Assembly (NCBI RefSeq): GCF_041361345.1
Contig: NZ_JBGKAD010000001.1
Span: forward strand, 1,984,001-2,048,000
Source: Halobaculum sp. MBLA0147
GTDB lineage: Archaea > Halobacteriota > Halobacteria > Halobacteriales > Haloferacaceae
Reading direction: 5' to 3'
DNA length: 64,000 bases
Positions within the stretch are counted from its first letter, which is position 1. Every line of letters starts with the position of its first letter. Shown here in pieces: positions 1-64,000 of this stretch. The notes beneath the pieces are model-generated. The model worked only from the letters and a program-made list of their open reading frames with translations, did not search any database and was not told the origin of the DNA. The position numbers were made by a program, and so were the translations under genes.

Positions 1-1182
1 CGCCTCCGCCGCCGCTCCGCGGACGCGCCGCTGTTCGCCCCACTCGTACCGCTCGGCGATCGACGCCAGCGTCGCCGCCTCCGGCGAGTACACGTCCGCC
101 AGCCGCGAGAGGTGGTGCGGCAACGACAACGCGTTCGTCGTGGACGGCTGGACGTGGACGCCGAGGTGCCACGCCGGCAGCGCCTCGTCGACCCGCTCGG
201 CCGTCTCCTCGTCGAGCGCGAGGTATTGCTGGACGCGCTCCGCGACACTCGCGTCGTACAACTGCGCCGCCTGGAACCCGGCGTCGGTGAGAACGTCGTG
301 ACTCGCGAGTTCGTCGCCGTACGGACTCGCACTCCGTGCGAGACAGTCGAGGTAGAACGTCCGCCGCAACAGCCGCGAGGCCGTCTGGTCCGCCGCCACC
401 GGCGTCTCGCCGAGCTCCCACTCGACCGAGCCGGCACGGAGACGTGCTGTCGCCCCCGACTCGACGCGCACCGTCGCGCCGACGTAGTGCGCCAGCGGCG
501 CCGTCGGCAACAGGTACGCGAGTGCGTCCTCCCGTGGCACGACCACCTCGATCGCCGTGTCCGGGGTCTCGAACTGTGCCGCGGTCTGCTCGTGGTCGTC
601 GTCGACGAACGCGAGTGCCGGCGGGTGTGAGCGGATGTTCGGCCACGTCCGGTCCGGCGACGTGGTCTCGATCGCACACCCGAGGGCGGTGATCCCCGCC
701 GCGACGCCGTCCGCCGTCTCCGTGACCCGTACCGTCCGCTCGGCGAAGTCCGCCGTACTCTGGAAGCCGACCGCGATCCGTGTCGGCTCCGGGAACGTCA
801 CCGCGACACGCTCGCCACGCCGGACCGTCCCCTCGGCGGCCGGCCGGAGCAGCGTCAGGACGGGCGTCCGGAGCACCACCAGCGTGTCCGGGCCGACAGA
901 GACTGCCTCCTCGCGCCGGATCTGCGTGTGCGTGCCCGAGGCCGGTTCCACGACGGTCACACCGACGGGTGGTGTCGACACCCAGTCCGTCTCGACGGTC
1001 GTCGCCGTCGTCGTGTCGTACGCCGTCGTGCGGTCCGTCCGCAGTGACAACGACCGGTCGGCGTACAGATCGTCGGCCGCTACGTCGTCGGTGTCGGCCT
1101 CGTCGGGGCGTAACGCGACCGTTGCCGACTGGCGTGCCTGATCGATGGCGACGAGTCGATCCGGCTCCGTACGGAGGTTCAT
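1..1182 (-). CDS. Conserved haloarchaeal protein of unknown function (C-terminus cut by window edge)
   Basis: An open reading frame runs on the minus strand from ATG at 1182 to the first base of the window without a stop, so the C-terminus is missing. The protein starts MNLRTEPDRLVAIDQ and about 390 residues are visible. It is soluble and acidic, with no signal peptide or membrane segment. It contains a beta-rich first half and motifs such as SPDRTWPNIRSHPP, then a helical region with FYLDCLARSASPYGDEL. I have an impression of similar uncharacterised haloarchaeal proteins but recognise no catalytic motif, so no function is assigned. A TATA-like element 23-33 nt upstream supports the ATG start and leaderless transcription, divergent from the regulator at 1282. 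Confidence 0.75.
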   Translation of the reverse strand, partial: MNLRTEPDRLVAIDQARQSATVALRPDEADTDDVAADDLYADRSLSLRTDRTTAYDTTTATTVETDWVSTPPVGVTVVEPASGTHTQIRREEAVSVGPDTLVVLRTPVLTLLRPAAEGTVRRGERVAVTFPEPTRIAVGFQSTADFAERTVRVTETADGVAAGITALGCAIETTSPDRTWPNIRSHPPALAFVDDDHEQTAAQFETPDTAIEVVVPREDALAYLLPTAPLAHYVGATVRVESGATARLRAGSVEWELGETPVAADQTASRLLRRTFYLDCLARSASPYGDELASHDVLTDAGFQAAQLYDASVAERVQQYLALDEETAERVDEALPAWHLGVHVQPSTTNALSLPHHLSRLADVYSPEAATLASIAERYEWGEQRRVRGAAAEA

Positions 1183-1204
1183 CTACCGGTCCCTACACGC
1201 CGTG

Positions 1205-1256
1205 CGATTTAGTGCTAGTGGTTTTGCACTTGTCCAGATGCTGGCCAATTTTGTCG
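1205..1256. promoter_or_regulatory. Divergent promoter region
   Basis: The 99-nt gap between two divergent genes has an AT-rich element for each direction. CTAAATC on the minus strand (about 1206-1212) lies 24-30 nt before the start at 1182. CAATTTTG (1246-1253) lies about 30 nt before the start at 1282. This spacing fits haloarchaeal TATA boxes serving leaderless genes. The shared region could allow the regulator to control both genes, which is inference. Confidence 0.55.
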
Positions 1257-1281
1257 CGGTGTCGTCCATCGAGAGGTACGG

Positions 1282-2115
1282 ATGCCAGACGAGCGACCCA
1301 CACTCGACACGATCGAGCCGGCGACTGCACTCCGCGAGACGCTGGCGGCCGTCGACGGCGACGGAGCGGTGTCGCTGCTCGACCCGCCGCGGGTGTACCT
1401 CGACGCACTCGCGACGCTGTGTCGCGAGGAGGCGGTGCCGGCGCGGCTCCGCGTGATCGCCCAGACCGGCCCGCTGTCGTGGCTCCGCGACCACTTCCCG
1501 AACGCGACGCTGTTGCAGAGTGCAGTCGAGGCAGACCGACTCGCGATTCGTCGTCACGACTGCGACCGCGAGACACCGCTGGCCGTCGGCCCGGGGGGCG
1601 CCGCGCCGTTGTTACACGTCGACAGTCACGCCGCGTCGGCGCCGTTCCACGAGGGAGCGTTCCTCGGTCACCTCCGGGATCGGTGTGCCGCGCTGTGGGA
1701 CGACGCAGAGGTGTACGGACTCCGCGCCCCCGCTCGCGAGGCGTACCGATCGACGGCTCCGGACCACCTCGGCGAGTCGTTCCGGGACGCGTTCGACGAG
1801 GCCGTCGCCGTCGCGGCGTCGCTGGACGATCCGACGGCGTTCCACCCGGTCCCTGCGGCGCTGGTCGTCGGCGCCGAGCGAGAGCGACTGCTGTACGACC
1901 TCTGCCGGTGGGGCGACGCGAGCGGCGTCGCCTCCAGTGCCTCCTTCTCTCGGCACAAGAACCGGCTCGAAGCCGACGGCGTGATCGAGACGGAGAACGT
2001 CCCCGTGGAGGTCGGCCGCCCGCGTCAGCGACTGTTCCTCGCCGACACGTACCGGACCCGGCTCGCGGAGGGGGGTCGCGAGGCGCTCTTGCGGGCGACG
2101 GCCGTGATCGAGTGA
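1282..2115 (+). CDS. TbsP-like (DUF5821-type) transcriptional regulator
   Basis: A 277-residue cytoplasmic protein. The C-terminal third carries a winged-helix segment, RERLLYDLCRWGDASGVAS followed by SFSRHKNRLEADGVIETE and VEVGRPRQRL. That closely matches the pattern I recall for haloarchaeal TbsP/DUF5821 regulators (LLYDISKWGEDVGIASKATFSR...IDVGRPR). The N-terminal part resembles the family's sensor-like domain (LRETLAAVDGDGAVSLLDPP). TbsP proteins are reported as transcription factors in haloarchaea; the targets here are unknown. A CAATTTTG element about 30 nt upstream supports ATG 1282. It is more divergent than the usual chromosomal TbsP, so it may be a paralogue. Confidence 0.75.
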   Translation: MPDERPTLDTIEPATALRETLAAVDGDGAVSLLDPPRVYLDALATLCREEAVPARLRVIAQTGPLSWLRDHFPNATLLQSAVEADRLAIRRHDCDRETPLAVGPGGAAPLLHVDSHAASAPFHEGAFLGHLRDRCAALWDDAEVYGLRAPAREAYRSTAPDHLGESFRDAFDEAVAVAASLDDPTAFHPVPAALVVGAERERLLYDLCRWGDASGVASSASFSRHKNRLEADGVIETENVPVEVGRPRQRLFLADTYRTRLAEGGREALLRATAVIE

Positions 2116-2264
2116 CGGGAGACACCCCGGTGACCACCGAGCGGCGCCCGCGTGGTCCAGTGGCGGGAGACGCCGACGTCGTCGAGTAGCGACGGTCTCA
2201 CCCGTCGAGTGACGACCGGCCGCGTTCCGCCACGCCTTACACCGACCGCCTCCACCGGTCGGAC

Positions 2265-3110
2265 ATGGAACGGACGGTGTTGGTGACGGGGAGCTCTTCT
2301 GGAATCGGCCGTGCGACCGTCGAACGGTTCCTCGAGGAAGACTGGACGGTGTACGCGACCGCTCGCGATCCGGACGACCTCGACGAGTTCCGGGGTCGCG
2401 ACGGCTGTCGTGTCGACCAGTTGGACGTGACCGTCGACGAACACGTCGACCGCGTCGTCGAGCGGATGATCGACGAGACGGGACGGGTCGACTGTCTGGT
2501 GAACAACGCCGGTTACGGCCAACTCGGCCCGGTCGAGGACGTGCCCACGGAGGCCGTCCGCGACCAGTACGAGGTGAACGTGTTCGGCCCGCACCGCCTC
2601 ACGCGGGCCGTGTTGCCGGAGATGCGCCGCCGCGAGGACGGCACGGTGATCGACGTGACCAGTGTCGCCGCACGGCTCCCGTTCCCGGGCGGCGGGGTCT
2701 ACAGCGGGACGAAGGCGGCGCTGTCGGCACAGGACCAGGCGCTGCGCGCCGAGGTGTCGGGGTACGGGGTCGACGTGGTGGAGGTCGAACCCGGCCCGGT
2801 CGAGACGAACTTCACCGACCGCGCGGAGGCGGAGATGGACGGCGTCGACCGCTCGGACGCTTACGAGGGCGTCTACCGGCTGTTCGAAGACTACGGTGCG
2901 GTCGGCGGCGACGGGCCGCTGTCGGTGCCGCCGACGGCCGTCGCCGACCAGATCGTCGCCGCCGCGAGTTCGACCGACCCTGCACCCCGCTACCCCGTCG
3001 GGCCCGTCGCCCGCCTCGCGACCGTCGCCGACCTCCTGCCGCTGTGGGCCCGTGCCCGGCTGTGGGCCGCCGTCGCCCGCCTCGCCGGTCTGGGCAGCGA
3101 CGACGACTGA
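2265..3110 (+). CDS. Short-chain dehydrogenase/reductase (SDR)
   Basis: A 281-residue classical SDR. The nucleotide-binding motif TGSSSGIG is at residues 8-15 and NNAG is near 80-83. The catalytic Ser133 (VTSVAA), Tyr146 and Lys150 (YSGTK) are all present. It should catalyse an NAD(P)-dependent oxidation or reduction of a carbonyl or alcohol; the substrate cannot be read from sequence. The C-terminal 30 residues are hydrophobic (ARLATVADLLPLWARARLWAAVARLAG), suggesting membrane contact. The gene stands alone between the TbsP-like regulator and the protease pair. Confidence 0.9.
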   Translation: MERTVLVTGSSSGIGRATVERFLEEDWTVYATARDPDDLDEFRGRDGCRVDQLDVTVDEHVDRVVERMIDETGRVDCLVNNAGYGQLGPVEDVPTEAVRDQYEVNVFGPHRLTRAVLPEMRRREDGTVIDVTSVAARLPFPGGGVYSGTKAALSAQDQALRAEVSGYGVDVVEVEPGPVETNFTDRAEAEMDGVDRSDAYEGVYRLFEDYGAVGGDGPLSVPPTAVADQIVAAASSTDPAPRYPVGPVARLATVADLLPLWARARLWAAVARLAGLGSDDD

Positions 3111-3179
3111 CCGCGACACCTCGCACCGCGGCGTGTGCGTCGGCCCGACGAACCGGTGGGTCGCGTCCACACCGGCAAA

Positions 3180-3231
3180 CTCGCGGTCCACGTCCCGCCG
3201 ACGAACTCGCGGTCCACGTCCCGCCGACGAA
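3180..3231. repeat. Two exact 26-nt tandem repeats
   Basis: Positions 3180-3205 and 3206-3231 are identical (each begins CTCGCGGTCCACGTCCCGCC). The repeat is noncoding. It is one of several short tandem duplications scattered through intergenic DNA in this window. Confidence 0.85.
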
Positions 3232-3472
3232 CCCGCCGACGACACCGACGGCCTCGCCGTCCGCTGCCGACGGCGGGCTCGCTCCACCACGACTCCTCGC
3301 TCCCGACCGCGTTCTCCACTACACACACTGGGCCCCGGCGACACCCGACTGCACGTCCGCCACTCTCCGACCACTCACACCGCTCGCCCGCTACTTCCTC
3401 GCGTCTCTGCGAAACATACTCTCGCCAGTAGTAGTGATTCACACGAACGCAACTAACCTGCGATCAGATACG

Positions 3473-3486
3473 GCAAATCTTTTGTG
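3473..3486 (+). promoter_or_regulatory. TATA-like element of first subtilisin gene
   Basis: The AT-rich string GCAAATCTTTTGTG lies 25-38 nt before ATG 3511, where a TATA box for a leaderless transcript is expected. The identical 14 bases occur before the second protease gene (4799-4812), so the promoter was duplicated with the gene. Confidence 0.7.
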
Positions 3487-3510
3487 CCTGCGTGGTAGAG
3501 GCACACTTGC

Positions 3511-4689
3511 ATGTCAGACAGTGACGTGTCACGACGGGGCGCACTGCGCACGATCGGGGCGGCGGCCGGCGCGGCGGGCGTGTCGGGGCTCGCCTCCGCG
3601 AATCCGGGCGAGAAGGTCGAAGTGAACGTCGGCTTCGAGAACGACCGTGGAGCGGGGGCCTTCCGCCGGAAGGCGGACGAGGTGGTACGGGAGTTCGACT
3701 TCGACGCCGGCACCGCGCGGATGCCGAAGGCGGCCGCCGACGGGTTGGAGAACAACCCACACATCCGGTACGTGGAAGAGAACGGGACGATGCAGGCACT
3801 CGGTGAGACGGAGCCGTACGGGATCGACCGCGTCGACGCGGACGTGACGCGAGCGAACGGGACCACCGGCAAGGGTGCCGACATCGCGATCATCGACACC
3901 GGGATCGACTCCGACCACCCGGACCTGCAGGCGAACCTCGGGAGCGGGAAGGCGTTCGTCGAGTGTGGCACCGGCGGGTTCACGGGGAGTTGTGCGTTCT
4001 CGGGCAACAGCAACGACTGCAACGAGTCGTGGGACGACGACAACGACCACGGCACCCACTGTGCGGGCACCGCCGACGCCGTCGACAACGCCCGCGACGT
4101 GGTCGGCGTCGCGACGGAGGCGACACTCCACGCGGTGAAGGTGCTGGACTGTGGCGGCTCGGGGACGTTCTCGGACATCGCCGCGGGGATCGAGTACACC
4201 GCCAACCAGGGCTGGGACGTGGGGAGTCTGAGTCTCGGCGGCTCCAGCGGCTCCTCCGCGCTGAAGGACGCCGTCCAGTACGCCACCGACAAGGGGGTCA
4301 CGCTCGTCGCCGCGGCCGGGAACTCCGGGCCGTGTACGGACTGTGTCGGCTTCCCGGCCGCCTACAGCGAGGTGATCGCCGTCTCCGCGACCACGTCGAG
4401 TGACACCCTCGCGGACTTCTCCTCGACGGGGCCGGAGGTCGAACTCGCCGCGCCCGGGAAGAACGTGCTCTCGACGGTCCCCGGCGGGACGACGGAGTTC
4501 TCCGGCACGTCGATGGCGTGTCCCCACGTCGCCGGTGCCGCCGGTCTGCTCGCCGCCGACGGCGTCTCCGACGTGGAGACGACACTGAAGACCGAAGCCG
4601 AGGACATCGGCCTCGCCAGCAACGAGTCCGGGAGCGGGCTGCTCGACGCCGCCGCGGCCGCCGGTCTCGACTCCAGCGACTCCACTTGA
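3511..4689 (+). CDS. Tat-exported subtilisin-like serine protease (copy 1)
   Basis: A 392-residue secreted S8-family protease. It opens with a twin-arginine signal (SRRGALRTIGAAAGAAG) cleaved near SASA/ASANP. An inhibitor I9-like propeptide (about residues 31-100) and a catalytic domain follow. The triad is Asp129 (IIDTGID), His180 (DHGTHCAG) and Ser334 (GTSMACPH), with oxyanion-hole Asn271 (AAGNSG). It resembles halolysins but lacks their usual C-terminal extension, ending soon after the Ser region. It contains seven or more cysteines (including CTDC at 275-278), unusual for haloarchaeal enzymes and suggestive of disulfides. The start is supported by the TATA-like element and by the paralogue. 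It probably degrades extracellular protein or acts in competition. Confidence 0.95.
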   Translation: MSDSDVSRRGALRTIGAAAGAAGVSGLASANPGEKVEVNVGFENDRGAGAFRRKADEVVREFDFDAGTARMPKAAADGLENNPHIRYVEENGTMQALGETEPYGIDRVDADVTRANGTTGKGADIAIIDTGIDSDHPDLQANLGSGKAFVECGTGGFTGSCAFSGNSNDCNESWDDDNDHGTHCAGTADAVDNARDVVGVATEATLHAVKVLDCGGSGTFSDIAAGIEYTANQGWDVGSLSLGGSSGSSALKDAVQYATDKGVTLVAAAGNSGPCTDCVGFPAAYSEVIAVSATTSSDTLADFSSTGPEVELAAPGKNVLSTVPGGTTEFSGTSMACPHVAGAAGLLAADGVSDVETTLKTEAEDIGLASNESGSGLLDAAAAAGLDSSDST

Positions 4690-4798
4690 TCCGCGGACCA
4701 CCCACTCGACTGGCATCCGTATTCTCTCGACCACGGCAAAAATACTCTCGTTACCACTAGGTATCCGCACGAATCTGGAAAAGCTGCAATTGTATTCA

Positions 4799-4812
4799 GC
4801 AAATCTTTTGTG
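4799..4812 (+). promoter_or_regulatory. TATA-like element of second subtilisin gene
   Basis: The same 14-base string as before copy 1, GCAAATCTTTTGTG, lies 25-38 nt before ATG 4837. This match decides for the ATG at 4837 over the in-frame GTG at 4810, because 4810 falls inside the element. Confidence 0.7.
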
Positions 4813-4836
4813 GGGTCGCCCCAGACTCGGAGTCGC

Positions 4837-6018
4837 ATGTCAGACAGTGACGTGTCACGACGGGGCGCACTGCGTACGATCGGGGCGGCGGCCGGCGCGG
4901 CGGGCGTGTCGGGGCTCGCCTCCGCGAACCCGGGGGAGAAGGTCGAAGTGAACGTCGGGTTCGCGAACGACGCCGGGGCACGGGCCTTCCGCCGGAAGTC
5001 CGACGAAGTCGTACGGGAGTTCGACTTCGACGCGGGGACCGCACGGATGCCGAAGGCGGCCGCCGACGGGTTGGAGAACAACCCGAACGTCCGCTACGTC
5101 GAGGAGAACGGGACGATGCAGGCACTCGGCGAGACGGAGCCGTACGGCATCGACCGTGTCGACGCGGACGTGACACGGACGAACGGCGACACCGGCAACG
5201 GCGCGGACATCGCGATCATCGACACCGGGATCGACGCCGACCACCCGGACCTGCAGGCGAACCTCGGGAGCGGGAAGTCGTTCGTCGACTGTAGCACGAA
5301 GGGCGGCTGTCGGTACGGCGCCAAGCCCGCCGACAACACCTGTAAGGCGACGTGGGACGACGACAACAACCACGGTACCCACTGTGCGGGCACCGCCGAC
5401 GCCGTCGACAACACCGAGGGTGTCGTCGGCGTCGCGACGGAGGCGACGCTGCACGCCGTGAAGGTGCTGGGCAAGTGTGGCTCCGGCTCGTTCTCGGACA
5501 TCGCCGCGGGGATCGAGTACACCGCCAACCAGGGCTGGGACGTGGCGTCGATGTCGCTGGGTGGCTCCAGCGGCTCCTCGGCGCTGAAAGACGCCGTCCA
5601 GTACGCCGCGAGTGAGGGTGTCTTCCTGGTCGCCGCGGCCGGGAACTCCGGGCCGTGTACGGACTGTGTCGGCTACCCGGCCGCCTACAGCGAGGTCGTC
5701 GCCGTCGGCGCGACGGACTCCAGCGACACCCTCGCGAACTTCTCCTCGACCGGTCCCGAGGTCGAGCTCGCCGCGCCGGGTGTCGACGTGCTCTCGACGA
5801 TCACCGGCGACTACAAGAAGTACTCCGGCACGTCGATGGCGTGTCCCCACGTCGCCGGCGCCGCCGGCATCCTGATGGCGAACGGCAAGACGGCCAGCGA
5901 GGTCCGCTCGACGCTCACCTCGACGGCCGAGGACGTCGGTCTCGCGAGCAACGAGTCCGGCAACGGGCTGCTCGACGCCGCCGCGGCCGCCGGTCTCGAC
6001 TCCAGCGACTCCACCTGA
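4837..6018 (+). CDS. Tat-exported subtilisin-like serine protease (copy 2)
   Basis: A 393-residue paralogue of the preceding gene, near-identical through the Tat signal, the propeptide and the sequence up to the first catalytic Asp. It differs most in a cysteine-bearing surface loop after NLGSGKSFVDC (about residues 150-175, CSTKGGCRYGAKPADNTC against the other copy's CGTGGFTGSCAF). The Asp (IIDTGID), His (NHGTHCAG), Asn (AAGNSG) and Ser (GTSMACPH) positions are intact, so both copies should be active. It sits 147 nt downstream of copy 1 with its own promoter-like element, so it is probably a separate transcript. The divergent loop suggests diversification of substrate range or disulfide pattern after tandem duplication. 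Confidence 0.95.
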   Translation: MSDSDVSRRGALRTIGAAAGAAGVSGLASANPGEKVEVNVGFANDAGARAFRRKSDEVVREFDFDAGTARMPKAAADGLENNPNVRYVEENGTMQALGETEPYGIDRVDADVTRTNGDTGNGADIAIIDTGIDADHPDLQANLGSGKSFVDCSTKGGCRYGAKPADNTCKATWDDDNNHGTHCAGTADAVDNTEGVVGVATEATLHAVKVLGKCGSGSFSDIAAGIEYTANQGWDVASMSLGGSSGSSALKDAVQYAASEGVFLVAAAGNSGPCTDCVGYPAAYSEVVAVGATDSSDTLANFSSTGPEVELAAPGVDVLSTITGDYKKYSGTSMACPHVAGAAGILMANGKTASEVRSTLTSTAEDVGLASNESGNGLLDAAAAAGLDSSDST

Positions 6019-6156
6019 TCGGGCAGACGCGTCGGACGACTCGTCCGACACTACGTGTCCAGACACACTTCTTCGACCACGGCCCGCGAGCGACGGCTCC
6101 GCCGGACGACGGTTTCGGCACGTACCCAGTGAATTCTTGTCGCTGGCGACGGACGG

Positions 6157-6492
6157 ATGCGTATGGTCACGGCGACACTGACGACGAGCCACGAGGACGG
6201 CGCGCTGGCACTGACACTCGCCGTCGAGAACGACGGTGACGAACCGGTCACTGCACAGTTCCGCGACGCACAGCGCGTCGAGTTCGTCGCGACGCGCGAT
6301 GGCGACGAGGTGTGGCGGTGGTCTGCCGGTCGGATGTTCGGACAGGCGCTGGGTACGCTCGAATTGGCACCCGGCGAGACGGCGACGTTCGACGGGGAGT
6401 GGCCCGATCCACCGGCCGGCAGCTACACGATCCGCGGCGAACTCGCGGCGACCGATCTCGCGGTGAGCGACGAGCGGACGGTCGAGTTGTGA
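6157..6492 (+). CDS. BsuPI-type intracellular proteinase inhibitor-like protein
   Basis: A 111-residue beta-sandwich protein without a signal peptide. Its pattern LTLAVENDGDEPVTAQF, then ATRDGDEVWRWSAGRMFGQA, LAPGETATFDGEW and PAGSYTIRGEL matches the BsuPI domain named after the Bacillus subtilis intracellular proteinase inhibitor. That inhibitor acts on a cytoplasmic subtilisin. Here the gene lies 138 nt downstream of two subtilisin genes on the same strand. It may restrain prematurely folded protease in the cytoplasm, which is inference. BsuPI-like domains also occur away from proteases. ATG 6163 is an equally possible start; a GAATTCTTG element at about 6130-6138 fits either. Confidence 0.8.
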   Translation: MRMVTATLTTSHEDGALALTLAVENDGDEPVTAQFRDAQRVEFVATRDGDEVWRWSAGRMFGQALGTLELAPGETATFDGEWPDPPAGSYTIRGELAATDLAVSDERTVEL

Positions 6493-6566
6493 GCGACGAG
6501 CGGACCGGCACCTGAGGCCGAGCACGCGAGCGAGTCGGAGAAACCGGGCGGTGTCTGCCGTCCGTC

Positions 6567-7496
6567 TCAGCGCAGTTCCTCGTACAGCTCCTCGGCGGCC
6601 CGTCGGACGGCCTCGTCGCTGGACCGCGGCGGTTCCCAGCCGAGCGCGGCCAACTTCTCGACGGAGAGGCGCATCTTCGGCACGTCACCCGTCCAGCCGC
6701 GGTCCCCGCCGGTGTACTCGTACTCGGGGTCCAGCCCCATCACGTCGCTCACCACGTCGGCGATGCGGTTGACCGAGGTGGTCGTCCGCGCCCCGAGGTT
6801 GTAGGTGTTGAGCGTGGCGTCGGCGTGTTCGACGACGTGACAGATGGCGTCGACACAGTCCTCGACGTGGAGGTACGACTTCTCCTGGCGGCCGTCGCCG
6901 AGGATCGTCAACGTCTCCGGATCGTCCTGTAGTTTCTCGATGAAGTCCGGGACGACGGTGCCGCGCTGGCGCGGGCCGACGATGTTGGCGAACCGGAACA
7001 CCCACGACTGGATCCCGTAGCTGTGGGCGTACGTCGACAGCAGCGCCTCGTCGGCGAGTTTGCTCGAGCCGTAGACGCTGATCGGCTCCAGCGGGGCGTA
7101 GTCCTCCGGCGTCGGACGCGGCGCCTCGCCGTACACCGTCGAGGAGGAGGTGAAGACGAACTCGTCGACGCCCACCTCGCGGGCTCGTTCCAGCAGGGTG
7201 TGTGTCATCTCCGTGTTCCGCTCGAACATGACGCGGTCGTCGTCGAAGTTCGTGTCCGTGATCGCCGCGAGGTGGAACACGGTGTCGACGGACTCGTCGA
7301 GGACCGCCGCCACGTCGTCGGGGTCCGTCACGTCCGTCTCGACGAACGTCGCGGCCTCGGGGACGCGGTCGCGTGCCCCCTTCGAGAGGTCGTCGGCGAC
7401 GACCACGTCGTTGTCCGCCGCGAGTCGAGCCGCGAGGTGCGAGCCGATGAGCCCTGCACCGCCGGTGACCAGAATCCGCCGGTCGGTCAGATCCAT
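6567..7496 (-). CDS. NAD-dependent sugar-nucleotide epimerase/dehydratase
   Basis: A 309-residue extended SDR of the GalE/RmlB type. The NAD-binding motif VTGGAGLIGSH is near the N-terminus, then VFHLAAITDT and SSSTVYGEAP. The catalytic Tyr-Lys pair is in VYGSSKLADE. It acts on a nucleoside-diphosphate sugar, most likely as an epimerase feeding glycosylation of surface proteins; the exact sugar is not readable. The open frame extends upstream of ATG 7496, but that extension is repetitive and unlike the family, so 7496 is chosen. It is convergent with the BsuPI-like gene. Confidence 0.88.
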   Translation of the reverse strand: MDLTDRRILVTGGAGLIGSHLAARLAADNDVVVADDLSKGARDRVPEAATFVETDVTDPDDVAAVLDESVDTVFHLAAITDTNFDDDRVMFERNTEMTHTLLERAREVGVDEFVFTSSSTVYGEAPRPTPEDYAPLEPISVYGSSKLADEALLSTYAHSYGIQSWVFRFANIVGPRQRGTVVPDFIEKLQDDPETLTILGDGRQEKSYLHVEDCVDAICHVVEHADATLNTYNLGARTTTSVNRIADVVSDVMGLDPEYEYTGGDRGWTGDVPKMRLSVEKLAALGWEPPRSSDEAVRRAAEELYEELR

Positions 7497-7686
7497 ACCC
7501 GCGTTCCCCCGGCGAGCCCCGAGTGTGTTCCGATTCGCCGTGGGAGACGCTGGCGTCGCCGGACGAAACGCCCCTCGACCGGAGACGAGTCGGGCGGTCG
7601 TGACGGCCGGCCCCAGTCGGTGCGAGTGGGGTGGTCGGGACGATCTGCCTCGGTCGGCGCGGGCAGGGTGGTCGGGACGACCGGCC

Positions 7687-8631
7687 TCAGTCGGCGCGAG
7701 CGGGGTCGGCGTCCGCGTCCGTCGCGACAGCCTGGGCGAGCGGCTCGTCGATCCCGAGGAGGTCGGCACTGCGTTCCCACAGTCGCCGCTGCGCCTCGGG
7801 GTCGCGGGCGACATCCGCGGGGGTCTCCGGAGCGCAGTCGGCGAAGTAGCGGCCCGTCGTGTCGGCCACGCGGTCGGCGACGGCGAGGTACACCAACGTC
7901 GCCGCGCCGTCCGCCGGCGAGGTGACGAACGGGAGTCTCCCGAGTGACTTGACGAGTCGCGGGAGCGGACCGGGCAGCGACCGGAAGAACCCACTGCCCG
8001 GAATCGCGCCCGGGTGGAGACAGTTGGCCGTCCGGGTCCCCGACGCGGCCTCGAACCGCCGGCCGAGTTCGGCCGTGAACTGGACGTTGGCGAGCTTCGA
8101 GCGCTGGTACGCGCCGAAGGAGCTGTAGTCGTCGACGGACTCGACGGCGTCGAGGTCGATCTGGTCGCCGCGGTGGGCCGCCGAGGAGGTGGTGACGACG
8201 CGCGCGTCGTCGGCCAACACCGGGAGCAGATCCGCCGTCAGTTGGTAGCCGGCGAGGTGGTTGACGTGGAAGGTGTACTCGACGCCCAGGTCCGTCAGGC
8301 GCCCCTCGCGGAAGTAGCCGCCCGCGTTGTTCGCCAACACGTCCAGTTCGTCGACGTGACTGCTCACCACATCCGCGAGCGTCCGGACGGCACCCACGTC
8401 GGCGAAGTCCGCCGGGAGGAAGCGCGCGTCCGCGCCGAGACCCTCCAGTTCCGTCACGACCGCCTCGCCGGCCGCCTCGTCGCGGCCGTGGACCAACACC
8501 TCCGCTCCGAGTCGCCCCAGTGCCAGTGCCGCCTCGCGGCCGATCCCGCTCGTCGATCCCGTCACGAGCGCCGTCGTCCCGTCGAGATCCGCGTCCGCCA
8601 CACCCGCCGCCGCCTCCGGTCGCTGTGTCAT
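7687..8631 (-). CDS. SDR oxidoreductase (retinol dehydrogenase-like)
   Basis: A 314-residue SDR. It has TGSTSGIGREAA for cofactor binding, NNAGGYFREG, a Ser in VVTTSSAAHRG, and a Tyr-Lys pair in AYQRSKLAN. The arrangement and the long insert between Ser and Tyr resemble retinol-dehydrogenase-like SDRs common in haloarchaea. The substrate is unknown. The acidic N-terminal 15 residues and C-terminal tail (ATDADADPARAD) are typical halophilic decorations. It lies upstream of the epimerase on the same strand with a 190-nt gap containing an imperfect 36-nt duplication. Confidence 0.88.
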   Translation of the reverse strand: MTQRPEAAAGVADADLDGTTALVTGSTSGIGREAALALGRLGAEVLVHGRDEAAGEAVVTELEGLGADARFLPADFADVGAVRTLADVVSSHVDELDVLANNAGGYFREGRLTDLGVEYTFHVNHLAGYQLTADLLPVLADDARVVTTSSAAHRGDQIDLDAVESVDDYSSFGAYQRSKLANVQFTAELGRRFEAASGTRTANCLHPGAIPGSGFFRSLPGPLPRLVKSLGRLPFVTSPADGAATLVYLAVADRVADTTGRYFADCAPETPADVARDPEAQRRLWERSADLLGIDEPLAQAVATDADADPARAD

Positions 8632-8713
8632 GCGTGTCGTCTCAGGAGCGCCAGCAGCATAGCGGTTCGGTCGAACCTGTGGAGTCGATCGGCCGAGCCG
8701 ACGGACCGGTTCG

Positions 8714-9289
8714 TCACTCGTCCGGCCCAGTGACGGCGATCTCGACGACCTCCGTCGCCGTGTCGTCGTGATCGGTCGTCGCCGGGTCCCCGTGACCGTC
8801 GGTCGTGTCCGTGTCGTCGGCGTCGCCGGTCGCCGTGTCCTCGCCCGTCGCGCCCTCGACCGCCGTCTCGCCCGGCGTGTCCGCGCCCGCTCCGTCGTCC
8901 GCGAGGTCGGCGACGAGCAACTCCAGGTTCATGCGGTTCGTCTTCCACAGCGCGTCGAAGGCGATCCCGACCACGGGGACCGACCCGCCGACGGTGTCGA
9001 CGGCGACGTTACCCAGCATCCGGACGACCGTCCCGTAGGAGACGCCGAGGTACGCCGCCTCCGCGACGACGTACAGCGAGAGCCCCGTCGAGAGTGCGTC
9101 CCCGACGCCCGGCACCGCGCTCACCAGCGGGTCGAGCCCGACGGAGACGCCACCCGGGAGTTCGATACACTCGTCGAGGAGGTACGCGACCGTCGAGAGC
9201 CGCTCGACGGCCGCTCGGTCGACGCTCTCCGGCAACTGGTCCGTCTCCAGCGTCTCGAACCGCTCGCCGAGCGTGTCGGGGTCCGTCAT
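8714..9289 (-). CDS. DUF4112 family membrane-associated protein
   Basis: A 191-residue protein whose central part matches the DUF4112 pattern: LDECIELPGGVSVGLDPLVSAVPGVGDALST, then hydrophobic LSLYVVAEAAYLGV and PVVGIAFDALWKTNRMN. Two hydrophobic stretches suggest membrane association. The last 60 residues are a low-complexity acidic Asp/Thr/Gly tail. The function of this family is unknown. ATG 9289 is preferred over upstream extensions that lack family similarity. Confidence 0.8.
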   Translation of the reverse strand: MTDPDTLGERFETLETDQLPESVDRAAVERLSTVAYLLDECIELPGGVSVGLDPLVSAVPGVGDALSTGLSLYVVAEAAYLGVSYGTVVRMLGNVAVDTVGGSVPVVGIAFDALWKTNRMNLELLVADLADDGAGADTPGETAVEGATGEDTATGDADDTDTTDGHGDPATTDHDDTATEVVEIAVTGPDE

Positions 9290-9542
9290 CGTCCCGACCG
9301 ACGCCCCACGCCGACAAAAACGCGACGGGCACTCGCTGGTCCCGAGACACGCCGGCGGACCGGCGAGTGGTCGACGCGGCCGCTCGGCAGACGCGCGAAC
9401 CACTCGCGAGCACCGACCGGTAGCGTTCGGATGAGCCGGTTCGACCCCAACGTTGAAATCCCGGGCGTTCGACTCTGTAAGTGAGTAGTTTTCTCTTGGA
9501 TACACAAAGAATATTTGCGCTCGCGGCCGCTACACGGTTCGC

Positions 9543-10970
9543 GTGACGAGCGAGGACACCGGCGACGGGGACGAGGCGGACGGGCAGAGACCCACCGACG
9601 GGACGGAGACGGGCGGGGCAGCGGCGGTCCGACTCGACGGGCCGGAGACGCTGCTCGCTGACGAGCGGGCTCGACCGCGCGCGACGGGTGTCCCCGACGG
9701 GACGACGGTCGTCGTCGACCTGACGGCGACGGATCACACCGGGCAGACGTGGCGTGCGAGCCGGAGGTACCGGCCGGTCGACGGCGCCGTCGACCTCGCG
9801 GCACACGATCCGGTCGACGCCGACGAGACCGACCCGTCGCCTGCGGGACTCGCGTGGGCGCTCGCGCCGGTCGACGGCGACCCGGTACGGTTCCCGACGG
9901 CACCCCACGGCGACCACGAGCGCCGCTACCGGGCCGTCGTCCGCGACGAGGCGGGACGGGAGGTGGCGACGGCCACGACGACCACCACCGTCGTCCACGA
10001 GCGGGGAGTCACCCACCGACACGTCGGCGGTGGGGAGGACGCAGACGACGGTGACGAGCCCAGCGAGCGTTCCGGGAGGTCGGATGGGGGTGCGGGGACG
10101 AGCGGTCCGTCGGAGACGCCGGTCGAGCCACCGACGGGGCACTGCTACTCCCCGACCGGCGACGGCCCGCACCCGGCAGTGGTGTTGTGTCACGGGAGCG
10201 GCGGCGTCCCGCTCCGCCGACACGCGGCGTTGCTCGCCTCGCGTGGCTACGTGGCGTTCGCTCTGCAGTACCTCGGCGTCGACGACCTCCCGGAGACACC
10301 CGTCGAGGTGCCGCTGTCCGTCCCCCGGCGCGCCGTGCGGTGGCTGCGAGCACACCCGGCGACGACCGGGTCGGTCGGCCTGTACGGCGTCTCGATGGGT
10401 GGGCAACTCGCGGCGCTGTTGGCGAGCGAGCCGGACGTGTCGGTCGACGCCGTCGTCGTCGACAGTGGGAGTCTCCACGTGTTCCCGGCCGGGGGCGACA
10501 CGGCACCGTGGACGCGCGACGGGGAGCCGGTGGCGACGACGGCGGTCCCGGACGCGCCGCCGGATCGGTTCGCGTCGTCGACCGGCGGAGCGAGCGACCG
10601 CCGGACGGCGTTCCACGCGATGGTGGCGGCGACGGACCGAGAGCGACGGCGGGCGGCGACGATCTCAGCCGAGCAGATCCGGACACCGGTCCTGTGGCTG
10701 TCGGGGACCGACGACGCCACCTGGCCCGCGACCGCGGCCGGCGAGGCGCTGCTCGCGCGGTGTGACGCCCGCGACGTGACGTTCCCCGTCGACCACCGCG
10801 TGTACCACGACGCCGGCCACGCGTTCGGACCGCCCGGCCTGCCGACGACGTGGCGGCCCGCCGGCCCGGACGACCGGGTCGCACGCGGTGGTACACCCGG
10901 AGCACACGCCGCGGGCCGGCAGACGGCGTGGGCGGCGACGCGGACGTGGTTCGACGACGCACTGCGGTGA
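9543..10970 (+). CDS. Acyl-CoA thioester hydrolase / BAAT-like alpha/beta hydrolase
   Basis: A 475-residue GTG-start protein. The N-terminal half resembles the acyl-CoA thioesterase/bile-acid N-acyltransferase N-domain (about residues 35-155). A low-complexity acidic linker follows, then an alpha/beta hydrolase C-domain (about 198-475). Nucleophile Ser284 sits in GVSMGG, where bile-acid conjugating enzymes have Cys; the acid is in SGTDDATWP and the His in DAGHAFG. These residues favour thioester hydrolysis over amidation, probably releasing fatty acid from an acyl-CoA. An AT-rich element (AAAGAATATTTGCG, about 9507-9520) precedes the gene and supports GTG 9543. Confidence 0.82.
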
Positions 10971-11085
10971 CGAGGGTGAGAGACTCCTCCGCCACCGACG
11001 AGTGTCGGACGACGAGACGCCGACACGCGACCACCGACACGCCGCGACCGACGCCGCTTTGAGAGTCCCGCTCTACCACACTCGC

Positions 11086-11919
11086 ATGAGCGTCCAGATC
11101 GGTGCGCACACGTCCATCGCGGGCGGCGCGTACAACGCGGTCGACGAGCAGGTGGAGATCGGTGGGACCTGCGGCCAGATCTTCAGCCACAGTCCGCAGG
11201 TGTGGCAGGACCCGGACATCGGCGACGACGAGGCCGCACAGTTCCGCGAGCGGTCCGCCGACAACGGCGTCGGCCCGTGGGTGATCCACTCGTCGTACCT
11301 CGTCAACCTCTGTACACCGAAAGACGACCTCCGGCGGAAGTCGATCGACTCGATGCAGAAGGAGGTCGACGCCGCCGCCAAACTCGGCGTCGAGTACGTC
11401 AACGTCCACCTCGGCGCCCACACCGGCGCGGGTGTCGAGCAGGGGCTCGACAACGCCGCCAGCGCCCTGGACGAACTCGACGTGCCCGACGACGTGACGG
11501 TGCTCGTCGAGTCCGACGCCGGGTCGGGGACGAAGCTCGGCGGCGACTTCGAACACCTCGCGGCCGTGTTGGAGCGGTCGGACCAGGCGTTGGGCGTCTG
11601 TGTCGACACCGCCCACGCGTTCGCGGCCGGCTACGACCTCTCGACACCCGAGGGTGTCGACGAGACGGTCGCCGAGTTCGACGACGTGGTCGGCCTCGAA
11701 CACCTCCACTGTCTCCACCTCAACGACTCGAAACACGGCTGCGGGACGAACAAGGACGAACACGCACACGTCGGGGAGGGGAAGATCGGTGAGGCCGGGA
11801 TGCGCCGGATCGTCAACCACCCGGACCTGCGTGAGTTGCCGTTCGTACTGGAGACGCCCACCGAGGACGGCAAGAGCTTCGCGTGGAACGTCGAGCGGGT
11901 GCGCGAACTCCGCGAGTGA
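11086..11919 (+). CDS. nfo: Endonuclease IV (AP endonuclease)
   Basis: A 277-residue TIM-barrel apurinic/apyrimidinic endonuclease that incises DNA 5' of abasic sites in base-excision repair. The family pattern is clear from the start ([15 protein letters not shown]), through [75 protein letters not shown] and [13 protein letters not shown]. These include the metal-binding His, Glu and Asp residues. Length is normal. A CGCTTTGAGA element 22-31 nt upstream supports ATG 11086 and leaderless transcription. Confidence 0.96.
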
Positions 11920-12059
11920 GTTCCGGGGGTACCGTCCCGGACCCTGTCGCCGAACCACAGCCACAGAGTGCGGTCGGCGCTGCCGTCTCGGCTCGTCGGA
12001 GCGTGTCGAGACGGGCGACGGGTCGGGTTCCTCACGCCCAGCCCGTGCTCGGTCGCCGA

Positions 12060-12848
12060 TCAGCCGGTGGCGTTCGTCGTGCCGTCGGCCCAGTCGGGGC
12101 GCTCCGGCGTCGTCTCGCCGATCGCGGTGAAGCGGACGGTCCGCTCGACGGCGATCGCCGACCGGAACTCGCTCCGGTAGGTGACGTGGATCTCTCTGAC
12201 GAGTCCGCTCGGCGCCACGGAGAGTGTCACCGTCCGGTTCGAGCGGAACCGAGTGTCCGGCAAGTCGCCGGTGATCTCGTACCGTGTGGCGCCGTCGACG
12301 GTGGTCCGGGAGACGGAGACGTTCCGAGCGTCGCCGAGCGCGACGATCGACCGCCGCGAGAGTGCCGGTGCGAGACGGACACGCGTCTGTGACACCGGCA
12401 CCGACCGGACGGTGACGCTCCCGTTCTCGACCCGGCGGTACGTCGTGTCACCCGAGCGCCACGACACCATCCGCGTGGGGCGTTGTGGCGCCGCGTCGTC
12501 TCCCTCACTCGACGGAGCCTCGCGGACGCGCAACGACCACGTCCCACGGACCGTCCCCGTCGGGTCGAGTCGCCACCGCTGACGCGTCGCCGAGATCGTC
12601 TCCTCGTCGCCCGGCGAGCGTCGCTCACTCGTGACGACCGCCGTGAACGACCGGTTCGACAGTGCGTCGACGTGAGCGCCGACCAGCGCCGTGGCGTCCG
12701 TCACGTTCTCCGTAGAGACGCCCGGCGGTGGCCCCTCGACCGCGTCGGACGCTCGGTCCCCGGTGGCGTCTTGGACGGCCGCACAGCCGGCCGAGACGAC
12801 GAGCGCCGCGACGAGCACGAGCGCGGCGACGCGACGTGGGTCGATCAC
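12060..12848 (-). CDS. Haloarchaeal lipoprotein (DUF7537-like)
   Basis: A 262-residue GTG-start protein with a lipoprotein signal: basic start (VIDPRRVAA), hydrophobic core and lipobox VVSAGC, followed by an outside domain. The outside domain is a beta-rich sheet resembling LolA/LppX-like folds of haloarchaeal lipoproteins (WRLDPTGTVRGTWSL, TTYRRVENGSVTV, GLVREIHVTYRSEF). The last part is clearly related to the C-terminus of the protein at 33917-35737. The start overlaps the ccdA-like stop by 4 nt (GTGA), so the two are translationally coupled. Linkage to the thioredoxin and CcdA-like genes suggests a role outside the membrane, but function is unknown. Confidence 0.8.
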   Translation of the reverse strand: MIDPRRVAALVLVAALVVSAGCAAVQDATGDRASDAVEGPPPGVSTENVTDATALVGAHVDALSNRSFTAVVTSERRSPGDEETISATRQRWRLDPTGTVRGTWSLRVREAPSSEGDDAAPQRPTRMVSWRSGDTTYRRVENGSVTVRSVPVSQTRVRLAPALSRRSIVALGDARNVSVSRTTVDGATRYEITGDLPDTRFRSNRTVTLSVAPSGLVREIHVTYRSEFRSAIAVERTVRFTAIGETTPERPDWADGTTNATG

Positions 12849-13609
12849 GCGGGCACCACCGCCGCGAAGCCGTGGAAGTAGTAGTACACCTGTGCCACCC
12901 CGGAGAGTGCGAGCAACACGCCGGTCACGCGGTGGAGGCGACCGGTGTACCCGCCCAGACGACGCAGCGTCGTGGACCCGAACACCGAGACGACGGCGAC
13001 GCCGAGCATCACACTCCCCATCCCGACACCGTACGCCACCGCGACACCGAGACCGGCGGCCGGGCCGACCGAGATCCCCTTGACGACGACCGCGAGGAAC
13101 AGCGGCGCCGTACACCCGGCGGCCGCGACGGCGTAGAGGACACCGAACACGAACACGCCGCCGATCGAACGGCGTCGTTCCGGGAGACTGACGGGAGTCC
13201 GCTTCGGCGTCCACCCGGTCGCCATGAGTCCGCCGCCGACGAGGAACACACCGCCCACGACGAGCTCCAAGACGGACACGTCGGCCAGCGCCCGTGCACC
13301 CACCGTCACCGCGGTGCCCGCGAGGACGCCGTACACTACCACCATCCCGAGACTGGCGACGACACCGATCACGAGCGCTCGTGCGACCGGCCGCTGGAGC
13401 CGTTCCAGCGGCGCTCGTCCGGCCCGCGCCAGCGGCGAGGCGCTCCGACTCGCCACGTCGCCGCCGTCGGGTGCGGTCGCGCCCGTCGACTGCTCGGCGA
13501 AGAAGGAGAGGTACCCCGGGAGCAACGGGAACGCACACGGCGCGAAGAACGTACTCGCCCCCGCGGAGAAGGCGAGCGGCACCAGCGTGGCGAGGGTCAG
13601 CCCGGTCAC
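12845..13609 (-). CDS. ccdA: CcdA-like cytochrome c biogenesis / thiol electron-transfer membrane protein
   Basis: A 254-residue integral membrane protein with six predicted hydrophobic helices. The family cysteines are present in helix 1 (FFAPCAFPLLPGYLSFF) and helix 4 (AAAGCTAPLFL). CcdA/DsbD-type proteins carry reducing equivalents from cytoplasmic thioredoxin to thiol oxidoreductases outside the membrane. It is coupled on both sides: its GTG start overlaps the stop of the upstream thioredoxin-like gene by 4 nt, and its stop overlaps the start of the lipoprotein by 4 nt. The upstream neighbour is the likely recipient of electrons. Confidence 0.9.
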   Translation of the reverse strand: MTGLTLATLVPLAFSAGASTFFAPCAFPLLPGYLSFFAEQSTGATAPDGGDVASRSASPLARAGRAPLERLQRPVARALVIGVVASLGMVVVYGVLAGTAVTVGARALADVSVLELVVGGVFLVGGGLMATGWTPKRTPVSLPERRRSIGGVFVFGVLYAVAAAGCTAPLFLAVVVKGISVGPAAGLGVAVAYGVGMGSVMLGVAVVSVFGSTTLRRLGGYTGRLHRVTGVLLALSGVAQVYYYFHGFAAVVPA

Positions 13610-14217
13610 GACCGACCCTCCTCGACGAGTGGTGCGATCAGCTCGTCCAGTTCCTCGAACGACCGCGCGTTGACACCGCTGCGCCACCCGGAGGTCACCG
13701 TGTCGCTCGCCGGCTCGCCGTCCCGCTCGAACAGGAGGTTCGTCGGGTAACTGTCCGCGTCCCACCGCTGTGTGGCGGCGAGGGACGCGTCGCTCACGAC
13801 CGGCCAGGTCGCGTCGTACTCCTCCCAGAACGCCTCGATGGCCGCCTCGTCCACCTGTGGCGTGACCGACACCATGTGGAGCTGTGAGGGGTCGTACTTC
13901 GCACGCAGTTTCCGGAACGCCGGCATCTCCTCCTTACACGGGCCACACCACGTGGCGAAGAAGTTGACCAGCGAGACCGTCCCCTCGCGGCGGAGTGGCA
14001 CCGTCCCCGACGGGAGGTCGCCGGCCGTGACGACGGACTCGAGTGCGATCCGCCCGCTCTCGGTCCCGGTCGCTCCGGTCGACTCGCTCCCCGACTCTGC
14101 ACCGCCGCCGGTCGCCTCGGTCGATCCACCGCTCGTCACACCGCTACACCCGGCGAGTGTCCCACTCACCGCCAGTACCGCGGCTGTCAGCACCGTTCGT
14201 CTGTCTGTGGAGGGCAT
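13606..14217 (-). CDS. Membrane-anchored TlpA/ResA-like thioredoxin-fold protein
   Basis: A 203-residue exported protein. A lipoprotein-type signal (DRRTVLTAAVLAVSGTLAGC) is followed by a Ser/Gly/Glu-rich linker (about 25-55) and a thioredoxin fold with active site WCGPC in VNFFATWCGPCKEEM. The TlpA/AhpC-TSA features VSVTPQVDEAAIEAF and the cis-Pro in SYPTNLLFE are present. It probably reduces or rearranges disulfides on the outer face, possibly for cytochrome maturation. It is the first gene of a three-gene coupled operon with the CcdA-like electron donor. A TTTTAGCC element near 14259-14268 may be its promoter. Confidence 0.9.
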   Translation of the reverse strand: MPSTDRRTVLTAAVLAVSGTLAGCSGVTSGGSTEATGGGAESGSESTGATGTESGRIALESVVTAGDLPSGTVPLRREGTVSLVNFFATWCGPCKEEMPAFRKLRAKYDPSQLHMVSVTPQVDEAAIEAFWEEYDATWPVVSDASLAATQRWDADSYPTNLLFERDGEPASDTVTSGWRSGVNARSFEELDELIAPLVEEGRS

Positions 14218-14465
14218 CGGCGGTGCGTAGGATCGTTCGACAAAGAGCGTACCGGTGGCTAAAAGCCCGTTCGTAGTCTCTACCGGCACACGAGCCGCTC
14301 CCCGGTCGTCGGTGTATCCGCCTCGTGTGTCGGCGCTCGCGGTGACCGGCGGTGTCCGTGTGGCGGTGTCCGATCCTCCCGTCTCTTCTCTGTTAGATGC
14401 TGTCGACGAGTGGGACGAACATGTTAGCACCGGGTTGTAGGGTGCCGTGGTGCGTCGGTCCGTGT

Positions 14466-14867
14466 ATGTCACGAGCCAGCGCAGTCGGTTCGACGCGGTC
14501 CAGTGGTGTCCCGTTCGCGTTCAGTCACGAGATCGACGGCGAGGTCGTCGTGCAGGATCTGACCGCGTGGGACGGCGAGGTCGAAGAGATGGACGCCGTC
14601 GAGTCCGAGTGGCTCGACCACGCCTCGCGGGCGGGGATCTCCGGCGCGGTGACGGAGTTCGGCGACGGGGTGAACCTGGGCCGCGAGACCCAAGAGCACC
14701 TGGCGACGGAGTGGAGCGCGAAGGCCGAGGAGGCCGACATCGAGCGGATCGCCTTCGTCTCCGACGGGATCAAGGCCCACGCCGTCTCCGCGAACCTCGA
14801 CGTGTCCCAGGAGATCCAGACGTTCAACTCCCTGTCGGCCGCCGTCGCGTGGGCCAACGAGGCCTGA
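14466..14867 (+). CDS. Conserved haloarchaeal protein, possible SpoIIAA/STAS-like fold
   Basis: A 133-residue soluble protein with no catalytic motif. The alternating pattern EVVVQDLTAW, a long helix EEMDAVESEWLDHAS, then IERIAFVSDGIKAHAVSANLD and IQTFNSLSAAVAWANEA recalls SpoIIAA/STAS-like domains, in which a C-terminal helix follows a strand. Similar haloarchaeal proteins exist, but I know no function for them. ATG 14466 is chosen because the upstream in-frame extension (MLSTSGTNMLAPGC) is unlike the rest. It sits at the leader-distal end of CRISPR array 1 with no obvious link. Confidence 0.65.
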   Translation: MSRASAVGSTRSSGVPFAFSHEIDGEVVVQDLTAWDGEVEEMDAVESEWLDHASRAGISGAVTEFGDGVNLGRETQEHLATEWSAKAEEADIERIAFVSDGIKAHAVSANLDVSQEIQTFNSLSAAVAWANEA

Positions 14868-14975
14868 TCACCGGCGCTGCGTGCCGTCGGTCGCGGGACG
14901 AGTCGTGTCGGGGGCGCTCCCGTGACGGGGTCGGCTGGAGCGCTCCACCGTCTCGCGGCCGCCCCGCTTCTGGCT

Positions 14976-15676
14976 GCCTCACCTCCACAACGGGTTCGTC
15001 TGGAACCCCTCCGGTGGTCCCAAGCCGACGAGGAGCGGTTTATGCTTCAACCCCACAACGGGTTCGTCTGGAACTCCCGGTGAGGAACTGGATGACCCCG
15101 ACGACGACGAGCTTCAACCCCACAACGGGTTCGTCTGGAACGACGACGGTATGACCGCACTGCGCGACGAGTACGTCGCTTCAACCCCACAACGGGTTCG
15201 TCTGGGACGCCCGCCCGACGAGGAGACAGTCGCCGTCTACAGTCGCTTCAACCCCACAACGGGTTCGTCTGGAACGGGGCTTTAAGTACCCCATGTGGTA
15301 CGCCGAAACACCGCTTCAACCCCACAACGGGTTCGTCTGGAACCGGGCCACTGGCGTGGGGATGGTCGCTGTTGAGGCTTCAACCCCACAACGGGTTCGT
15401 CTGGAACGAGATCGGGCGCGACGGACTGCGCCGTGTGGAGCGGGCTTCAACCCCACAACGGGTTCGTCTGGAACTCTGGCCGATCGCGACGCGCCCAGGG
15501 CGTGAGCCGGCTTCAACCCCACAACGGGTTCGTCTGGAACCAGTCGCTTGATCGATATCTGCCGTCCCCTTTTTGAGGCTTCAACCTCACAACGGGTTCG
15601 TCTGGAACCGGCGGTCCACGTCCCTCCGGGTGGGCTGGCGGTCGCGCTTCAACCCCACAACGGGTTCGTCTGGAAC
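14976..15676 (-). CRISPR. CRISPR array 1: 11 repeats of 31 nt, 10 spacers
   Basis: Repeats read GCTTCAACCCCACAACGG...TCGTCTGGAAC on the plus strand. They start at 14976, 15044, 15111, 15178, 15245, 15313, 15377, 15444, 15510, 15578 and 15646. Spacers are 33-37 nt and all different. The reverse complement begins GTTCCAGACGAACCC and ends GGTTGAAGC. That matches the haloarchaeal type I-B repeat class (GTTTCAGACGAACCC...GGTTGAAGC) with one extra base. The array is therefore transcribed on the minus strand from a leader at 15677 and above. The most distal repeat (14976-15006) has three changes; the repeats at 15178 and 15578 have one each. No cas genes are in the window, so any activity must use proteins encoded elsewhere. 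Confidence 0.97.
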
Positions 15677-15775
15677 CGTGCCCTGACCGGGCACTTGAGC
15701 ACCCGTACTGCCCCATCCCACGTAACTGTTTCCGTCGACCCGCAATCACCCCCAGACCCCCCGGGGGTCGACGGA
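15677..15775 (-). promoter_or_regulatory. Leader of CRISPR array 1
   Basis: Noncoding DNA directly upstream (minus strand) of the first repeat, ending close to the LanM stop at 15795. About 95 nt of it, including CATCCCACGTAACTG and TCCGTCGACCCGC, is matched by the copy at 19840-19940 next to a degenerate repeat. That match marks it as a conserved leader. It contains an inverted repeat around CCCCCGGGGG (15755-15775). Confidence 0.75.
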
Positions 15776-15794
15776 ACGCGCCGCCGCGACCCAC

Positions 15795-18700
15795 CTACGC
15801 CCACGAGAGCAGCGACGGGAGCGTGTCGGGTGCGGTGACGCGCAGTGCGGCGTACCCGATCCCTGCGAGTCCGTCGAACAGCGACGGGACCGTGACGGCG
15901 TCCGTCTCGGCCGGCAGCGAGTAGGCGCCGACCGCGTCGGCGCGAGCGAGTGTCCCGCCGAGGAGGCGGCGAGCGGTGCCGTCGGCCGCACCGCGTGTCG
16001 CGGCCGGGAGCGCGTCCGCACGGGCGGCGGCGAGCCGCAGCGACGCGCGGCCCGCCGTCCCACAACAGAGGTTGTCGACACCCGCGAGTCCGGTCCCGAG
16101 AGAGCCCTCGACGGCGCGGGTCGCGTCGCGGACGACCGGCTCGTCGTCGGCGTACCGCGCCGCCGCGAGTCGCGCGAGTCCGATCCCGGTCCGCCCGTGA
16201 CACCAGCGGTCCGGGAACGCCGACCCGACGGCACGACGGTCGGGCCAGTTCGCCGCCGTCTCGTCGTAGGCGGCCGACTCGTACCGGAGCGCGGGCAACG
16301 CCGCCCGCCGGAACCGCGGGTCGTCGGTCGCCGCACTCAGTCGCACGAGTGGGTACGTCACGCCGGCCAGTCCGTGTGCGAACCCCAAGAGTGGCCGGTC
16401 TCCGCGGCCGGTGTCCCACACCGGCGTCCCGTCGGGCGCCGCGACGCGACGGTCGAGGAGTGCCTCGCCACAGCGCCGGGCCGCCGCCAACACCCGGGGG
16501 TCCGACCGGCGCTCGTACAGGCCGAGCAGTCCCGACAGCGTCCCGGCGAGCCCGTCCGTCGCGTCCACGCTCTCGGGGGCGGCGAGCGGCGTGTCTGCGA
16601 GTGGTCCGTCGTCGGCCGTGTCGGCGCTCCCCCCGAGCGTGCCGTCGCGCGGCTCGCCCGCGTCGGCGCCCGGGGTGGGCGTGTCGAGGGCCCCGTGATC
16701 AGCCAGTCCGACGGCGTCGACCGCGGCGATCGCGTCGTCGATCACCGTGGCGTCGTCGAGGAGGTCGCCGACGACGGCGAGGCCGTAGACGACGCCGCCG
16801 AGTCCTCGGGTCCCGCCGTGGTCGGTCACAGACGGCGGGACCTCCTCAGACCCGATCCTCGTCCGGATCGGTTCGAGCGCCGCCGTCGCGACGGTCTCGG
16901 CGCGGCGGTCGTCACGGACGCGCGCCAGCGCCGCGGCGAACACCGCGACACCGAGCCGACCGGCGTACAACGACTCGTCCGTCGGGCGGAGTGTGAGTCG
17001 GTCACGCTCGCCGGTCGGCGCGGGCGAACTCCAGTGTGGCACCCCGTCTGGCCCGACGGTCCCCGCCGACAGCACCCGGTCGAACAGTCGGCTCGCCGTC
17101 TCGCGGAGTCGCTCGTCCGAGACGGGTCGCGGCTCCGTGTCGGTCGCACGCACTCGCGTCGACACGTCCGACGGCGAGGCACCGAACGACGCACGGAGGA
17201 GTTCCACCTGCTCGCGTCTGTCCGCGGGGCAGGCAGCCGCGAGGCGGTCGCGGACGCGGTCGACACCGGCCGTGTCGACGCTCGCGTCGAGTGGCTCCCC
17301 GTCGTGGTGGACCGTCGTCTCCCCGGCCGGGACGGTGAGTCGTGGGGGGTCGAGTCGCCACAGTGCCCGACGCTCTGCCTCGTAGATCCCCCACGGGACC
17401 GGGTCGTCGACGCAGTCGTCACACAGCGGTGCCGCGAGTTCCTCGACGGTCGCACCGAACCGCGCGCCGCTGCGGAGACAGTCGCGCGCCGACAGCGAGC
17501 GCAACAGCGACGCGTACCGCACCGTCGGACGGTAGAGCACCCGCGTGTCGAACCCGGAGACCGCCTCCGAGAGATCCGAGAGCGACGCGGTGTCTGACGT
17601 GTCTGCCGTCGGCGAGTCTCCAGACCTGCCACTCGACGTGTCTGCCGTCGGCGAGTCCCCAGACACACTCTCCCCCGTGTGTGCCGCCGACAGGTGGTCG
17701 TACGCCGTCTCGAACCCGTCGACGAGCGCGTCCAGGTAGTCGGACGGGTGCCGTGGCTCCCCGTCGACTGTCGGGAGCGTCGTGTCCGACTCGACGGTCA
17801 CTGGCGTCTCGTCGACACGCATCACGTCGGTCCCGTGTGCGCGCACCCGTGGCTCCGTCACGTCGCTCAACACCGTCGCCTCGTCACTGACACCGATCCC
17901 CGCGGTGGCGACGGACAGCTCCCCGACTGCGGAGTTCGCCACGTCGAACGGGAGCAGCGTCGTGTAGAGGACGGAGTCCGTCTCGAACGGGGCCATCGAG
18001 CGGCGGCGCGGTCGTCGTCCGACGCGGACGTGTGGGTGCCCCAGGGTCTCGGCGTCGACGAGGACCGGGTGTTCCCCGGCGACGAGGAGGTTCTCCGACT
18101 GACAGTCGGTGAACTCGAGCAGGTACGCGACGGCGGCGAGGCGGCCCGCACGCCGGTAGTAGCGGTCGACCGCCGCCTCGTCGGTACACTCGTCGGCGTC
18201 GACCCACGAGACCCAGCCGTACCCGTCCCGCGAGCGGTGTGTCGGGGTGCGGAACGACGGGGACGGGAGTGTGTCGTCCAGCCGATCGAGCAACTCCGCG
18301 AACGCCGCCTCCGGCTCGACGGAGCGCGGTTTGTACACCACCGTCGACGCGTCGTCCGTCCCGCTCGCGAACGTGACCGCCGTCACCGCGCGCCCGTCGT
18401 GGTGTGTGTCGTCCGCCAGCGGACGCACTGCGAGCACCCGCCCGAACGCGTCGCCGTCGCCGGCTCCCTCGGCGCCGGGCTCGGTCCCGGTGCCGTCGGC
18501 TCCGTCGGCGTCTCCCTCGACTGTGCCGCCGAACGTCTCCGCGAGTGCCTCGCGATCCGTCTCGATCCGTGTGGCCAGTTCGCGGAACTGCGTGCACCAC
18601 TGGCGGACCTGCGTCGCGAGGAGTCGCGCCATCACCGGGTACTCCAGACAGCAGTCGACGAACCCCCCGTCGAAGAGGTCCGCGACGAACGCCTCGTAGT

Positions 18701-19364
18701 GTTCCGTCGGCGGATCGTCGACGTCGTCCGGATCGGCGAAGGCACGCGCTCGGTCCCGACGGGCGACGAACGTCTTCGCCTCGACGTACAGCGGCCGGAC
18801 GAAGTGGTGCTGGAATCGGAGGCGGAGCCACTCGGCTGCCGGACCGAGACTCGACCGGTCGAACACCGCCGCCGCGGTGTCGTCGGCGAGGAGGCGCTCG
18901 CGAGCGAACGTCGCGACGGCCGCCGACAGTCGCCCGAACCAGCGGTCTCCGTCACCGGGGAGCGTCGTCGGCCCGGCGTCTGGCGTCTCTTCGTCGAGTC
19001 GCGTGGGCAGCGTCGCCGGATCGGTGTCGGCGACGTGTGCCGCGAGTGCCTCGACCGTCGCGATCCAGTCGGGGAGCGGTTCGTCCGGAGCCAGTCGTCG
19101 CCGCCGAATCCGGCGTCGACAGGTCGCCTCGTCGAGTCCGAGTCGATCGAGTCGCGTCTGGAACGCCGCCTCGCCACCCACCGACTCCCGCCACGCAGAC
19201 AGGGCCGCGTCGGCGTCTGGTCCGTCCGTCTCGGCGGGGACCGCGGCGTCCGGGTCGCGGAGTCGCGCCGCGAGCGACCGCGCTCGCCCGGCGAGGTCGC
19301 GTCGCGTCTCGTCGTCGAACACCGATGCCTCGTCCGTCGTCACGTCGTCACACGCTGTGTCCAT
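15795..19364 (-). CDS. lanM: Class II lanthionine synthetase (LanM), CCG-type zinc site
   Basis: A 1189-residue bifunctional enzyme that dehydrates Ser/Thr of a precursor peptide and adds Cys thiols to form (methyl)lanthionine rings. The N-terminal dehydratase domain keeps kinase-like motifs VVYKPRS (about 342-348), QSENLL and PVLVDAETLGHP (about 433-444). The C-terminal LanC-like cyclase has GFAHGLAGV and WCHGRTG. Its zinc ligands are Cys1055 and the pair Cys1100-Cys1101 in NLCCGTAG. That is the three-cysteine type known from promiscuous ProcM-like enzymes, rather than Cys-His. A Ser/Gly/Asp-rich insert with a repeated GDSPTADTS lies near residue 575. ATG 19442 would add 26 Arg-rich residues; 19364 gives an acidic start (MDTACDDVTT) and is preferred. 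No LanT transporter or protease is adjacent. Confidence 0.93.
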   Translation of the reverse strand: MDTACDDVTTDEASVFDDETRRDLAGRARSLAARLRDPDAAVPAETDGPDADAALSAWRESVGGEAAFQTRLDRLGLDEATCRRRIRRRRLAPDEPLPDWIATVEALAAHVADTDPATLPTRLDEETPDAGPTTLPGDGDRWFGRLSAAVATFARERLLADDTAAAVFDRSSLGPAAEWLRLRFQHHFVRPLYVEAKTFVARRDRARAFADPDDVDDPPTEHYEAFVADLFDGGFVDCCLEYPVMARLLATQVRQWCTQFRELATRIETDREALAETFGGTVEGDADGADGTGTEPGAEGAGDGDAFGRVLAVRPLADDTHHDGRAVTAVTFASGTDDASTVVYKPRSVEPEAAFAELLDRLDDTLPSPSFRTPTHRSRDGYGWVSWVDADECTDEAAVDRYYRRAGRLAAVAYLLEFTDCQSENLLVAGEHPVLVDAETLGHPHVRVGRRPRRRSMAPFETDSVLYTTLLPFDVANSAVGELSVATAGIGVSDEATVLSDVTEPRVRAHGTDVMRVDETPVTVESDTTLPTVDGEPRHPSDYLDALVDGFETAYDHLSAAHTGESVSGDSPTADTSSGRSGDSPTADTSDTASLSDLSEAVSGFDTRVLYRPTVRYASLLRSLSARDCLRSGARFGATVEELAAPLCDDCVDDPVPWGIYEAERRALWRLDPPRLTVPAGETTVHHDGEPLDASVDTAGVDRVRDRLAAACPADRREQVELLRASFGASPSDVSTRVRATDTEPRPVSDERLRETASRLFDRVLSAGTVGPDGVPHWSSPAPTGERDRLTLRPTDESLYAGRLGVAVFAAALARVRDDRRAETVATAALEPIRTRIGSEEVPPSVTDHGGTRGLGGVVYGLAVVGDLLDDATVIDDAIAAVDAVGLADHGALDTPTPGADAGEPRDGTLGGSADTADDGPLADTPLAAPESVDATDGLAGTLSGLLGLYERRSDPRVLAAARRCGEALLDRRVAAPDGTPVWDTGRGDRPLLGFAHGLAGVTYPLVRLSAATDDPRFRRAALPALRYESAAYDETAANWPDRRAVGSAFPDRWCHGRTGIGLARLAAARYADDEPVVRDATRAVEGSLGTGLAGVDNLCCGTAGRASLRLAAARADALPAATRGAADGTARRLLGGTLARADAVGAYSLPAETDAVTVPSLFDGLAGIGYAALRVTAPDTLPSLLSWA

Positions 19365-19479
19365 CGTCGAGAACTGTCGTCCGCGTCGCACCGCAGTGGC
19401 CCGCGGCGGGAGTGCCCCACCGGGGTGGCTCGCTCGCGTCACGTCCGCGTCGAGTGGTGGCTCGGTGTCGCGAGACCGC

Positions 19480-19632
19480 TCAGATGCAGCCCGTCGAGCA
19501 CAGCACCGTACAGCTCATCGACGGGTCTTCGATCGCCTTCATCTCGTCGTCCGTCTCGAAGTCCGCGTCGAACTGTGCTCGCAGGTCGGTCTCCGTCTCT
19601 GCCGTGTGTGCGGATGTCTGTCGTGCCGACAT
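19480..19632 (-). CDS. lanA: Lanthipeptide precursor peptide (LanA)
   Basis: A 50-residue peptide encoded just upstream of lanM on the same strand. Residues 1 to about 37 (MSARQTSAHTAETETDLRAQ and the following acidic stretch ending in MKAIEDP) form an acidic leader without cysteine. The last 13 residues, SMSCTVLCSTGCI, contain three Cys (41, 45, 49) and five Ser/Thr (38, 40, 42, 46, 47), enough for up to three rings. There is no classical GG cleavage site, so the leader/core boundary is uncertain. ATG 19632 has TATA-like CTTAACTA 24-31 nt upstream. The short frame fits a class II precursor, but product formation is inferred from position and composition. Confidence 0.82.
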   Translation of the reverse strand: MSARQTSAHTAETETDLRAQFDADFETDDEMKAIEDPSMSCTVLCSTGCI

Positions 19633-19655
19633 CGAGCTTACGGACGGGAGTGGGG

Positions 19656-19663
19656 TAGTTAAG
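19656..19663 (-). promoter_or_regulatory. TATA-like element of the lanthipeptide operon
   Basis: CTTAACTA on the minus strand lies 24-31 nt before the precursor ATG, within DNA that is much richer in A+T (19650-19735) than the flanking coding regions. It probably drives lanA and lanM together. Confidence 0.55.
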
Positions 19664-19808
19664 TCTTCACAGAAGGAACATACACAAGACAGAGAAAAAG
19701 ATCGGCTGGTGGGGTGTGGTCTTTTCTCGAAAGTGGTCGTATCTGGCGTGTCACCGGGTGGTTCCGAGATCTCGGCCGCGGTGCTCCGAGCCCGCGGCCG
19801 GGCGGGTG

Positions 19809-19940
19809 GGCTCGGTCTCACGACGGGTCCGTCTGGAACCGTGCTCCGTGCGGGGACTCGAGAATCGGTCACCGCATCCCAGGTGACCGTCTCCGTCGAC
19901 TCGCGATCACCCATACGACCCCCGGATCGACGGAGATCGA
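19809..19940 (-). repeat. Degenerate solo CRISPR repeat plus leader, matching array 1
   Basis: The last 24 bases of the repeat (19816-19839) match the array 1 repeat at 20 positions, ending exactly in GTCTGGAAC. The following about 95 bases align with the array 1 leader, sharing CGTGC at the junction, CATCCCA, TCCGTCGAC and GATCACCC or its close variant. Both copies have the same orientation relative to the lanthipeptide genes lying between them. It has no spacer, so it is a relic or a duplicated integration site. Confidence 0.8.
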
Positions 19941-20034
19941 CCCTACGAGCCCCCGGACGACCCGGGGGACGTTATCTACGACGATACTGGGGGCAGTAGC
20001 GTTTATACGACATCGGCCGTAGCGCCGTTCGACA

Positions 20035-20565
20035 GTGACACCGATCGGCGCGGCGGGACTGTACGAGTTGTTCTTCCTCGCGGCCAGCGCCGCGGTCGTG
20101 CTGCTCTCGTTGGCGGCCCACGTCGTCGGGCGACAGGTCGGCCACGCCAGAGCACTCGGTGGGACACTCGCCCTCGTCGGCGGATTCACGCTCGTCGGTG
20201 CCGTCGGTGGGTTGGGTCGCGGCGCGACACTCGTCGCGGTGGCGTTGGGGTGTGGGTTCCTCTACGTCCCGGCGGGCGTGGGGCTCGCCGTCGGCCACCT
20301 CGTCTCCGGGCGGTCCCTCGAGGCCGTCGCGCGGGTGTTCCCCGGGGCGTGGATGGCGGCACTCGTCGTGGCGCTGCTGTCGCAGGCCGCCGGCGCACAG
20401 CTCGGCACCGTCCTGGCCGGCACACCCGGGCTGTTCGGGCTCGACTGGTACGTCGGGTTCCTCGCGTACCTCGTCGGCGTCGGCGTCCTCGCCGGCCTCG
20501 CCGCCGTCCCGCTCGTCACCTCCAGCGCCGAGGGGATCGGCTTCTTCGAGGGACTCGGTACCTGA
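20035..20565 (+). CDS. Small integral membrane protein, unknown function
   Basis: A 176-residue GTG-start protein with about five hydrophobic helices (for example LYELFFLAASAAVVLLSLAA, GATLVAVALGCGFLYVPAGV and VGFLAYLVGVGVLAGLAAVP) and few charged residues. I see no cysteine or histidine motif and no family I can name. An AT-rich GTTTATACG lies 26-34 nt before the start. It may be unrelated to the lanthipeptide genes, which point the other way, though a divergent immunity or export membrane protein cannot be excluded. Confidence 0.65.
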   Translation: MTPIGAAGLYELFFLAASAAVVLLSLAAHVVGRQVGHARALGGTLALVGGFTLVGAVGGLGRGATLVAVALGCGFLYVPAGVGLAVGHLVSGRSLEAVARVFPGAWMAALVVALLSQAAGAQLGTVLAGTPGLFGLDWYVGFLAYLVGVGVLAGLAAVPLVTSSAEGIGFFEGLGT

Positions 20566-20568
20566 CGC

Positions 20569-20666
20569 GGGCGACCACGCGACACTCGACGCGGCCGTCG
20601 AGACGCGACACTCGACGTGGGCGACCACGCGACACTCGACGCGGCCGTCGAGACGCGACACTCGAC
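20569..20666. repeat. Two tandem copies of a 50-nt unit
   Basis: The unit starts GGGCGACCACGCGACACTCG and recurs with a 50-nt period (20569-20618, then 20619-20666). Each copy contains a smaller internal duplication of CGCGACACTCGAC. It lies between the stop of the membrane protein gene and the convergent deacylase-family gene. Confidence 0.85.
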
Positions 20667-20680
20667 CCGAGAGCGGGGCG

Positions 20681-21640
20681 CTACAGTTCGACGGCGACCC
20701 CGACGAGCGTCTGGCCGGCCGTCACCGTCGCCTCGCGGGCGATCGAGTAGACGACACCCGCACGCTCGGCGGTCGCCGTCTGGAGCGTCTCGTAGGTCGT
20801 CGGATCGAACACTTCCCCGACGCGGTCCCCCTCCGCCACGGTGTCACCGAGTTCCAAGTCGGGGTCGGGGCGGAACAGCCCGGAGTCGGCCGCCTGGACG
20901 CGTCCGAGGTGGTTGCGGGCGCGGGTGCCGTCCCACGCTGGCACGTCGCCGTCGTCGGCCAACACCCCGAGTTCGCGGAGCACGCGCTCCGTCCCGGCGA
21001 CGCCGGTCTCGATCGCCGCCTCGACGAGGTGTTTGTTGTGTGCCAGTTCGGGGGTGATCGCCGGGATTCCCTCGCGTGTGGCGGCGACGCGGAACTTCCC
21101 GCCGAAGTCGCGGGCGGCCCACTCCTCGTCGGCGTCCTCGCCGGCCGGTTCCGCCAACAGGAGGTCCGTCCCGAACGCCTCCGCCAACCGCCGGCAGTCG
21201 TCGTCACCCTGTCGGTAGACGGTGTGGGTGAGCATGTCCGGACTGCCGGTGTGGAGGTCGACGACGGCGTCGGCCTCGCCTGCGTACGCCCACAGCGCCG
21301 CGGCCATCCGCTCGTGGATCGTCCCCTCGTCGTCGCCCGGCCAACAGCGGTTCATGTTCGGGTTCACGGAGTCGAACCCCTCCGGCGTCGTGTAGCTCAC
21401 GCGGTCGAACGTGAGCGGGTCCGCGACCGGGACGACGACGACCGTCCCGTCGAGCGATGCCGCCGCGAGGCGGTCGTGGAGTCGTCGACACACCGCCGTC
21501 CCGTTGATCTCGCGGCCGTGCTGGGCCGCCTGGACGTACACCGTCGGCTCGCCGTCCCCGTACGTGTGGACCGTCGTCTCGACGGCGACCCCCGACGGGA
21601 GTCGTGCGAGCGTCACCTGCTCGGCGTCGTGTGTGGCCAT
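20681..21640 (-). CDS. Succinylglutamate desuccinylase/aspartoacylase-family metallohydrolase
   Basis: A 319-residue zinc carboxypeptidase-like protein of the AstE/AspA superfamily. Zinc ligands are visible in QHGREING (His and Glu) and in VVDLHTGS (His); substrate-binding motifs include NPNMNRCWPGDDEGT and ITPELAHNKHL. The C-terminal 80 residues form a beta domain (LFRPDPDLELGDTVAEGDRV) as in related haloarchaeal proteins. It should hydrolyse an N-acyl amino acid or a similar amide; the substrate is unknown. ATG 21640 gives the usual family start. Confidence 0.85.
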   Translation of the reverse strand: MATHDAEQVTLARLPSGVAVETTVHTYGDGEPTVYVQAAQHGREINGTAVCRRLHDRLAAASLDGTVVVVPVADPLTFDRVSYTTPEGFDSVNPNMNRCWPGDDEGTIHERMAAALWAYAGEADAVVDLHTGSPDMLTHTVYRQGDDDCRRLAEAFGTDLLLAEPAGEDADEEWAARDFGGKFRVAATREGIPAITPELAHNKHLVEAAIETGVAGTERVLRELGVLADDGDVPAWDGTRARNHLGRVQAADSGLFRPDPDLELGDTVAEGDRVGEVFDPTTYETLQTATAERAGVVYSIAREATVTAGQTLVGVAVEL

Positions 21641-21774
21641 ACCAGACCTGTGGGACGGCGGCGACTTGTACGGCGGGGCTCCAGCCACGGCCTCACCCGG
21701 AACCGAACGGGTGTGTACAGTGACGACACACACCGAACACAGAAGTGTGCCCCAGCGTGTCTGTGCGAACGCCG

Positions 21775-23694
21775 ATGGGGTGGACACTGACGGGGTACTC
21801 GGTAGCGGCGTTCGCGGCGGCGGGCCTCTCGGCCGTCCTCGGGGTCCTCGCGGCACGGACCCGACGTGAACCGTACACACGGACGTTCGTCGTGATGATG
21901 GGTGCACTCGCGTTGTGGGCGGGTGCCTACGGCGTCCAGTGGGGGTTCGCAGACGCGACGCGGCAGATCACGTGGTTCCGTGTCGGTATCGCCGTCGGTG
22001 CGGTCGTCCCGACGCTGTGGTTCCTGTACGCGTTGCAGTACGCGGGTGAGGGTGACCGACTCGACCGACGGTGGCTGGCGGTGTCGGCCGTCGAACCGAC
22101 GGTCGTGGCGCTGTTGGCCGTCACGGACGGCCGCCACGAACTACTGTTCGGTGCGCCGCGGATCGCCCCACTCGGCGAGTCGCTCCCCGTGTTCGGCTCC
22201 GCAGCGACGCTCGTGGCCGGTGGGACAGACACCCCGCCGTCGGTTGTCGTCGACGTGACGCTCGGGCCGGCGTTCTTCGTCCACGCGGCGTACTCGTACG
22301 TGCTGGTCGGGATCGGTGTCTTGCTCGTGGGGCGACTGATCCGGTCGCAGTCGTCGTTGCTGACGACACAGGCGTCGCTGTTGGCCGCCGGGGCGGTGCC
22401 GCCGTTGGTCGCGAACCTCTCGTACACGCTCGGTGTCAGTCCCGTCGCGAACCTCGACACGACACCGCTGGCGTTCACGCTCACGAGCACGGTCTGGGCA
22501 CTGGCGCTGTTCCAGTTCGACCTGCTCGACCGGGCGCCGGCCGCGCAGCGACGCGCGATGCGGGACGTGGGCGACGGGTTGATCGTCACGGACGAGCGGG
22601 GGACCGTCGTCGAGGTCAACGAGATCGTCCGTCGGGCGCTCGACCCGCCGCCGACGGTCGGCGAGTCCATCGACCCGTACCTCCCGAGCGAGGACGCCGA
22701 CGTGACGGCACTGGACGGGACACTCGCCTCGGCAGTGATCGAGAACCGGCGGCGGGTGTACGACCTCCGCGTGACGGCGTTGGACGACGAGCGAGGGCGG
22801 ACCGCCGGTCACGCGGTGATCGCACGCGACGTGACGGAGCGCCACGCCTCGCGCGAACGGCTGGAGGTCGCGAACCGCGTGCTCCGACACAACCTGAGCA
22901 ACGACATGAACCTCATCGTCGGTCACGCGCGGCGAATCGAGTCGACGGCGGTCGACGAGGCCGCCGTCGAGGCGGCACGGACGATCCGGACGACGGGGAC
23001 GGAACTCGTCGACGTGAGCGAGAAGGCCCGCGAGATGGTGTCGTTCGCGGAGTACCACGAGGACCCGGTCGCGATCGCGCTCGGACCACCGACGGAACGG
23101 GTCGTCGGGGAGTTCCGCGAGTCGCACCCAGACGCGACGGTCTCGGTGACTGTCCCGGCCGGCGTCCGGGCGGTCGTCGGCAGCGAGGCGGCCTACGAGA
23201 CCGCGCTGGCGAACCTCGTCGAGAACGCGGTCGAACACAACGACCGTGCGGAGCCGACGGTCGCGGTGGTGGCCGACGTGGACGACGACACCGTCCGGGT
23301 GTGTGTCCGCGACGACGGGCCGGGCATCCCGGAGATGGAGCGGCGCACACTGGAGGACGGCTCCGAGCGGCCGCTCCGACACGGGAGCGGGCTCGGACTG
23401 TGGCTCGCCCACTGGACGGTGACCGCAGTCGGCGGCTCGCTGGACGTGAGCGAGCGAGAGCCGCGCGGCAGCGAGGTGGCGCTGTGTCTCCCGCTCGGCG
23501 ACCACCCGGGGGACGAGACCGACACCGAGGCGACGAGTGTCGCCGCCGGGGACGACGACCACGGACGAGTCGACGACCGCGAACGAGCCGACGACGCCGA
23601 ACGAGTGGACGGCGAGTCGGCGACGAGCGCCGCGGCGACTACGGACGCCGACGGACTCGACGAGGACGCGTCTCCGGACACGGCGACGGACTGA
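21775..23694 (+). CDS. Membrane-bound sensor histidine kinase with 7TM-like N-terminus and PAS domain
   Basis: A 639-residue protein. Residues about 1-240 form seven hydrophobic helices of the type seen in histidine-kinase N-terminal 7TM regions (LTGYSVAAFAAAGLSAVLGV onward). A PAS-like segment (DGLIVTDERGTVVEVNEIV) follows. The kinase core has the phospho-acceptor His in VLRHNLSNDMN, the N-box NLVENAVEHN, DDGPGIP and GSGLGLW. The last about 60 residues are an acidic, repetitive Asp/Thr/Ala/Glu tail. It is expected to phosphorylate a response regulator encoded elsewhere. ATG 21775 is chosen because the hydrophobic domain begins immediately after it. Confidence 0.9.
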   Translation: MGWTLTGYSVAAFAAAGLSAVLGVLAARTRREPYTRTFVVMMGALALWAGAYGVQWGFADATRQITWFRVGIAVGAVVPTLWFLYALQYAGEGDRLDRRWLAVSAVEPTVVALLAVTDGRHELLFGAPRIAPLGESLPVFGSAATLVAGGTDTPPSVVVDVTLGPAFFVHAAYSYVLVGIGVLLVGRLIRSQSSLLTTQASLLAAGAVPPLVANLSYTLGVSPVANLDTTPLAFTLTSTVWALALFQFDLLDRAPAAQRRAMRDVGDGLIVTDERGTVVEVNEIVRRALDPPPTVGESIDPYLPSEDADVTALDGTLASAVIENRRRVYDLRVTALDDERGRTAGHAVIARDVTERHASRERLEVANRVLRHNLSNDMNLIVGHARRIESTAVDEAAVEAARTIRTTGTELVDVSEKAREMVSFAEYHEDPVAIALGPPTERVVGEFRESHPDATVSVTVPAGVRAVVGSEAAYETALANLVENAVEHNDRAEPTVAVVADVDDDTVRVCVRDDGPGIPEMERRTLEDGSERPLRHGSGLGLWLAHWTVTAVGGSLDVSEREPRGSEVALCLPLGDHPGDETDTEATSVAAGDDDHGRVDDRERADDAERVDGESATSAAATTDADGLDEDASPDTATD

Positions 23695-23849
23695 GCGTCG
23701 CGTCGTCCGGGGACTCACGGTCGCGTCCTCGGGGTACGCTCGTCGTCGTTCCGGCTGGGTGTCCTCGCCGCCGCGTGCGTCACGAGGTGTGTCGTCCGAG
23801 TGACTCGCGCGTCGCAACCCACTTGCCCACCTGTGGGCTACCGGAACGT

Positions 23850-24692
23850 ATGTCGACCGACCCGGGACCGTTGGCGGACCGCGAGTGGCGACTGCTCCGC
23901 GAGGAGTCGCGCGACGGGGCGACACAGATGGCACTCGACGAGGTCGCCGCGGAGACGGCCGCAGCCGGCGGGCCGCGGACGATCAGACTCTACCGCTGGG
24001 AGCCGTCGTGTCTCTCTCTGGGTCGCCACCAACACCCCGACACGGTCGACTGGGACGCCTGCGAGGCGGCGGGCGTCGACGTGACCCGGCGAGCGACAGG
24101 CGGCGGCGGGATCTACCACGACCACGACGGCGACGTGTCGTACTCCATCGTCGCACCGGCCGCGGAGCTACCGGACGACCTGATGGCGTCGTACCACCTC
24201 CTGTGCGAGCCAATCCTCGCCGCGTTGCGCGCGTTAGGTGTCGACGCCGACTACGTCGACGCCGAACGCCCGGCTCTCCACCAGCCGGCGTGTTACCTCC
24301 GGAAGCTGAACCCCGCCCACGACGTGGTCGCGGACGGCGGCGCCGGACGGAAACTCGCCGGCAACGCCCAGAACCGCCGCGGCGAGGCCGTCGTCCAACA
24401 CGGCTCGATCTCCGTCTCCGTCGACGCCGAGGCACACCTCGACTGTTTCGCCGCCCCCGAGACGACACCGGCCGCGTTCCGCGAGCGCGTCGGCGGGATC
24501 GACGAGCTGGTCGACACCGACCGCGACGAGGTGGTGACCACCTTAGAGGAGACCCTCGCGACGTGGGCCGGCGACCCGCCCGAGGAGACGTGGACGGACG
24601 CGGAACTACGCCGCGCCGAGGAGTTGGTCGCCGAGCGGTACGGCGACGACGAGGCGTGGGTTCGGGCCGATCCGCGCGAACTCGAGCGGTAG
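23850..24692 (+). CDS. lplA: Lipoate-protein ligase A family protein
   Basis: A 280-residue protein of the biotin/lipoate ligase fold. The start NMALDEVA-like pattern (TQMALDEVAAETAA), RLYRWEPSCLSLGRHQ, the conserved RRATGGGGIYHDHDGDVSYS, and KLAGNAQNRRGEAVVQHGSI with the catalytic-type Lys match LplA/LipM proteins. It attaches or transfers lipoyl or octanoyl groups to E2 or GcvH proteins. It includes an insert around CYLRKLNPAHDVV. Length fits. The open frame upstream is a shadow of the preceding gene's other frame. No lipoylated target is encoded nearby. Confidence 0.88.
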   Translation: MSTDPGPLADREWRLLREESRDGATQMALDEVAAETAAAGGPRTIRLYRWEPSCLSLGRHQHPDTVDWDACEAAGVDVTRRATGGGGIYHDHDGDVSYSIVAPAAELPDDLMASYHLLCEPILAALRALGVDADYVDAERPALHQPACYLRKLNPAHDVVADGGAGRKLAGNAQNRRGEAVVQHGSISVSVDAEAHLDCFAAPETTPAAFRERVGGIDELVDTDRDEVVTTLEETLATWAGDPPEETWTDAELRRAEELVAERYGDDEAWVRADPRELER

Positions 24693-24899
24693 GACACTCT
24701 GCGGGCACGTCGCCGTGTCTCCGCCGGGGGCGACGGTCCACTCGCGACGGACGACCCCCCGACGGACGGTGAGTCCGACGACTCGACGGGCGAGTGTCGG
24801 CCGCGTCGTGACCCCCTTCCCGTGCTCTCCGTACGCCTACGTTCCCCGTGGTAATCGGCGACAAGGTTATGTCCGGGTAGTGGTAAGTGAAGTCGTACC

Positions 24900-25070
24900 A
24901 TGTCGATGGGTGCCTACGACGAGGACGAACACGAGCGGCGGGCGGAGAAGACGCGTGTCGACGCCGACTTCGACGACGAGCGGGACGAGTACCGCGGCGA
25001 AGTGACGTTCGACGGCGACGACGACACGGAGGCGCTCCTCGATCAGTTCCACGAACTCAACGGCGAGTGA
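24900..25070 (+). CDS. Small acidic haloarchaeal protein (DUF5786-like)
   Basis: A 56-residue protein beginning MSMGAYDEDEHERRAEK and ending in LLDQFHELNGE. This start and length match my memory of the haloarchaeal DUF5786 family (MSMGAYDEDEHERRE...). More than a third of residues are acidic and there is no membrane segment or cysteine. A TATA-like AAGGTTATG lies 29-37 nt upstream, so it has its own promoter. Function is unknown. Confidence 0.85.
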   Translation: MSMGAYDEDEHERRAEKTRVDADFDDERDEYRGEVTFDGDDDTEALLDQFHELNGE

Positions 25071-25187
25071 GGCGACTCTCGCCGAGCGGTTGCCGAAGGT
25101 TCTCGTCCGGCAGCCACCGAGAGCTCTCGTCCGGCAACCTCCAGTAGGTCCCGTCGAGCGGTCGCCTCGCGGCAGTCTCCGCCCGTC

Positions 25188-25595
25188 TCAGGCGAGTACC
25201 GCCTCGAGGACGGAGACGCCGACCATCACGCCGACACCGAAGGCACAGATCCGCGTCATGGCGCGGCGACTCTTCCGTTCCGTCCAGTCGGTGTCCGTGT
25301 CGAGGTGTCGCTGTGCGGCCTCGATGCCGCGTCCAGAGAGGATCGACCCCGACCAGCCGAGCACGCCGAACCCGAGCGCCAGCGAGCCGACGGCGAACGT
25401 CGCCGCGAGCGCGTCCACGACGCCGCGTCCGGCACCGAAGACGAACACGGCCACGCCGAGCGGTGCCGCCGGGACGCCGACGACGAGCCCGCTCGCGAAC
25501 AGCCGGAGCCGACGGCGGACGGCCGTCCGGAGCGGTGGCAGATCCCCGCCGTCGCTCCCTGCGGGGTCGGAGACGGGAGTGTCGGAGCGAGACAC
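25188..25595 (-). CDS. Haloarchaeal membrane protein, unknown function
   Basis: A 135-residue protein with an acidic N-terminus (SDTPVSDPAGSDGGD) and three hydrophobic helices: LFASGLVVGVPAAPLGVAVFVF, VVDALAATFAVGSLALGFGV and ICAFGVGVMVGVSVLEAVLA. A basic loop (RRHLDTDTDWTERKSRR-like) separates the last two. I recognise no family. It ends the ABC importer gene cluster, 8 nt from the permease stop on the same strand, so it may be co-transcribed with it. Confidence 0.65.
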   Translation of the reverse strand: MSRSDTPVSDPAGSDGGDLPPLRTAVRRRLRLFASGLVVGVPAAPLGVAVFVFGAGRGVVDALAATFAVGSLALGFGVLGWSGSILSGRGIEAAQRHLDTDTDWTERKSRRAMTRICAFGVGVMVGVSVLEAVLA

Positions 25596-25603
25596 GGTCG
25601 TGA

Positions 25604-26548
25604 TCAGTCGACGGCGTCCCGCATCCGCGGGTCGAGTGCGTCGCGCATCCCGTCACCCAGGAGGTTGAACCCGAGCACGGTGACGGCGAGCATGAACCCC
25701 GGGAAGAACGACATCCACCACTGGCCGGTCAGGAGGCCGTTCTCGACGCCACGCGACAGCATCAACCCCCACGACGGGGCACCGGCCTGCGCGCCGAACC
25801 CGAGGAACGACAGCGCCGCGAGGTCGATGATCGCCAACCCGAAGTTCAGCGTCGACTGGACCGTGATCGGCGCGAGCGTGTTCGGGAAGACGTGCCGAGC
25901 CAGCACTCGCGGGTCCGACGCCCCGAGCGCCTCCGTCGCCTCCACGTACTCGTCTTCCAACACCTTCAGCGCCGCTCCGCGAACGACACGCGCGAACCGC
26001 GGGGTGTACACCATGATGAGGGCGATGGTCGCCTTCCACAGTCCGGCGCCGAAGATGGCGACGATGGCCAACGCGAGCAGCAGCGACGGGAACGCCAACA
26101 GCACGTCCATCGTCCGCATGATCACGTTGTCGACCACGTCGCTGTAGTAGGCGGCGACGATGCCGAGCGTGACACCCGCAGCCGTCGAGACACCGACGGC
26201 GACGGTGCCGAACTTCATCGCCAGCCACGCGCCGTACATCGACCGCCGGAACACGTCCCGCGCGCTGGCGTCCGTCCCGAACAACTGCTGGTCCACCGGC
26301 GCCGGCCCGAGCCAGCCGGGCGGCGCGCGGTCCGACACCACCGTGGAGCCGAGCCGCGAGGCGGTCAAAGCGTCGTAACTCAGCGTCACCCGGGCGACCA
26401 CGGCGATCAGGACGATCCCGAGGATGATCGCCAACCCGGTCACGGCGAGGCGGTTCGCGAGCAACTCCGAGAGGAACGGCGACGCACGGAGACGGTCGAT
26501 CAGTCCACGTTCGTGGTCGGTCCCGCCGTCGTGTGTGTCCGTGCTCAT
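25604..26548 (-). CDS. dppC: Dipeptide/oligopeptide ABC transporter permease (DppC-like)
   Basis: A 314-residue permease with a first membrane helix (LAVTGLAIILGIVLIAVVA) and the binding-protein-dependent permease domain. The domain carries the EAA loop EYVEATEALGASDPRVLARHVFPN that contacts the ATPase. Features such as GTDASARDVFRRSMYGA and the C-terminal GDGMRDALDPRMR are typical of DppC/OppC. It pairs with the DppB-like permease upstream to form the membrane channel of a peptide or nickel-type importer. Confidence 0.92.
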   Translation of the reverse strand: MSTDTHDGGTDHERGLIDRLRASPFLSELLANRLAVTGLAIILGIVLIAVVARVTLSYDALTASRLGSTVVSDRAPPGWLGPAPVDQQLFGTDASARDVFRRSMYGAWLAMKFGTVAVGVSTAAGVTLGIVAAYYSDVVDNVIMRTMDVLLAFPSLLLALAIVAIFGAGLWKATIALIMVYTPRFARVVRGAALKVLEDEYVEATEALGASDPRVLARHVFPNTLAPITVQSTLNFGLAIIDLAALSFLGFGAQAGAPSWGLMLSRGVENGLLTGQWWMSFFPGFMLAVTVLGFNLLGDGMRDALDPRMRDAVD

Positions 26549-26747
26549 CTCTTCCTCCCGCCGGTCTCCGGAGTCGTCGGCTGCCCCCGCTGATCGTTCG
26601 TCGCCGTGCCCGTCTGCCGTCCGCTCCGGTCGGGCGCCTCCGTGTCCGTCCGCCGTCCGAGCGGTCCGTCTGCCTCGCTGTTCGCCCGGCTCGGCGCCGC
26701 CACCTCGGCGTCCCCGTCGGTCGTCGCGGCGAGAGAGTGTGTGCGTG

Positions 26748-27791
26748 TCACTGGTCGATCCGTGGGTCGAGGTAGCTGTACGTCACGTCGACGCCGAGGT
26801 TCACCAGCGTGAACAGCAGCGCGAACGTGAGAACGGTACCTTGGACGAGCGGGTAGTCGGTCGCGCCGATGGCCTCGACGAGCATCGTGCCGATGCCCGC
26901 GATGCCGAACACGGTCTCGGTCAGAACGGCCCCGCCCAACAGCGAGCCGAACTGGATCCCGATCACCGTGACGACGGGGATCAGCGCGTTGCGGAACCCG
27001 TGTTTCATCACGGTGATCTTCGCGCCCTGTCCCTTCGCGCGAGCGGTCCGCATGTAGTCTTGTCTGATCACCTCCAACATCGACGAGCGCATCATCCGCG
27101 AGATCAGCGCCATCGAGTACACCCCGATCACCAGCGACGGCAACAGGAGGTGTCTGGCCGCCGACGCGAACGCGCCGAACTCGCCCAACAGGAGCGTGTC
27201 CACCGTCACCAGCCCCGTCAACGGCAGTTCCATCCCGAACAGTCGCCACGAGTCGTCGAGGAAGATCGTCGACCCGATCCGACCGCTGGCCGGGAACAGC
27301 CCGAGGTACGTCGAGAACAGGAGGATCAGGAGTGGCCCCGACCAGTAGATCGGGACGGAGATTCCCGTCAAGGCGCCGATCCGGGTCGCGTGGTCCGACA
27401 GTGTGTCCTGTCTCACCGCCGACAGGACACCCAGCGGGATCCCCAGCGCGATGCCGAAGAACTGGCCGAACAGAGCGAGTTCGATCGTCACCGGGAGCGT
27501 GTCCGCGATCACCTCGCGGACGGGGTCGCCCTTCGCGATCTGGTACGACTCGCCGAAGTCGAACGTCGCCGCGTCGCCGAGGAACCGGACGTACTGGACC
27601 CACAGCGGGTCGTTCAGTCCGAGTTCCGCCCGGACCTGCTGGACCTGCTCGGCGCTGGCGCGTTGCCCGACGATCACCCGTGCGGGGTCCCCCGGGGCGA
27701 AGTGGAGGATCCCGAACACGAGCGTCGCCACCCCGAACAACACCGGGACCAACAACAGGAGGCGTCGCAGGACGAAGCGTTTCGAGACCAT
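26748..27791 (-). CDS. dppB: Dipeptide/oligopeptide ABC transporter permease (DppB-like)
   Basis: A 347-residue permease. It begins FVLRRLLLLVPVLFGVATLVF and has the N-terminal region FAPGDPARVIVGQRASAEQV typical of DppB. The permease domain carries the EAA loop in QDYMRTARAKGQGAKITVMKHGFRNALIPV. Its large extracellular loop and C-terminal LVNLGVDVTYSYLDPRI are normal. It lies between the substrate-binding protein gene and dppC on the same strand. The 199-nt gap to dppC contains no gene. Confidence 0.93.
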   Translation of the reverse strand: MVSKRFVLRRLLLLVPVLFGVATLVFGILHFAPGDPARVIVGQRASAEQVQQVRAELGLNDPLWVQYVRFLGDAATFDFGESYQIAKGDPVREVIADTLPVTIELALFGQFFGIALGIPLGVLSAVRQDTLSDHATRIGALTGISVPIYWSGPLLILLFSTYLGLFPASGRIGSTIFLDDSWRLFGMELPLTGLVTVDTLLLGEFGAFASAARHLLLPSLVIGVYSMALISRMMRSSMLEVIRQDYMRTARAKGQGAKITVMKHGFRNALIPVVTVIGIQFGSLLGGAVLTETVFGIAGIGTMLVEAIGATDYPLVQGTVLTFALLFTLVNLGVDVTYSYLDPRIDQ

Positions 27792-27849
27792 CTACTGTCG
27801 TGTGGTTGCCGTCGTCGTGTACTTCAACCCCGCGGCGGGCGGTCGTCGT

Positions 27850-27972
27850 CGCCCGCCGCCGTCGGGGTGCGTCGTCTCCGCCCGCCGCCGTCGGAGTGGG
27901 TCGGTCCCCCCGCCGCCGTCGGAGTGGGTCGTCTCCCCCCGCCGCCGTCGGAGTGGGTCGGTCCCCCCGCCG
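27850..27972. repeat. About four imperfect tandem repeats of about 30 nt
   Basis: A core CGCCGCCGTCGGAGTGGGTC recurs in the 227-nt gap between the binding-protein gene and dppB, separated by short C-rich spacers. In RNA of the minus strand it would be G-rich. It could affect read-through from the binding-protein gene into the permeases; this is inference. Confidence 0.75.
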
Positions 27973-28018
27973 CAGCGAAGCGCCTCCGCTCGGCCCGCTC
28001 ACCGCGGGCGGTCGGTCC

Positions 28019-29713
28019 TCACTCCTCCAGTTCGACCTGTTCGAGGTACGGGCCACCGACGGAACTCACGGTGAACGAGTCCGCGTTCACGCTCTGGTGG
28101 ATCCCGCGCAGCGTCTGCGCGTAGTCGAGGAACAGCCACGGCGCCTCGTCGTGGGCGATCTGGCTGGCCTCCTGGTACAGCTGCTTGCGCGTCTCGGTGT
28201 CGTACGTCGACTGTGCTTCACGCACCTTCTGCATGTACTCCGTGTTGGCCCAGCCGGCCGCGTTGAGGGTGCTGTACCCCTCCGTGTCGCGGCTGACCCA
28301 GTCTTGGCCGTCCGGGACCGCGTCCATCTCCACCTTCGGGTCCAGGAGGACGTACATGAAGTTGTCCGGGTCGGCGTTGTCCGTGTACCAGCCGAGGAAA
28401 CAGGCGTCGTGTTTCCCCTGGTCCGTGTAGTCGAGGTACGACGAGAACGTCGAGAACTGGTTGATGTTCACGGTGAAGCCGATCTCCTCGAGGTCGGACT
28501 TCACCTGGTTGGCCGTCGAGATCGGACTCGGGTTGTACCCACGGGGGTTCGAGAACGTCGCCAGCTCGAACTCGAACGGCTCGACGCCGGCCTCGTCCAA
28601 CAGTGACTGTGCCTCCTCTTTGTCCGTCGGGTACGGCTCGATGTCCTCGTTGTGCCCCATCACGTCCGGCGGGAGCGGCTGGTCGGCCTCGGAGGCGAAC
28701 CCCTGGTAGATGTCCTCGACGATCGCCTGCGTGTTGACGGCGTAGCTGATCGCCTGCCGGACCTGCTTGTTCCGGAACTCCTCGCGGCGACCCATGTTGA
28801 ACGCCATGTAACCGACGTTGATCCCGTTCTTCTCCACCAGCGACGCCGTGTCGGCGTCTTGGATCTGCTTGAACGACTGGGAGTCGAGGTTGTCCGTGAT
28901 GTGGGAGTCACCGTTGACCACGTCGGCCGCCCGCGTGGAGTTCTTCGTGATCTCCTTGAACACGACCGTCTCGACGTTCGGCCCGTCGCCGAAGTAGTCC
29001 GTGTTGGCGGTCAACTCGACGCGGTTGTTCTCGTTGTCCAGCGTCTCGAACTGGAAGGGGCCGGTGCCGACGGGGTCCGTCCCGAGGTCCGGCTGGGAGT
29101 CGAGACTCTCGATCTGGTCCTTCGAGAGGATGACGGCCGCGAACATCGCCAGGTTCCGCAGGAACGGCGCGTACTGCTGGGTGAGTTCGATCGTCAGCTC
29201 GTAGTCGTCGGAGGCGTCGATGCTGTCGACCCAACTGCCGAACGTGAACGGGCCGTAGCCGGACCGGTTCTCGTCGCCGAGGTAGTACTCGTAGCCGGAC
29301 TCCGTGAACCGCCGGATCGTCGCCTTCGCGTCGGCGGCCGTGAACTCCGAGCCGTCGTGGAAGGTGACGCCCTCACGGAGGGTCAGCGTCGCGGTCGTCC
29401 CCTCCAGCGAGTAGTCCGTCGCGAGACTGTCGCCGAGTTCGCCACCGGTCCCGGCCTTGAACCGGATCAGCGGGTCGAACACCTGGTTGGTCACCTTCGC
29501 GACCTCCCCGCTGGTCGTCTGCTGGGGGTCGTAGTTCGTCGGGTGGTCGCCGCGGGCGTACACCAGCGTGCCGCTCACGTCACCGCCACCGCCGGAGCCG
29601 CCGGTGTCGCCGCCGGTACAGCCGGCGGTCGCGGCGACGGTCGCGGTGGCCGCCGCGCCACCGGCCGTCTTCAGAAAGCTGCGTCTGCTCACGTCGTCCG
29701 TGTCGCGTGACAT
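28019..29713 (-). CDS. dppA: Peptide-type ABC transporter substrate-binding lipoprotein
   Basis: A 564-residue SBP family 5 protein. It has a Tat-type signal with lipobox (SRRSFLKTAGGAAATATVAATAGC) followed by a Gly/Ser linker. Family 5 motifs include NYDPQQTTSGEVAKVTNQVFDPLIRF, LREGVTFHDGSEFTAADA and VRQAISYAVN. It captures peptides or similar ligands outside the cell and delivers them to the DppB/DppC permeases. ATG 29713 is decided by the signal peptide and by TATA-like GGTTAAAAATTG 25-36 nt upstream (minus-strand reading CAATTTTTAACC). It is the first gene of the transporter operon. Confidence 0.94.
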   Translation of the reverse strand: MSRDTDDVSRRSFLKTAGGAAATATVAATAGCTGGDTGGSGGGGDVSGTLVYARGDHPTNYDPQQTTSGEVAKVTNQVFDPLIRFKAGTGGELGDSLATDYSLEGTTATLTLREGVTFHDGSEFTAADAKATIRRFTESGYEYYLGDENRSGYGPFTFGSWVDSIDASDDYELTIELTQQYAPFLRNLAMFAAVILSKDQIESLDSQPDLGTDPVGTGPFQFETLDNENNRVELTANTDYFGDGPNVETVVFKEITKNSTRAADVVNGDSHITDNLDSQSFKQIQDADTASLVEKNGINVGYMAFNMGRREEFRNKQVRQAISYAVNTQAIVEDIYQGFASEADQPLPPDVMGHNEDIEPYPTDKEEAQSLLDEAGVEPFEFELATFSNPRGYNPSPISTANQVKSDLEEIGFTVNINQFSTFSSYLDYTDQGKHDACFLGWYTDNADPDNFMYVLLDPKVEMDAVPDGQDWVSRDTEGYSTLNAAGWANTEYMQKVREAQSTYDTETRKQLYQEASQIAHDEAPWLFLDYAQTLRGIHQSVNADSFTVSSVGGPYLEQVELEE

Positions 29714-30166
29714 ACGGTGGCAATGGAGAGCTACGTAGGTTAAAAATTGTGGTACGTCGTCACGGGATCTCACACGGTTTCGAGTAAGTGTGGCGTGGTC
29801 GACACCACAATCCGACACGGTCGGACCAGTGTGTGCCGCTTCCACGTGGCGTGTCAACGACTTACATTTCTGTCGACGGACCGTCAGGTCGTCACTCCGT
29901 TCGTCGGGCGGGTGTCGAACCGATCTCCGACGTACCAGTCTGCTGATACGGTGAGGGACAGGTCGTCGTTCGGGGTCGCGGCGGGGCAGTGGCGAGTGGT
30001 CGACCTGGGGGATCGGTTGGTACTCGGCGGGTGGCCGGCGCGTGCACGGCGGGTGTTCGGGGGATGCTCGGCGGGTAGTCGAGGACGGCTGGACCAGTGA
30101 GACGCAGACGGACTCGGTCGTCGCGCCGACACACAGACGGACTCGGTCGTCGGGTCACCGTCACCG
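29714..30166. other. 453-nt intergenic region between dppA and the ATPase gene
   Basis: Contains the dppA promoter at its left end. The rest shows no supported gene: open frames here are Arg/Ser-rich rather than acidic. Near the right end CAGACGGACTCGGTCGTCG occurs twice (30105 and 30134). The ATPase gene upstream therefore appears to be a separate transcript or is separated by a regulatory gap. Confidence 0.55.
29738..29749 (-). promoter_or_regulatory. TATA-like element of dppA operon
   Basis: CAATTTTTAACC on the minus strand, 25-36 nt before ATG 29713, is the most AT-rich string in the neighbourhood. It is well placed for a leaderless transcript covering the binding protein and permeases. 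Confidence 0.7.
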
Positions 30167-33031
30167 TCAGTCGTCGAGGTGACACGCGGACGGGTGGTCG
30201 CTCCCGTCCAACTCGGGGGACTGTCGCTCGCAGACGGAGCCGAACGTCTCACGCAGGACGCGGTCCGCGCCGTCCCAGTCGTCGGCGACGATCCGTTCGA
30301 CACTCTCCGTGACCGCCTCGTCGGCCGTCGGTGGGAGGTCCTCGATCCCGAACCGCTCGCGAATGGCCGCCTCCAACTCGACCCGCGCGTCCGTCTCCGC
30401 GCTCCCGTCGCCCGTCGCGCCGCCGGCGCTCGCCGGCCCGCCGGCACCCGTGTCGTCGCCGGTACCAGCGTCCGTCGCGCCGCCGTCGGTGACGGCACGC
30501 CCGCCGGTCGCACTCGCCTCCTCGCGGATCCCCTCGGGGTCGATGGCGCGGTCAGCGACGCGTTGCCGGTACGTCGTCACGGCACGGAACTGCTCCTGTT
30601 CGATCGACAGCTCCTCGGGCGGGATCACCTGCGGGCACCGGGTCCGGAAGTGACACCCCGACGGCGGGTCGATCGGCGAGGGCACGTCCCCTTCGAGGAT
30701 CACGCGGTCGTCCGTGTCCGCCGTCGGGTCCGGTACCGGGATCGCCGACAGCAACGACTGCGTGTAGGGGTGTCGCGGGTTCGCGAACAGCTCCTCCGTC
30801 GGCGCGGTCTCGACGATCTCCCCGAGGTACATCACCGCCACGCGGTCACAGACGTGCCGGACCACGCTCAGGTCGTGGGCGATGAACAGGAACGTGAGCC
30901 CGAACTCCGCCTGGAGGTCCTCCAACAGGTTGAGGATCTGTGCCTGCACGGACACGTCCAACGCCGACACCGGCTCGTCCGCGACGACGAAGTCCGGGTC
31001 CACCGCCAGCGCGCGGGCGATCCCGACTCGCTGACGCTGCCCGCCCGACAACTCGTGTGGGTACCGGCCGCGCTGGCTCGGGTCGAGGCCGACCGCCTCC
31101 AGCAGTTCGTCGACCCGACGGCGACGCTGGGCGCTGCGACTCTCCCCCTCCGCGGGCGGCTCGTCGGGGAGGTCGTGGATCTGGAGCGGCTCGGCGACGA
31201 TCTGCCCGACGGTCATCCGTGGGTCCAGACTCGACATCGGGTCCTGGAAGATCATCTGGAGGTCCGTCCGGCGCGCCCGCAGTTCGTCGGCCGACAGCTC
31301 CGTGATGTCCTCGCCCGCGAACACGACCCGTCCGTCGGTCGGCTCCAACAGCCGCAACAGCGCGCGACCGGTGGTCGACTTCCCGCAGCCGGACTCGCCG
31401 ACCAACCCCAGCGTCTCCCCCTCGTACACCTCGAAGTCGACGCCGTCGACGGCGCGGACACTCCCGGGTTCGTCGCCGAGCAGGCGGTCGAGGTAGCCGT
31501 CGGCCCGCGAGAAGTGTTTCTTCAGTCCCGACACCTCCAGCAACTCGTCGCCGATCTCCGTGTCCGTCCGGACGCCGCCGTCCTCCCCGTACGTCGTCGT
31601 GTCGAAGTCGTCGAGCACACAGCGAGCGCGGTGGGGCTCGTCGCCGTCCCCGCGGTCTCGCAGTGGCACCGGGCCGCTGGTACACTCCGGCTGTTCCCAC
31701 GGACACCGCTCGGCGAAGTGACACTCCTCCGGCGTGTCGACGAGGTCCGGCACGTTCCCCTCGATGGGTGTCAGCCGGTCGGCGTCCTCCCGGGGGATCG
31801 ACTCCAGCAGCGTGTACGTGTAGGGGTGTTTCGGGTCGTGGAAGATCTCCTCGACGGGGCCCTCCTCGACGATCTCCCCGGCGTACATCACCGCGACGCG
31901 GTCACACGTCTCCGCGACGACACCGAGGTCGTGGGTGATCATCAACACCGACATCCCCAGCTCCGCCTGGAGGTCGTCGATCAACTCGAGGATCTGCGCC
32001 TGGATCGTCACGTCCAGCGCGGTCGTCGGCTCGTCGGCGATCAGGAGGTTCGGGCGACACGCCAGCGCGATGGCGATCAACACGCGCTGGCGCATCCCGC
32101 CGGAGAACTCGTGGGGGTACTCGTCGACGCGAGTCGTCGGCTCCGGGATGCCGACCTCCGAGAGCACCTCGACGGTCCGTTCGAGGACGGCCTCGTCGAG
32201 GTCGTCGTCGCCCAGCGAGGGGAGCACCTCCCGGACCGCGTTCGCCCACGTGTCCGGGCGACGGCCGTCGAACTGGTGGAGTTCCAGACTCTCCGCGACC
32301 TGCTCGCCGACGGTCAACGCGGGGTTGAGCGAGGTCATCGGGTCCTGGAAGATCATCGACACGGCGCCGCCACGGACCGCCCGCATCGCCGACTCGGGGG
32401 CCGCCGTCAGGTCGATCACGGCGTCGTCGATCCGCACGTCGTCGACGCGTTCGGGCGACTCGCGGAGGAGTCGCCGCGGGTCCGCGTCCGGGTCGCCCTC
32501 GACGGTCGCCGCCTCCAAGAACACGAACCCGTCGGCGGCGTCGTCCGCGGCGTCGTCGAGTCGCCGGGCGACCCGCTCCGGGTCGCCGCCACCACGCAGG
32601 TCGCTCGCGGCGTCGGCGAGCCGTGCGGCCAGATCCGCCGGGTCGGCCAGCGACTCGCAGTCCGTCGCGATACCGTCGAGTTCCGCCGCGACACCGCCGA
32701 GGCCGCCGCGTCCGCGACACGCCGTCGCCAACTCGCGCAGCGCCTCGACGAGCTCGTTCGGGTAGGCGGCGACGCCGTCGGCGTGGTCAGAGAGGAGGAC
32801 GGGGACCGTCTCCGGGGCACGGAGCGTGACGCGGCCGCCGACGATCTCGCCGGGGTCGTCGACGAGGTCCATCGCCGACAGCGCCGTCACGGACTTGCCG
32901 GAGCCAGACTCGCCGACCAGCCCGACCGTCTCCCCCTCGCGGATGGTGAGGTCGACGCCGTCGACCGCCTTCACGTCGCCACGCTCGGTGGCGAACTGTG
33001 TCCGCAGACTCGAGAGCGACAGGAGATCCAT
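30167..33031 (-). CDS. Fused double ABC ATPase for peptide import (DppD-DppF fusion)
   Basis: A 954-residue protein with two complete ABC ATPase domains. Domain 1 has Walker A GESGSGKS (40-47), Q-loop Q229 in [10 protein letters not shown], signature FSGGMRQR and Walker [13 protein letters not shown]. Domain 2 has [27 protein letters not shown] and [11 protein letters not shown]. Each is followed by the oligopeptide-type C-terminal cysteine motif ([22 protein letters not shown]). The distance from Walker A to Q-loop in domain 1 is about 180 residues instead of about 55, so an Ala/Asp-rich helical insert of about 125 residues is present. A 100-residue acidic tail follows domain 2. It energises the DppB/DppC channel. 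The start is supported by a TATA-like element. Confidence 0.93.
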
Positions 33032-33056
33032 GTGACGGCCTGCCGTCCCGCTTCGG

Positions 33057-33068
33057 GTATAGTTTACG
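33057..33068 (-). promoter_or_regulatory. TATA-like element of the ATPase gene
   Basis: Minus-strand CGTAAACTATAC lies 26-37 nt before ATG 33031 and supports that start over the upstream in-frame extension. The extension is Arg/Ser-rich and unlike an ABC ATPase. Confidence 0.65.
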
Positions 33069-33201
33069 GTGCGGACGGAGACGACCGACGCCGGTCGTCG
33101 CGAGTACAACTCGCCGTCGGTCGCACTCGTGGTCCTCGCGCGAGCGGTTCGTGGCGTTCCGAGGGTGTCGGACTCGTTCCAACGCCGTCGGGATCGCGGC
33201 G

Positions 33202-33206
33202 GGAGG
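33202..33206 (+). promoter_or_regulatory. Shine-Dalgarno site of the zinc-ribbon microprotein
   Basis: GGAGG ends 7 nt before the GTG at 33214. Most genes here look leaderless, so a clear ribosome binding site is notable and decides the start of this very short gene. Confidence 0.6.
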
Positions 33207-33213
33207 CAAGTGG

Positions 33214-33336
33214 GTGGCGCCCCCGACGACGTGTGTGAACCCGAGTTGTCCACGCTGTGCCGGTCGCCTCGCGAGCGAACGAGACGTGTGGCAGTGTCCC
33301 GACTGTGGGTACGCGCCGCCACACGGTGCCGACTGA
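33214..33336 (+). CDS. 40-residue zinc-ribbon microprotein
   Basis: A short GTG-start frame encoding a protein with paired cysteine motifs: CVNPSCPRC, then CPDCG 20 residues later. They could bind one zinc ion in a ribbon; the linker is [12 protein letters not shown]. Haloarchaea encode many zinc-finger microproteins of this size, but I cannot name the family. Support comes from the cysteine spacing and the strong GGAGG upstream. It lies divergent from the ABC ATPase gene. Its role is unknown; microproteins of this type usually act as regulators or binding partners. Confidence 0.6.
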
Positions 33337-33378
33337 ACCGTCCCGTCGCCGTTCGCGGAACGGTCCGAACGCCTGCGG

Positions 33379-33462
33379 TTCACGTGCGGTGTATCGGAGC
33401 GACGTGTCGGATTCACGTGCGGTGTATCGGAGCGACATTCACGTGCGGTGTATCGGAGCGAC
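33379..33462. repeat. Three copies of a 25-nt repeat
   Basis: The unit starting TTCACGTGCGGTGTATCGGA is found at 33379-33403, 33412-33436 and 33438-33462, with spacers of 8 and 1 nt. It lies between the zinc-ribbon gene and the small gene at 33548. CACGTG is palindromic, so the copies could be protein-binding sites. Confidence 0.85.
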
Positions 33463-33547
33463 ATATCGGAATTCGCGTGAGCGTGTGTGCGCGAGCGCGC
33501 ACGCGTGGCTACCTTTGAAGTAGCGTGGAGTGCTACGGTGTAATTGC

Positions 33548-33745
33548 ATGAGCTCCGTGAGCGACCTCGGCGAGATCTTCGAGTCGGTGACTGGGACCGA
33601 GACGATCACCGACGAGCAGGACAGTGACGCCGCGAACAGTGCCGACGGGGACGCGACGGACACCAGCGAGGACTTCCAACTGGAAGCCGTCCGGAACGAC
33701 CTGTTGGCGGACGCGGCCGACGACATGGACGGCGGCACGCGGTGA
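33548..33745 (+). CDS. Small acidic conserved protein, unknown function
   Basis: A 65-residue protein starting MSSVSDLGEIFESVTGTETIT and containing an acidic middle (DEQDSDAANSADGDATD) and a C-terminal helix FQLEAVRNDLLADAADD. No cysteine or membrane segment is present. The helical ends and acidic composition look like a genuine haloarchaeal small protein. The region just upstream is AT-rich (ACCTTTGAAGTAG, about 33510-33522; TGTAATTGC). ATG 33548 is preferred over an in-frame start at 33530 that adds LRCNC. Function unknown. Confidence 0.7.
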   Translation: MSSVSDLGEIFESVTGTETITDEQDSDAANSADGDATDTSEDFQLEAVRNDLLADAADDMDGGTR

Positions 33746-33916
33746 CGGGTCGGTCGACACTGCGGTTCTCCGTTCGACTGACGACTCGACAGTCGTGTGA
33801 GCGACACCACCGCGACGACGACCGCGTCACCGTGACGACGGCCCCGTCGCCGAGCCGCTCGTAGCTCGGCCCGGGTCGACGCAACACTCGTTACCGTCGG
33901 GTGCGTACCGTCGTGT

Positions 33917-35737
33917 GTGACTACGGCCCACGACGACGGCGCGTCGCTGCGAGCACGTCTCGTCGGGGCCGGTCCGGAGACCGTCTGCGCCTTCCTCGCC
34001 GCCTGCTATCGCGAACGAGACTGGACAGTCGAGCGGGGAGTCGCGTCCGACACGACGGGTGACGAGTGGCACCGGCTCGCCGTCACCTCACCACGCGGGC
34101 GGACGCGGCGACTGTTCGTCCCGTCGTCGCCGGTCGCCGCACGGAGTCGCAGCGACGACGAGGGCGAGGACCCCGTCGCGATCTCGACGCCCTCATCGCT
34201 CGGTGCGGACGACCGGGTGGTCTGGACTGCCGACGGGCTACCGCCGTTCGGCGACGTGTCGACCGCGACGGTGCTCGGAACGGACGCACTCTGCGAGCAG
34301 TTCCGGTACGCCCTGGACCCCTCGCAGCGAGACCGCGTCGCGGCGACCGTCTTCGGTGTCGACGACGCGGCGGCGGTCTTGACGAGACCCGAGCGAACGG
34401 TGCCGTCGCCGCCGAGTTCCGAGAGTGTGCCGTCGCCGCCGAGTTCCGAGAGTGCGCCGTCGCCGTCGAGTTCCGAGAGTGTGCCGTCGCCGTCGAGTTC
34501 CGAGAGTGTGCCGTCGCCGTCGAGTTCCGAGAGTGTGCCGTCGCCGCCGAGTTCCGAGAGTGTGCCGTCGTCGTCGAGTTCCGAGCGGTCGGCCGAATCT
34601 GCTACGGACGCAGACACAGACGGATCGCGAGCGCCGGGAGCGGATCGAGAGGAGGACTCGCGTCCGCCCCGCAGCGCGGACACCGACCCCCCGTCGGCCG
34701 GTGGACACGGTGACACTGTCACCGCCGAACGAGCGGACCCACCCGCGAACAGTGAGTCGCCTGCGGCCGGTGATCGCTCCCGACTGTGGCTAGTGACGCT
34801 CGCGGCCGTCTGTCTCGCCGTCGCGCTCGGCGGCCTCGCGACCGGTCTCGGTCCGGCGGCGCCGTGGGCCGACCCCGGCAGTCCAGCGGAGGGTGTGGCG
34901 GTCGCCGACGGCACACCGACCGCCGGGACGACGACCTTCGAGGGGCGAGTCGGCACGCCGCGGCGGTCCGGCGGCGTCGCCGGTGCGACGGGTGCAGACA
35001 CCGGGACGCCGGTCGCCGACGCCGAGGCGCTCCCGCCCGGAGTCGGTGCCGACGGGAGTCTCGACGTGGCACTGCTCGCGGACCGGACGCGGGCCGTCCT
35101 GTCGACCCGCTCGTACCGCTTCGTCTACACCTACCGCGAGCGGGTCGCCGGTCGCGCGACCGTCCGGTGGCGCGAGACGGCGACCGTCGCCGGCCCGGGA
35201 CAGTACGCCTCTCGCGTCTCGACGCTCGGTACTCCGGTCGACGAGCCGACGACGTTCGACCGCACCCCGGTGTACGTGGCCGACGGGACGGCGGTTGAAC
35301 TGCTCCGCGACGGGAGCGTGAGTCGAGCCCGGACGGACGGCGTCGGCGGTCGGCGCGGCGCCGCGAGTGACCCGTTCCTGTCGCGGCTCGAACAGTACGT
35401 CGACTGGTACCTCACGGTCGAGGCGACGCGGCTCCGTGGTCGCGAGCGGACCGCGAACGGGACCGTCGCCTTGGTCGCACTCCGCGGCGATCCGTGGCCG
35501 GGCGTCGAGAACACCACCGGGACGGTCGTCGTCGGTCCGGACGGGCTCGTCCGCGAGATCCACCGCAGCTACACGCTCCCGAACGATCCCGCCGTGACCG
35601 CGACCGTCACTGTCCGCGTCACCGCCGTCGGCGAGACGACCGTCGACCCCCCGGCGTGGGTGCAGCGCAACGGGACCGCGACGGCGACGCCGGGGACCGA
35701 GACGGCGACCGCAGGGAACGGGACGACGTCCGGGTGA
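33917..35737 (+). CDS. Single-pass membrane protein with repetitive linker and DUF7537-like outer domain
   Basis: A 606-residue GTG-start protein in three parts. Residues 1 to about 160 are a soluble domain (AFLAACYRERDWTVERGV, RLAVTSPRGRTRRLFVPSS) that recalls restriction-endonuclease-like or sensor folds. A linker follows with seven copies of a nine-residue VPSPPSSES repeat, then acidic low complexity. A hydrophobic helix (LWLVTLAAVCLAVALGGLAT) precedes an outer domain of about 250 residues. Its end (GPDGLVREIHRSYTLP...VTAVGETTVDPPAW) matches the lipoprotein at 12060-12848. It may link an outside sensor to a cytoplasmic domain; function is unknown. Confidence 0.75.
   Translation: MTTAHDDGASLRARLVGAGPETVCAFLAACYRERDWTVERGVASDTTGDEWHRLAVTSPRGRTRRLFVPSSPVAARSRSDDEGEDPVAISTPSSLGADDRVVWTADGLPPFGDVSTATVLGTDALCEQFRYALDPSQRDRVAATVFGVDDAAAVLTRPERTVPSPPSSESVPSPPSSESAPSPSSSESVPSPSSSESVPSPSSSESVPSPPSSESVPSSSSSERSAESATDADTDGSRAPGADREEDSRPPRSADTDPPSAGGHGDTVTAERADPPANSESPAAGDRSRLWLVTLAAVCLAVALGGLATGLGPAAPWADPGSPAEGVAVADGTPTAGTTTFEGRVGTPRRSGGVAGATGADTGTPVADAEALPPGVGADGSLDVALLADRTRAVLSTRSYRFVYTYRERVAGRATVRWRETATVAGPGQYASRVSTLGTPVDEPTTFDRTPVYVADGTAVELLRDGSVSRARTDGVGGRRGAASDPFLSRLEQYVDWYLTVEATRLRGRERTANGTVALVALRGDPWPGVENTTGTVVVGPDGLVREIHRSYTLPNDPAVTATVTVRVTAVGETTVDPPAWVQRNGTATATPGTETATAGNGTTSG
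34400..34588 (+). repeat. Seven tandem 27-nt repeats inside a coding region
   Basis: Each unit encodes VPSPPSSES or a close variant (GTGCCGTCGCCGCCGAGTTC plus seven bases). Frame is preserved over all seven copies. This array is prone to copy-number change by slippage, which would alter the linker length between the soluble domain and the membrane helix. Confidence 0.92.
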
Positions 35738-35880
35738 GGTGGTGTGGTTTCCCGTCGGGTGGTGGGCCCGATTACGTGGACCTTTATGAAGGCTCTGTAC
35801 GGTGGGGGTCCACGTAAGCGGGGCGTGGTGTCGCGGGTGCAGAGAAAGCTATAGGTGGTGTGGGGCAGATATCACCCCCT
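35738..35880 (+). promoter_or_regulatory. Leader of CRISPR array 2
   Basis: A 143-nt noncoding region between the stop of the membrane protein gene and the first repeat. It is richer in A+T than its surroundings (CTTTATGAAGG near 35782, AAAGCTATAGG near 35847) and ends ATATCACCCCCT at the first repeat. The array's terminal degeneration lies at the opposite end, so this side is the leader and transcription is on the plus strand. Confidence 0.75.
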
Positions 35881-38198
35881 GTCGCAGCGGCCAGGAAACC
35901 CACTCCGGGATTGAAACCGCGCCGGTACTGGCTCGGTACTAACCGGAGGTATAAGTGTCGCAGCGGCCAGGAAACCCACTCCGGGATTGAAACGACACGC
36001 TCACCGCCAACGAGATCGCCGCGGGGACGAGTCGCAGCGGCCAGGAAACCCACTCCGGGATTGAAACTCACGGCGTCCTGGTCGTGGGAGCACGAGGCCG
36101 CCGCGTCGCAGCGGCCAGGAAACCCACTCCGGGATTGAAACATGGAGTCGCTGGATGCCCTCGCGTCGAACGTCGCCGTCGCAGCGGCCAGGAAACCCAC
36201 TCCGGGATTGAAACGATCGTCTCGGCCGAGCACGGCCTCCTCAACCCGGTCGCAGCGGCCAGGAAACCCACTCCGGGATTGAAACTGCCGGTGTACAAGC
36301 ACCACGTCGTCGTGAGTCCCGACGTCGCAGCGGCCAGGAAACCCACTCCGGGATTGAAACACATCGCCGAAGCACGTTCCGTCCGACCGGCCGACGGTCG
36401 CAGCGGCCAGGAAACCCACTCCGGGATTGAAACTTCGTCCGCGAACTCCACGCGACGACGAACCGGCTGTGTCGCAGCGGCCAGGAAACCCACTCCGGGA
36501 TTGAAACACATCGGAGAGCAGATCTCGAACCGCGTGAACGCGGGGGTCGCAGCGGCCAGGAAACCCACTACGGGATTGAAACCCGGACGACGCGCTCGAC
36601 AAGTGTCGCACGGCGCTCGAGGTCGCAGCGGCCAGGAAACCCACTACGGGATTGAAACTAGCACTCGCCCTCGATCGTCTCGTAGACGCCGGCCGTCGCA
36701 GCGGCCAGGAAACCCACTACGGGATTGAAACACGATCCGGATACCGTTGCCGTCGGCCGACAGTCGGGTCGCAGCGGCCAGGAAACCCACTACGGGATTG
36801 AAACTCCTGAAGCTGTCCGAAGGATCTGGCGTACTCCACTGTCGCAGCGGCCAGGAAACCCACTACGGGATTGAAACGGGAGATCACACGCGATGTCCGT
36901 GTCTCCGGCCAGTGGGTCGCAGCGGCCAGGAAACCCACTACGGGATTGAAACCACCAGTCCAACATCTCTCGACACCTCAAATCCGTGTGTCGCAGCGGC
37001 CAGGAAACCCACTACGGGATTGAAACTGGCAGGGCTCGCGGTCGAGCGGAACGAGAGTCGAAGTCGCAGCGGCCAGGAAACCCACTACGGGATTGAAACT
37101 CGTCGCCGTCGCCCTCGAACCGCCCGACGACGACGTTGTCGCAGCGGCCAGGAAACCCACTACGGGATTGAAACGGTTCGAGCGGACGACGGCCGTCGCG
37201 GACGTGGTGTGTCGCAGCGGCCAGGAAACCCACTACGGGATTGAAACATGCAGATGGGAGAGCGGAACGCTCTGATCGGTGGTCGCAGCGGCCAGGAAAC
37301 CCACTACGGGATTGAAACATATAGCCGGCCGGAGCCTCGGCCCCGAGACCCCCGGTCGCAGCGGCCAGGAAACCCACTACGGGATTGAAACGCCGCCCGT
37401 CGCCGGGCCACTGCTACAACCTGATGGGTCGCAGCGGCCAGGAAACCCACTACGGGATTGAAACAGCACGTATTTCGAAGACGTTCCCGCCGCCGAGGGT
37501 CGCAGCGGCCAGGAAACCCACTACGGGATTGAAACCAGTATAGTGTCTGCCACCACCATTATGTGTGTAGAGTCGCAGCGGCCAGGAAACCCACTACGGG
37601 ATTGAAACATCCGCTCGCGTCCTTCCCGCGGGTCCCAGGCGCGGGTCGCAGCGGCCAGGAAACCCACTACGGGATTGAAACTCGACACTCTGGTTGCGGG
37701 GCGGGTTCCGGCCGCGGAGTCGCAGCGGCCAGGAAACCCACTACGGGATTGAAACCGCGAAGCGGACGATCGGCTACGGCGCCATCGGCGTGGTCGCAGC
37801 GGCCAGGAAACCCACTACGGGATTGAAACAGGACTGTGACATGGAGGACGAGTACGACGCGATCGTCGCAGCGGCCAGGAAACCCACTACGGGATTGAAA
37901 CTACGTCTTCTTGACCCCGCCGTCACCGTCGTCGGGGACAGTCGCAGCGGCCAGGAAACCCACTACGGGATTGAAACCGTTCCGCCGTGACGCCACTCGT
38001 CGTGGACGTGGAGAGTCGCAGCGGCCAGGAAACCCACTACGGGATTGAAACTAACCGGGTTCGGTGTCACCGCTACCTACGTCCCGTTGTCGCAGCGGCC
38101 AGGAAACCCACTACGGGATTGAAACACGTACGTCGCGATCCGGGGACTCCGAGCAGCAGCGGTCGCAGCGGCCAGGAAACCCACTACGGGAATCGAAC
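35881..38198 (+). CRISPR. CRISPR array 2: 32 repeats of 37 nt, 31 spacers
   Basis: Repeats begin GTCGCAGCGGCCAGGAAACC and end GGGATTGAAAC. Starts include 35881, 35957, 36031, 36105, 36178, 36249, 36324, 36397, 36471, 36546, 36622 and onward to 38015, 38089 and 38162. Spacers are 34-39 nt, all different. The first nine repeats read CACTCCGGG and all later ones CACTACGGG. The last repeat (38162) ends GGGAATCGAAC, with three changes, as expected at the leader-distal end. The ATTGAAAC 3' end is the usual crRNA 5' handle, giving plus-strand transcription. The repeat is unrelated to array 1, so a different Cas system is needed. No cas gene is in the window; the subtype is not determined. Confidence 0.98.
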
Positions 38199-38688
38199 CA
38201 CCGCGAACTCGAGCGGTGTGTTTCGCTTCGACTCCGGCCACCGGTTCCTCGGTCTCGAACGGCTCGACGTCGTCGAAGGCTCCGTACCGCTCTCCGATCA
38301 CCTCCACCGACAGGTTCCCCTCCTCGTCGACCGCTCACCGAAGCGTGTCACCCCCCGATCGCTGCTACCTCCGGTACCGCTGTCGGAACCGGCAGCGAAC
38401 CCGTGTCGTCTACGTCTCTTTCACCGACCTCTTTCATGTGCCGCACTTCGTCTCTCGGAGCGAAGCAATCTGCCCCGGACGAGACTCTCGTTTTCCGCCC
38501 GCTGCAGACCCCCACGTCACGGTGACCGACGGGACGGCGTCCGGGTGAGTCTGGTGTACCTCTCGGTGACGGATCGGTCGAGACTGTCGGGTGACCGCCA
38601 AACCTCGTACGCAGTGTGCTCCCGCCGAGCGGTCGGACGTGCCGGTACCACCGCTACCTACTTCACCTCCCACGACGGTACACCCGAC
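38199..38688. other. 490-nt region between CRISPR array 2 and the next gene
   Basis: Apart from the possible relic at 38200-38334 I see no intact gene. A short minus-strand frame beginning MKEVGERDVDDTG near 38437 is also acidic and might belong to the same decayed gene. A CTACCTACTTCACC stretch about 25 nt before the GTG at 38689 may be the promoter of the downstream regulator. Confidence 0.5.
38200..38334 (-). pseudogene. Possible C-terminal relic of a protein gene next to CRISPR array 2
   Basis: On the minus strand an open frame starts right after a stop at 38335-38337. It reads VDEEGNLSVEVIGERYGAFD and continues DVEPFETEEPVAGVEAKHTARVRGG before running into the last CRISPR repeat. It is strongly acidic and has almost only G or C in third codon positions, like real genes here, but has no start codon for its first part and no recognisable family. 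It may be the remnant of a gene truncated when the array expanded or was inserted. It could also be a chance frame. Confidence 0.35.
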
Positions 38689-39606
38689 GTGACCGACCCA
38701 ACGTTCGTCGAACAGACCGACCCGGACGAGGTGTTCTCCCTCCTGGCGGACGAGACCCGAGTCGAGATTCTCCGCGCACTGTGGGCAGACGACGGCGAGG
38801 CGACGTTCTCGGAGCTCCGGGCCGAGGTCGGGATGCGCGACTCCGGTCAGTTCAACTACCACCTCGACAAGTTGGTCGGTCGGTTCGTCACGCGGACCGA
38901 CGACGCCTACGAACTCACCCAAGCGGGGATGCAGATCAACGGCGCGATCGCGGCTGGCGCGTACACGGCGGCGGGGTCGATCGACCCGATCGAACTCCCA
39001 GAGTCGTGTCCGGCGTGCGGGGGTGAGCGAACCCTCCACTACGGGGACGAGACCGTTCGGGTCGCGTGTGGCTCGTGTCCCGTCGAGTACCGGGTCGGCG
39101 TTCCGCCCGCCGTGTTCGTCGGGTGCAACCGCGAGGACGTCCCACGCGTGGCCAGCCAGTACGTGCAGACGACGTTCCACCAGCTCACCAGTGGGTTCTG
39201 TGCGTTCTGTGACGGACCGGCTACGCCGACGGTCGAGTTGCAATTTCCCACCGGTGACGACGGGGACGGGTCTGCCGAAGCGTCACACGACCCCGACTCC
39301 GACGGGATCTCCGAGGAGTCGGGCCCAGTACCGTTGGCCCGGTACACCTGTCACCAGTGTGGTGCCGAACCGACATTGGGGTTGCCCCACGTGTTCGTCG
39401 ACCACCCTGCCGTCGTCGGGTTCTACTACGACCGTGGAGTAGACGTCCGAGAGCGCTCCGTGTGGGCGTTCGGTGCGACGGACCCCGGCAACCAGTCGGT
39501 GCGGGGGCGTGACCCGCTCCGAGTGAGCGTGACGTACGAGTGTGAGGGAGACACGCTGACGCTGGTGATCGACGACACCGTCACCGTGACCGAGATTGAG
39601 GAGTGA
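38689..39606 (+). CDS. Winged-helix (ArsR-like) protein with zinc-ribbon C-terminus
   Basis: A 305-residue protein. Residues about 10-85 form an ArsR-type winged helix (EVFSLLADETRVEILRALWADD, FSELRAEVGMRDSGQFNYHLDKLVGRFV). The rest is a cysteine-rich domain with CPACG, CGSC, CAFC and CHQC pairs arranged as two zinc ribbons around a beta domain. This architecture is common in haloarchaeal transcriptional regulators, but targets are unknown. GTG 38689 is the first start that leaves the winged helix intact without the unlike upstream extension. It lies downstream of CRISPR array 2; regulation of the array is only a possibility. Confidence 0.83.
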   Translation: MTDPTFVEQTDPDEVFSLLADETRVEILRALWADDGEATFSELRAEVGMRDSGQFNYHLDKLVGRFVTRTDDAYELTQAGMQINGAIAAGAYTAAGSIDPIELPESCPACGGERTLHYGDETVRVACGSCPVEYRVGVPPAVFVGCNREDVPRVASQYVQTTFHQLTSGFCAFCDGPATPTVELQFPTGDDGDGSAEASHDPDSDGISEESGPVPLARYTCHQCGAEPTLGLPHVFVDHPAVVGFYYDRGVDVRERSVWAFGATDPGNQSVRGRDPLRVSVTYECEGDTLTLVIDDTVTVTEIEE

Positions 39607-39690
39607 CTCACTGCGCGGTCGAGACGCCGCCGTCGCCGTCAGAGGATAGGGATGGGCCACGACGACACGTGAGAGCCACCTCACTCCACC

Positions 39691-40224
39691 TCACCCCCGC
39701 ACACACTCCGCACATCCGAGTACCACGGTGACCCGTGCCCGCCCGTGCGGCGCGACGAGCCGCACCGTCACGCCGACCGCGAGCACGGCCGTCTCGCCGA
39801 CGCGCTCCTGGACGACGACACCCTCGCGGACGCGACACGGCCCGAAGGCGCGGTTCGACCCACTGGGACACGACCGCGTCGCCCACGCCCGCGCCGCCGT
39901 GGTGTTCCGTGTCACGTCGACGGCGACGGTCTCGTCGGCACGTGCCGTCGCGATCCGGTCTGCACCGGACGCGAACCGGTCCCCGAACGCCGCCACGGCC
40001 GCCGAGCGGTTCGCCCACGTTCGCGTCCCCGAGACCGCCCACGCGGCGTCGGTCGCGACCCGGTCGAGCGCGCGGACGGTCCCATCGACGCCTACGTCGG
40101 GTGCCGTCCGTGCGGTCACGTCCGGGTGCGCGCCCAACTGGAGGTACGCGACCGCCACGGGGAGCAGTGCGAGGGCGGCGAGTGCGGCGGTCACGAGGAC
40201 CAACTGGCCACGACGACGAGTCAC
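39691..40224 (-). CDS. Small pilin-like membrane-anchored protein (DUF7261-like)
   Basis: A 177-residue GTG-start protein, last in a seven-gene type IV pilus-like operon. The start TRRRGQLVLVTAALAALALLPVAVAYLQLG combines a basic end, an RGQ motif and one hydrophobic helix, as in archaeal pilin-like proteins. The same opening is what I remember for haloarchaeal DUF7261. The rest is exposed and has cysteines (ATRSCPSG, GPCRV, GCAEC). GTG 40224 overlaps the preceding stop by 4 nt, indicating coupled translation. Probably a minor subunit; exact role unknown. Confidence 0.72.
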   Translation of the reverse strand: MTRRRGQLVLVTAALAALALLPVAVAYLQLGAHPDVTARTAPDVGVDGTVRALDRVATDAAWAVSGTRTWANRSAAVAAFGDRFASGADRIATARADETVAVDVTRNTTAARAWATRSCPSGSNRAFGPCRVREGVVVQERVGETAVLAVGVTVRLVAPHGRARVTVVLGCAECVRG

Positions 40225-40694
40225 GGTCGCCACACCTCGATCACCACGGCGCCGTGACACGTCGGGACGCTGGCACGGCCGACCGGATCACCCGGCGGTG
40301 GCCGGTCGCCGACGAGTCCGTGGGGCGTCCGTACGACGAACAGCAGGCCGTCGCCGAGGACGGTCGCGACGCGTCGGCGGAGTGTGTCTCGCTCGCGCTC
40401 GAACGTCGCCGCCGAGCGCGCCACCTCGACCAGGCGGCTCCGGTCGGCGTGTCGCGGTGACTCGGCGGCCAACACCGCCGCGGCGTCCGTCGCGTGGCTG
40501 TCGAGCCGTGTCTGGGCCGTCGGTGGCGCAGAGAGCCCGACCCCGAAGCAGACGGTGACCGACAACAGGAGTCCGACACCGATCGCCGCCTCGACGACCG
40601 GGAGCGACAGCTGGGCGCGCGTCGTCGAACCCCGAGATCCGTGGAACGGTCGCCACCGCGTCTCACTCGACGACGGCGACGTGTCGTCAGTCAC
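40221..40694 (-). CDS. Small pilin-like membrane-anchored protein (DUF7262-like)
   Basis: A 157-residue protein with a short polar N-terminus, then TRAQLSLPVVEAAIGVGLLLSVTVCFGVG, a basic-RAQ motif with one hydrophobic helix. The exposed part includes RLDSHATDAAAVLAAESPRHADRSRL and RVATVLGDGLLFVVRTPHG, a pattern I recall for haloarchaeal DUF7262. It overlaps the previous gene by 8 nt and the next by 4 nt. It is probably assembled with its neighbours by the ATPase and platform protein of the operon. Confidence 0.72.
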   Translation of the reverse strand: MTDDTSPSSSETRWRPFHGSRGSTTRAQLSLPVVEAAIGVGLLLSVTVCFGVGLSAPPTAQTRLDSHATDAAAVLAAESPRHADRSRLVEVARSAATFERERDTLRRRVATVLGDGLLFVVRTPHGLVGDRPPPGDPVGRASVPTCHGAVVIEVWRP

Positions 40695-41364
40695 CGACGG
40701 TCACCTCCAGCGTCGCCTTGTACGTCCGCGTCGGATACGAGGTGACGGCGACGGTGCCGCCAGTCACGGCCGACGACGAGGAGTCGAACGTCACGCGGAG
40801 CGTCTGCCGTCGACTCACCGACACCGTCGTCGCCCCCTCCAGCCCCGTCGGATCGTGTGCGACCACGCGGTCGTCGACTCGGACGGTCTCGACGGATGCG
40901 TTCGCGAAGCCGAACCGGAGCCGCCCAGTCCGTCGTGGGAGTGTCACGCCACCCGTCGCCGAGACGGTTCGAGTCCGTGGTGTCGTCCGACTCACGAGGA
41001 CCACTCGGTGGACAGTCACACCCTGGGCCGGATCACCACGAGAGACGAGTCGTCGATCGCCGAGTCGGACGACGAAGTCCCGTTCGGCGATCGCCGGTAC
41101 GAGTCGTTCGACCGACGCGACCGAGAGACGTCCCAGCGCGGACGCACGGAGGACGTTCCGGCGACGGGTGTGGCCGGCTCCGGCGGTGACGAGTCGATCG
41201 CCCAGCGTCGCGGCCGCGCCACGACGGTCGGGTGACCGTTCGGCCGTCGTCACCGCCGCGTCGGCGGTCGCCAGTGTCACGCCCACGAGACTCACGACGA
41301 TCACGAACGCGACGGCGAGTGCGAGCAGGTTCGCCTGCCCACGGTCGAGTGGACAGTCGGTCAC
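40687..41364 (-). CDS. Small pilin-like membrane-anchored protein (DUF7263-like)
   Basis: A 225-residue GTG-start protein. DRGQANLLALAVAFVIVVSL at its start is again an RGQ motif plus hydrophobic helix. The outer part includes RRNVLRASALGRLSVASVERLVPA and a beta-rich C-terminus (GGTVAVTSYPTRTYKATLEV). It resembles haloarchaeal DUF7263. The start overlaps the preceding stop by 4 nt (GTGA) and its stop overlaps the next start by 8 nt. Likely a structural subunit of the pilus-like apparatus. Confidence 0.72.
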   Translation of the reverse strand: MTDCPLDRGQANLLALAVAFVIVVSLVGVTLATADAAVTTAERSPDRRGAAATLGDRLVTAGAGHTRRRNVLRASALGRLSVASVERLVPAIAERDFVVRLGDRRLVSRGDPAQGVTVHRVVLVSRTTPRTRTVSATGGVTLPRRTGRLRFGFANASVETVRVDDRVVAHDPTGLEGATTVSVSRRQTLRVTFDSSSSAVTGGTVAVTSYPTRTYKATLEVTVGD

Positions 41365-42014
41365 ACGCGATCACCACCCACCCGTCGTCTGCGTGGTCGT
41401 CTGTCCGGATCGCCGTTCGACTGGACTACCGGCAGTGCCGCTTGAGCTCGTCGACCGACCGCCGCCACCGCCGGTCCCGTCGACTCGTCGCCGTGCTCGA
41501 GCCGTACGGCTACTTCGTCGCGGGTCGTGGTGACGACGACCGACGCCGGACGATCGCTGCGCCACGACCCCTCGAAGCTGTCGACGGACGGCGGGAGCAC
41601 CGGCGTCCACACCGCCTCGACGCCCGGGTTCGGGTGGACGAGTCGGAGTCGGCGATCCTCGACGACTACCTCGTACGTCGTCCCGCGGATCGTCGCCGGC
41701 AGCGGGACACGCCGGACGACACGGCTGCGGTGCGCGGAGTGGGGCACCGCGTCGCGAACGTGGTGGGCCGCGCCGACCAGCGTCCGTTCGGCGACGGCGT
41801 CGCCGACACGACTCCGGTACTCCGGAACGACGCTCCCGTGGAGTGTCACCACCAGCCCGGAGACGACCAGCAGGGCGACCCCGATCTCGAGGGTCTTGCC
41901 GACGGTCGGTGTGACGCCACGCGTGTCGGTGCTTCGCTCGAAGGAGCGACGGACGAGACGGGACGGCCCCGACTCGTCGGAGTCGGATCGCGTCCGTCGA
42001 GACGCCTCAGACAC
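41361..42014 (-). CDS. Type IV pilin-like protein (DUF7266-like)
   Basis: A 217-residue GTG-start protein. A Ser/Arg-rich N-terminus precedes STDTRGVTPTVGKTLEIGVALLVVSGLVV, where an RG motif leads into the hydrophobic helix as in archaeal class III (pilin) signals. The outer domain contains GTTYEVVVEDRRLRLVHPNPG, a beta pattern seen in haloarchaeal DUF7266-type proteins. It overlaps both neighbours (4 and 8 nt). It may be the main or a minor subunit of the surface structure. Confidence 0.72.
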   Translation of the reverse strand: MSEASRRTRSDSDESGPSRLVRRSFERSTDTRGVTPTVGKTLEIGVALLVVSGLVVTLHGSVVPEYRSRVGDAVAERTLVGAAHHVRDAVPHSAHRSRVVRRVPLPATIRGTTYEVVVEDRRLRLVHPNPGVEAVWTPVLPPSVDSFEGSWRSDRPASVVVTTTRDEVAVRLEHGDESTGPAVAAVGRRAQAALPVVQSNGDPDRRPRRRRVGGDRV

Positions 42015-42783
42015 CGACCGTCACCTCCAGCCCGAGCCGGTGGACGACGACCACCAGCCGCCGCGACGACGCGAACGCGGCGACGACGCTGTCGACGCCG
42101 TCTCCGTCGAGGTCGCGCCGTCGCACGGTGGCACCCCTGGCCTCGAAGAACCGCTCGAACGGCGCCGGTGTCGCCGTCTCGACGGCGACCGTCCACTCGC
42201 CCGGTGGGTGTCGTCGCGCGTCGTGGGTCACGTCTGTCGCTATGTCTAGCGTCGTCGGGCGTGGCCTCGTCGTCGCTCCCGTGCCGAACGACCAACTGTG
42301 TCCGCTCGTCTCGTCGGACGCATCCAGTGTCGTCACACCGACGACGAGGGTCGACGCCGTGCTCCCGACGCCGAGTGAGCGGTGGAGTCTGGCCGCGCCC
42401 GGTGGTCCGCGGACGACTGCACCGGCGACGGCGGCGACGCGGACTCCCTCGGATCGGTAGACGAGCGCGTCGCTGTCGACGACGATCTCCTCGGTGTCGT
42501 TCCACACTCGAACCGTCCGATCGACGACGGCGAGGTGCCCGTCGGTGAGACCGACCGTCGCGTCGTCCGGGCCGGACCGCCCGCTTGCTCGGGTCGCCTC
42601 GGTGAGCGCGTCGGCGACACGGCGCTCGGTGACCGCGTCGGTGGCCGTGTCGACCGTCGTTCCGACGGAGGCCGTCACACCTGCGAGCGCCAACGTCGTG
42701 AAGCCGAGTAGCAACGCCACGCCGACGACGTGAGACTGCGCGCGTCGGTCGTCGACGCCCGTCCGGTCGACGACCCGACTCAC
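42007..42783 (-). CDS. Pilin-like protein with surface domain (DUF7289-like)
   Basis: A 258-residue GTG-start protein. DRRAQSHVVGVALLLGFTTLALAGV gives the RAQ motif and hydrophobic helix. The outer part is a long beta-rich domain (DGHLAVVDRTVRVWNDTEE, SGHSWSFGTGATTRP). It is the largest of the five small subunits and may carry the exposed functional domain. GTG 42783 overlaps the stop of the platform gene by 4 nt; a longer open frame upstream is a shadow of the platform gene. Confidence 0.72.
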   Translation of the reverse strand: MSRVVDRTGVDDRRAQSHVVGVALLLGFTTLALAGVTASVGTTVDTATDAVTERRVADALTEATRASGRSGPDDATVGLTDGHLAVVDRTVRVWNDTEEIVVDSDALVYRSEGVRVAAVAGAVVRGPPGAARLHRSLGVGSTASTLVVGVTTLDASDETSGHSWSFGTGATTRPRPTTLDIATDVTHDARRHPPGEWTVAVETATPAPFERFFEARGATVRRRDLDGDGVDSVVAAFASSRRLVVVVHRLGLEVTVGV

Positions 42784-44633
42784 GCAGTTCCCACCACCGC
42801 GAAGGCGCCGCCGGTCAGCGCGGCGAGGAGGCCGGAGTGGAACAACATCGCGTACGGGCCGCGGTCGGCGGCACCGGCGAACCACCCGGACGCCACCGCC
42901 GTCGCCTGCGTGACGACGTAGAACCGACGCCTGGCTCGATCTGGCTCGATCGACCCTGGGTCGAGCGCTACGTCCGCTGTCCCGGACAGCGTCGACAACT
43001 GTGCGAAGCTGTCGACCACCTGTGTCGAGATCGCGAGGACGATCCCGACGACGAGGGACGCGGTCGTCCACCCGATCGTGACGTACACGAGGAGGTTCGA
43101 CCGCAACGCGCGCTTCTCGTGGTAGAGGCGGGCGACCTCCGACTGGAGCGTCTCGAACACCGCCTCGCTGTCGCTCCCGGCGTCCGACGCGCCCGCGAGG
43201 AGGCCGACGGTCCGGGCGGCCAAGGGCGTCCCGACACGTGCCGCGAACCGGTCGAGCGCCGCCGTCCGGTGGTCGCGGTCGTCCCGGTCTGCGTGGTTGA
43301 GGTTGAACGCCAGGTCGGCTACGTCTGGGCCGAGTGGCCCCAAGTCGACCTCGCGGGCGACGTGTTCGACCGCTCCCGGGAGCGGGCGTCCGAGTCCGAC
43401 GTGGCCGGAGACCGCGTGGACGAAGTCCTTCATCTCGCGGTCCTTCGCGTCGTCGCGACGTGCCCGGCGGAGTGCGACGACACCGACCGGGACCGCAAAC
43501 GCCACGTACCCCACGCCTACGGCGTCGACTGGCCGGACACCGGTCGCGAGGAGTCCACCGGTCAGCGCCAGCGACGGCCACAGCCAGACGACCAGCGCAC
43601 TCGCCGGGTTCGTCGTGGCGGTACGGAGCGTCGCGAGCGCAGTCTCGGGTCGTTCGTGGCCGACACGTGTCTCGTCGGGACGGAGTGTCTCGACGGCGAG
43701 CGCGGCGCCGCCACCGACACAGAGGACGAACGCGGCCGCGCCGTAGATCACCGCCGCCCGTCGCGTCGTCGGGCCGAACGGTGTCTGGATCGTCGCCGAC
43801 AGTCCCGGTGCGACGACGCTCATGACGGTCACGACGATGCACAGTAACGCGGGCAGTATCAAAGATACTACAAATAACTCCGCGAGGAGTTCCATCGTGT
43901 CCGCGTTGCGCTCGGCGGCACGCTCGCGGCGATGTCCGAGCATCCGACTCTCCATCTGGAGGTAGTTCGCCAGCGCGTCGCCGCCCTGTCTCGCGTGTTC
44001 GCGGTACTTCAACAGGAACGGCGCCAGCGACTCACGAGCCGGCGTGTCACGGGCGACCCGGCGCAGTCCCTCACCGAGACTCCCGGTCAGCCGTGCGGTG
44101 TGGAGTGCGGAGCCGATGGCCGCGCCAGCCTCGCCGTACGCACCGCTCTCGGCGACCCGTCGCAGCATCGCTCGCGGGCCGTCGCTCCCCGACGAGAGGG
44201 CGTGGAGGTACCGCGCGACGCCCGGCAGCGACCGTCGAATCCGGCCGCGTCTGGCAGTCCGCCGGAGCCGGAGGTACGTCCCGGCGAGGCGGACCGTGAG
44301 GTGTTTGGCCGTGGCGGCGACGACACCGACCAGCCCGACGAGTGCCCACGGTCGCGCGAGTTCGCTCGGGAGCGGCGACGCAGCGAGGGGACCAGTCGGG
44401 AGCGCGACGACGGTCGGGAGGAGTGTCGCCGCGACCGCCAGGCAACAACACCACGAGAGAGCGTAGGCGCGAGCGAGGTAGCGGTCGAAGCCGATCCGGA
44501 GGTCGGTTCCACGGTACCACTCGCGAGCCGTCGCGTGGCGTCGGTCGTCGGCGTGGCGTGCGAACAGCGCGTACGACACCCGGTCGAGTGCACCGAGTCG
44601 GTCGGTCACCGACACCACCCCGGACGTGCGCAC
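42780..44633 (-). CDS. Type II/IV secretion-like membrane platform protein (GspF/TadC-like)
   Basis: A 617-residue protein with two GspF/TadC-type units. Each has a cytoplasmic helical part with a small Gly motif (RRVAESGAYGEAGAAIGSAL; VSGHVGLGRPLPGAVEHVAREV) followed by hydrophobic helices (LLAELFVVSLILPALLCIVVTV; NLLVYVTIGWTTASLVVGIVLA). In archaeal pili and archaella this protein anchors the assembly ATPase at the membrane. It follows the ATPase gene after 48 nt. GTG 44633 is the longest start; GTG codons a few residues downstream (VVSVTDRLGA) are equally possible. Length and duplication are normal for haloarchaeal homologues. Confidence 0.88.
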   Translation of the reverse strand: MRTSGVVSVTDRLGALDRVSYALFARHADDRRHATAREWYRGTDLRIGFDRYLARAYALSWCCCLAVAATLLPTVVALPTGPLAASPLPSELARPWALVGLVGVVAATAKHLTVRLAGTYLRLRRTARRGRIRRSLPGVARYLHALSSGSDGPRAMLRRVAESGAYGEAGAAIGSALHTARLTGSLGEGLRRVARDTPARESLAPFLLKYREHARQGGDALANYLQMESRMLGHRRERAAERNADTMELLAELFVVSLILPALLCIVVTVMSVVAPGLSATIQTPFGPTTRRAAVIYGAAAFVLCVGGGAALAVETLRPDETRVGHERPETALATLRTATTNPASALVVWLWPSLALTGGLLATGVRPVDAVGVGYVAFAVPVGVVALRRARRDDAKDREMKDFVHAVSGHVGLGRPLPGAVEHVAREVDLGPLGPDVADLAFNLNHADRDDRDHRTAALDRFAARVGTPLAARTVGLLAGASDAGSDSEAVFETLQSEVARLYHEKRALRSNLLVYVTIGWTTASLVVGIVLAISTQVVDSFAQLSTLSGTADVALDPGSIEPDRARRRFYVVTQATAVASGWFAGAADRGPYAMLFHSGLLAALTGGAFAVVGTA

Positions 44634-44681
44634 CGAGTCGACGGGGCGGCCACACCACCTCGGACGAGTCCGTCGAACCGA

Positions 44682-47207
44682 TCAGTCATCCGCACCACCC
44701 CGAGCGCGTGTCGCCGTCCCGGTCGACTGTCGCACCCGGTCGACGGTCGCCGCCTCGTCGACGCGCAGGTCGGCGAGGAACTCGAACGTCTCGCGGAAGT
44801 CCGTGACCCCCTCGCGCCGGAGGTGTCGGACGTAGCGGTGCTTCCTGTGGAACTCCGACTCCACTTCCCGGACGGTGCGGTCGGTCGTGTCGCCGAGCCG
44901 GTGGAACACGCGGTGTGCGAGTCGTCGCGTCCCGTCGCCCAGCTCCGGGTGGTCGTACGCGAACGAGAACGACCCGTCGGGTGTCCGCGCAGCGACGCGG
45001 TTCCACGCGATCCGACCGCCGGCCGCCTCGACGACCCCGCCGGGAGCGTCACAGTCCGCGAACGCGGTCGGGTCGGCGGCGAGTTCGACCGCCTCCGAGA
45101 CGTACCGCTCGCCGTCGACCTGCCGCGGGAACACGACGAGGTCGATCTCGCCGAGGAGGTACGCCGGCAGCCCCTGCTCGACGACGCGGTTCACCAGCGT
45201 CGACACGTCCTCGGCGTGTGTCGTCCCGAGCACGCCGTGACCGGTGTTCAACACCTCGCCGAAGGTCTGGAACGACGCGGGACTGTTGATCTCCGCGATC
45301 ACCTCGACGTCCGGGTTGAGGTAGTTCGCCTCCGTCATCAGGTCCGCCATCGACACCCGCTTGTACGGCTGCTCGTGGTCACGCGTGGTCAGCGAGACGC
45401 CCGTCTCGTGCGGGAGTTCGACCTCGCGCGACCCCTCGTCGATGGAGACCGGTCTGTCGTCGAACGGGACGAAGGGGACGTGTGCGTTCAACAGCGTCGT
45501 CTTCCCGACCCCCGTGGGTCCCGAGAAGAGGACGACGCCGCGGTGTTCGTACAACAGCCACAGGAGCGTGACCAGCTCCGTCGACAGCGCGCCGCGGTCG
45601 ACCAGCTCCACGGGTGTCATCGGCTCGGCGGCCTGCTTGCGGACGGAGAGGTGCGGACCGTCCTCGGAGACGACCGGTAGCGCGACCGCACACCGGGCGG
45701 TGCTGTCGACGTTCGGGAGGTCGAGGTTCACCTTCGCGCTCGGCGTCGAGGCGTCCAGTTCCGTCCCGTCGCGGGCGGCCAGTTGCGTGACGACGTTGAC
45801 GAACTGTGACTCCGTCTCGAACCGGAGGTTGGTCGGGACACGACCGACCGCGGTCGGTGACTCGTCGCGACTCGCGACTGCCCTCGCCGGATCGTCGGGA
45901 GACGCGACTCGCTCGTCCGTCGTCGCACCCGCCAACACGGACTCACGCGGGACGACCTTCACCCGCTCGTCGACGGCGTTGGCCTCCACGTCCTCCAGGT
46001 GCTCGTCGCGCAGCGGGACGGTGAGGACCCCTTCGCCCACGAAGTCTCGGAGGACGTAGTACACCAGGTCGTCGAGTCGGTCGCGTGCGTACCGGGAGTC
46101 GACCGGCGGGACGCCGACGCCGTAGGCTGCGAGTGCCTCCCGGAGCCGATCACTCGCGGCGTCGAGCCACGCCCGCGTGTTGCGGGCCGTGAGCCGTCGC
46201 GAGAGGAACTCGCGTGCTCGGCCGGCGACGAACGCGTAGCGGTCGTCGACGACGCCGTCGACGGTCGTCTCCCAGAGGCGGTCCTTACACGCGGCGATCA
46301 ACGCTTCGTCGCCGGGCAACAGCGGCGGTTCGCGGACGGCGTACCGCGTCGAGAAGCTGTCGTCGCCCAGCAGGTGGTCGCGGTAGACGACTACCGGGAC
46401 GGAGAACTCGGCGAACGAGACGTGGTACGCCTGGAGGCGTTCGCTGGCGACGCGGTCGACGAACGGGTCCGACACCGAGGTCCCTGTCGCCGCCGGTGCG
46501 AACGCGTCGGTGTGGACGACGAGTTCGTCGCCGGCGGCGTCGGCGACCGCGATACGCTCGTCCAACGCCAGCGGCGTGGCGTCGCCGAGAAGGCGGAACG
46601 CACGGAGCGCGTGGTAGTCGAGACGTCGCCGGAGTTCCGGTGTCGCGTCCACCAGTCGGTCCAGCGCGCGAGCGTACTTCGGCTCGAACCCCTCGCGAGC
46701 GCGCTCGACGACCCCGGCCCGCGTGAGCGGTCGGCGGTGCTGCCCGCCGTCGAAGTGGTCGTCGATCCGCTCGAACGCGTGGTGCCCGTCGACACACAGC
46801 GCCGGCTCGCGCGTCTCGTACCGGAACGGCGCGTCCGTCGGCGGTGGGTCGGCTCCGGGTGCTCGGTCGTCACCCGCCACGGCGCCGTCGTCGTCTGCGG
46901 TACTCCCGTCGTCACCACCGGCAGTCCGTTCGTGGTGTGCGGCGGCGGTCGTCTCTCGTACGTCGCGGACGGTCGCGACCACACCCGGTGCGACGGCGTA
47001 CTGTGCGACCACGTCCGGCGCGTACCACGCGTCCGGGTCGCCGGGTGGTGGTGGCGGCTGGATCGTCGGTGTGTCGGTCGACACTGTCGGCGTGTCTCGC
47101 TCTTCGGCTGGGACGGCACCCTCGACTGGCTGCGTCCGCTCGTCTGTCGCCGGCCGACCGGCTCCGTGGGCGTCGGCGGCCGGCGCACGTTCGGCGTCGT
47201 TCGGCAC
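44682..47207 (-). CDS. Type II/IV secretion system ATPase (VirB11/PilB-like)
   Basis: An 841-residue GTG-start ATPase that powers assembly of the pilus-like apparatus. A long low-complexity acidic N-terminus (to about 130) precedes a mixed domain and the C-terminal RecA-like ATPase. It has Walker [10 protein letters not shown], an Asp/Glu box [14 protein letters not shown], Walker B-like EVIAEINSP, and the His box [19 protein letters not shown]. These are the standard secretion-superfamily motifs. It is the first gene of the operon and has TATA-like GTTTAAGTA about 22-30 nt upstream (47229-47237), supporting GTG 47207. Confidence 0.92.
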
Positions 47208-47228
47208 GGGGCGTCTGCTGCGGAATCG

Positions 47229-47237
47229 TACTTAAAC
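47229..47237 (-). promoter_or_regulatory. TATA-like element of the pilus-like operon
   Basis: GTTTAAGTA on the minus strand lies 22-30 nt before the GTG start of the ATPase gene. Given the small or overlapping spacing through 39691, one promoter probably serves all seven genes. Confidence 0.65.
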
Positions 47238-47325
47238 GTTCGACGAGACCCCCAACCACCACGCCGACTTCAGCGACGAGAATCGGACCGGCGCGCTTAT
47301 CGGCGCAGCCAGTCCACGACGAGGT

Positions 47326-47835
47326 ATGGTGGCCGAGTCACCGTTCGAGGACGCCGAGGAGGAAGAGGCAGACTCGAACGGCTACCGCGAGATGGCTCGG
47401 ACGAGTTTCTCCTACATCGCGGCCGGCGTGTTGGTCCTGGCGGCCGTCGCGACGGCGACCATCGGCGGACTCGTCGCCTCGGGTGTGGCGGGTGAACCGC
47501 TCGAACAGCCCGACGGGTTCACCTTCCGGACCGACACCGACGGCGGCACGCCGACGCTGGTCGTCACGCACCCGGCCGGCGTCGTCCCGAACGCGGAACG
47601 CGTGTACGTCGTCGACGAGGCGGACGATCGCGTCGCCTGGACACAACTCAAAGTCGACGGCGAGGACGGCGTCGCTCGGGTCACGGGGCGCGACAGCGAC
47701 CTCGCGTGTCTCGAACAGGGTGCGACCTACCGGATCGTCTTCGAGGGACGGACCGCGACGGACACCCTCGCGGCACACGAGATCACCCAACCGATCGCCA
47801 CCGCCGATGTCGGTGCCTGCGAGTCCGACGAGTGA
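47326..47835 (+). CDS. Single-pass membrane protein with outer beta domain, unknown function
   Basis: A 169-residue protein with an acidic N-terminus ([15 protein letters not shown]), one hydrophobic helix ([25 protein letters not shown]) and an outer domain of about 110 residues. The outer domain has two cysteines ([15 protein letters not shown]) that could pair, and its strands look immunoglobulin-like ([29 protein letters not shown]). It is divergent from the pilus-like operon and could be a related surface protein; no family is recognised. Confidence 0.7.
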
Positions 47836-47935
47836 TGCGTACAGGGACCCGAGTGTGACGACCGGCGTCCGCTCCGATCTCCACCCACGGAGACGGACCC
47901 CGAGGCTTTTCGACGGTGGGGTCGGCAGTGGGGGT

Positions 47936-48487
47936 ATGGACCAGACGGAGCTGCTGGCCGCGTTGCGAGACGCCGACGCCGTGCTCTTCGGGGAGTTCGA
48001 ACTCTCCCACGGCGGGACGAGCGACTACTACGTGGACAAGTACCAGTTCGAGACGGATCCAACCGCACTCGCCCGCGTCGCGGCGGCGTTCGCGGATCGG
48101 CTCGACGGTGAACACCTCGCGGGGGTCGCGTTGGGTGCCGTCCCGCTCGTCGCCGCGACGGCCGTCGAGACCGACACGCCGTACGCCATCGTCCGGAAGG
48201 CCGCCAAGGAGTACGGGACGAGCAACCGCATCGAGGGACCGCTCCCGGACGACGAGCCCGTCGTCGTGCTCGAAGACGTGGCGACGACCGGGCAGTCGGC
48301 GCTGGACGCCGTCGAGGCACTCCGCGATGCCGGCGCGACCGTCGACCGCGTACTCGTCGTCGTCGACCGCCAGGAGGGCGCCGAACAGTTGTTGGCCGAC
48401 CACGACGTGGAACTCCAGTCGCTGTTGACTGCCTCCGACCTGCTGGCCGACCACGAGGAGCGGGCGGACGCCGCCGACGGTTCGTGA
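47936..48487 (+). CDS. pyrE: Orotate phosphoribosyltransferase
   Basis: A 183-residue type I phosphoribosyltransferase that converts orotate and PRPP to orotidine 5'-phosphate in pyrimidine synthesis. Substrate loop residues appear in KYQFETDP, the family pattern [34 protein letters not shown] and the PRPP-binding motif [18 protein letters not shown]. Length matches archaeal PyrE. A TATA-like GGCTTTTCG about 24-32 nt upstream supports ATG 47936. Confidence 0.95.
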
Positions 48488-48574
48488 ACGGCCGAGCAGG
48501 TCACAACGACCCGCGAACGACTGAGGGCGCCGTTCCGACGCGTTACAGCGGTAGCGAGGCGAAAGCCCACCCGT

Positions 48575-48901
48575 TCACTGCTGGTAGCGACGACTGTCGT
48601 CGCGCTGGCGCGGCTGTGTGCCACCTTGCCCCGTCATCTCGTCGTAGGTGACCCCAGCGAGGTACTCGTCGTACGTCAGGTCGTAGCCGCGCCGCAGGTG
48701 GAAGTCCAAGTCACCGGTCTCCACCGTCTGTCGGAACAGCGCGTGGACACCACGCCGGAGGAGTTCCTCGGGGTCACCGTCGAAGACGGCCGCCAGCGTC
48801 GCCAGTTCGTTGCGCGTCTCGCGGTCGAGCGACACGGTCAGTTCCTCGCCCAGCTCGTCTGCGACCGCAGTCACGTCATCGTCGAGGTCGTCGAGTGTCA
48901 T
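48575..48901 (-). CDS. Ribbon-helix-helix-like small protein
   Basis: A 108-residue protein. LTVSLDRETRNELATLAAVFDGDPEELLRRGVHALF has the strand-helix-helix pattern of ribbon-helix-helix DNA-binding domains. The tail is acidic and then basic/Gln-rich. It may be a transcriptional regulator or an antitoxin-like protein; no toxin gene is adjacent. The ATG at 48901 follows directly on a TGA-rich acidic start (MTLDDLDDDVTAVADELG). Confidence 0.65.
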   Translation of the reverse strand: MTLDDLDDDVTAVADELGEELTVSLDRETRNELATLAAVFDGDPEELLRRGVHALFRQTVETGDLDFHLRRGYDLTYDEYLAGVTYDEMTGQGGTQPRQRDDSRRYQQ

Positions 48902-48967
48902 CGCGTCCGGGTTGCCGCCTCGCGGGTTTGAGTGCTCGGTGTCGAACGCGGAGGGTCTCGACGAGCG

Positions 48968-49666
48968 TCACCACTCGACGACGAGCGGAACGTGGTCACT
49001 CGCGTCGATCCACTCGTCGTACGTCCCGACGGAGACGGTCGCTCGCTCGGCGAGGTCGCTCGGGAGGAACGCGTAGTCGATGTGGTACTCGCGGGAACGC
49101 TTCTTGTGCATGTAGAACGTCGGGTCCGACTCGTCGCCGAACGCACAGTCGGCCGCCGTGTGGTAGGCGCTCGTCAGTCCGTACTCGGCGAGTCGCGCTC
49201 GCACGTCGGCGAGCGTCCCGTACAGCGGCGACTTCGGCGAGTCGTCCCACTGGTCGTTCCAGTTGAAGTCCCCGACGACGGCAGTTCGGTCGTCGAGGAA
49301 CTCGTCGTACGCGCGGAGTGTCTCGAACACTTGCCCGACGTACCGGCGGCGGGGGTCCGTCTCGTCGTCTTTGGCCCACACCGCGAGGAGGTCCACGTCG
49401 CCGTCCGTCCGAATCGGCGCCGTCAGCGTTCCACCGACTGCCGCCGCCCGGCCGTACGACAGCGACACGCCACCGCGGGCGAACACGCCCAGCCCCTGGT
49501 GTTCGTCGCTCCCGATCCACCGCCAGTCGTCGTACGCGTCCCACTCTCCCACCGTATCCGGACACTCACACTCCGGGACGACGACGAGGTCGGGGTCGTA
49601 CGTCGACAACGCCTCCCGCTTCCGACGGAACGCCATGTTGCAGTTCCACGTGACGAGTGTCGGCAC
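48968..49666 (-). CDS. Endonuclease/exonuclease/phosphatase-family protein
   Basis: A 232-residue EEP-fold protein. Typical residues are Asn in TWNCNMAF, Glu in VVPECECP, GDFNWNDQW, and the C-terminal His in DASDHVPLVVEW; YHIDYAFLP carries the Asp. Such enzymes cleave phosphodiesters in DNA, RNA or inositol lipids; the substrate is not clear here. GTG 49666 is favoured over an upstream extension because TATA-like ACTTACACC lies 26-34 nt upstream. Haloarchaeal homologues are usually annotated only by fold. Confidence 0.85.
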   Translation of the reverse strand: MPTLVTWNCNMAFRRKREALSTYDPDLVVVPECECPDTVGEWDAYDDWRWIGSDEHQGLGVFARGGVSLSYGRAAAVGGTLTAPIRTDGDVDLLAVWAKDDETDPRRRYVGQVFETLRAYDEFLDDRTAVVGDFNWNDQWDDSPKSPLYGTLADVRARLAEYGLTSAYHTAADCAFGDESDPTFYMHKKRSREYHIDYAFLPSDLAERATVSVGTYDEWIDASDHVPLVVEW

Positions 49667-49806
49667 GGCACGACGGTTCAGGTCCAACCGGTGTAAGTGG
49701 CTAGCCCGGTGTCGCGTCGCCACGCGGCCCACGACCGGTTCGTGTATCCTTCACACGCCGGTGTTCGATCACAACGCGTTTAGTGTCGTGTATCTCTCCG
49801 TGGGGT

Positions 49807-49953
49807 ATGCCGAAGTGCCAGAACTGTGGCTCCTTCGTGACCGAGCGCTACGTGAAGGTGTTCGAACCCGAGGAGATCACCAGTCCGCGGGCCTGCCCGC
49901 ACTGTGAGGATATGGTCCGGCGTGGAAAGAAGGTCCGAGAGAAGAAGAACTGA
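49807..49953 (+). CDS. Zinc-ribbon microprotein (DUF7563-like)
   Basis: A 48-residue protein with CQNC at the start (MPKCQNCGSFVTERYVKVF) and CPHC in the second half (ACPHCEDMVRRGKKVRE), giving one zinc site. This layout and the sequence FVTERYVKVFEPEEI are very close to a conserved haloarchaeal family I recall as DUF7563. It is basic at the end (KKVREKKN), unusual for this proteome. An ACGCGTTTAGTG element lies about 25-36 nt upstream. Function is unknown. Confidence 0.85.
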   Translation: MPKCQNCGSFVTERYVKVFEPEEITSPRACPHCEDMVRRGKKVREKKN

Positions 49954-49978
49954 GTCGACGCGCTCGAGGCGCCCGCAG

Positions 49979-50062
49979 TCTCGCCCCGTCTCTCGACGAC
50001 GCGTCCGACGGTCCCCGCGGTCTCGCCCCGTCTCTCGACGACGCGTCCGACGGTCCTCGCGG
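49979..50062. repeat. Two tandem 42-nt repeats
   Basis: The unit begins TCTCGCCCCGTCTCTCGACG and occurs at 49979-50020 and 50021-50062, followed by a partial third copy. It lies just downstream of the zinc-ribbon gene and before the next gene's promoter. Confidence 0.85.
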
Positions 50063-50149
50063 TCTCGTCTCGCCTCACCGTCCCTCCCCCGCGGTGACGA
50101 CCCGGACACACCGCCCAGTTTTTTGTCGGTCGTCGTCGCCCACTCGTGT

Positions 50150-50776
50150 ATGGACGGCCCTCCACACGACGACTCGGGACGCGACGCGCCGAGTCGACAC
50201 GAACTGATCGAACACTACACGCCCGACGGGACGATCGGGCGCGTCCTGCTCGGTGTCGGACTGAGCGTCGGCGGCGGGTTCACCGCACTCATCGGGCTGG
50301 CAGGCGTCCTGCAGTTGGACCTCCTCGCGTTCCTCGCCGGACTCGTCGGGATCGGGCTCGGCCTGTCCGCCCTCGTGGTCGGCCTGGTGACGTTGTGGCC
50401 GGTGTACCTCGCCGCCATCGGGAACGTCGACAGTCCGGCGGCGTACGGTGTCGGACTCGACCGTACGCACCGCGACGGGGACCCGGTGACGATCCTCGAA
50501 CGACGCTACGCGGCCGGCGAGTTGTCCCGCGAGGAGTTCGAGCGCCGCCTCGACGACGTACTCGGCGACCCGACGACACACCGCCGTCGTGGTGACGACG
50601 ACCGGGCCACGCGGCCGACCACGAGCGGGTCTCGCCGCTCCGAGCCCGAGTCGGAGGACGGATACCGAGACGTGGACAGTGTCGGGACGGGAGCTTCGCC
50701 CGACGAGGAACAGCTCCGCTCGACCCGCGAACGCGCGCGGCGGCGGCGCGAGACGGGCGACGAACGAGGGTCGTGA
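50150..50776 (+). CDS. SHOCT-domain membrane protein
   Basis: A 208-residue protein. An acidic/His N-terminus leads into two long hydrophobic helices (IGRVLLGVGLSVGGGFTALIG; LAFLAGLVGIGLGLSALVVGLVTLWPVYLAA). It ends in a short C-terminal SHOCT motif (ILERRYAAGELSREEFERRLDDVLG) that may mediate oligomerisation, plus a charged tail. SHOCT proteins are frequent in haloarchaea without an assigned function. The start at 50150 follows an AT-rich CAGTTTTTTGTCG (about 50116-50128). Confidence 0.82.
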   Translation: MDGPPHDDSGRDAPSRHELIEHYTPDGTIGRVLLGVGLSVGGGFTALIGLAGVLQLDLLAFLAGLVGIGLGLSALVVGLVTLWPVYLAAIGNVDSPAAYGVGLDRTHRDGDPVTILERRYAAGELSREEFERRLDDVLGDPTTHRRRGDDDRATRPTTSGSRRSEPESEDGYRDVDSVGTGASPDEEQLRSTRERARRRRETGDERGS

Positions 50777-50837
50777 CGTAGTTGCCTGCGGCTACGGACG
50801 GAGACGGAGAGCGGGTGCCGCGAGAGGACGCAGCGGC

Positions 50838-51542
50838 CTACGACTCGCCGTACACCGGGACGGCGGCGCCGCTGGTCACCGCGGCGCCGTCCGAACAGAG
50901 GAACGCCATCACGTCCGCGACCTCGCTCGGGTCGACCCAGTCGTCGTCCGGCTCCATCATGTCGCGGTTCATCGGCGTGTCCAACACCGACGGCATCACC
51001 GCGTTCGCACGCACCGTCCCGAGGTTCTCCTCGGCGATCGACTCGGTCACCAGACGCACACCGGCCTTACTCGCGCGGTAGGGGGCGTCGCCCTCCCCAC
51101 CCTCCAGCGAGGCGCGCGCGGAGACGGAGACGATGGCCCCCTCCGTCTCCTGGAGGTGTGGGAGAGCGTGTTTCGAGGCGAGGAACATCGTCTTCAGGTT
51201 CACGTCCAGCAGCATGTCGAACGTCGCCTCGTCGGTCTCGTGGACCGGACTCCCGCCGCGCCACGTGCCGGCGACGTTCAACAGGTAGTCGAGCCGGCCG
51301 TGAGCGTCGAGTACGTCCGCGACCGTCGACTCCACCGCCGCCTCGTCGGTGAAGTCTGCCTGGTGGAAACTGTCGGCGTGGGCCGTCTCCAGGAGACTGT
51401 CGTCGTCGTCGGCCGCGATCACGTCCGCCGCCGCGACCGTCGCCCCCGCCGCCGCGAACGCGTCGACGACGGCGCTCCCGAGTGCGCCACACGCGCCGGT
51501 CACCAGTGCCACGTCGCCGTCGAAGTCGTACGAGACTGACAT
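50838..51542 (-). CDS. SDR-family oxidoreductase
   Basis: A 234-residue SDR. Cofactor motif VTGACGALGSAVV is at the start; NVAGTW is in place of NNAG. The catalytic Ser is in VSVSARASL and the Tyr-Lys pair in PYRASKAGVRL. The C-terminus is normal (DGAAVTSGAAVPVYGES). The unusual NVAG variant does not remove the catalytic triad. The substrate is unknown. TATA-like CCGTGTTTATGTCC about 23-36 nt upstream supports ATG 51542. Confidence 0.88.
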   Translation of the reverse strand: MSVSYDFDGDVALVTGACGALGSAVVDAFAAAGATVAAADVIAADDDDSLLETAHADSFHQADFTDEAAVESTVADVLDAHGRLDYLLNVAGTWRGGSPVHETDEATFDMLLDVNLKTMFLASKHALPHLQETEGAIVSVSARASLEGGEGDAPYRASKAGVRLVTESIAEENLGTVRANAVMPSVLDTPMNRDMMEPDDDWVDPSEVADVMAFLCSDGAAVTSGAAVPVYGES

Positions 51543-51709
51543 ACACACGGACGACGGACGGTACGGACATAAACACGGGTGTCGACACCGTCGACGGCGG
51601 TTCGGAACGTGTCGCGGACGCGGACGAGACTCGGCGCTGTCGAGTCGTGTCCAGAGAAGCGGAATGCGCGTCGTAACACACGACGCGTGCCGCTTGTGTT
51701 GGTCCCCGC

Positions 51710-51767
51710 TGACGCTTCGGCCCTCCAAGCGAAGCGTCACCTCTACGTCGCCGCTCTCCGGTATTAA
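51710..51767 (-). other. Perfect hairpin next to an orphan TATA-like element
   Basis: On the minus strand ATTTAATACC (about 51757-51766) is followed 18-27 nt later by a 10-bp perfect inverted repeat (TGACGCTTCG / CGAAGCGTCA, at 51710-51719 and 51730-51739) with a 10-nt loop. No gene starts there. The arrangement could produce a short structured RNA, or the hairpin could be a protein-binding site or a relic of an insertion. Confidence 0.4.
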
Positions 51768-51808
51768 ATCTGACGGGGGCCGTCACACCGGCGCGGGCGT
51801 GGTCGCCG

Positions 51809-51955
51809 CTAGATGTGCTCTTCTTCCAGCGTCCACCCGAGCGCCCGCTTGTAGTAGGTGAACATCTGTCTGACGCCCTCGTGGTTCATCTCCTCGGAGT
51901 CGAGCTGCTCTTTGAGGAACTCGTACTGCTCTCTGATCTCCGCTTCGTCGCGCAT
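51809..51955 (-). CDS. Small conserved haloarchaeal protein, unknown function
   Basis: A 48-residue protein starting MRDEAEIREQYEFLKEQLDS and ending YKRALGWTLEEEHI. It is mostly helical and strongly acidic with no cysteines. The sequence resembles a family of short haloarchaeal proteins I have seen, but no function is known. ATG 51955 is preferred because the upstream extension (TRRLRGRRTSTTRTAS) is out of character. Confidence 0.7.
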   Translation of the reverse strand: MRDEAEIREQYEFLKEQLDSEEMNHEGVRQMFTYYKRALGWTLEEEHI

Positions 51956-52020
51956 ACTCGTCGTACGGACGGGAGTCCCTTCAACGCTCGCCGTCCGTGT
52001 GGTCGACGTTCGGCGTCCAC

Positions 52021-52110
52021 GTAGGCGTCGGGTCGCCACTCGCCGTCAGCGTGGGCGTCGGGTCGCCACTCGCCGTCAGCGTGGGCGTCGGGTCGCCACT
52101 CGCCGTCAGC
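52021..52110. repeat. Three 30-nt tandem repeats
   Basis: The unit beginning GTGGGCGTCGGGTCGCCACT repeats three times with a 30-nt period; only the third base of the first copy differs (GTA). It lies between the small protein gene and cetZ in noncoding DNA. Confidence 0.9.
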
Positions 52111-52180
52111 GCGGGGCACCGGGATGCCCACCGGTCGCAGGGGTACGATTATACCCGTCGGGGGCGTCACGCCGAGGCGA

Positions 52181-53329
52181 ATGAGAGTCGGGGTACTCGG
52201 AGTCGGCCGCGCCGGTGGAGCGATCGCAGACACTCTCGTCGCCCTCGCCGACGAGAGTCGCGTCGATCCGGTGACGGAGGCGGTCGTCGTCGACACCGAC
52301 GACGACGACCTCGCGGCCGCGTCCGCGGTGGCCGCCGAGCACCGACACCTGGTCGGGCAGGTCGAGACCGGCGGCCACGGGACCGCCGGAGACCAGGAGG
52401 CGGCCGTCGCGGTGGCACGCGACGCACAGGCGGAACTGCGTGCCGCGTTGGACGCGCTGCCGGTGTCGCGGACGGACGCGTTCCTGGTCGTCGCCGGACT
52501 CTCCGGTGGCACGGGCGGCGGACTGGGACCGTGTCTGGCGGAGTTGTTGGCCGAGGTCGTCGAGCAGCCGATCTACGCCGTCGGCGTGCTCCCGAGCGAC
52601 GCGGAAGACGAGGGCGGCGACCACGCCGCTCGCGCGATGCGAGCGCTGCGTGCGTTCCGCGAGCCCGCGGCGGACGTGTTGCTGGTCGATCTGGACCGCT
52701 GGCGCGGCTCGGACGCGGACGTGGAGACGGCCTACGACGCGCTCGACCGCGACGTGGCCGAGGCTCTGTGGGCGCTGGCGGCCGCCAGCGAGACGAGCGG
52801 CGGCGCGCCGACGCCGGAACGGACACTCGACACCAGCGAGATAATCAACACACTCCGAGGTGACGGGGTCGCGACGCTGGCACGGGCACGCAACACGCTC
52901 CCGACGAGCGACGAGGACGGTGGGTTGGTGGACAGCGTCCGCGGGCTGTTCGGCGACTCGACGCCCGACGTCGACGAGGTCGCCGTCACGCGGCTGGCGA
53001 CGACGACCACCCGTGAAGCGATCCACTCGAAGACGTTCCTCGGCGACGGCGTCGCGGACGCCGGGCGTGCCGCCGTCGTCGTGGACGCACCGGGGGCGTA
53101 CCTGCTGCGCGAGGGGATCGAGGAGGCGACCGGGATCGTCGAGGACGCGACCGACTCTGTCGCCGTCCGCGCGGGTGACCGCCCCCGGCCGAGGACCGAC
53201 GACCTGGGTGTCACTGTCCTCGCGGCCGGACTGACGGACGTCCCGCGACTGGACGAACTCGAACGGCGCACCCGCGAGTACCTCGGCGAGGCACCCGACG
53301 ACCACGGCGACGACCTGACCGTCGAGTGA
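52181..53329 (+). CDS. CetZ-family tubulin-like protein
   Basis: A 382-residue GTP-binding protein of the archaeal CetZ (FtsZ/tubulin superfamily) group. The start GVLGVGRAGG, the tubulin signature GGTGGGL (109-115), GVLPSDAEDEGGDHAARAMRAL, TSEIINTL and the C-terminal VAVRAGDRPRPRTDDLGVTVLAAGLTDVPRL align with the pattern of haloarchaeal CetZ1. The signature has GGTGGG where many have GGTGSG. CetZ proteins polymerise and influence cell shape and motility rather than division. Only one copy is in the window, and it is more divergent than CetZ1. Confidence 0.85.
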   Translation: MRVGVLGVGRAGGAIADTLVALADESRVDPVTEAVVVDTDDDDLAAASAVAAEHRHLVGQVETGGHGTAGDQEAAVAVARDAQAELRAALDALPVSRTDAFLVVAGLSGGTGGGLGPCLAELLAEVVEQPIYAVGVLPSDAEDEGGDHAARAMRALRAFREPAADVLLVDLDRWRGSDADVETAYDALDRDVAEALWALAAASETSGGAPTPERTLDTSEIINTLRGDGVATLARARNTLPTSDEDGGLVDSVRGLFGDSTPDVDEVAVTRLATTTTREAIHSKTFLGDGVADAGRAAVVVDAPGAYLLREGIEEATGIVEDATDSVAVRAGDRPRPRTDDLGVTVLAAGLTDVPRLDELERRTREYLGEAPDDHGDDLTVE

Positions 53330-53508
53330 CGCCGAGCGTCCGACAACCGCGTCACCACACCCCACGGTGAAAGTGAAACGGACGCGCGGTGTCTCCGACC
53401 GGCGTCGGCGAGAACCGCCCGACGCCGCGGCCACGCGTCCGGCCGTTCGGGTAGGTAACGGGAGCGTGCAGTCGAAACCGGGGGGTGATCGCCGAGCGGA
53501 CTCGCTCC

Positions 53509-54105
53509 TCACTTCTCCACGTCGAGCAGCGCGACCCGCTCGTGGACCGCGTCGGCGAGTGTCCCGTCCGTCGCCGCGAGTTCGCGGTCCGTCACGTCGA
53601 AGAACGAGCGGACGCGCTCCGAGTCGGGCGTGTCGAGCACGTCCGGGTCCCACTCCGCGACCGCGTCGAACCGCTCGCGGAGACGGGCGACGGCCTCGCG
53701 CTCTCGTTCGGCGTCGTCGTTCTCGTCCCTGGCAGCGTCACGTCCGTGGTCGGTAGCGGCGCGCTCGTCGTCGGCCTCCGCGTCCGCCGACGCGCTCGCG
53801 ACGAGGAACACCGTCGGACACGACCCCTCGGAGACGCCCATCGTCAGTGCGCGGTCGATCTGTCGCCGCCCGGCGGCGTACAACAGCGTCTCGACGCTGC
53901 GGTCACGGGCGACGTTCTCTCCACGCTCGAACGCCCGGTTGGCCCGTGCCAGCGCCCGTTCGAGGTGGTCGGCGTCTACGACGTAGCGGGCGTCGAACGC
54001 CTGGACCGTACAGTCCGTCGCGTCGCCGACGGCGTCACAGTCGGCCACGAACTCGTCGACGTCGGCGACGGTGAGGGTTCCGGCGAGGAGCTCCACGTCG
54101 ATCAC
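53509..54105 (-). CDS. cgi121: KEOPS complex subunit Cgi121
   Basis: A 198-residue protein with the Cgi121 pattern: an N-terminal beta region ([18 protein letters not shown]), [36 protein letters not shown], and [21 protein letters not shown]. An acidic insert follows, then the C-terminal [32 protein letters not shown] makes the universal tRNA modification t6A. The GTG start overlaps the hel308 stop by 4 nt, so the two are co-translated. The acidic insert (residues about 118-145) is larger than in typical homologues. Confidence 0.85.
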
Positions 54106-56543
54106 CCGAAGTCCATGAGGTTCGCCTGTGATCCGTCGTCCGTCTCCTCGGCCGGCTCGTCGTCGAACACGTCCGTGTCCGGCGCGCGGTCGTCCCCCTC
54201 GCCGGCCCCGTCGGCGTCGGTACCGCCACTCGATCCACCGGCTCCGCCACCACCGCTCGTCTCCCCGCCGCTCCCGGCGTCGCCGTCCGTCCCGGCGCCG
54301 TCACGGCTCTCGCTCGCGCGGTCGAACGTCGTCCGCCGCCCGCCGCCGTCGCCGTCCGACACGCCGTCCATCGAGGGGTCGCGTCGTCCGACGTTCTCCA
54401 AGACTCGCTCGGCAGTCTTCCGGCGGCCGTCCAACGCACCCAACACGATCGACTTGTCGACCTCACGGAGGTCCGCCCGCGTCTCGACCCCCGCCTCGTA
54501 CAACTTCCGGGCGCGGACACGCCCGACGCCGCGCACGCCGGTGAGGTCGAGCAGTTCCTCCCGGACCCCGTCCGCGACGCGGCGCTTGGCCTCGCGGACG
54601 GCGAGCGTGACCCCCAAGTCGAGTTCCGTCGCCAACTGCTCGGCGGCGCCCAACAGCCACTCCGCGGTGTCGACCTTCCCGCGGATGTCGCCCGGGCCGA
54701 CGCCGTACCGCTCCGTGATCCGGTCCTCGTCGAGTTCCGACGCCCAGTCTTCCAGCAGTTTCGCCGTCTTCAACGCCGAGAGCCAGTCCTCGAAGGCCAC
54801 GTCCTCGAACTCCGAGGGTGTCGCGCCGAGCAGTTCGTCCTCGCGCTCGTAACAGATCTCCGTGAACGTGTCGCGGTCCCCGGACTTCAGGTACAACTCG
54901 TAGGTGTCCGGGGTGCGCGAGACGAGGTGGTACAGCCCCAACGCCGACGGCGTCTCGTCGTCGGCGACCTGCCGGAGGCCGTCGATCATCTCCGCGGCCG
55001 ACATCGGGTCGAGGTAGAGCCGCGACACCGTGTGTCCGACACTCGTCGCCGTCAGCGTCCCGTCCGACTCTTCGAGGAAGTCGTTCGCGACGAGGTAGTC
55101 CACCACGTCCGCGGCGACCGTCCGGAGTCGCCGGTCGTCGTCCGTCTGACTGGCGTACAGCGTTCGGTCGAGGAACTCGAGTAGCCCGTCGCGAGAGTTC
55201 GCGAACCCCGTCGCCACCGTCGAGAGCACGTGTGTCCGCAACGCCGGCTCGGCCGCCAGCTTCGACTCCACCGGCTCTGGCTCCGCCCACAGGTACCGCT
55301 CGAACAGCTCGTCCATCGTGTCGCGGTCCTTCGCGAGGAGGATCGCCTCCCCGTACGGATCCAGCCCCGGCCGCCCGGCACGGCCCATCATCTGGTGGAC
55401 TTCGAGGGTGTCCAGCGGCTGCATCCCGCCGAACTCCCCGTCGTAGCGACGCCAGTCGCGGACGATCACCCGTCGTGCGGGCGTGTTGACGCCCGCCGCG
55501 AGCGTCGGCGTCGCACAGACGCACTTGATCAGACGGTCCCGGAACGCCTCCTCGACCAGCGAGCGGTGTTCGCTCGCCAGTCCGGCGTGGTGGAAGGCGG
55601 CCCCCTTCGCGACGGCGTCCGCCAGGTCCTCGCTCGTCTCCGTGTCGGACACGTCGCGGATCTCCGCCGCCAACTCTCGGAGGTCGTTCTGTTCGCCCGC
55701 CGAGAGTCGGCGTGCGGTCACGTCGCCGAGTCGCCGGGCGGCGGTCTCGGCGTTGCGCCGGGAGTTGACGAACACGAGCGAGGAGCCACGGTTGCCGTCG
55801 TCGTCCGTCTCGTCGAGCGCGTCACCCACCAGCGCCGCGGTCTGCTTCTCGCCGCTGCCGACGGGCACCTCGCGCTGGTCCCCGTCCGCGAAGTTCACCG
55901 CGCTCCCGTAGTGGACGCCGGTCCGCAACTCGATCGGGCGCCAGTCGGACTCGACGAGTTCGGCGTCGAGCCAGTCGGCGATCTCCCCGGCGTTGCCGAC
56001 GGTCGCCGACAGCGCCACCACCTGGATCCCGGGGTTGATCTTCCGGAGTTTCGCGAGTGTCACCTCCAGTGTCGGGCCGCGCCCGGCGTCGTCGACGAGG
56101 TGAACCTCGTCGGAGACGACACACGAGAGGTCGTCGAGCCACGCCGCGCCGTTGCGGATCAGCGAGTCCACCTTCTCGGAGGTCGCGACGACGATGTCCC
56201 GCGAGGCCAGCCACTCCTCGTCGGAGTCGAAGTTCCCCGTCGAGACCCCCACCTGCACGTCCAGATCCCCCCACTTCTCGAACTCCGCCTTCTTCTCGGA
56301 GGCGAGGGCCCGCAGCGGGACGATGTACAGCGCCGTCCCGCCGCGGGCGACGGCCGACAGCATCGCCAGTTCCGCGATCAGCGTCTTCCCCGAGGCCGTC
56401 GGGACGGCCGCGACGACGGACTCGCCGTCGGCGACGCCCGCCTCCAAGGCGGCGTCTTGCGGGGGGTAGAACTCGGCGATCCCCTCCGCTTCGAGCTTCT
56501 CGGCGGCGCCCTCCGGGAGGGTCTCCACGTCGGCTGGCTCCAT
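54102..56543 (-). CDS. hel308: Hel308 DNA helicase
   Basis: An 813-residue superfamily 2 helicase. Walker A TASGKT is at 49-54, DEVH box at 145-148, [12 protein letters not shown] near 200, and the C-terminal domains follow ([24 protein letters not shown] region). It unwinds lagging-strand templates at stalled forks in archaea. The last about 120 residues include a helix-hairpin-helix-like [18 protein letters not shown] and then an acidic Gly/Ser/Asp low-complexity tail ending in a PIP-box-like QANLMDFG. Length is normal. It is translationally coupled to cgi121. Confidence 0.95.
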
Positions 56544-56670
56544 CTACACGTCGTTGGTGCGGTCTCCGATTTAAACTGTCGGAGCGACACGACGGGTCGG
56601 TCGGCGGACTCGGTGCCAACCGGTGACCCGCTCACACCGCCACGCTCCCCACGTCCGACCCACTCGCTCG

Positions 56671-57687
56671 TCACACCACCACTCGCTCCACGTCCAAGCC
56701 GCTCGCGCGTCGTACGACGGCGGAGACGGGGTCCTCGGTGCCGGCGAGGTTGTCGGAGTCGCCGTCCACCACGAGCAGCTTCGCCGGGCGACCGCGTTCG
56801 ACGAGACCGTACTCGAAGCCGACGGCGGCGGCGCCGCCGCGGGTCGCCATGTGCAACACCTCGCGGTCGGTCACGTCGAACCGCTTGGCGGTGTACTCCA
56901 TCTCGCGGAACATCGACGGGCCGTTTACCATCACGTTGTCCGTCCCCAGCGCGACCGTCGTGTGGTCGAGCAGCTCCCGCAGCGGCGGGGTCCCGACGCC
57001 GAGCGCGAGGTTCGCTCGCGGACAGGCGACGATCGGCACGTCCTGCTCGGCGACGCGTTCGAGGTGCTCGTCTGCGGCGTGGACCATGTGGACGAGGAGG
57101 TCAGGCTCCAAGTCCAGCGCCGGGTGGATGTCGCTCGCGTCCGGTTCCCCGGCGTGGATCGCGAACGGCTTCCCGCGCTCGCGGACCGCCGCGCGCCGCT
57201 CGCGGAAGTCCTCGTCCGTCGCGCCGCTGGCGCCGAACCCGTCGGCCACGTCCAACACCGCCGGGTCGTCGCTGCCGAAGACGAACGCCGCGATTCGTTC
57301 GGTCCCCGCCGCCTCGCGGAGCACGCGAGCCCCCTCGACTCCGAACTCCCGGAAGTCGCAGAACGCCGCCGTCCCGGTGCGTTCCATCAGCCGGCAGGTG
57401 CGGCGGATCGCCCGCACGCGGTCCGCACGCGGCGTCTCTCTGAGGCGCTCGTGTTTGCGACTGTCCGGCGGGACGACCGCCTCCTCCAGGGAGAGCCCGA
57501 CGGCGGCCTCCTTCGCGACGGAGTCGCCGACGTGGGTGTGCGCGTTGACGAACGCCGGCAGGACGATCCGGTCGCTGTCGGTCGCCGTCTCCTCGATCGC
57601 CGCGATCTCCCCGTCCTCGATCACGACGCGTCCCCGGATCGGCTCGAACGACGCCCCCACCAGTACGGTCCCCTCGATCGTCTCCAT
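56671..57687 (-). CDS. Amidohydrolase (ATZ/TRZ-deaminase-like)
   Basis: A 338-residue TIM-barrel metal hydrolase. The metal-binding HxH is in VNAHTHVGD, with further residues in FAIHAGEPD, VHMVHAADEH and the Asp in VALGTDNVM. It ends with the beta segment VERGRPAKLLVVDGDSDN, as in chlorohydrolase/deaminase enzymes. A possible substrate is a nucleobase or nucleoside derivative (cytosine, guanine, SAH-type deaminases), but it is not decided. ATG 57687 gives the normal family start; upstream residues are shadow. Confidence 0.85.
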   Translation of the reverse strand: METIEGTVLVGASFEPIRGRVVIEDGEIAAIEETATDSDRIVLPAFVNAHTHVGDSVAKEAAVGLSLEEAVVPPDSRKHERLRETPRADRVRAIRRTCRLMERTGTAAFCDFREFGVEGARVLREAAGTERIAAFVFGSDDPAVLDVADGFGASGATDEDFRERRAAVRERGKPFAIHAGEPDASDIHPALDLEPDLLVHMVHAADEHLERVAEQDVPIVACPRANLALGVGTPPLRELLDHTTVALGTDNVMVNGPSMFREMEYTAKRFDVTDREVLHMATRGGAAAVGFEYGLVERGRPAKLLVVDGDSDNLAGTEDPVSAVVRRASGLDVERVVV

Positions 57688-57863
57688 CGGGTCGCGGTAC
57701 GGGCCGGGTGGTGAAGTGCGTTCGCAGTCGCGGCGAGGCGGCGCGCTCGCCCGTCGTCGGGTGACGGGCGGTGACCACGCGGTCGCCGTCGACCTCTGCC
57801 CACCCCCGTCCGCCAGCCCGCCCACACGAAACCGTTTTGCGCGCCACCGGCGTCACACCGTGC

Positions 57864-59495
57864 GTGCCACTGGAGACGCCGGTCAGGGTCGCGCAGGCGC
57901 TCGCAGAACGGGGGTACAACGCGGAGCGCGGCGCCGTGACCCTGATCGCGGAGGCCGACGACCCGCCGGGGGCGCTGGAGGCCGCGGTCGCGGCGGCGCC
58001 CGACGACGCGGTGAAGCTGACCGCGGCCCACGTCCAGGCGGGCCGCCGCGAGGAGCCGGTCCCCGATCCCGACGCGGTCGCGGAGGCAGACGACCCGAGC
58101 GAGCGCACCGACCCGCGAGAGACGGCAGACACGAGCGAGACGAACGAGCCGACGGAGGCGGACGACACACCCGCCACGGACGAGCCGACGGACGCGGACG
58201 ACACACCTGCCACGGACGAGTCGGACGACACCCCCACACCGGACGAGCCGACGTTCGGGGAGGCGGCCGCGAGCGTCGGGAACCGCGACCCGTCGCCGGC
58301 GGAGATCACCAACGACGTGACGGGGCGCTCGACCGGCACGGGCCAGTACGAGGAGTTCGTCACGGTGTTCCGGGACCGCTACGAGCGGCTCTCGGGACAG
58401 CTCCGGGGGCGCGTCAACCACCGCCCGGCCGACACTATCGAGGACATGGCCCCCGGCAGCGACGTGGCGATGGTCGGCCTGGTGAACGACATCCGGTCGA
58501 CGGCCTCGGGCCACTGGCTCGTCGAGTTGGAGGACACGACCGGCACCTTCCCGGCGTTGGTGATGAAGGACCGAGACCTCGCGGACACGGTCGACGAACT
58601 CCTCTTGGACGAGTGCGTCGCCGTCGAGGGGTCGCTGTCGGACGACTCGGGGCTGATCTTCGCGGACGACATCCACTTCCCGGACGTGCCACGCACCTAC
58701 CGGCCGTCGACGGCCGACCGCGAGGTGCAGGCGGCGCTGATCTCGGACGTCCACGTCGGCAGCGAGGAGTTCGTCGCGGAGGCGTGGGAACGGTTCGCCG
58801 ACTGGCTCCACACCCCCGCCGCCGAGAACGTCGAGTACCTCCTCATCGCCGGGGACATGGTCGAGGGGGTCGGCGTCTACCCCGGGCAAGACGAGGAGTT
58901 GGACATCGTCGACATCTACGACCAGTACGAGGCGTTCTCGGAGCGGCTGAAGTCCGTCCCGGGGGACATCGAGATCGTGATGATCCCCGGGAACCACGAC
59001 GCCGTCCGGCTCGCGGAGCCGCAGCCGGCCTTCGACGAGGAACTCCGGGAGATCATGTCCGCACACGACGCCCGGATCACCGGGAACCCCTCCACGGTGA
59101 CGATCGAGGGGGTGTCGATCCTGATGTACCACGGCGTCTCGCTGGACGAGTTGATCGCGGAGTTGCCCGACGACGCCGCCAGCTACGACGACCCACACGA
59201 GGCGATGTACCAACTGCTGAAGAAGCGACACGTCGCCCCGCAGTACGGCGGGAAGATCCGACTCGCCCCCGAGGCGGAGGACTACCTCGTGATGGACGAG
59301 GTGCCGGACGTGTTCCACACCGGTCACGTCCACAAGGTCGGGTGGGGGAAGTACCACAACGTCCTCGCGGTCAACACCGGCTGCTGGCAGGCCCAGACCG
59401 ACTTCCAGAAGTCCGTCAACATCGACCCCGACGTGGGACGTGCGCCCATCATCGACCTCGACACGCTAGACATGACCGTCCGGAAGTTCGTGTGA
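57864..59495 (+). CDS. polB: DNA polymerase D small subunit (DP1)
   Basis: A 543-residue GTG-start protein. An acidic Thr/Asp/Glu linker with tandem TDADDTPATDE-type repeats (about 90-130) follows the N-terminal helical domain. The OB-fold and calcineurin-like phosphoesterase domain carry metal motifs ALISDVHVGS, LLIAGDMVEGVG, MIPGNHDAVR, LMYHGVS and FHTGHVHKVGW. This subunit has the 3'-5' proofreading exonuclease of the replicative archaeal PolD. The large subunit is not in the window. GTG 57864 has TATA-like CGTTTTGC 24-31 nt upstream and follows a poor extension. Confidence 0.94.
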   Translation: MPLETPVRVAQALAERGYNAERGAVTLIAEADDPPGALEAAVAAAPDDAVKLTAAHVQAGRREEPVPDPDAVAEADDPSERTDPRETADTSETNEPTEADDTPATDEPTDADDTPATDESDDTPTPDEPTFGEAAASVGNRDPSPAEITNDVTGRSTGTGQYEEFVTVFRDRYERLSGQLRGRVNHRPADTIEDMAPGSDVAMVGLVNDIRSTASGHWLVELEDTTGTFPALVMKDRDLADTVDELLLDECVAVEGSLSDDSGLIFADDIHFPDVPRTYRPSTADREVQAALISDVHVGSEEFVAEAWERFADWLHTPAAENVEYLLIAGDMVEGVGVYPGQDEELDIVDIYDQYEAFSERLKSVPGDIEIVMIPGNHDAVRLAEPQPAFDEELREIMSAHDARITGNPSTVTIEGVSILMYHGVSLDELIAELPDDAASYDDPHEAMYQLLKKRHVAPQYGGKIRLAPEAEDYLVMDEVPDVFHTGHVHKVGWGKYHNVLAVNTGCWQAQTDFQKSVNIDPDVGRAPIIDLDTLDMTVRKFV

Positions 59496-59612
59496 GTCCA
59501 CTGCTGCGTGGCGTGTCGTGACGGCGGACTCCGGCCGACGACACCGTCTGCGGAGCCACTCACTTCGACCCTACCTGTGGAGTCGCTCACTCCGACACGG
59601 TCTGGGGGGCCA

Positions 59613-60761
59613 CTACTCCGAGGCCGCCTCGGGGTACGTCGGCGTCCGCGCCGAGCGCGCGCTGCCGGCGACGAACGGGAGCGTCACGACCGTCGCGGGC
59701 ACCTCTTCGCCGTCGACACGGACGGTGACGGTGGTGTCGTCGGCATCCGCGTCCACCGACTCTGTGTCGGCCGGCGACGGGCCGACGGGCACGTCGAAGT
59801 CGACGTACGCGAGCGCGACTGGGCGGTCCAGCGTCGGCGAGTCGACCGCACGGGTCACCTCCCCGACGGCACTGTCCCCGTCGAACACCGCCGCGTCGGC
59901 GGTCGGGAGCCGCTCGGGCAACAGCCCCACCAGCCGTCGGCTCGGCCGGCCACGGTTCTCCACCTTCGAGACGACCTCCTGACCGACGTAACACCCCTTC
60001 TCGAAGTCGAGGCCGTTGCGGACGCCGGCCACGTTGGGGAGCTGGCCGACGAGCTCCGTGTCGAACAGCGGCGTCCCGGCCTCGGCGGTCAACGTCTCCC
60101 ACGTGCGGTAGCCGAACGGCGCGGCGTTGAGCCCGCGCGTGAGCAGCGTGTCGAAGACCTGCTCGGCGTCGGCGGCCGCACAGATCACCTCGTACCCCTC
60201 CTCGCCGGTCGGGGCGTCCGTCGCGATCACCGTGACGCCGGCGTCGTTCATCGACCCGCGGACGAACGACAGCGGCGGCTCCGGCGCGCCGGCGCCGTTC
60301 AACACGGAGGCGACCTTCTCCGTCGACCCCGAACCGTGGACGCCGAAGACGGCGTACTCCTCCGTCGCGTCCGCGATGGACACGTCCTGGATGAACACCT
60401 TCTCCGACCAGTCCTCGACCAGCGGCGTCGTCCGCTCGGGCGGGACGAACAACAGGAGCCGTTCGTCGGCGTTGTAGACGTACAACTCCGTCTCGATCCC
60501 ACCCTGCGGGTCGAGCAGCAGTGCGTACACCCCCTCGCCGTCGGTACGCGGGACGCGGTTCGAGACGGCGTCGTCGACGAAGTCGACGCGGTCGTCACCC
60601 TCGACGCGGACGACGCCGTAGGCCATCTCGCACACCCCGACGCCGTTGCGGACCGCCCGGACGGCACTGTCCGGGCGACCGTAGTGTGCGACACGCCGTC
60701 GCCCGCCTCGCTCCTCGAACGTCGCGCCGTACGTCTCGTGTGTGTCGCCGACCAGGGTCAT
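59613..60761 (-). CDS. ygfZ: YgfZ/GcvT-family folate-binding protein
   Basis: A 382-residue protein of the aminomethyltransferase/YgfZ superfamily. The YgfZ signature KGCYVGQEV is present in LDFEKGCYVGQEVVSKVENRG, together with RTDGEGVYALLLDPQGGIETELYVY and the C-terminal domain RRLVGLLPERLPTADA. YgfZ proteins support iron-sulfur cluster maturation with folate. The glycine-cleavage partners are not nearby, which favours YgfZ over GcvT. ATG 60761 is preferred over an ATG nine codons upstream. Confidence 0.86.
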   Translation of the reverse strand: MTLVGDTHETYGATFEERGGRRRVAHYGRPDSAVRAVRNGVGVCEMAYGVVRVEGDDRVDFVDDAVSNRVPRTDGEGVYALLLDPQGGIETELYVYNADERLLLFVPPERTTPLVEDWSEKVFIQDVSIADATEEYAVFGVHGSGSTEKVASVLNGAGAPEPPLSFVRGSMNDAGVTVIATDAPTGEEGYEVICAAADAEQVFDTLLTRGLNAAPFGYRTWETLTAEAGTPLFDTELVGQLPNVAGVRNGLDFEKGCYVGQEVVSKVENRGRPSRRLVGLLPERLPTADAAVFDGDSAVGEVTRAVDSPTLDRPVALAYVDFDVPVGPSPADTESVDADADDTTVTVRVDGEEVPATVVTLPFVAGSARSARTPTYPEAASE

Positions 60762-60863
60762 ACCCTGCCGTACGACCCCGAGCGGCAAAACGAACCCGTG
60801 TCTGGACGCGCCGTTGTGGTCGCAGCCTCGGGGCGCGCCCTGGCAACCCCGTGCCCGACGGCG

Positions 60864-61241
60864 TCACCGGAAGAACCGGCGGAGGCGTCTGCGGAGGCGG
60901 CCGAGCGTGGTCGTCGGTTCGCCGCCGTCGCTCGCGGGGTCGCGACCGAACAGCGCCTGCCGGACGGCCTCGAACAGCCCGGGGTCGTCGCCGGGTGACT
61001 CGCCGGGGTCGGGGACGACGCGGTCGTCGGGGTACAGCCAGACGGTGCCGTCGCCCTCCTCGACCCGGATGAGGCCGTCGCCTTTGAGTGCGGTCAGCGC
61101 CGACTCGATCCGGTCGATGTCGGCGTCGACGTGCGACCGCAACTCGAGGACGGTCATCCCGTCGTCGGCACGCCCGACTAACGCGTCGAGAACTGCCACC
61201 TCCGTGGCGTCGCGGTCGCGGAACTCCGCCCGTGCGGGCAT
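60864..61241 (-). CDS. Winged-helix protein (DUF6432-like)
   Basis: A 125-residue protein. RDRDATEVAVLDALVGRADDGMTVLELRSHVDADIDRIESALTALKGDGLIRVEEGDG forms a winged-helix domain like the haloarchaeal DUF6432 family. It is likely DNA binding. The tail (GRLRRRLRRFFR) is unusually basic for this proteome. It lies just upstream of ygfZ on the same strand with a gap of about 100 nt, so they may be transcribed together. Confidence 0.75.
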   Translation of the reverse strand: MPARAEFRDRDATEVAVLDALVGRADDGMTVLELRSHVDADIDRIESALTALKGDGLIRVEEGDGTVWLYPDDRVVPDPGESPGDDPGLFEAVRQALFGRDPASDGGEPTTTLGRLRRRLRRFFR

Positions 61242-61351
61242 ACGAGACCCAACGGTCGGCGACGGCTTACACTTTGCGAGGGGGTTCACGACGCCGTCCC
61301 CGCCCCGCCTCACGTCGGCCTACTTCGACTCGGTCCGCCTCGCGTCGTTCG

Positions 61352-61430
61352 ACCTCACCTCACCGTACCTCTCCTCACCTCTCCTCACCGCACCTCACCT
61401 CTCCTCACCGCACCTCACCTCTCCTCACCC
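61352..61430. repeat. Low-complexity CCTCACCT-type repeat
   Basis: A 20-nt unit CTCCTCACCGCACCTCACCT recurs at 61381 and 61401, with partial copies around. It overlaps the last codons of the membrane protein gene at 61425. The pyrimidine-rich strand bias may block or slow read-through. Confidence 0.75.
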
Positions 61431-62123
61431 CCGGAGCCGCCGGAGCGTCGCGAAGCCGGGGCGCCACCACAGGAGCGCGAGTGAGACGAGGAAGACGGCC
61501 GTCGAGGGGCCGTAGCCGACACCCGTCACGAGCGCGGCGACGACGCCGCCGCCGCCGACGGTCGCCGCGACCGCACCCGCGAGAATCGGGAACGAACACG
61601 AGACACACGAGAACAGTCCGAGCAGCCCGGCGAGCCCCGCTCGCGACGCCTCCAGCAGACTCCCGTACAGCAGGTACACCAGAGCGCCGTACCCCAACAC
61701 CTTCGCGGGCATCACCACGGCCGCCACCCGCTGCCCGCCGTAGACGACCGCCGGCCCCCAGCCGGGCGGGAGCAGCGACACGTCCCACCCGAGCGGCGTC
61801 ACCGGCGTCGACGGGCCGACGACGCCGCCGAAGACGAACAGGAGGAGACCGTATCCCGCGGCGACGAGGGTCGGGACGGCTCGCGATCCGGTCGCCTCCG
61901 GGAGGTCGTACCGCGCGAACACGAGCAGCGCGGCGTCGACCCAGAGGAGTCCGTACAGCGTGAACAGCGGCGAGGACAGCGTCGCGTCCGTGAACGCGAA
62001 GTACGCCACGACCGCCGCCAGCTCGGCGTTCACGACGAGGGTCCACACGAGCAGACTCCGCCGCGTCACCGGCCCGACGACCGGCAGCGAGAACAGTGGC
62101 TGCGACGCGGCGTCGGTCGCCAT
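61425..62123 (-). CDS. Integral membrane protein next to heme synthase (DUF7546-like)
   Basis: A 232-residue protein with about seven hydrophobic helices (LVWTLVVNAELAAVVAYFAF, LLWVDAALLVFARY, VPTLVAAGYGLLLFVFGGVVG, VVMPAKVLGYGALVYLLYGSL). It carries a cysteine cluster in LLGLFSCVSCSFPILAGAVA. It begins 3 nt after the heme synthase stop on the same strand, so it is in the same operon and could have a role in heme or oxidase assembly. The cysteine pair could bind metal. No catalytic function is known. Confidence 0.75.
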   Translation of the reverse strand: MATDAASQPLFSLPVVGPVTRRSLLVWTLVVNAELAAVVAYFAFTDATLSSPLFTLYGLLWVDAALLVFARYDLPEATGSRAVPTLVAAGYGLLLFVFGGVVGPSTPVTPLGWDVSLLPPGWGPAVVYGGQRVAAVVMPAKVLGYGALVYLLYGSLLEASRAGLAGLLGLFSCVSCSFPILAGAVAATVGGGGVVAALVTGVGYGPSTAVFLVSLALLWWRPGFATLRRLRG

Positions 62124-62126
62124 CGC

Positions 62127-63557
62127 TCACACCACCAGCGAGTCGACGACGGCGGCCAACAGCAGCGTCCCGAGGTAGGCGTTCGAGGCGTGGAACGCCC
62201 GGAACGCGGCCGACTCGTCGCGCTCGTAGTGGAGACGGACGACTGCCCACAGGAACACTCCGCCGAGGACGACCCCGGTGAGCGCGTACAGCCAGTCGAG
62301 TCGCGCCAACCCGACCAACGCCGCCGCGGTCGCCAGCGTCGCGCCGAGGTACCAGAGGATGTGCCGGCGCGTGGTCGTCTCCCCGCGGACGACCGGGAGC
62401 ATCGGGAACCCCGCCCGCTCGTAGTCGTCCTCGTACGCGAGTGCGAGGTTGTAGAAGTGGGCCGGCGTCCACAGGAAGATCAACGCCGCCACGCCGAGGC
62501 CACCGATCCCGACATCACCGGTGACGGCCGCCCAGCCGATCAGCGCCGGCAGTGCCCCGGCCGCACCGCCGATCACCGTGTTCTGGACCGTGTTCGGCTT
62601 GAGCAACAGCGTGTAGACGACGGAGTAGAACACGATCGCCGTCAGCCCCAACACGGCCGTCAGGAGGTTGATCGACGCGAACAGCCCGACGGAGACGACA
62701 GCGAGCACCGTCCCGAAGGCGACGGCGTTGGGTACCGACACCAGATCGACCGCCAGCGGGCGGTCGTTCGTCCGCTGCATCTTCCGGTCCACGTCGCGCT
62801 CCAACACGTGGTTGAACGTCCCCGAGGCGCCGATCGACAGCGCCCCGGCGACGAGCGTGACGCCGACCGTCTGGGCAGACAACTCCGGACCGCGTGCCAG
62901 CGCCATCGCGGCGGCGGCGACGAGACACAGCAGCCACATGAGACGCGGTTTCGTCAGTCGGTAGTACGCCGTCGCGGTGAGCCACCCGCGACGCAGCGGG
63001 TCCTCGCGCCACCCCGGCACGGACGGCGCCGCTCCGCCGTCGAGCGGCTCCGTGTCGACGGCCGCCGGACCACTCGGCGGGTCCGTCGGCGTGTCGTCCG
63101 GGTCGCCGGTCAACGCCTCCAGTTCCCACGCGAGCGCGGCGAGTAGCCCGCCGAAGATCCCGAGTCCGACGAGGAGGTGGACCGTCCGTGCGGCGACGGC
63201 CGTGCCGGCCAGCGTCGCCAGCGCCGTCTCGCCGCCGGCCGTCGCGACGAACGCACCCAGCGCGGCCTGCACCGGGAACAGGACGGTCGCGAGACCGAGC
63301 GCGCCCGCGACCCGCCGGCCGGGGCGTTCGCGGACGGCGACGCCGGCCGTCGCCACGAGGAGCAGCCCGACGAGCGCGGCGACGACACGGTGGCCGAGAG
63401 CGACGAGCGCCGGCGTGGTCGTGGCGACGCCCCCGTCACACAGCGGCCAGCCGACGCAGGCGGCTGCGGCTCCCGTGACGGTCGTCGTCGCACCGACGAC
63501 GAGCAGGAGGTACACACCCATCGCAGTGGCCGCGAGGAGGCCCGGGAGACGGTCCAT
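62127..63557 (-). CDS. ctaB: Heme O synthase with CtaA-like N-terminal half (fused CtaA/CtaB)
   Basis: A 476-residue membrane protein. Residues 1 to about 160 resemble half of a heme A synthase (CtaA/COX15): four helices with conserved His in LGHRVVAALVGLLL and RTVHLLVGLGIF, and the PLCDGG loop. A linker of about 30 acidic residues follows. The C-terminal part is a UbiA prenyltransferase (CtaB): NHVLERDVDRKMQRTNDRPL carries the Asp-rich motif, and YEDDYERAGFPMLPVV is the second motif. It converts protoheme to heme O and possibly on to heme A. It is divergent from coxB. Confidence 0.9.
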   Translation of the reverse strand: MDRLPGLLAATAMGVYLLLVVGATTTVTGAAAACVGWPLCDGGVATTTPALVALGHRVVAALVGLLLVATAGVAVRERPGRRVAGALGLATVLFPVQAALGAFVATAGGETALATLAGTAVAARTVHLLVGLGIFGGLLAALAWELEALTGDPDDTPTDPPSGPAAVDTEPLDGGAAPSVPGWREDPLRRGWLTATAYYRLTKPRLMWLLCLVAAAAMALARGPELSAQTVGVTLVAGALSIGASGTFNHVLERDVDRKMQRTNDRPLAVDLVSVPNAVAFGTVLAVVSVGLFASINLLTAVLGLTAIVFYSVVYTLLLKPNTVQNTVIGGAAGALPALIGWAAVTGDVGIGGLGVAALIFLWTPAHFYNLALAYEDDYERAGFPMLPVVRGETTTRRHILWYLGATLATAAALVGLARLDWLYALTGVVLGGVFLWAVVRLHYERDESAAFRAFHASNAYLGTLLLAAVVDSLVV

Positions 63558-63762
63558 CGTTGGTCGGCGAAGCTACCGACTGGCGACATATCAACCCCCC
63601 GCTTCGGACCACGTCCGTGGGAGTCTGGTCCGCTCGCGCGGCGGTCGACGGGTGGACTCGTGTCCGTCTCGGAGCCGCCTCGCGGTCGTGTCTGGCGTCC
63701 GACCTCGGCGGGCTCGTTCTACCCCGAACTGCCGCCGTCGGGCGGCGAGACGCACAACAGTA

Positions 63763-63772
63763 GGTATTTACG
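63763..63772 (+). promoter_or_regulatory. TATA-like element of coxB
   Basis: GGTATTTACG lies 24-33 nt before ATG 63796 and stands out from the GC-rich surroundings, as expected for a leaderless gene. Confidence 0.7.
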
Positions 63773-63795
63773 TACGCTGGGCCAAGCGCGGCGTA

Positions 63796-64000
63796 ATGAC
63801 GGCCAAGCGACTCGGGAGCCTCGCCCGAGGACTGCTCGCGGCGGCGCTCGCGACCGTGGTGTTCGCGAGCCCCGCGGCGGCACAGGCCTCGACCACCCAG
63901 CAGTTGATCGACGGGCTCAACTTCCGGCTGTTGGTGGTCGCGGTGCCGATCACGATCCTCGTCGAGGCGATCCTGCTGTACACCGTACTGAAGTTCAAGG
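63796..64000 (+). CDS. coxB: Cytochrome c oxidase subunit II (N-terminal part, cut by window edge)
   Basis: The first 68 residues are in the window. A signal-like start (MTAKRLGSLARGLLAAALATVVFASPAAAQ) is followed by TTQQLIDGLNFRLLVVAVPITILVEAILLYTVLKFK, the first membrane helix of haloarchaeal oxidase subunit II. The rest of the protein, with the CuA site, lies outside. It is transcribed divergently from the heme synthase genes, which supply its enzyme's cofactor. Confidence 0.85.
   Translation, partial: MTAKRLGSLARGLLAAALATVVFASPAAAQASTTQQLIDGLNFRLLVVAVPITILVEAILLYTVLKFK

Follow-up and report, generated by a model that had tools for sequence, protein, structure and literature searches.

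The window, the entire 64,000 nt stretch of the Halobaculum sp. MBLA0147 genome analysed here, contains a CRISPR array (35881-38198), referred to as array 2, in which 32 repeats, each 37 nt long, alternate with 31 spacers of 34-39 nt; its repeat arose by chance in none of 100 shuffles. The nine leader-proximal repeats contain CACTCCGGG and the remaining 23 contain CACTACGGG, with no interleaving of the two versions, exactly as an earlier, sequence-only reading had described them, down to the coordinates. Repeats 1-9, all of the CACTCC version and with the full sequence GTCGCAGCGGCCAGGAAACCCACTCCGGGATTGAAAC, form a younger block together with spacers 1-8 (35881-36507, plus strand). Beyond the 38 nt spacer 9 (36508-36545, plus strand) lies an older block, composed of repeats 10-32, all of the CACTAC version, and spacers 10-31 (36546-38198, plus strand). 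Within it, repeats 10-31 differ from the first nine solely in having CACTAC, the other 36 positions being the same, and repeat 32, the terminal repeat on the trailer side (38162-38198, plus strand), is of the CACTAC type with the degenerate 3' end GGGAATCGAAC.

The base that switches, C in the younger block versus A in the older, is base 25 under the repeat boundaries adopted here, rather than base 26 as originally counted. The GGCCAGG motif and the 37 nt length of the repeat are constant across the switch, and the spacers of the two blocks do not differ in either length or G+C content. A perfect leader-side block of nine out of 32 repeats represents one arrangement in 28 million (2.8 x 10^7), equivalent to 3.6 x 10^-8. 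When up to three mismatches were permitted, no other copy of the array 2 repeat was found in the 4.29 Mb, six-contig assembly, nor in 169 further genomes from the same family; it was likewise not found in the viral contigs searched.

No sister array of array 2 was present among the family genomes, and none of its spacers was shared with relatives in those examined, at one genome per species. The genome_contigs collection, from which the array's own genome was possibly left out, contained no match to the leader-repeat pattern. The only matches of array 2 to phage records were weak ones (86%) in Curtobacterium phages, comparison with plasmids returned just related arrays and one weak match, and no viral contig exactly matched the 22-24-base seeds taken from the two youngest spacers; these comparisons thus yielded neither a PAM nor an age for the targets. 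A 14-base overlap between spacer 17 of array 2 and spacer 1 of array A, described below, was discarded, as it corresponds to a common haloarchaeal coding motif that matches many genomes. The window also includes array 1 (15044-15676, minus strand), which has 31 nt repeats of type I-B. Contig C2 (G000, L113) carries a type I-B interference module (cas6, cas8b, cas7, cas5 and cas3) and more than 50 I-B-type repeats, but the assembly yielded no cas1 of type I-B.

The leader and the type I-D system

The leader of array 2 (35771-35880, plus strand) was delimited by alignment with those of arrays A and BC, which flank the type I-D cas operon of the same genome and to which it is 76-82% identical over approximately 110 bp. 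All three leaders terminate in TCACCCCCT, directly abutting repeat 1. This homology at the left of the array, combined with the degenerate terminal repeat at its right, sets a left-to-right polarity from leader to trailer, as had been assumed from the window alone, and does so independently of the variant block.

An inverted repeat is found at the distal end of the leader, with the left arm TTACGTGGACC (35772-35782, plus strand) and the right arm GGTCCACGTAA (35807-35817, plus strand) being recognised through their conserved distance to repeat 1 and their covariation. In haloarchaeal leaders of the I-D type more generally, such an inverted repeat lies between about -110 and -63 relative to repeat 1, at a distance that nearly all related leaders share. 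Across the 27 loci of alignment A1, 25 double-changed cells were counted in the arms, compared with 13.1 in shuffles and no more than four in slid controls. Within this genome the dyad is present in all five I-D-type leaders (those of A, BC and array 2, and two on contig C6), the motif otherwise occurring in just two unrelated places. In the type I-A system of Sulfolobus, adaptation depends on a leader-distal motif (-143 to -94) to which Csa3a binds (PMC9456107); given this precedent, and that csa3 adjoins the I-D cas operon in this genome, the leader inverted repeat is a candidate Csa3 site. The two arrays on C6 (G000, L062), an 81.9 kb plasmid-like contig on which no cas1 was found, lie at 6942-7417 (plus strand) and approximately 3430-4210 (minus strand), and have homologous leaders.

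The sole Cas1 found in the assembly is the Cas1d encoded at C1:746264; no second one was found. It belongs to an operon comprising cas6, cas10d/csc3, csc2, csc1, the I-D cas3', cas4, cas1d and cas2. The products Csc3, Csc2, Csc1 and the I-D Cas3' have NCBIfam matches above cut-off, as do Cas2 and Cas4 with their models. Cas1d is matched best by the I-D model, with a score of 375.6 bits that is slightly below the cut-off of 385, and passes the cut-off of the general Cas1 model. Cas10d is encoded in two overlapping frames, one of 886 aa (L022:8451-11111, covering profile positions 2-781) and one of 195 aa (11075-11662, profile positions 811-946); the latter may represent either a free-standing, Cas11d-like small subunit or the product of a frameshift.

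Array 2 is separated from this operon by 1.27 Mb, and no cas genes were detected among the window proteins scanned around it. Nevertheless, since its leader is homologous to those of A and BC, and since the dyad is limited to the five I-D-type leaders, array 2 is assigned on sequence grounds, as a remote array, to the single, complete type I-D CRISPR-Cas system of the genome. It has in common with the flanking arrays both its leader and its repeat type, although its repeat is 37 nt long, compared with 38 nt for the 35 repeats of array A and for those in the younger portion of BC. The I-D system is presumably active and, with the one adaptation module found lying 1.27 Mb away, the record preserved in array 2 suggests that this array acquires its spacers in trans.

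Repeat versions in related arrays

A set of 33 related arrays, containing 715 repeats, served as a natural control; it includes a few fragments and duplicates, such that the number of independent arrays is somewhat lower. More than one multi-copy repeat type is found in three of the 33: array 2 (9 / 22 + 1, in order from the leader), array BC (14 / 5 / 14) and an array in genome G168 (2 / 2 / 1). In every one of these three, the types form uninterrupted blocks running from leader to trailer, and nearly all other repeat variants in the set are single copies, either interior or attributable to decay at the trailer end. In the systems studied in most detail, spacers are inserted between the leader and repeat 1, with repeat 1 being duplicated in the process, and experiments with the type I-E system of E. 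coli fit inheritance from the leader-proximal repeat (PMC3338789, PMC4081107). As repeat 1 is the repeat that is copied, a mutation within it would reach all later repeats, while one in an interior repeat would remain single. Ordered blocks accompanied by single-copy interior variants are thus what would be expected if repeat 1 alone were copied.

Array BC (G000 C1:747611-750069; L023:1611-4069) runs without a break through 33 intact repeats to a degenerate terminal one, and its three blocks are divided by two version switches. In the older, a single base differs, CACCTC becoming CATCTC. The younger converts GTCGCGACGGGG-AGG to GTCGCAGCGGCCCAGG, involving several changes and the gain of one base (from 37 to 38 nt), with the 3' half of the repeat remaining CATCTC throughout. 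The new 5' half is that of the array A repeat, and the old 5' half is the start of the repeats in G159, a genome of the same genus. It is unlikely that this switch occurred through stepwise mutation, and the sequences instead point to recombination involving the leader and first repeat. The tract exchanged may have been short, as the BC leader, which is 82% identical to that of array 2 and 75.5% identical to that of array A, is not simply the array A leader. In the G168 array (L103, minus strand, approximately 14066-14393 of the reverse complement), the block switch again affects the repeat's 5' half alone, the older type being GTCGCGGCGAGG, which is the repeat of the adjacent array, and the younger GTTGCGACGGGG.

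A broader proposal would be that arrays within a genome swap parts of their leaders and first repeats, with conversion generating new versions, including hybrids and the change from 37 to 38 nt, and acquisition then spreading them. We regard this as improbable as a general account; were it true, BC would be a clear case of exchange between arrays, and array 2 would show a lesser instance of the same process.

Origin of the switch in array 2

The two repeat versions of array 2 very probably result from an A-to-C substitution in a former repeat 1 that was then copied at every later acquisition. Under this model, Cas1d-Cas2, with Cas4, would insert new spacers where the leader meets repeat 1, and two copies of repeat 1 would result once the staggered ends left by integration were repaired. 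At a time when array 2 had 24 repeats, or 23 if the error occurred during duplication itself, the repeat then closest to the leader would have changed from A to C; this is now repeat 9 (36471-36507, plus strand), the oldest CACTCC copy and the putative origin of the change. Later acquisitions would have copied the altered repeat, giving rise to the present repeats 1-8. That A was the older state, and the change from A to C, is suggested by the nine C-type repeats lying at the leader with the 23 A-type repeats behind them, the degenerate terminal repeat included.

Block order, polarity, the related arrays and the experiments in other systems all favour the copying from the leader-proximal repeat that the sequence-only reading had proposed. 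However, its assertion that a single base change must have been inherited in this way was too strong, as the multi-base switch in array BC points to recombination. The division of the spacers that it had estimated holds: 22 (10-31) are surely older than the switch and eight (1-8) surely younger, these being lower bounds for each age class because arrays lose spacers, and spacer 9, ambiguous in age, would have been acquired either just before the mutation or in the same event.

The change falls at a site where variation seems to be tolerated. In the CCC/GGG hairpin of the repeat, base 25 occupies the fourth position of the 5 nt loop, outside both the stem and the 8 nt 3' tag ATTGAAAC. Across related arrays this loop is hypervariable, with A, C, T and G all occurring at its fourth position, and the stem and tag display almost no variation. 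The same fold is predicted for both repeat versions, at -5.3 kcal/mol. Owing to its location outside the stem and tag, the substitution probably leaves crRNA processing unaffected, and it would appear to be neutral.

The alternative that survives best is transfer of C25 into the first repeat of array 2 from another array of the genome, array A with its ACACC loop being an example, through gene conversion or recombination, followed by copying of that repeat. The arrays of this genome have leaders and most repeat bases in common, and exchange of this type has parallels in BC, where the 5'-half switch changed multiple positions, added a base and kept the 3' half while reproducing the 5' half of array A, and in the comparable 5'-half switch of the G168 array. 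In array 2, by contrast, a conversion tract would need to take base 25 yet skip base 24, which is T in array 2 and A in array A, and leave both the repeat length and the GGCCAGG motif unaltered. One substitution is simpler, and no donor fits array 2 equally well; we therefore judge conversion to be unlikely, even though sequence alone cannot separate a substitution from a short conversion tract.

Fusion of a CACTCC array, with its own copy of this leader, ahead of an older CACTAC array would likewise produce two ordered blocks. It is considerably less plausible still, given that no CACTCC array exists elsewhere in the assembly or in the 169 family genomes, that the spacer at the boundary is of normal length (38 nt) with no remnant of a leader, and that the two repeat versions are the same at their other 36 positions. 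Repeat arrays are easily misassembled, but the merging of two alleles or arrays by the assembler can effectively be dismissed, as no result of the analysis points to it, the 31 spacers are distinct, of normal length and in no case common to other arrays, the array lies on a single 3.0 Mb contig, and a variant block positioned exactly at the leader is not what such an artefact would be expected to produce.

Comparison with known patterns of repeat inheritance

Array 2 is a clean natural record of leader-proximal repeat copying in a type I-D array. The pattern follows directly from known adaptation chemistry; it adds a new, clean type I-D example of a mechanism already known rather than a new system, and leaves the general picture of CRISPR adaptation unchanged. 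Its value lies partly in providing an internal time mark, with the 22 older and eight younger spacers usable as two age classes. Taken together, array 2 and BC also form a small natural set, in which point changes occur alongside a single hybrid repeat, with which to ask which repeat positions are tolerated by Cas1-Cas2.

The block pattern in array 2 is that predicted to follow a mutation of repeat 1 from adaptation in the type I-E system of E. coli (PMC4081107, PMC3338789), although array 2 is a natural, type I-D array in which acquisition is deduced from the sequence. Repeat mutations have previously been used to orient arrays (PMC12638026), and polymorphisms of terminal repeats, along with the collapse and refilling of Legionella arrays, have been used to reconstruct array history (PMC8047081). 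As in those cases, repeat variants along array 2 record both history and polarity; the patterns described there, however, mostly reflect decay at the trailer end, whereas the variant block of array 2 is found at the leader end.
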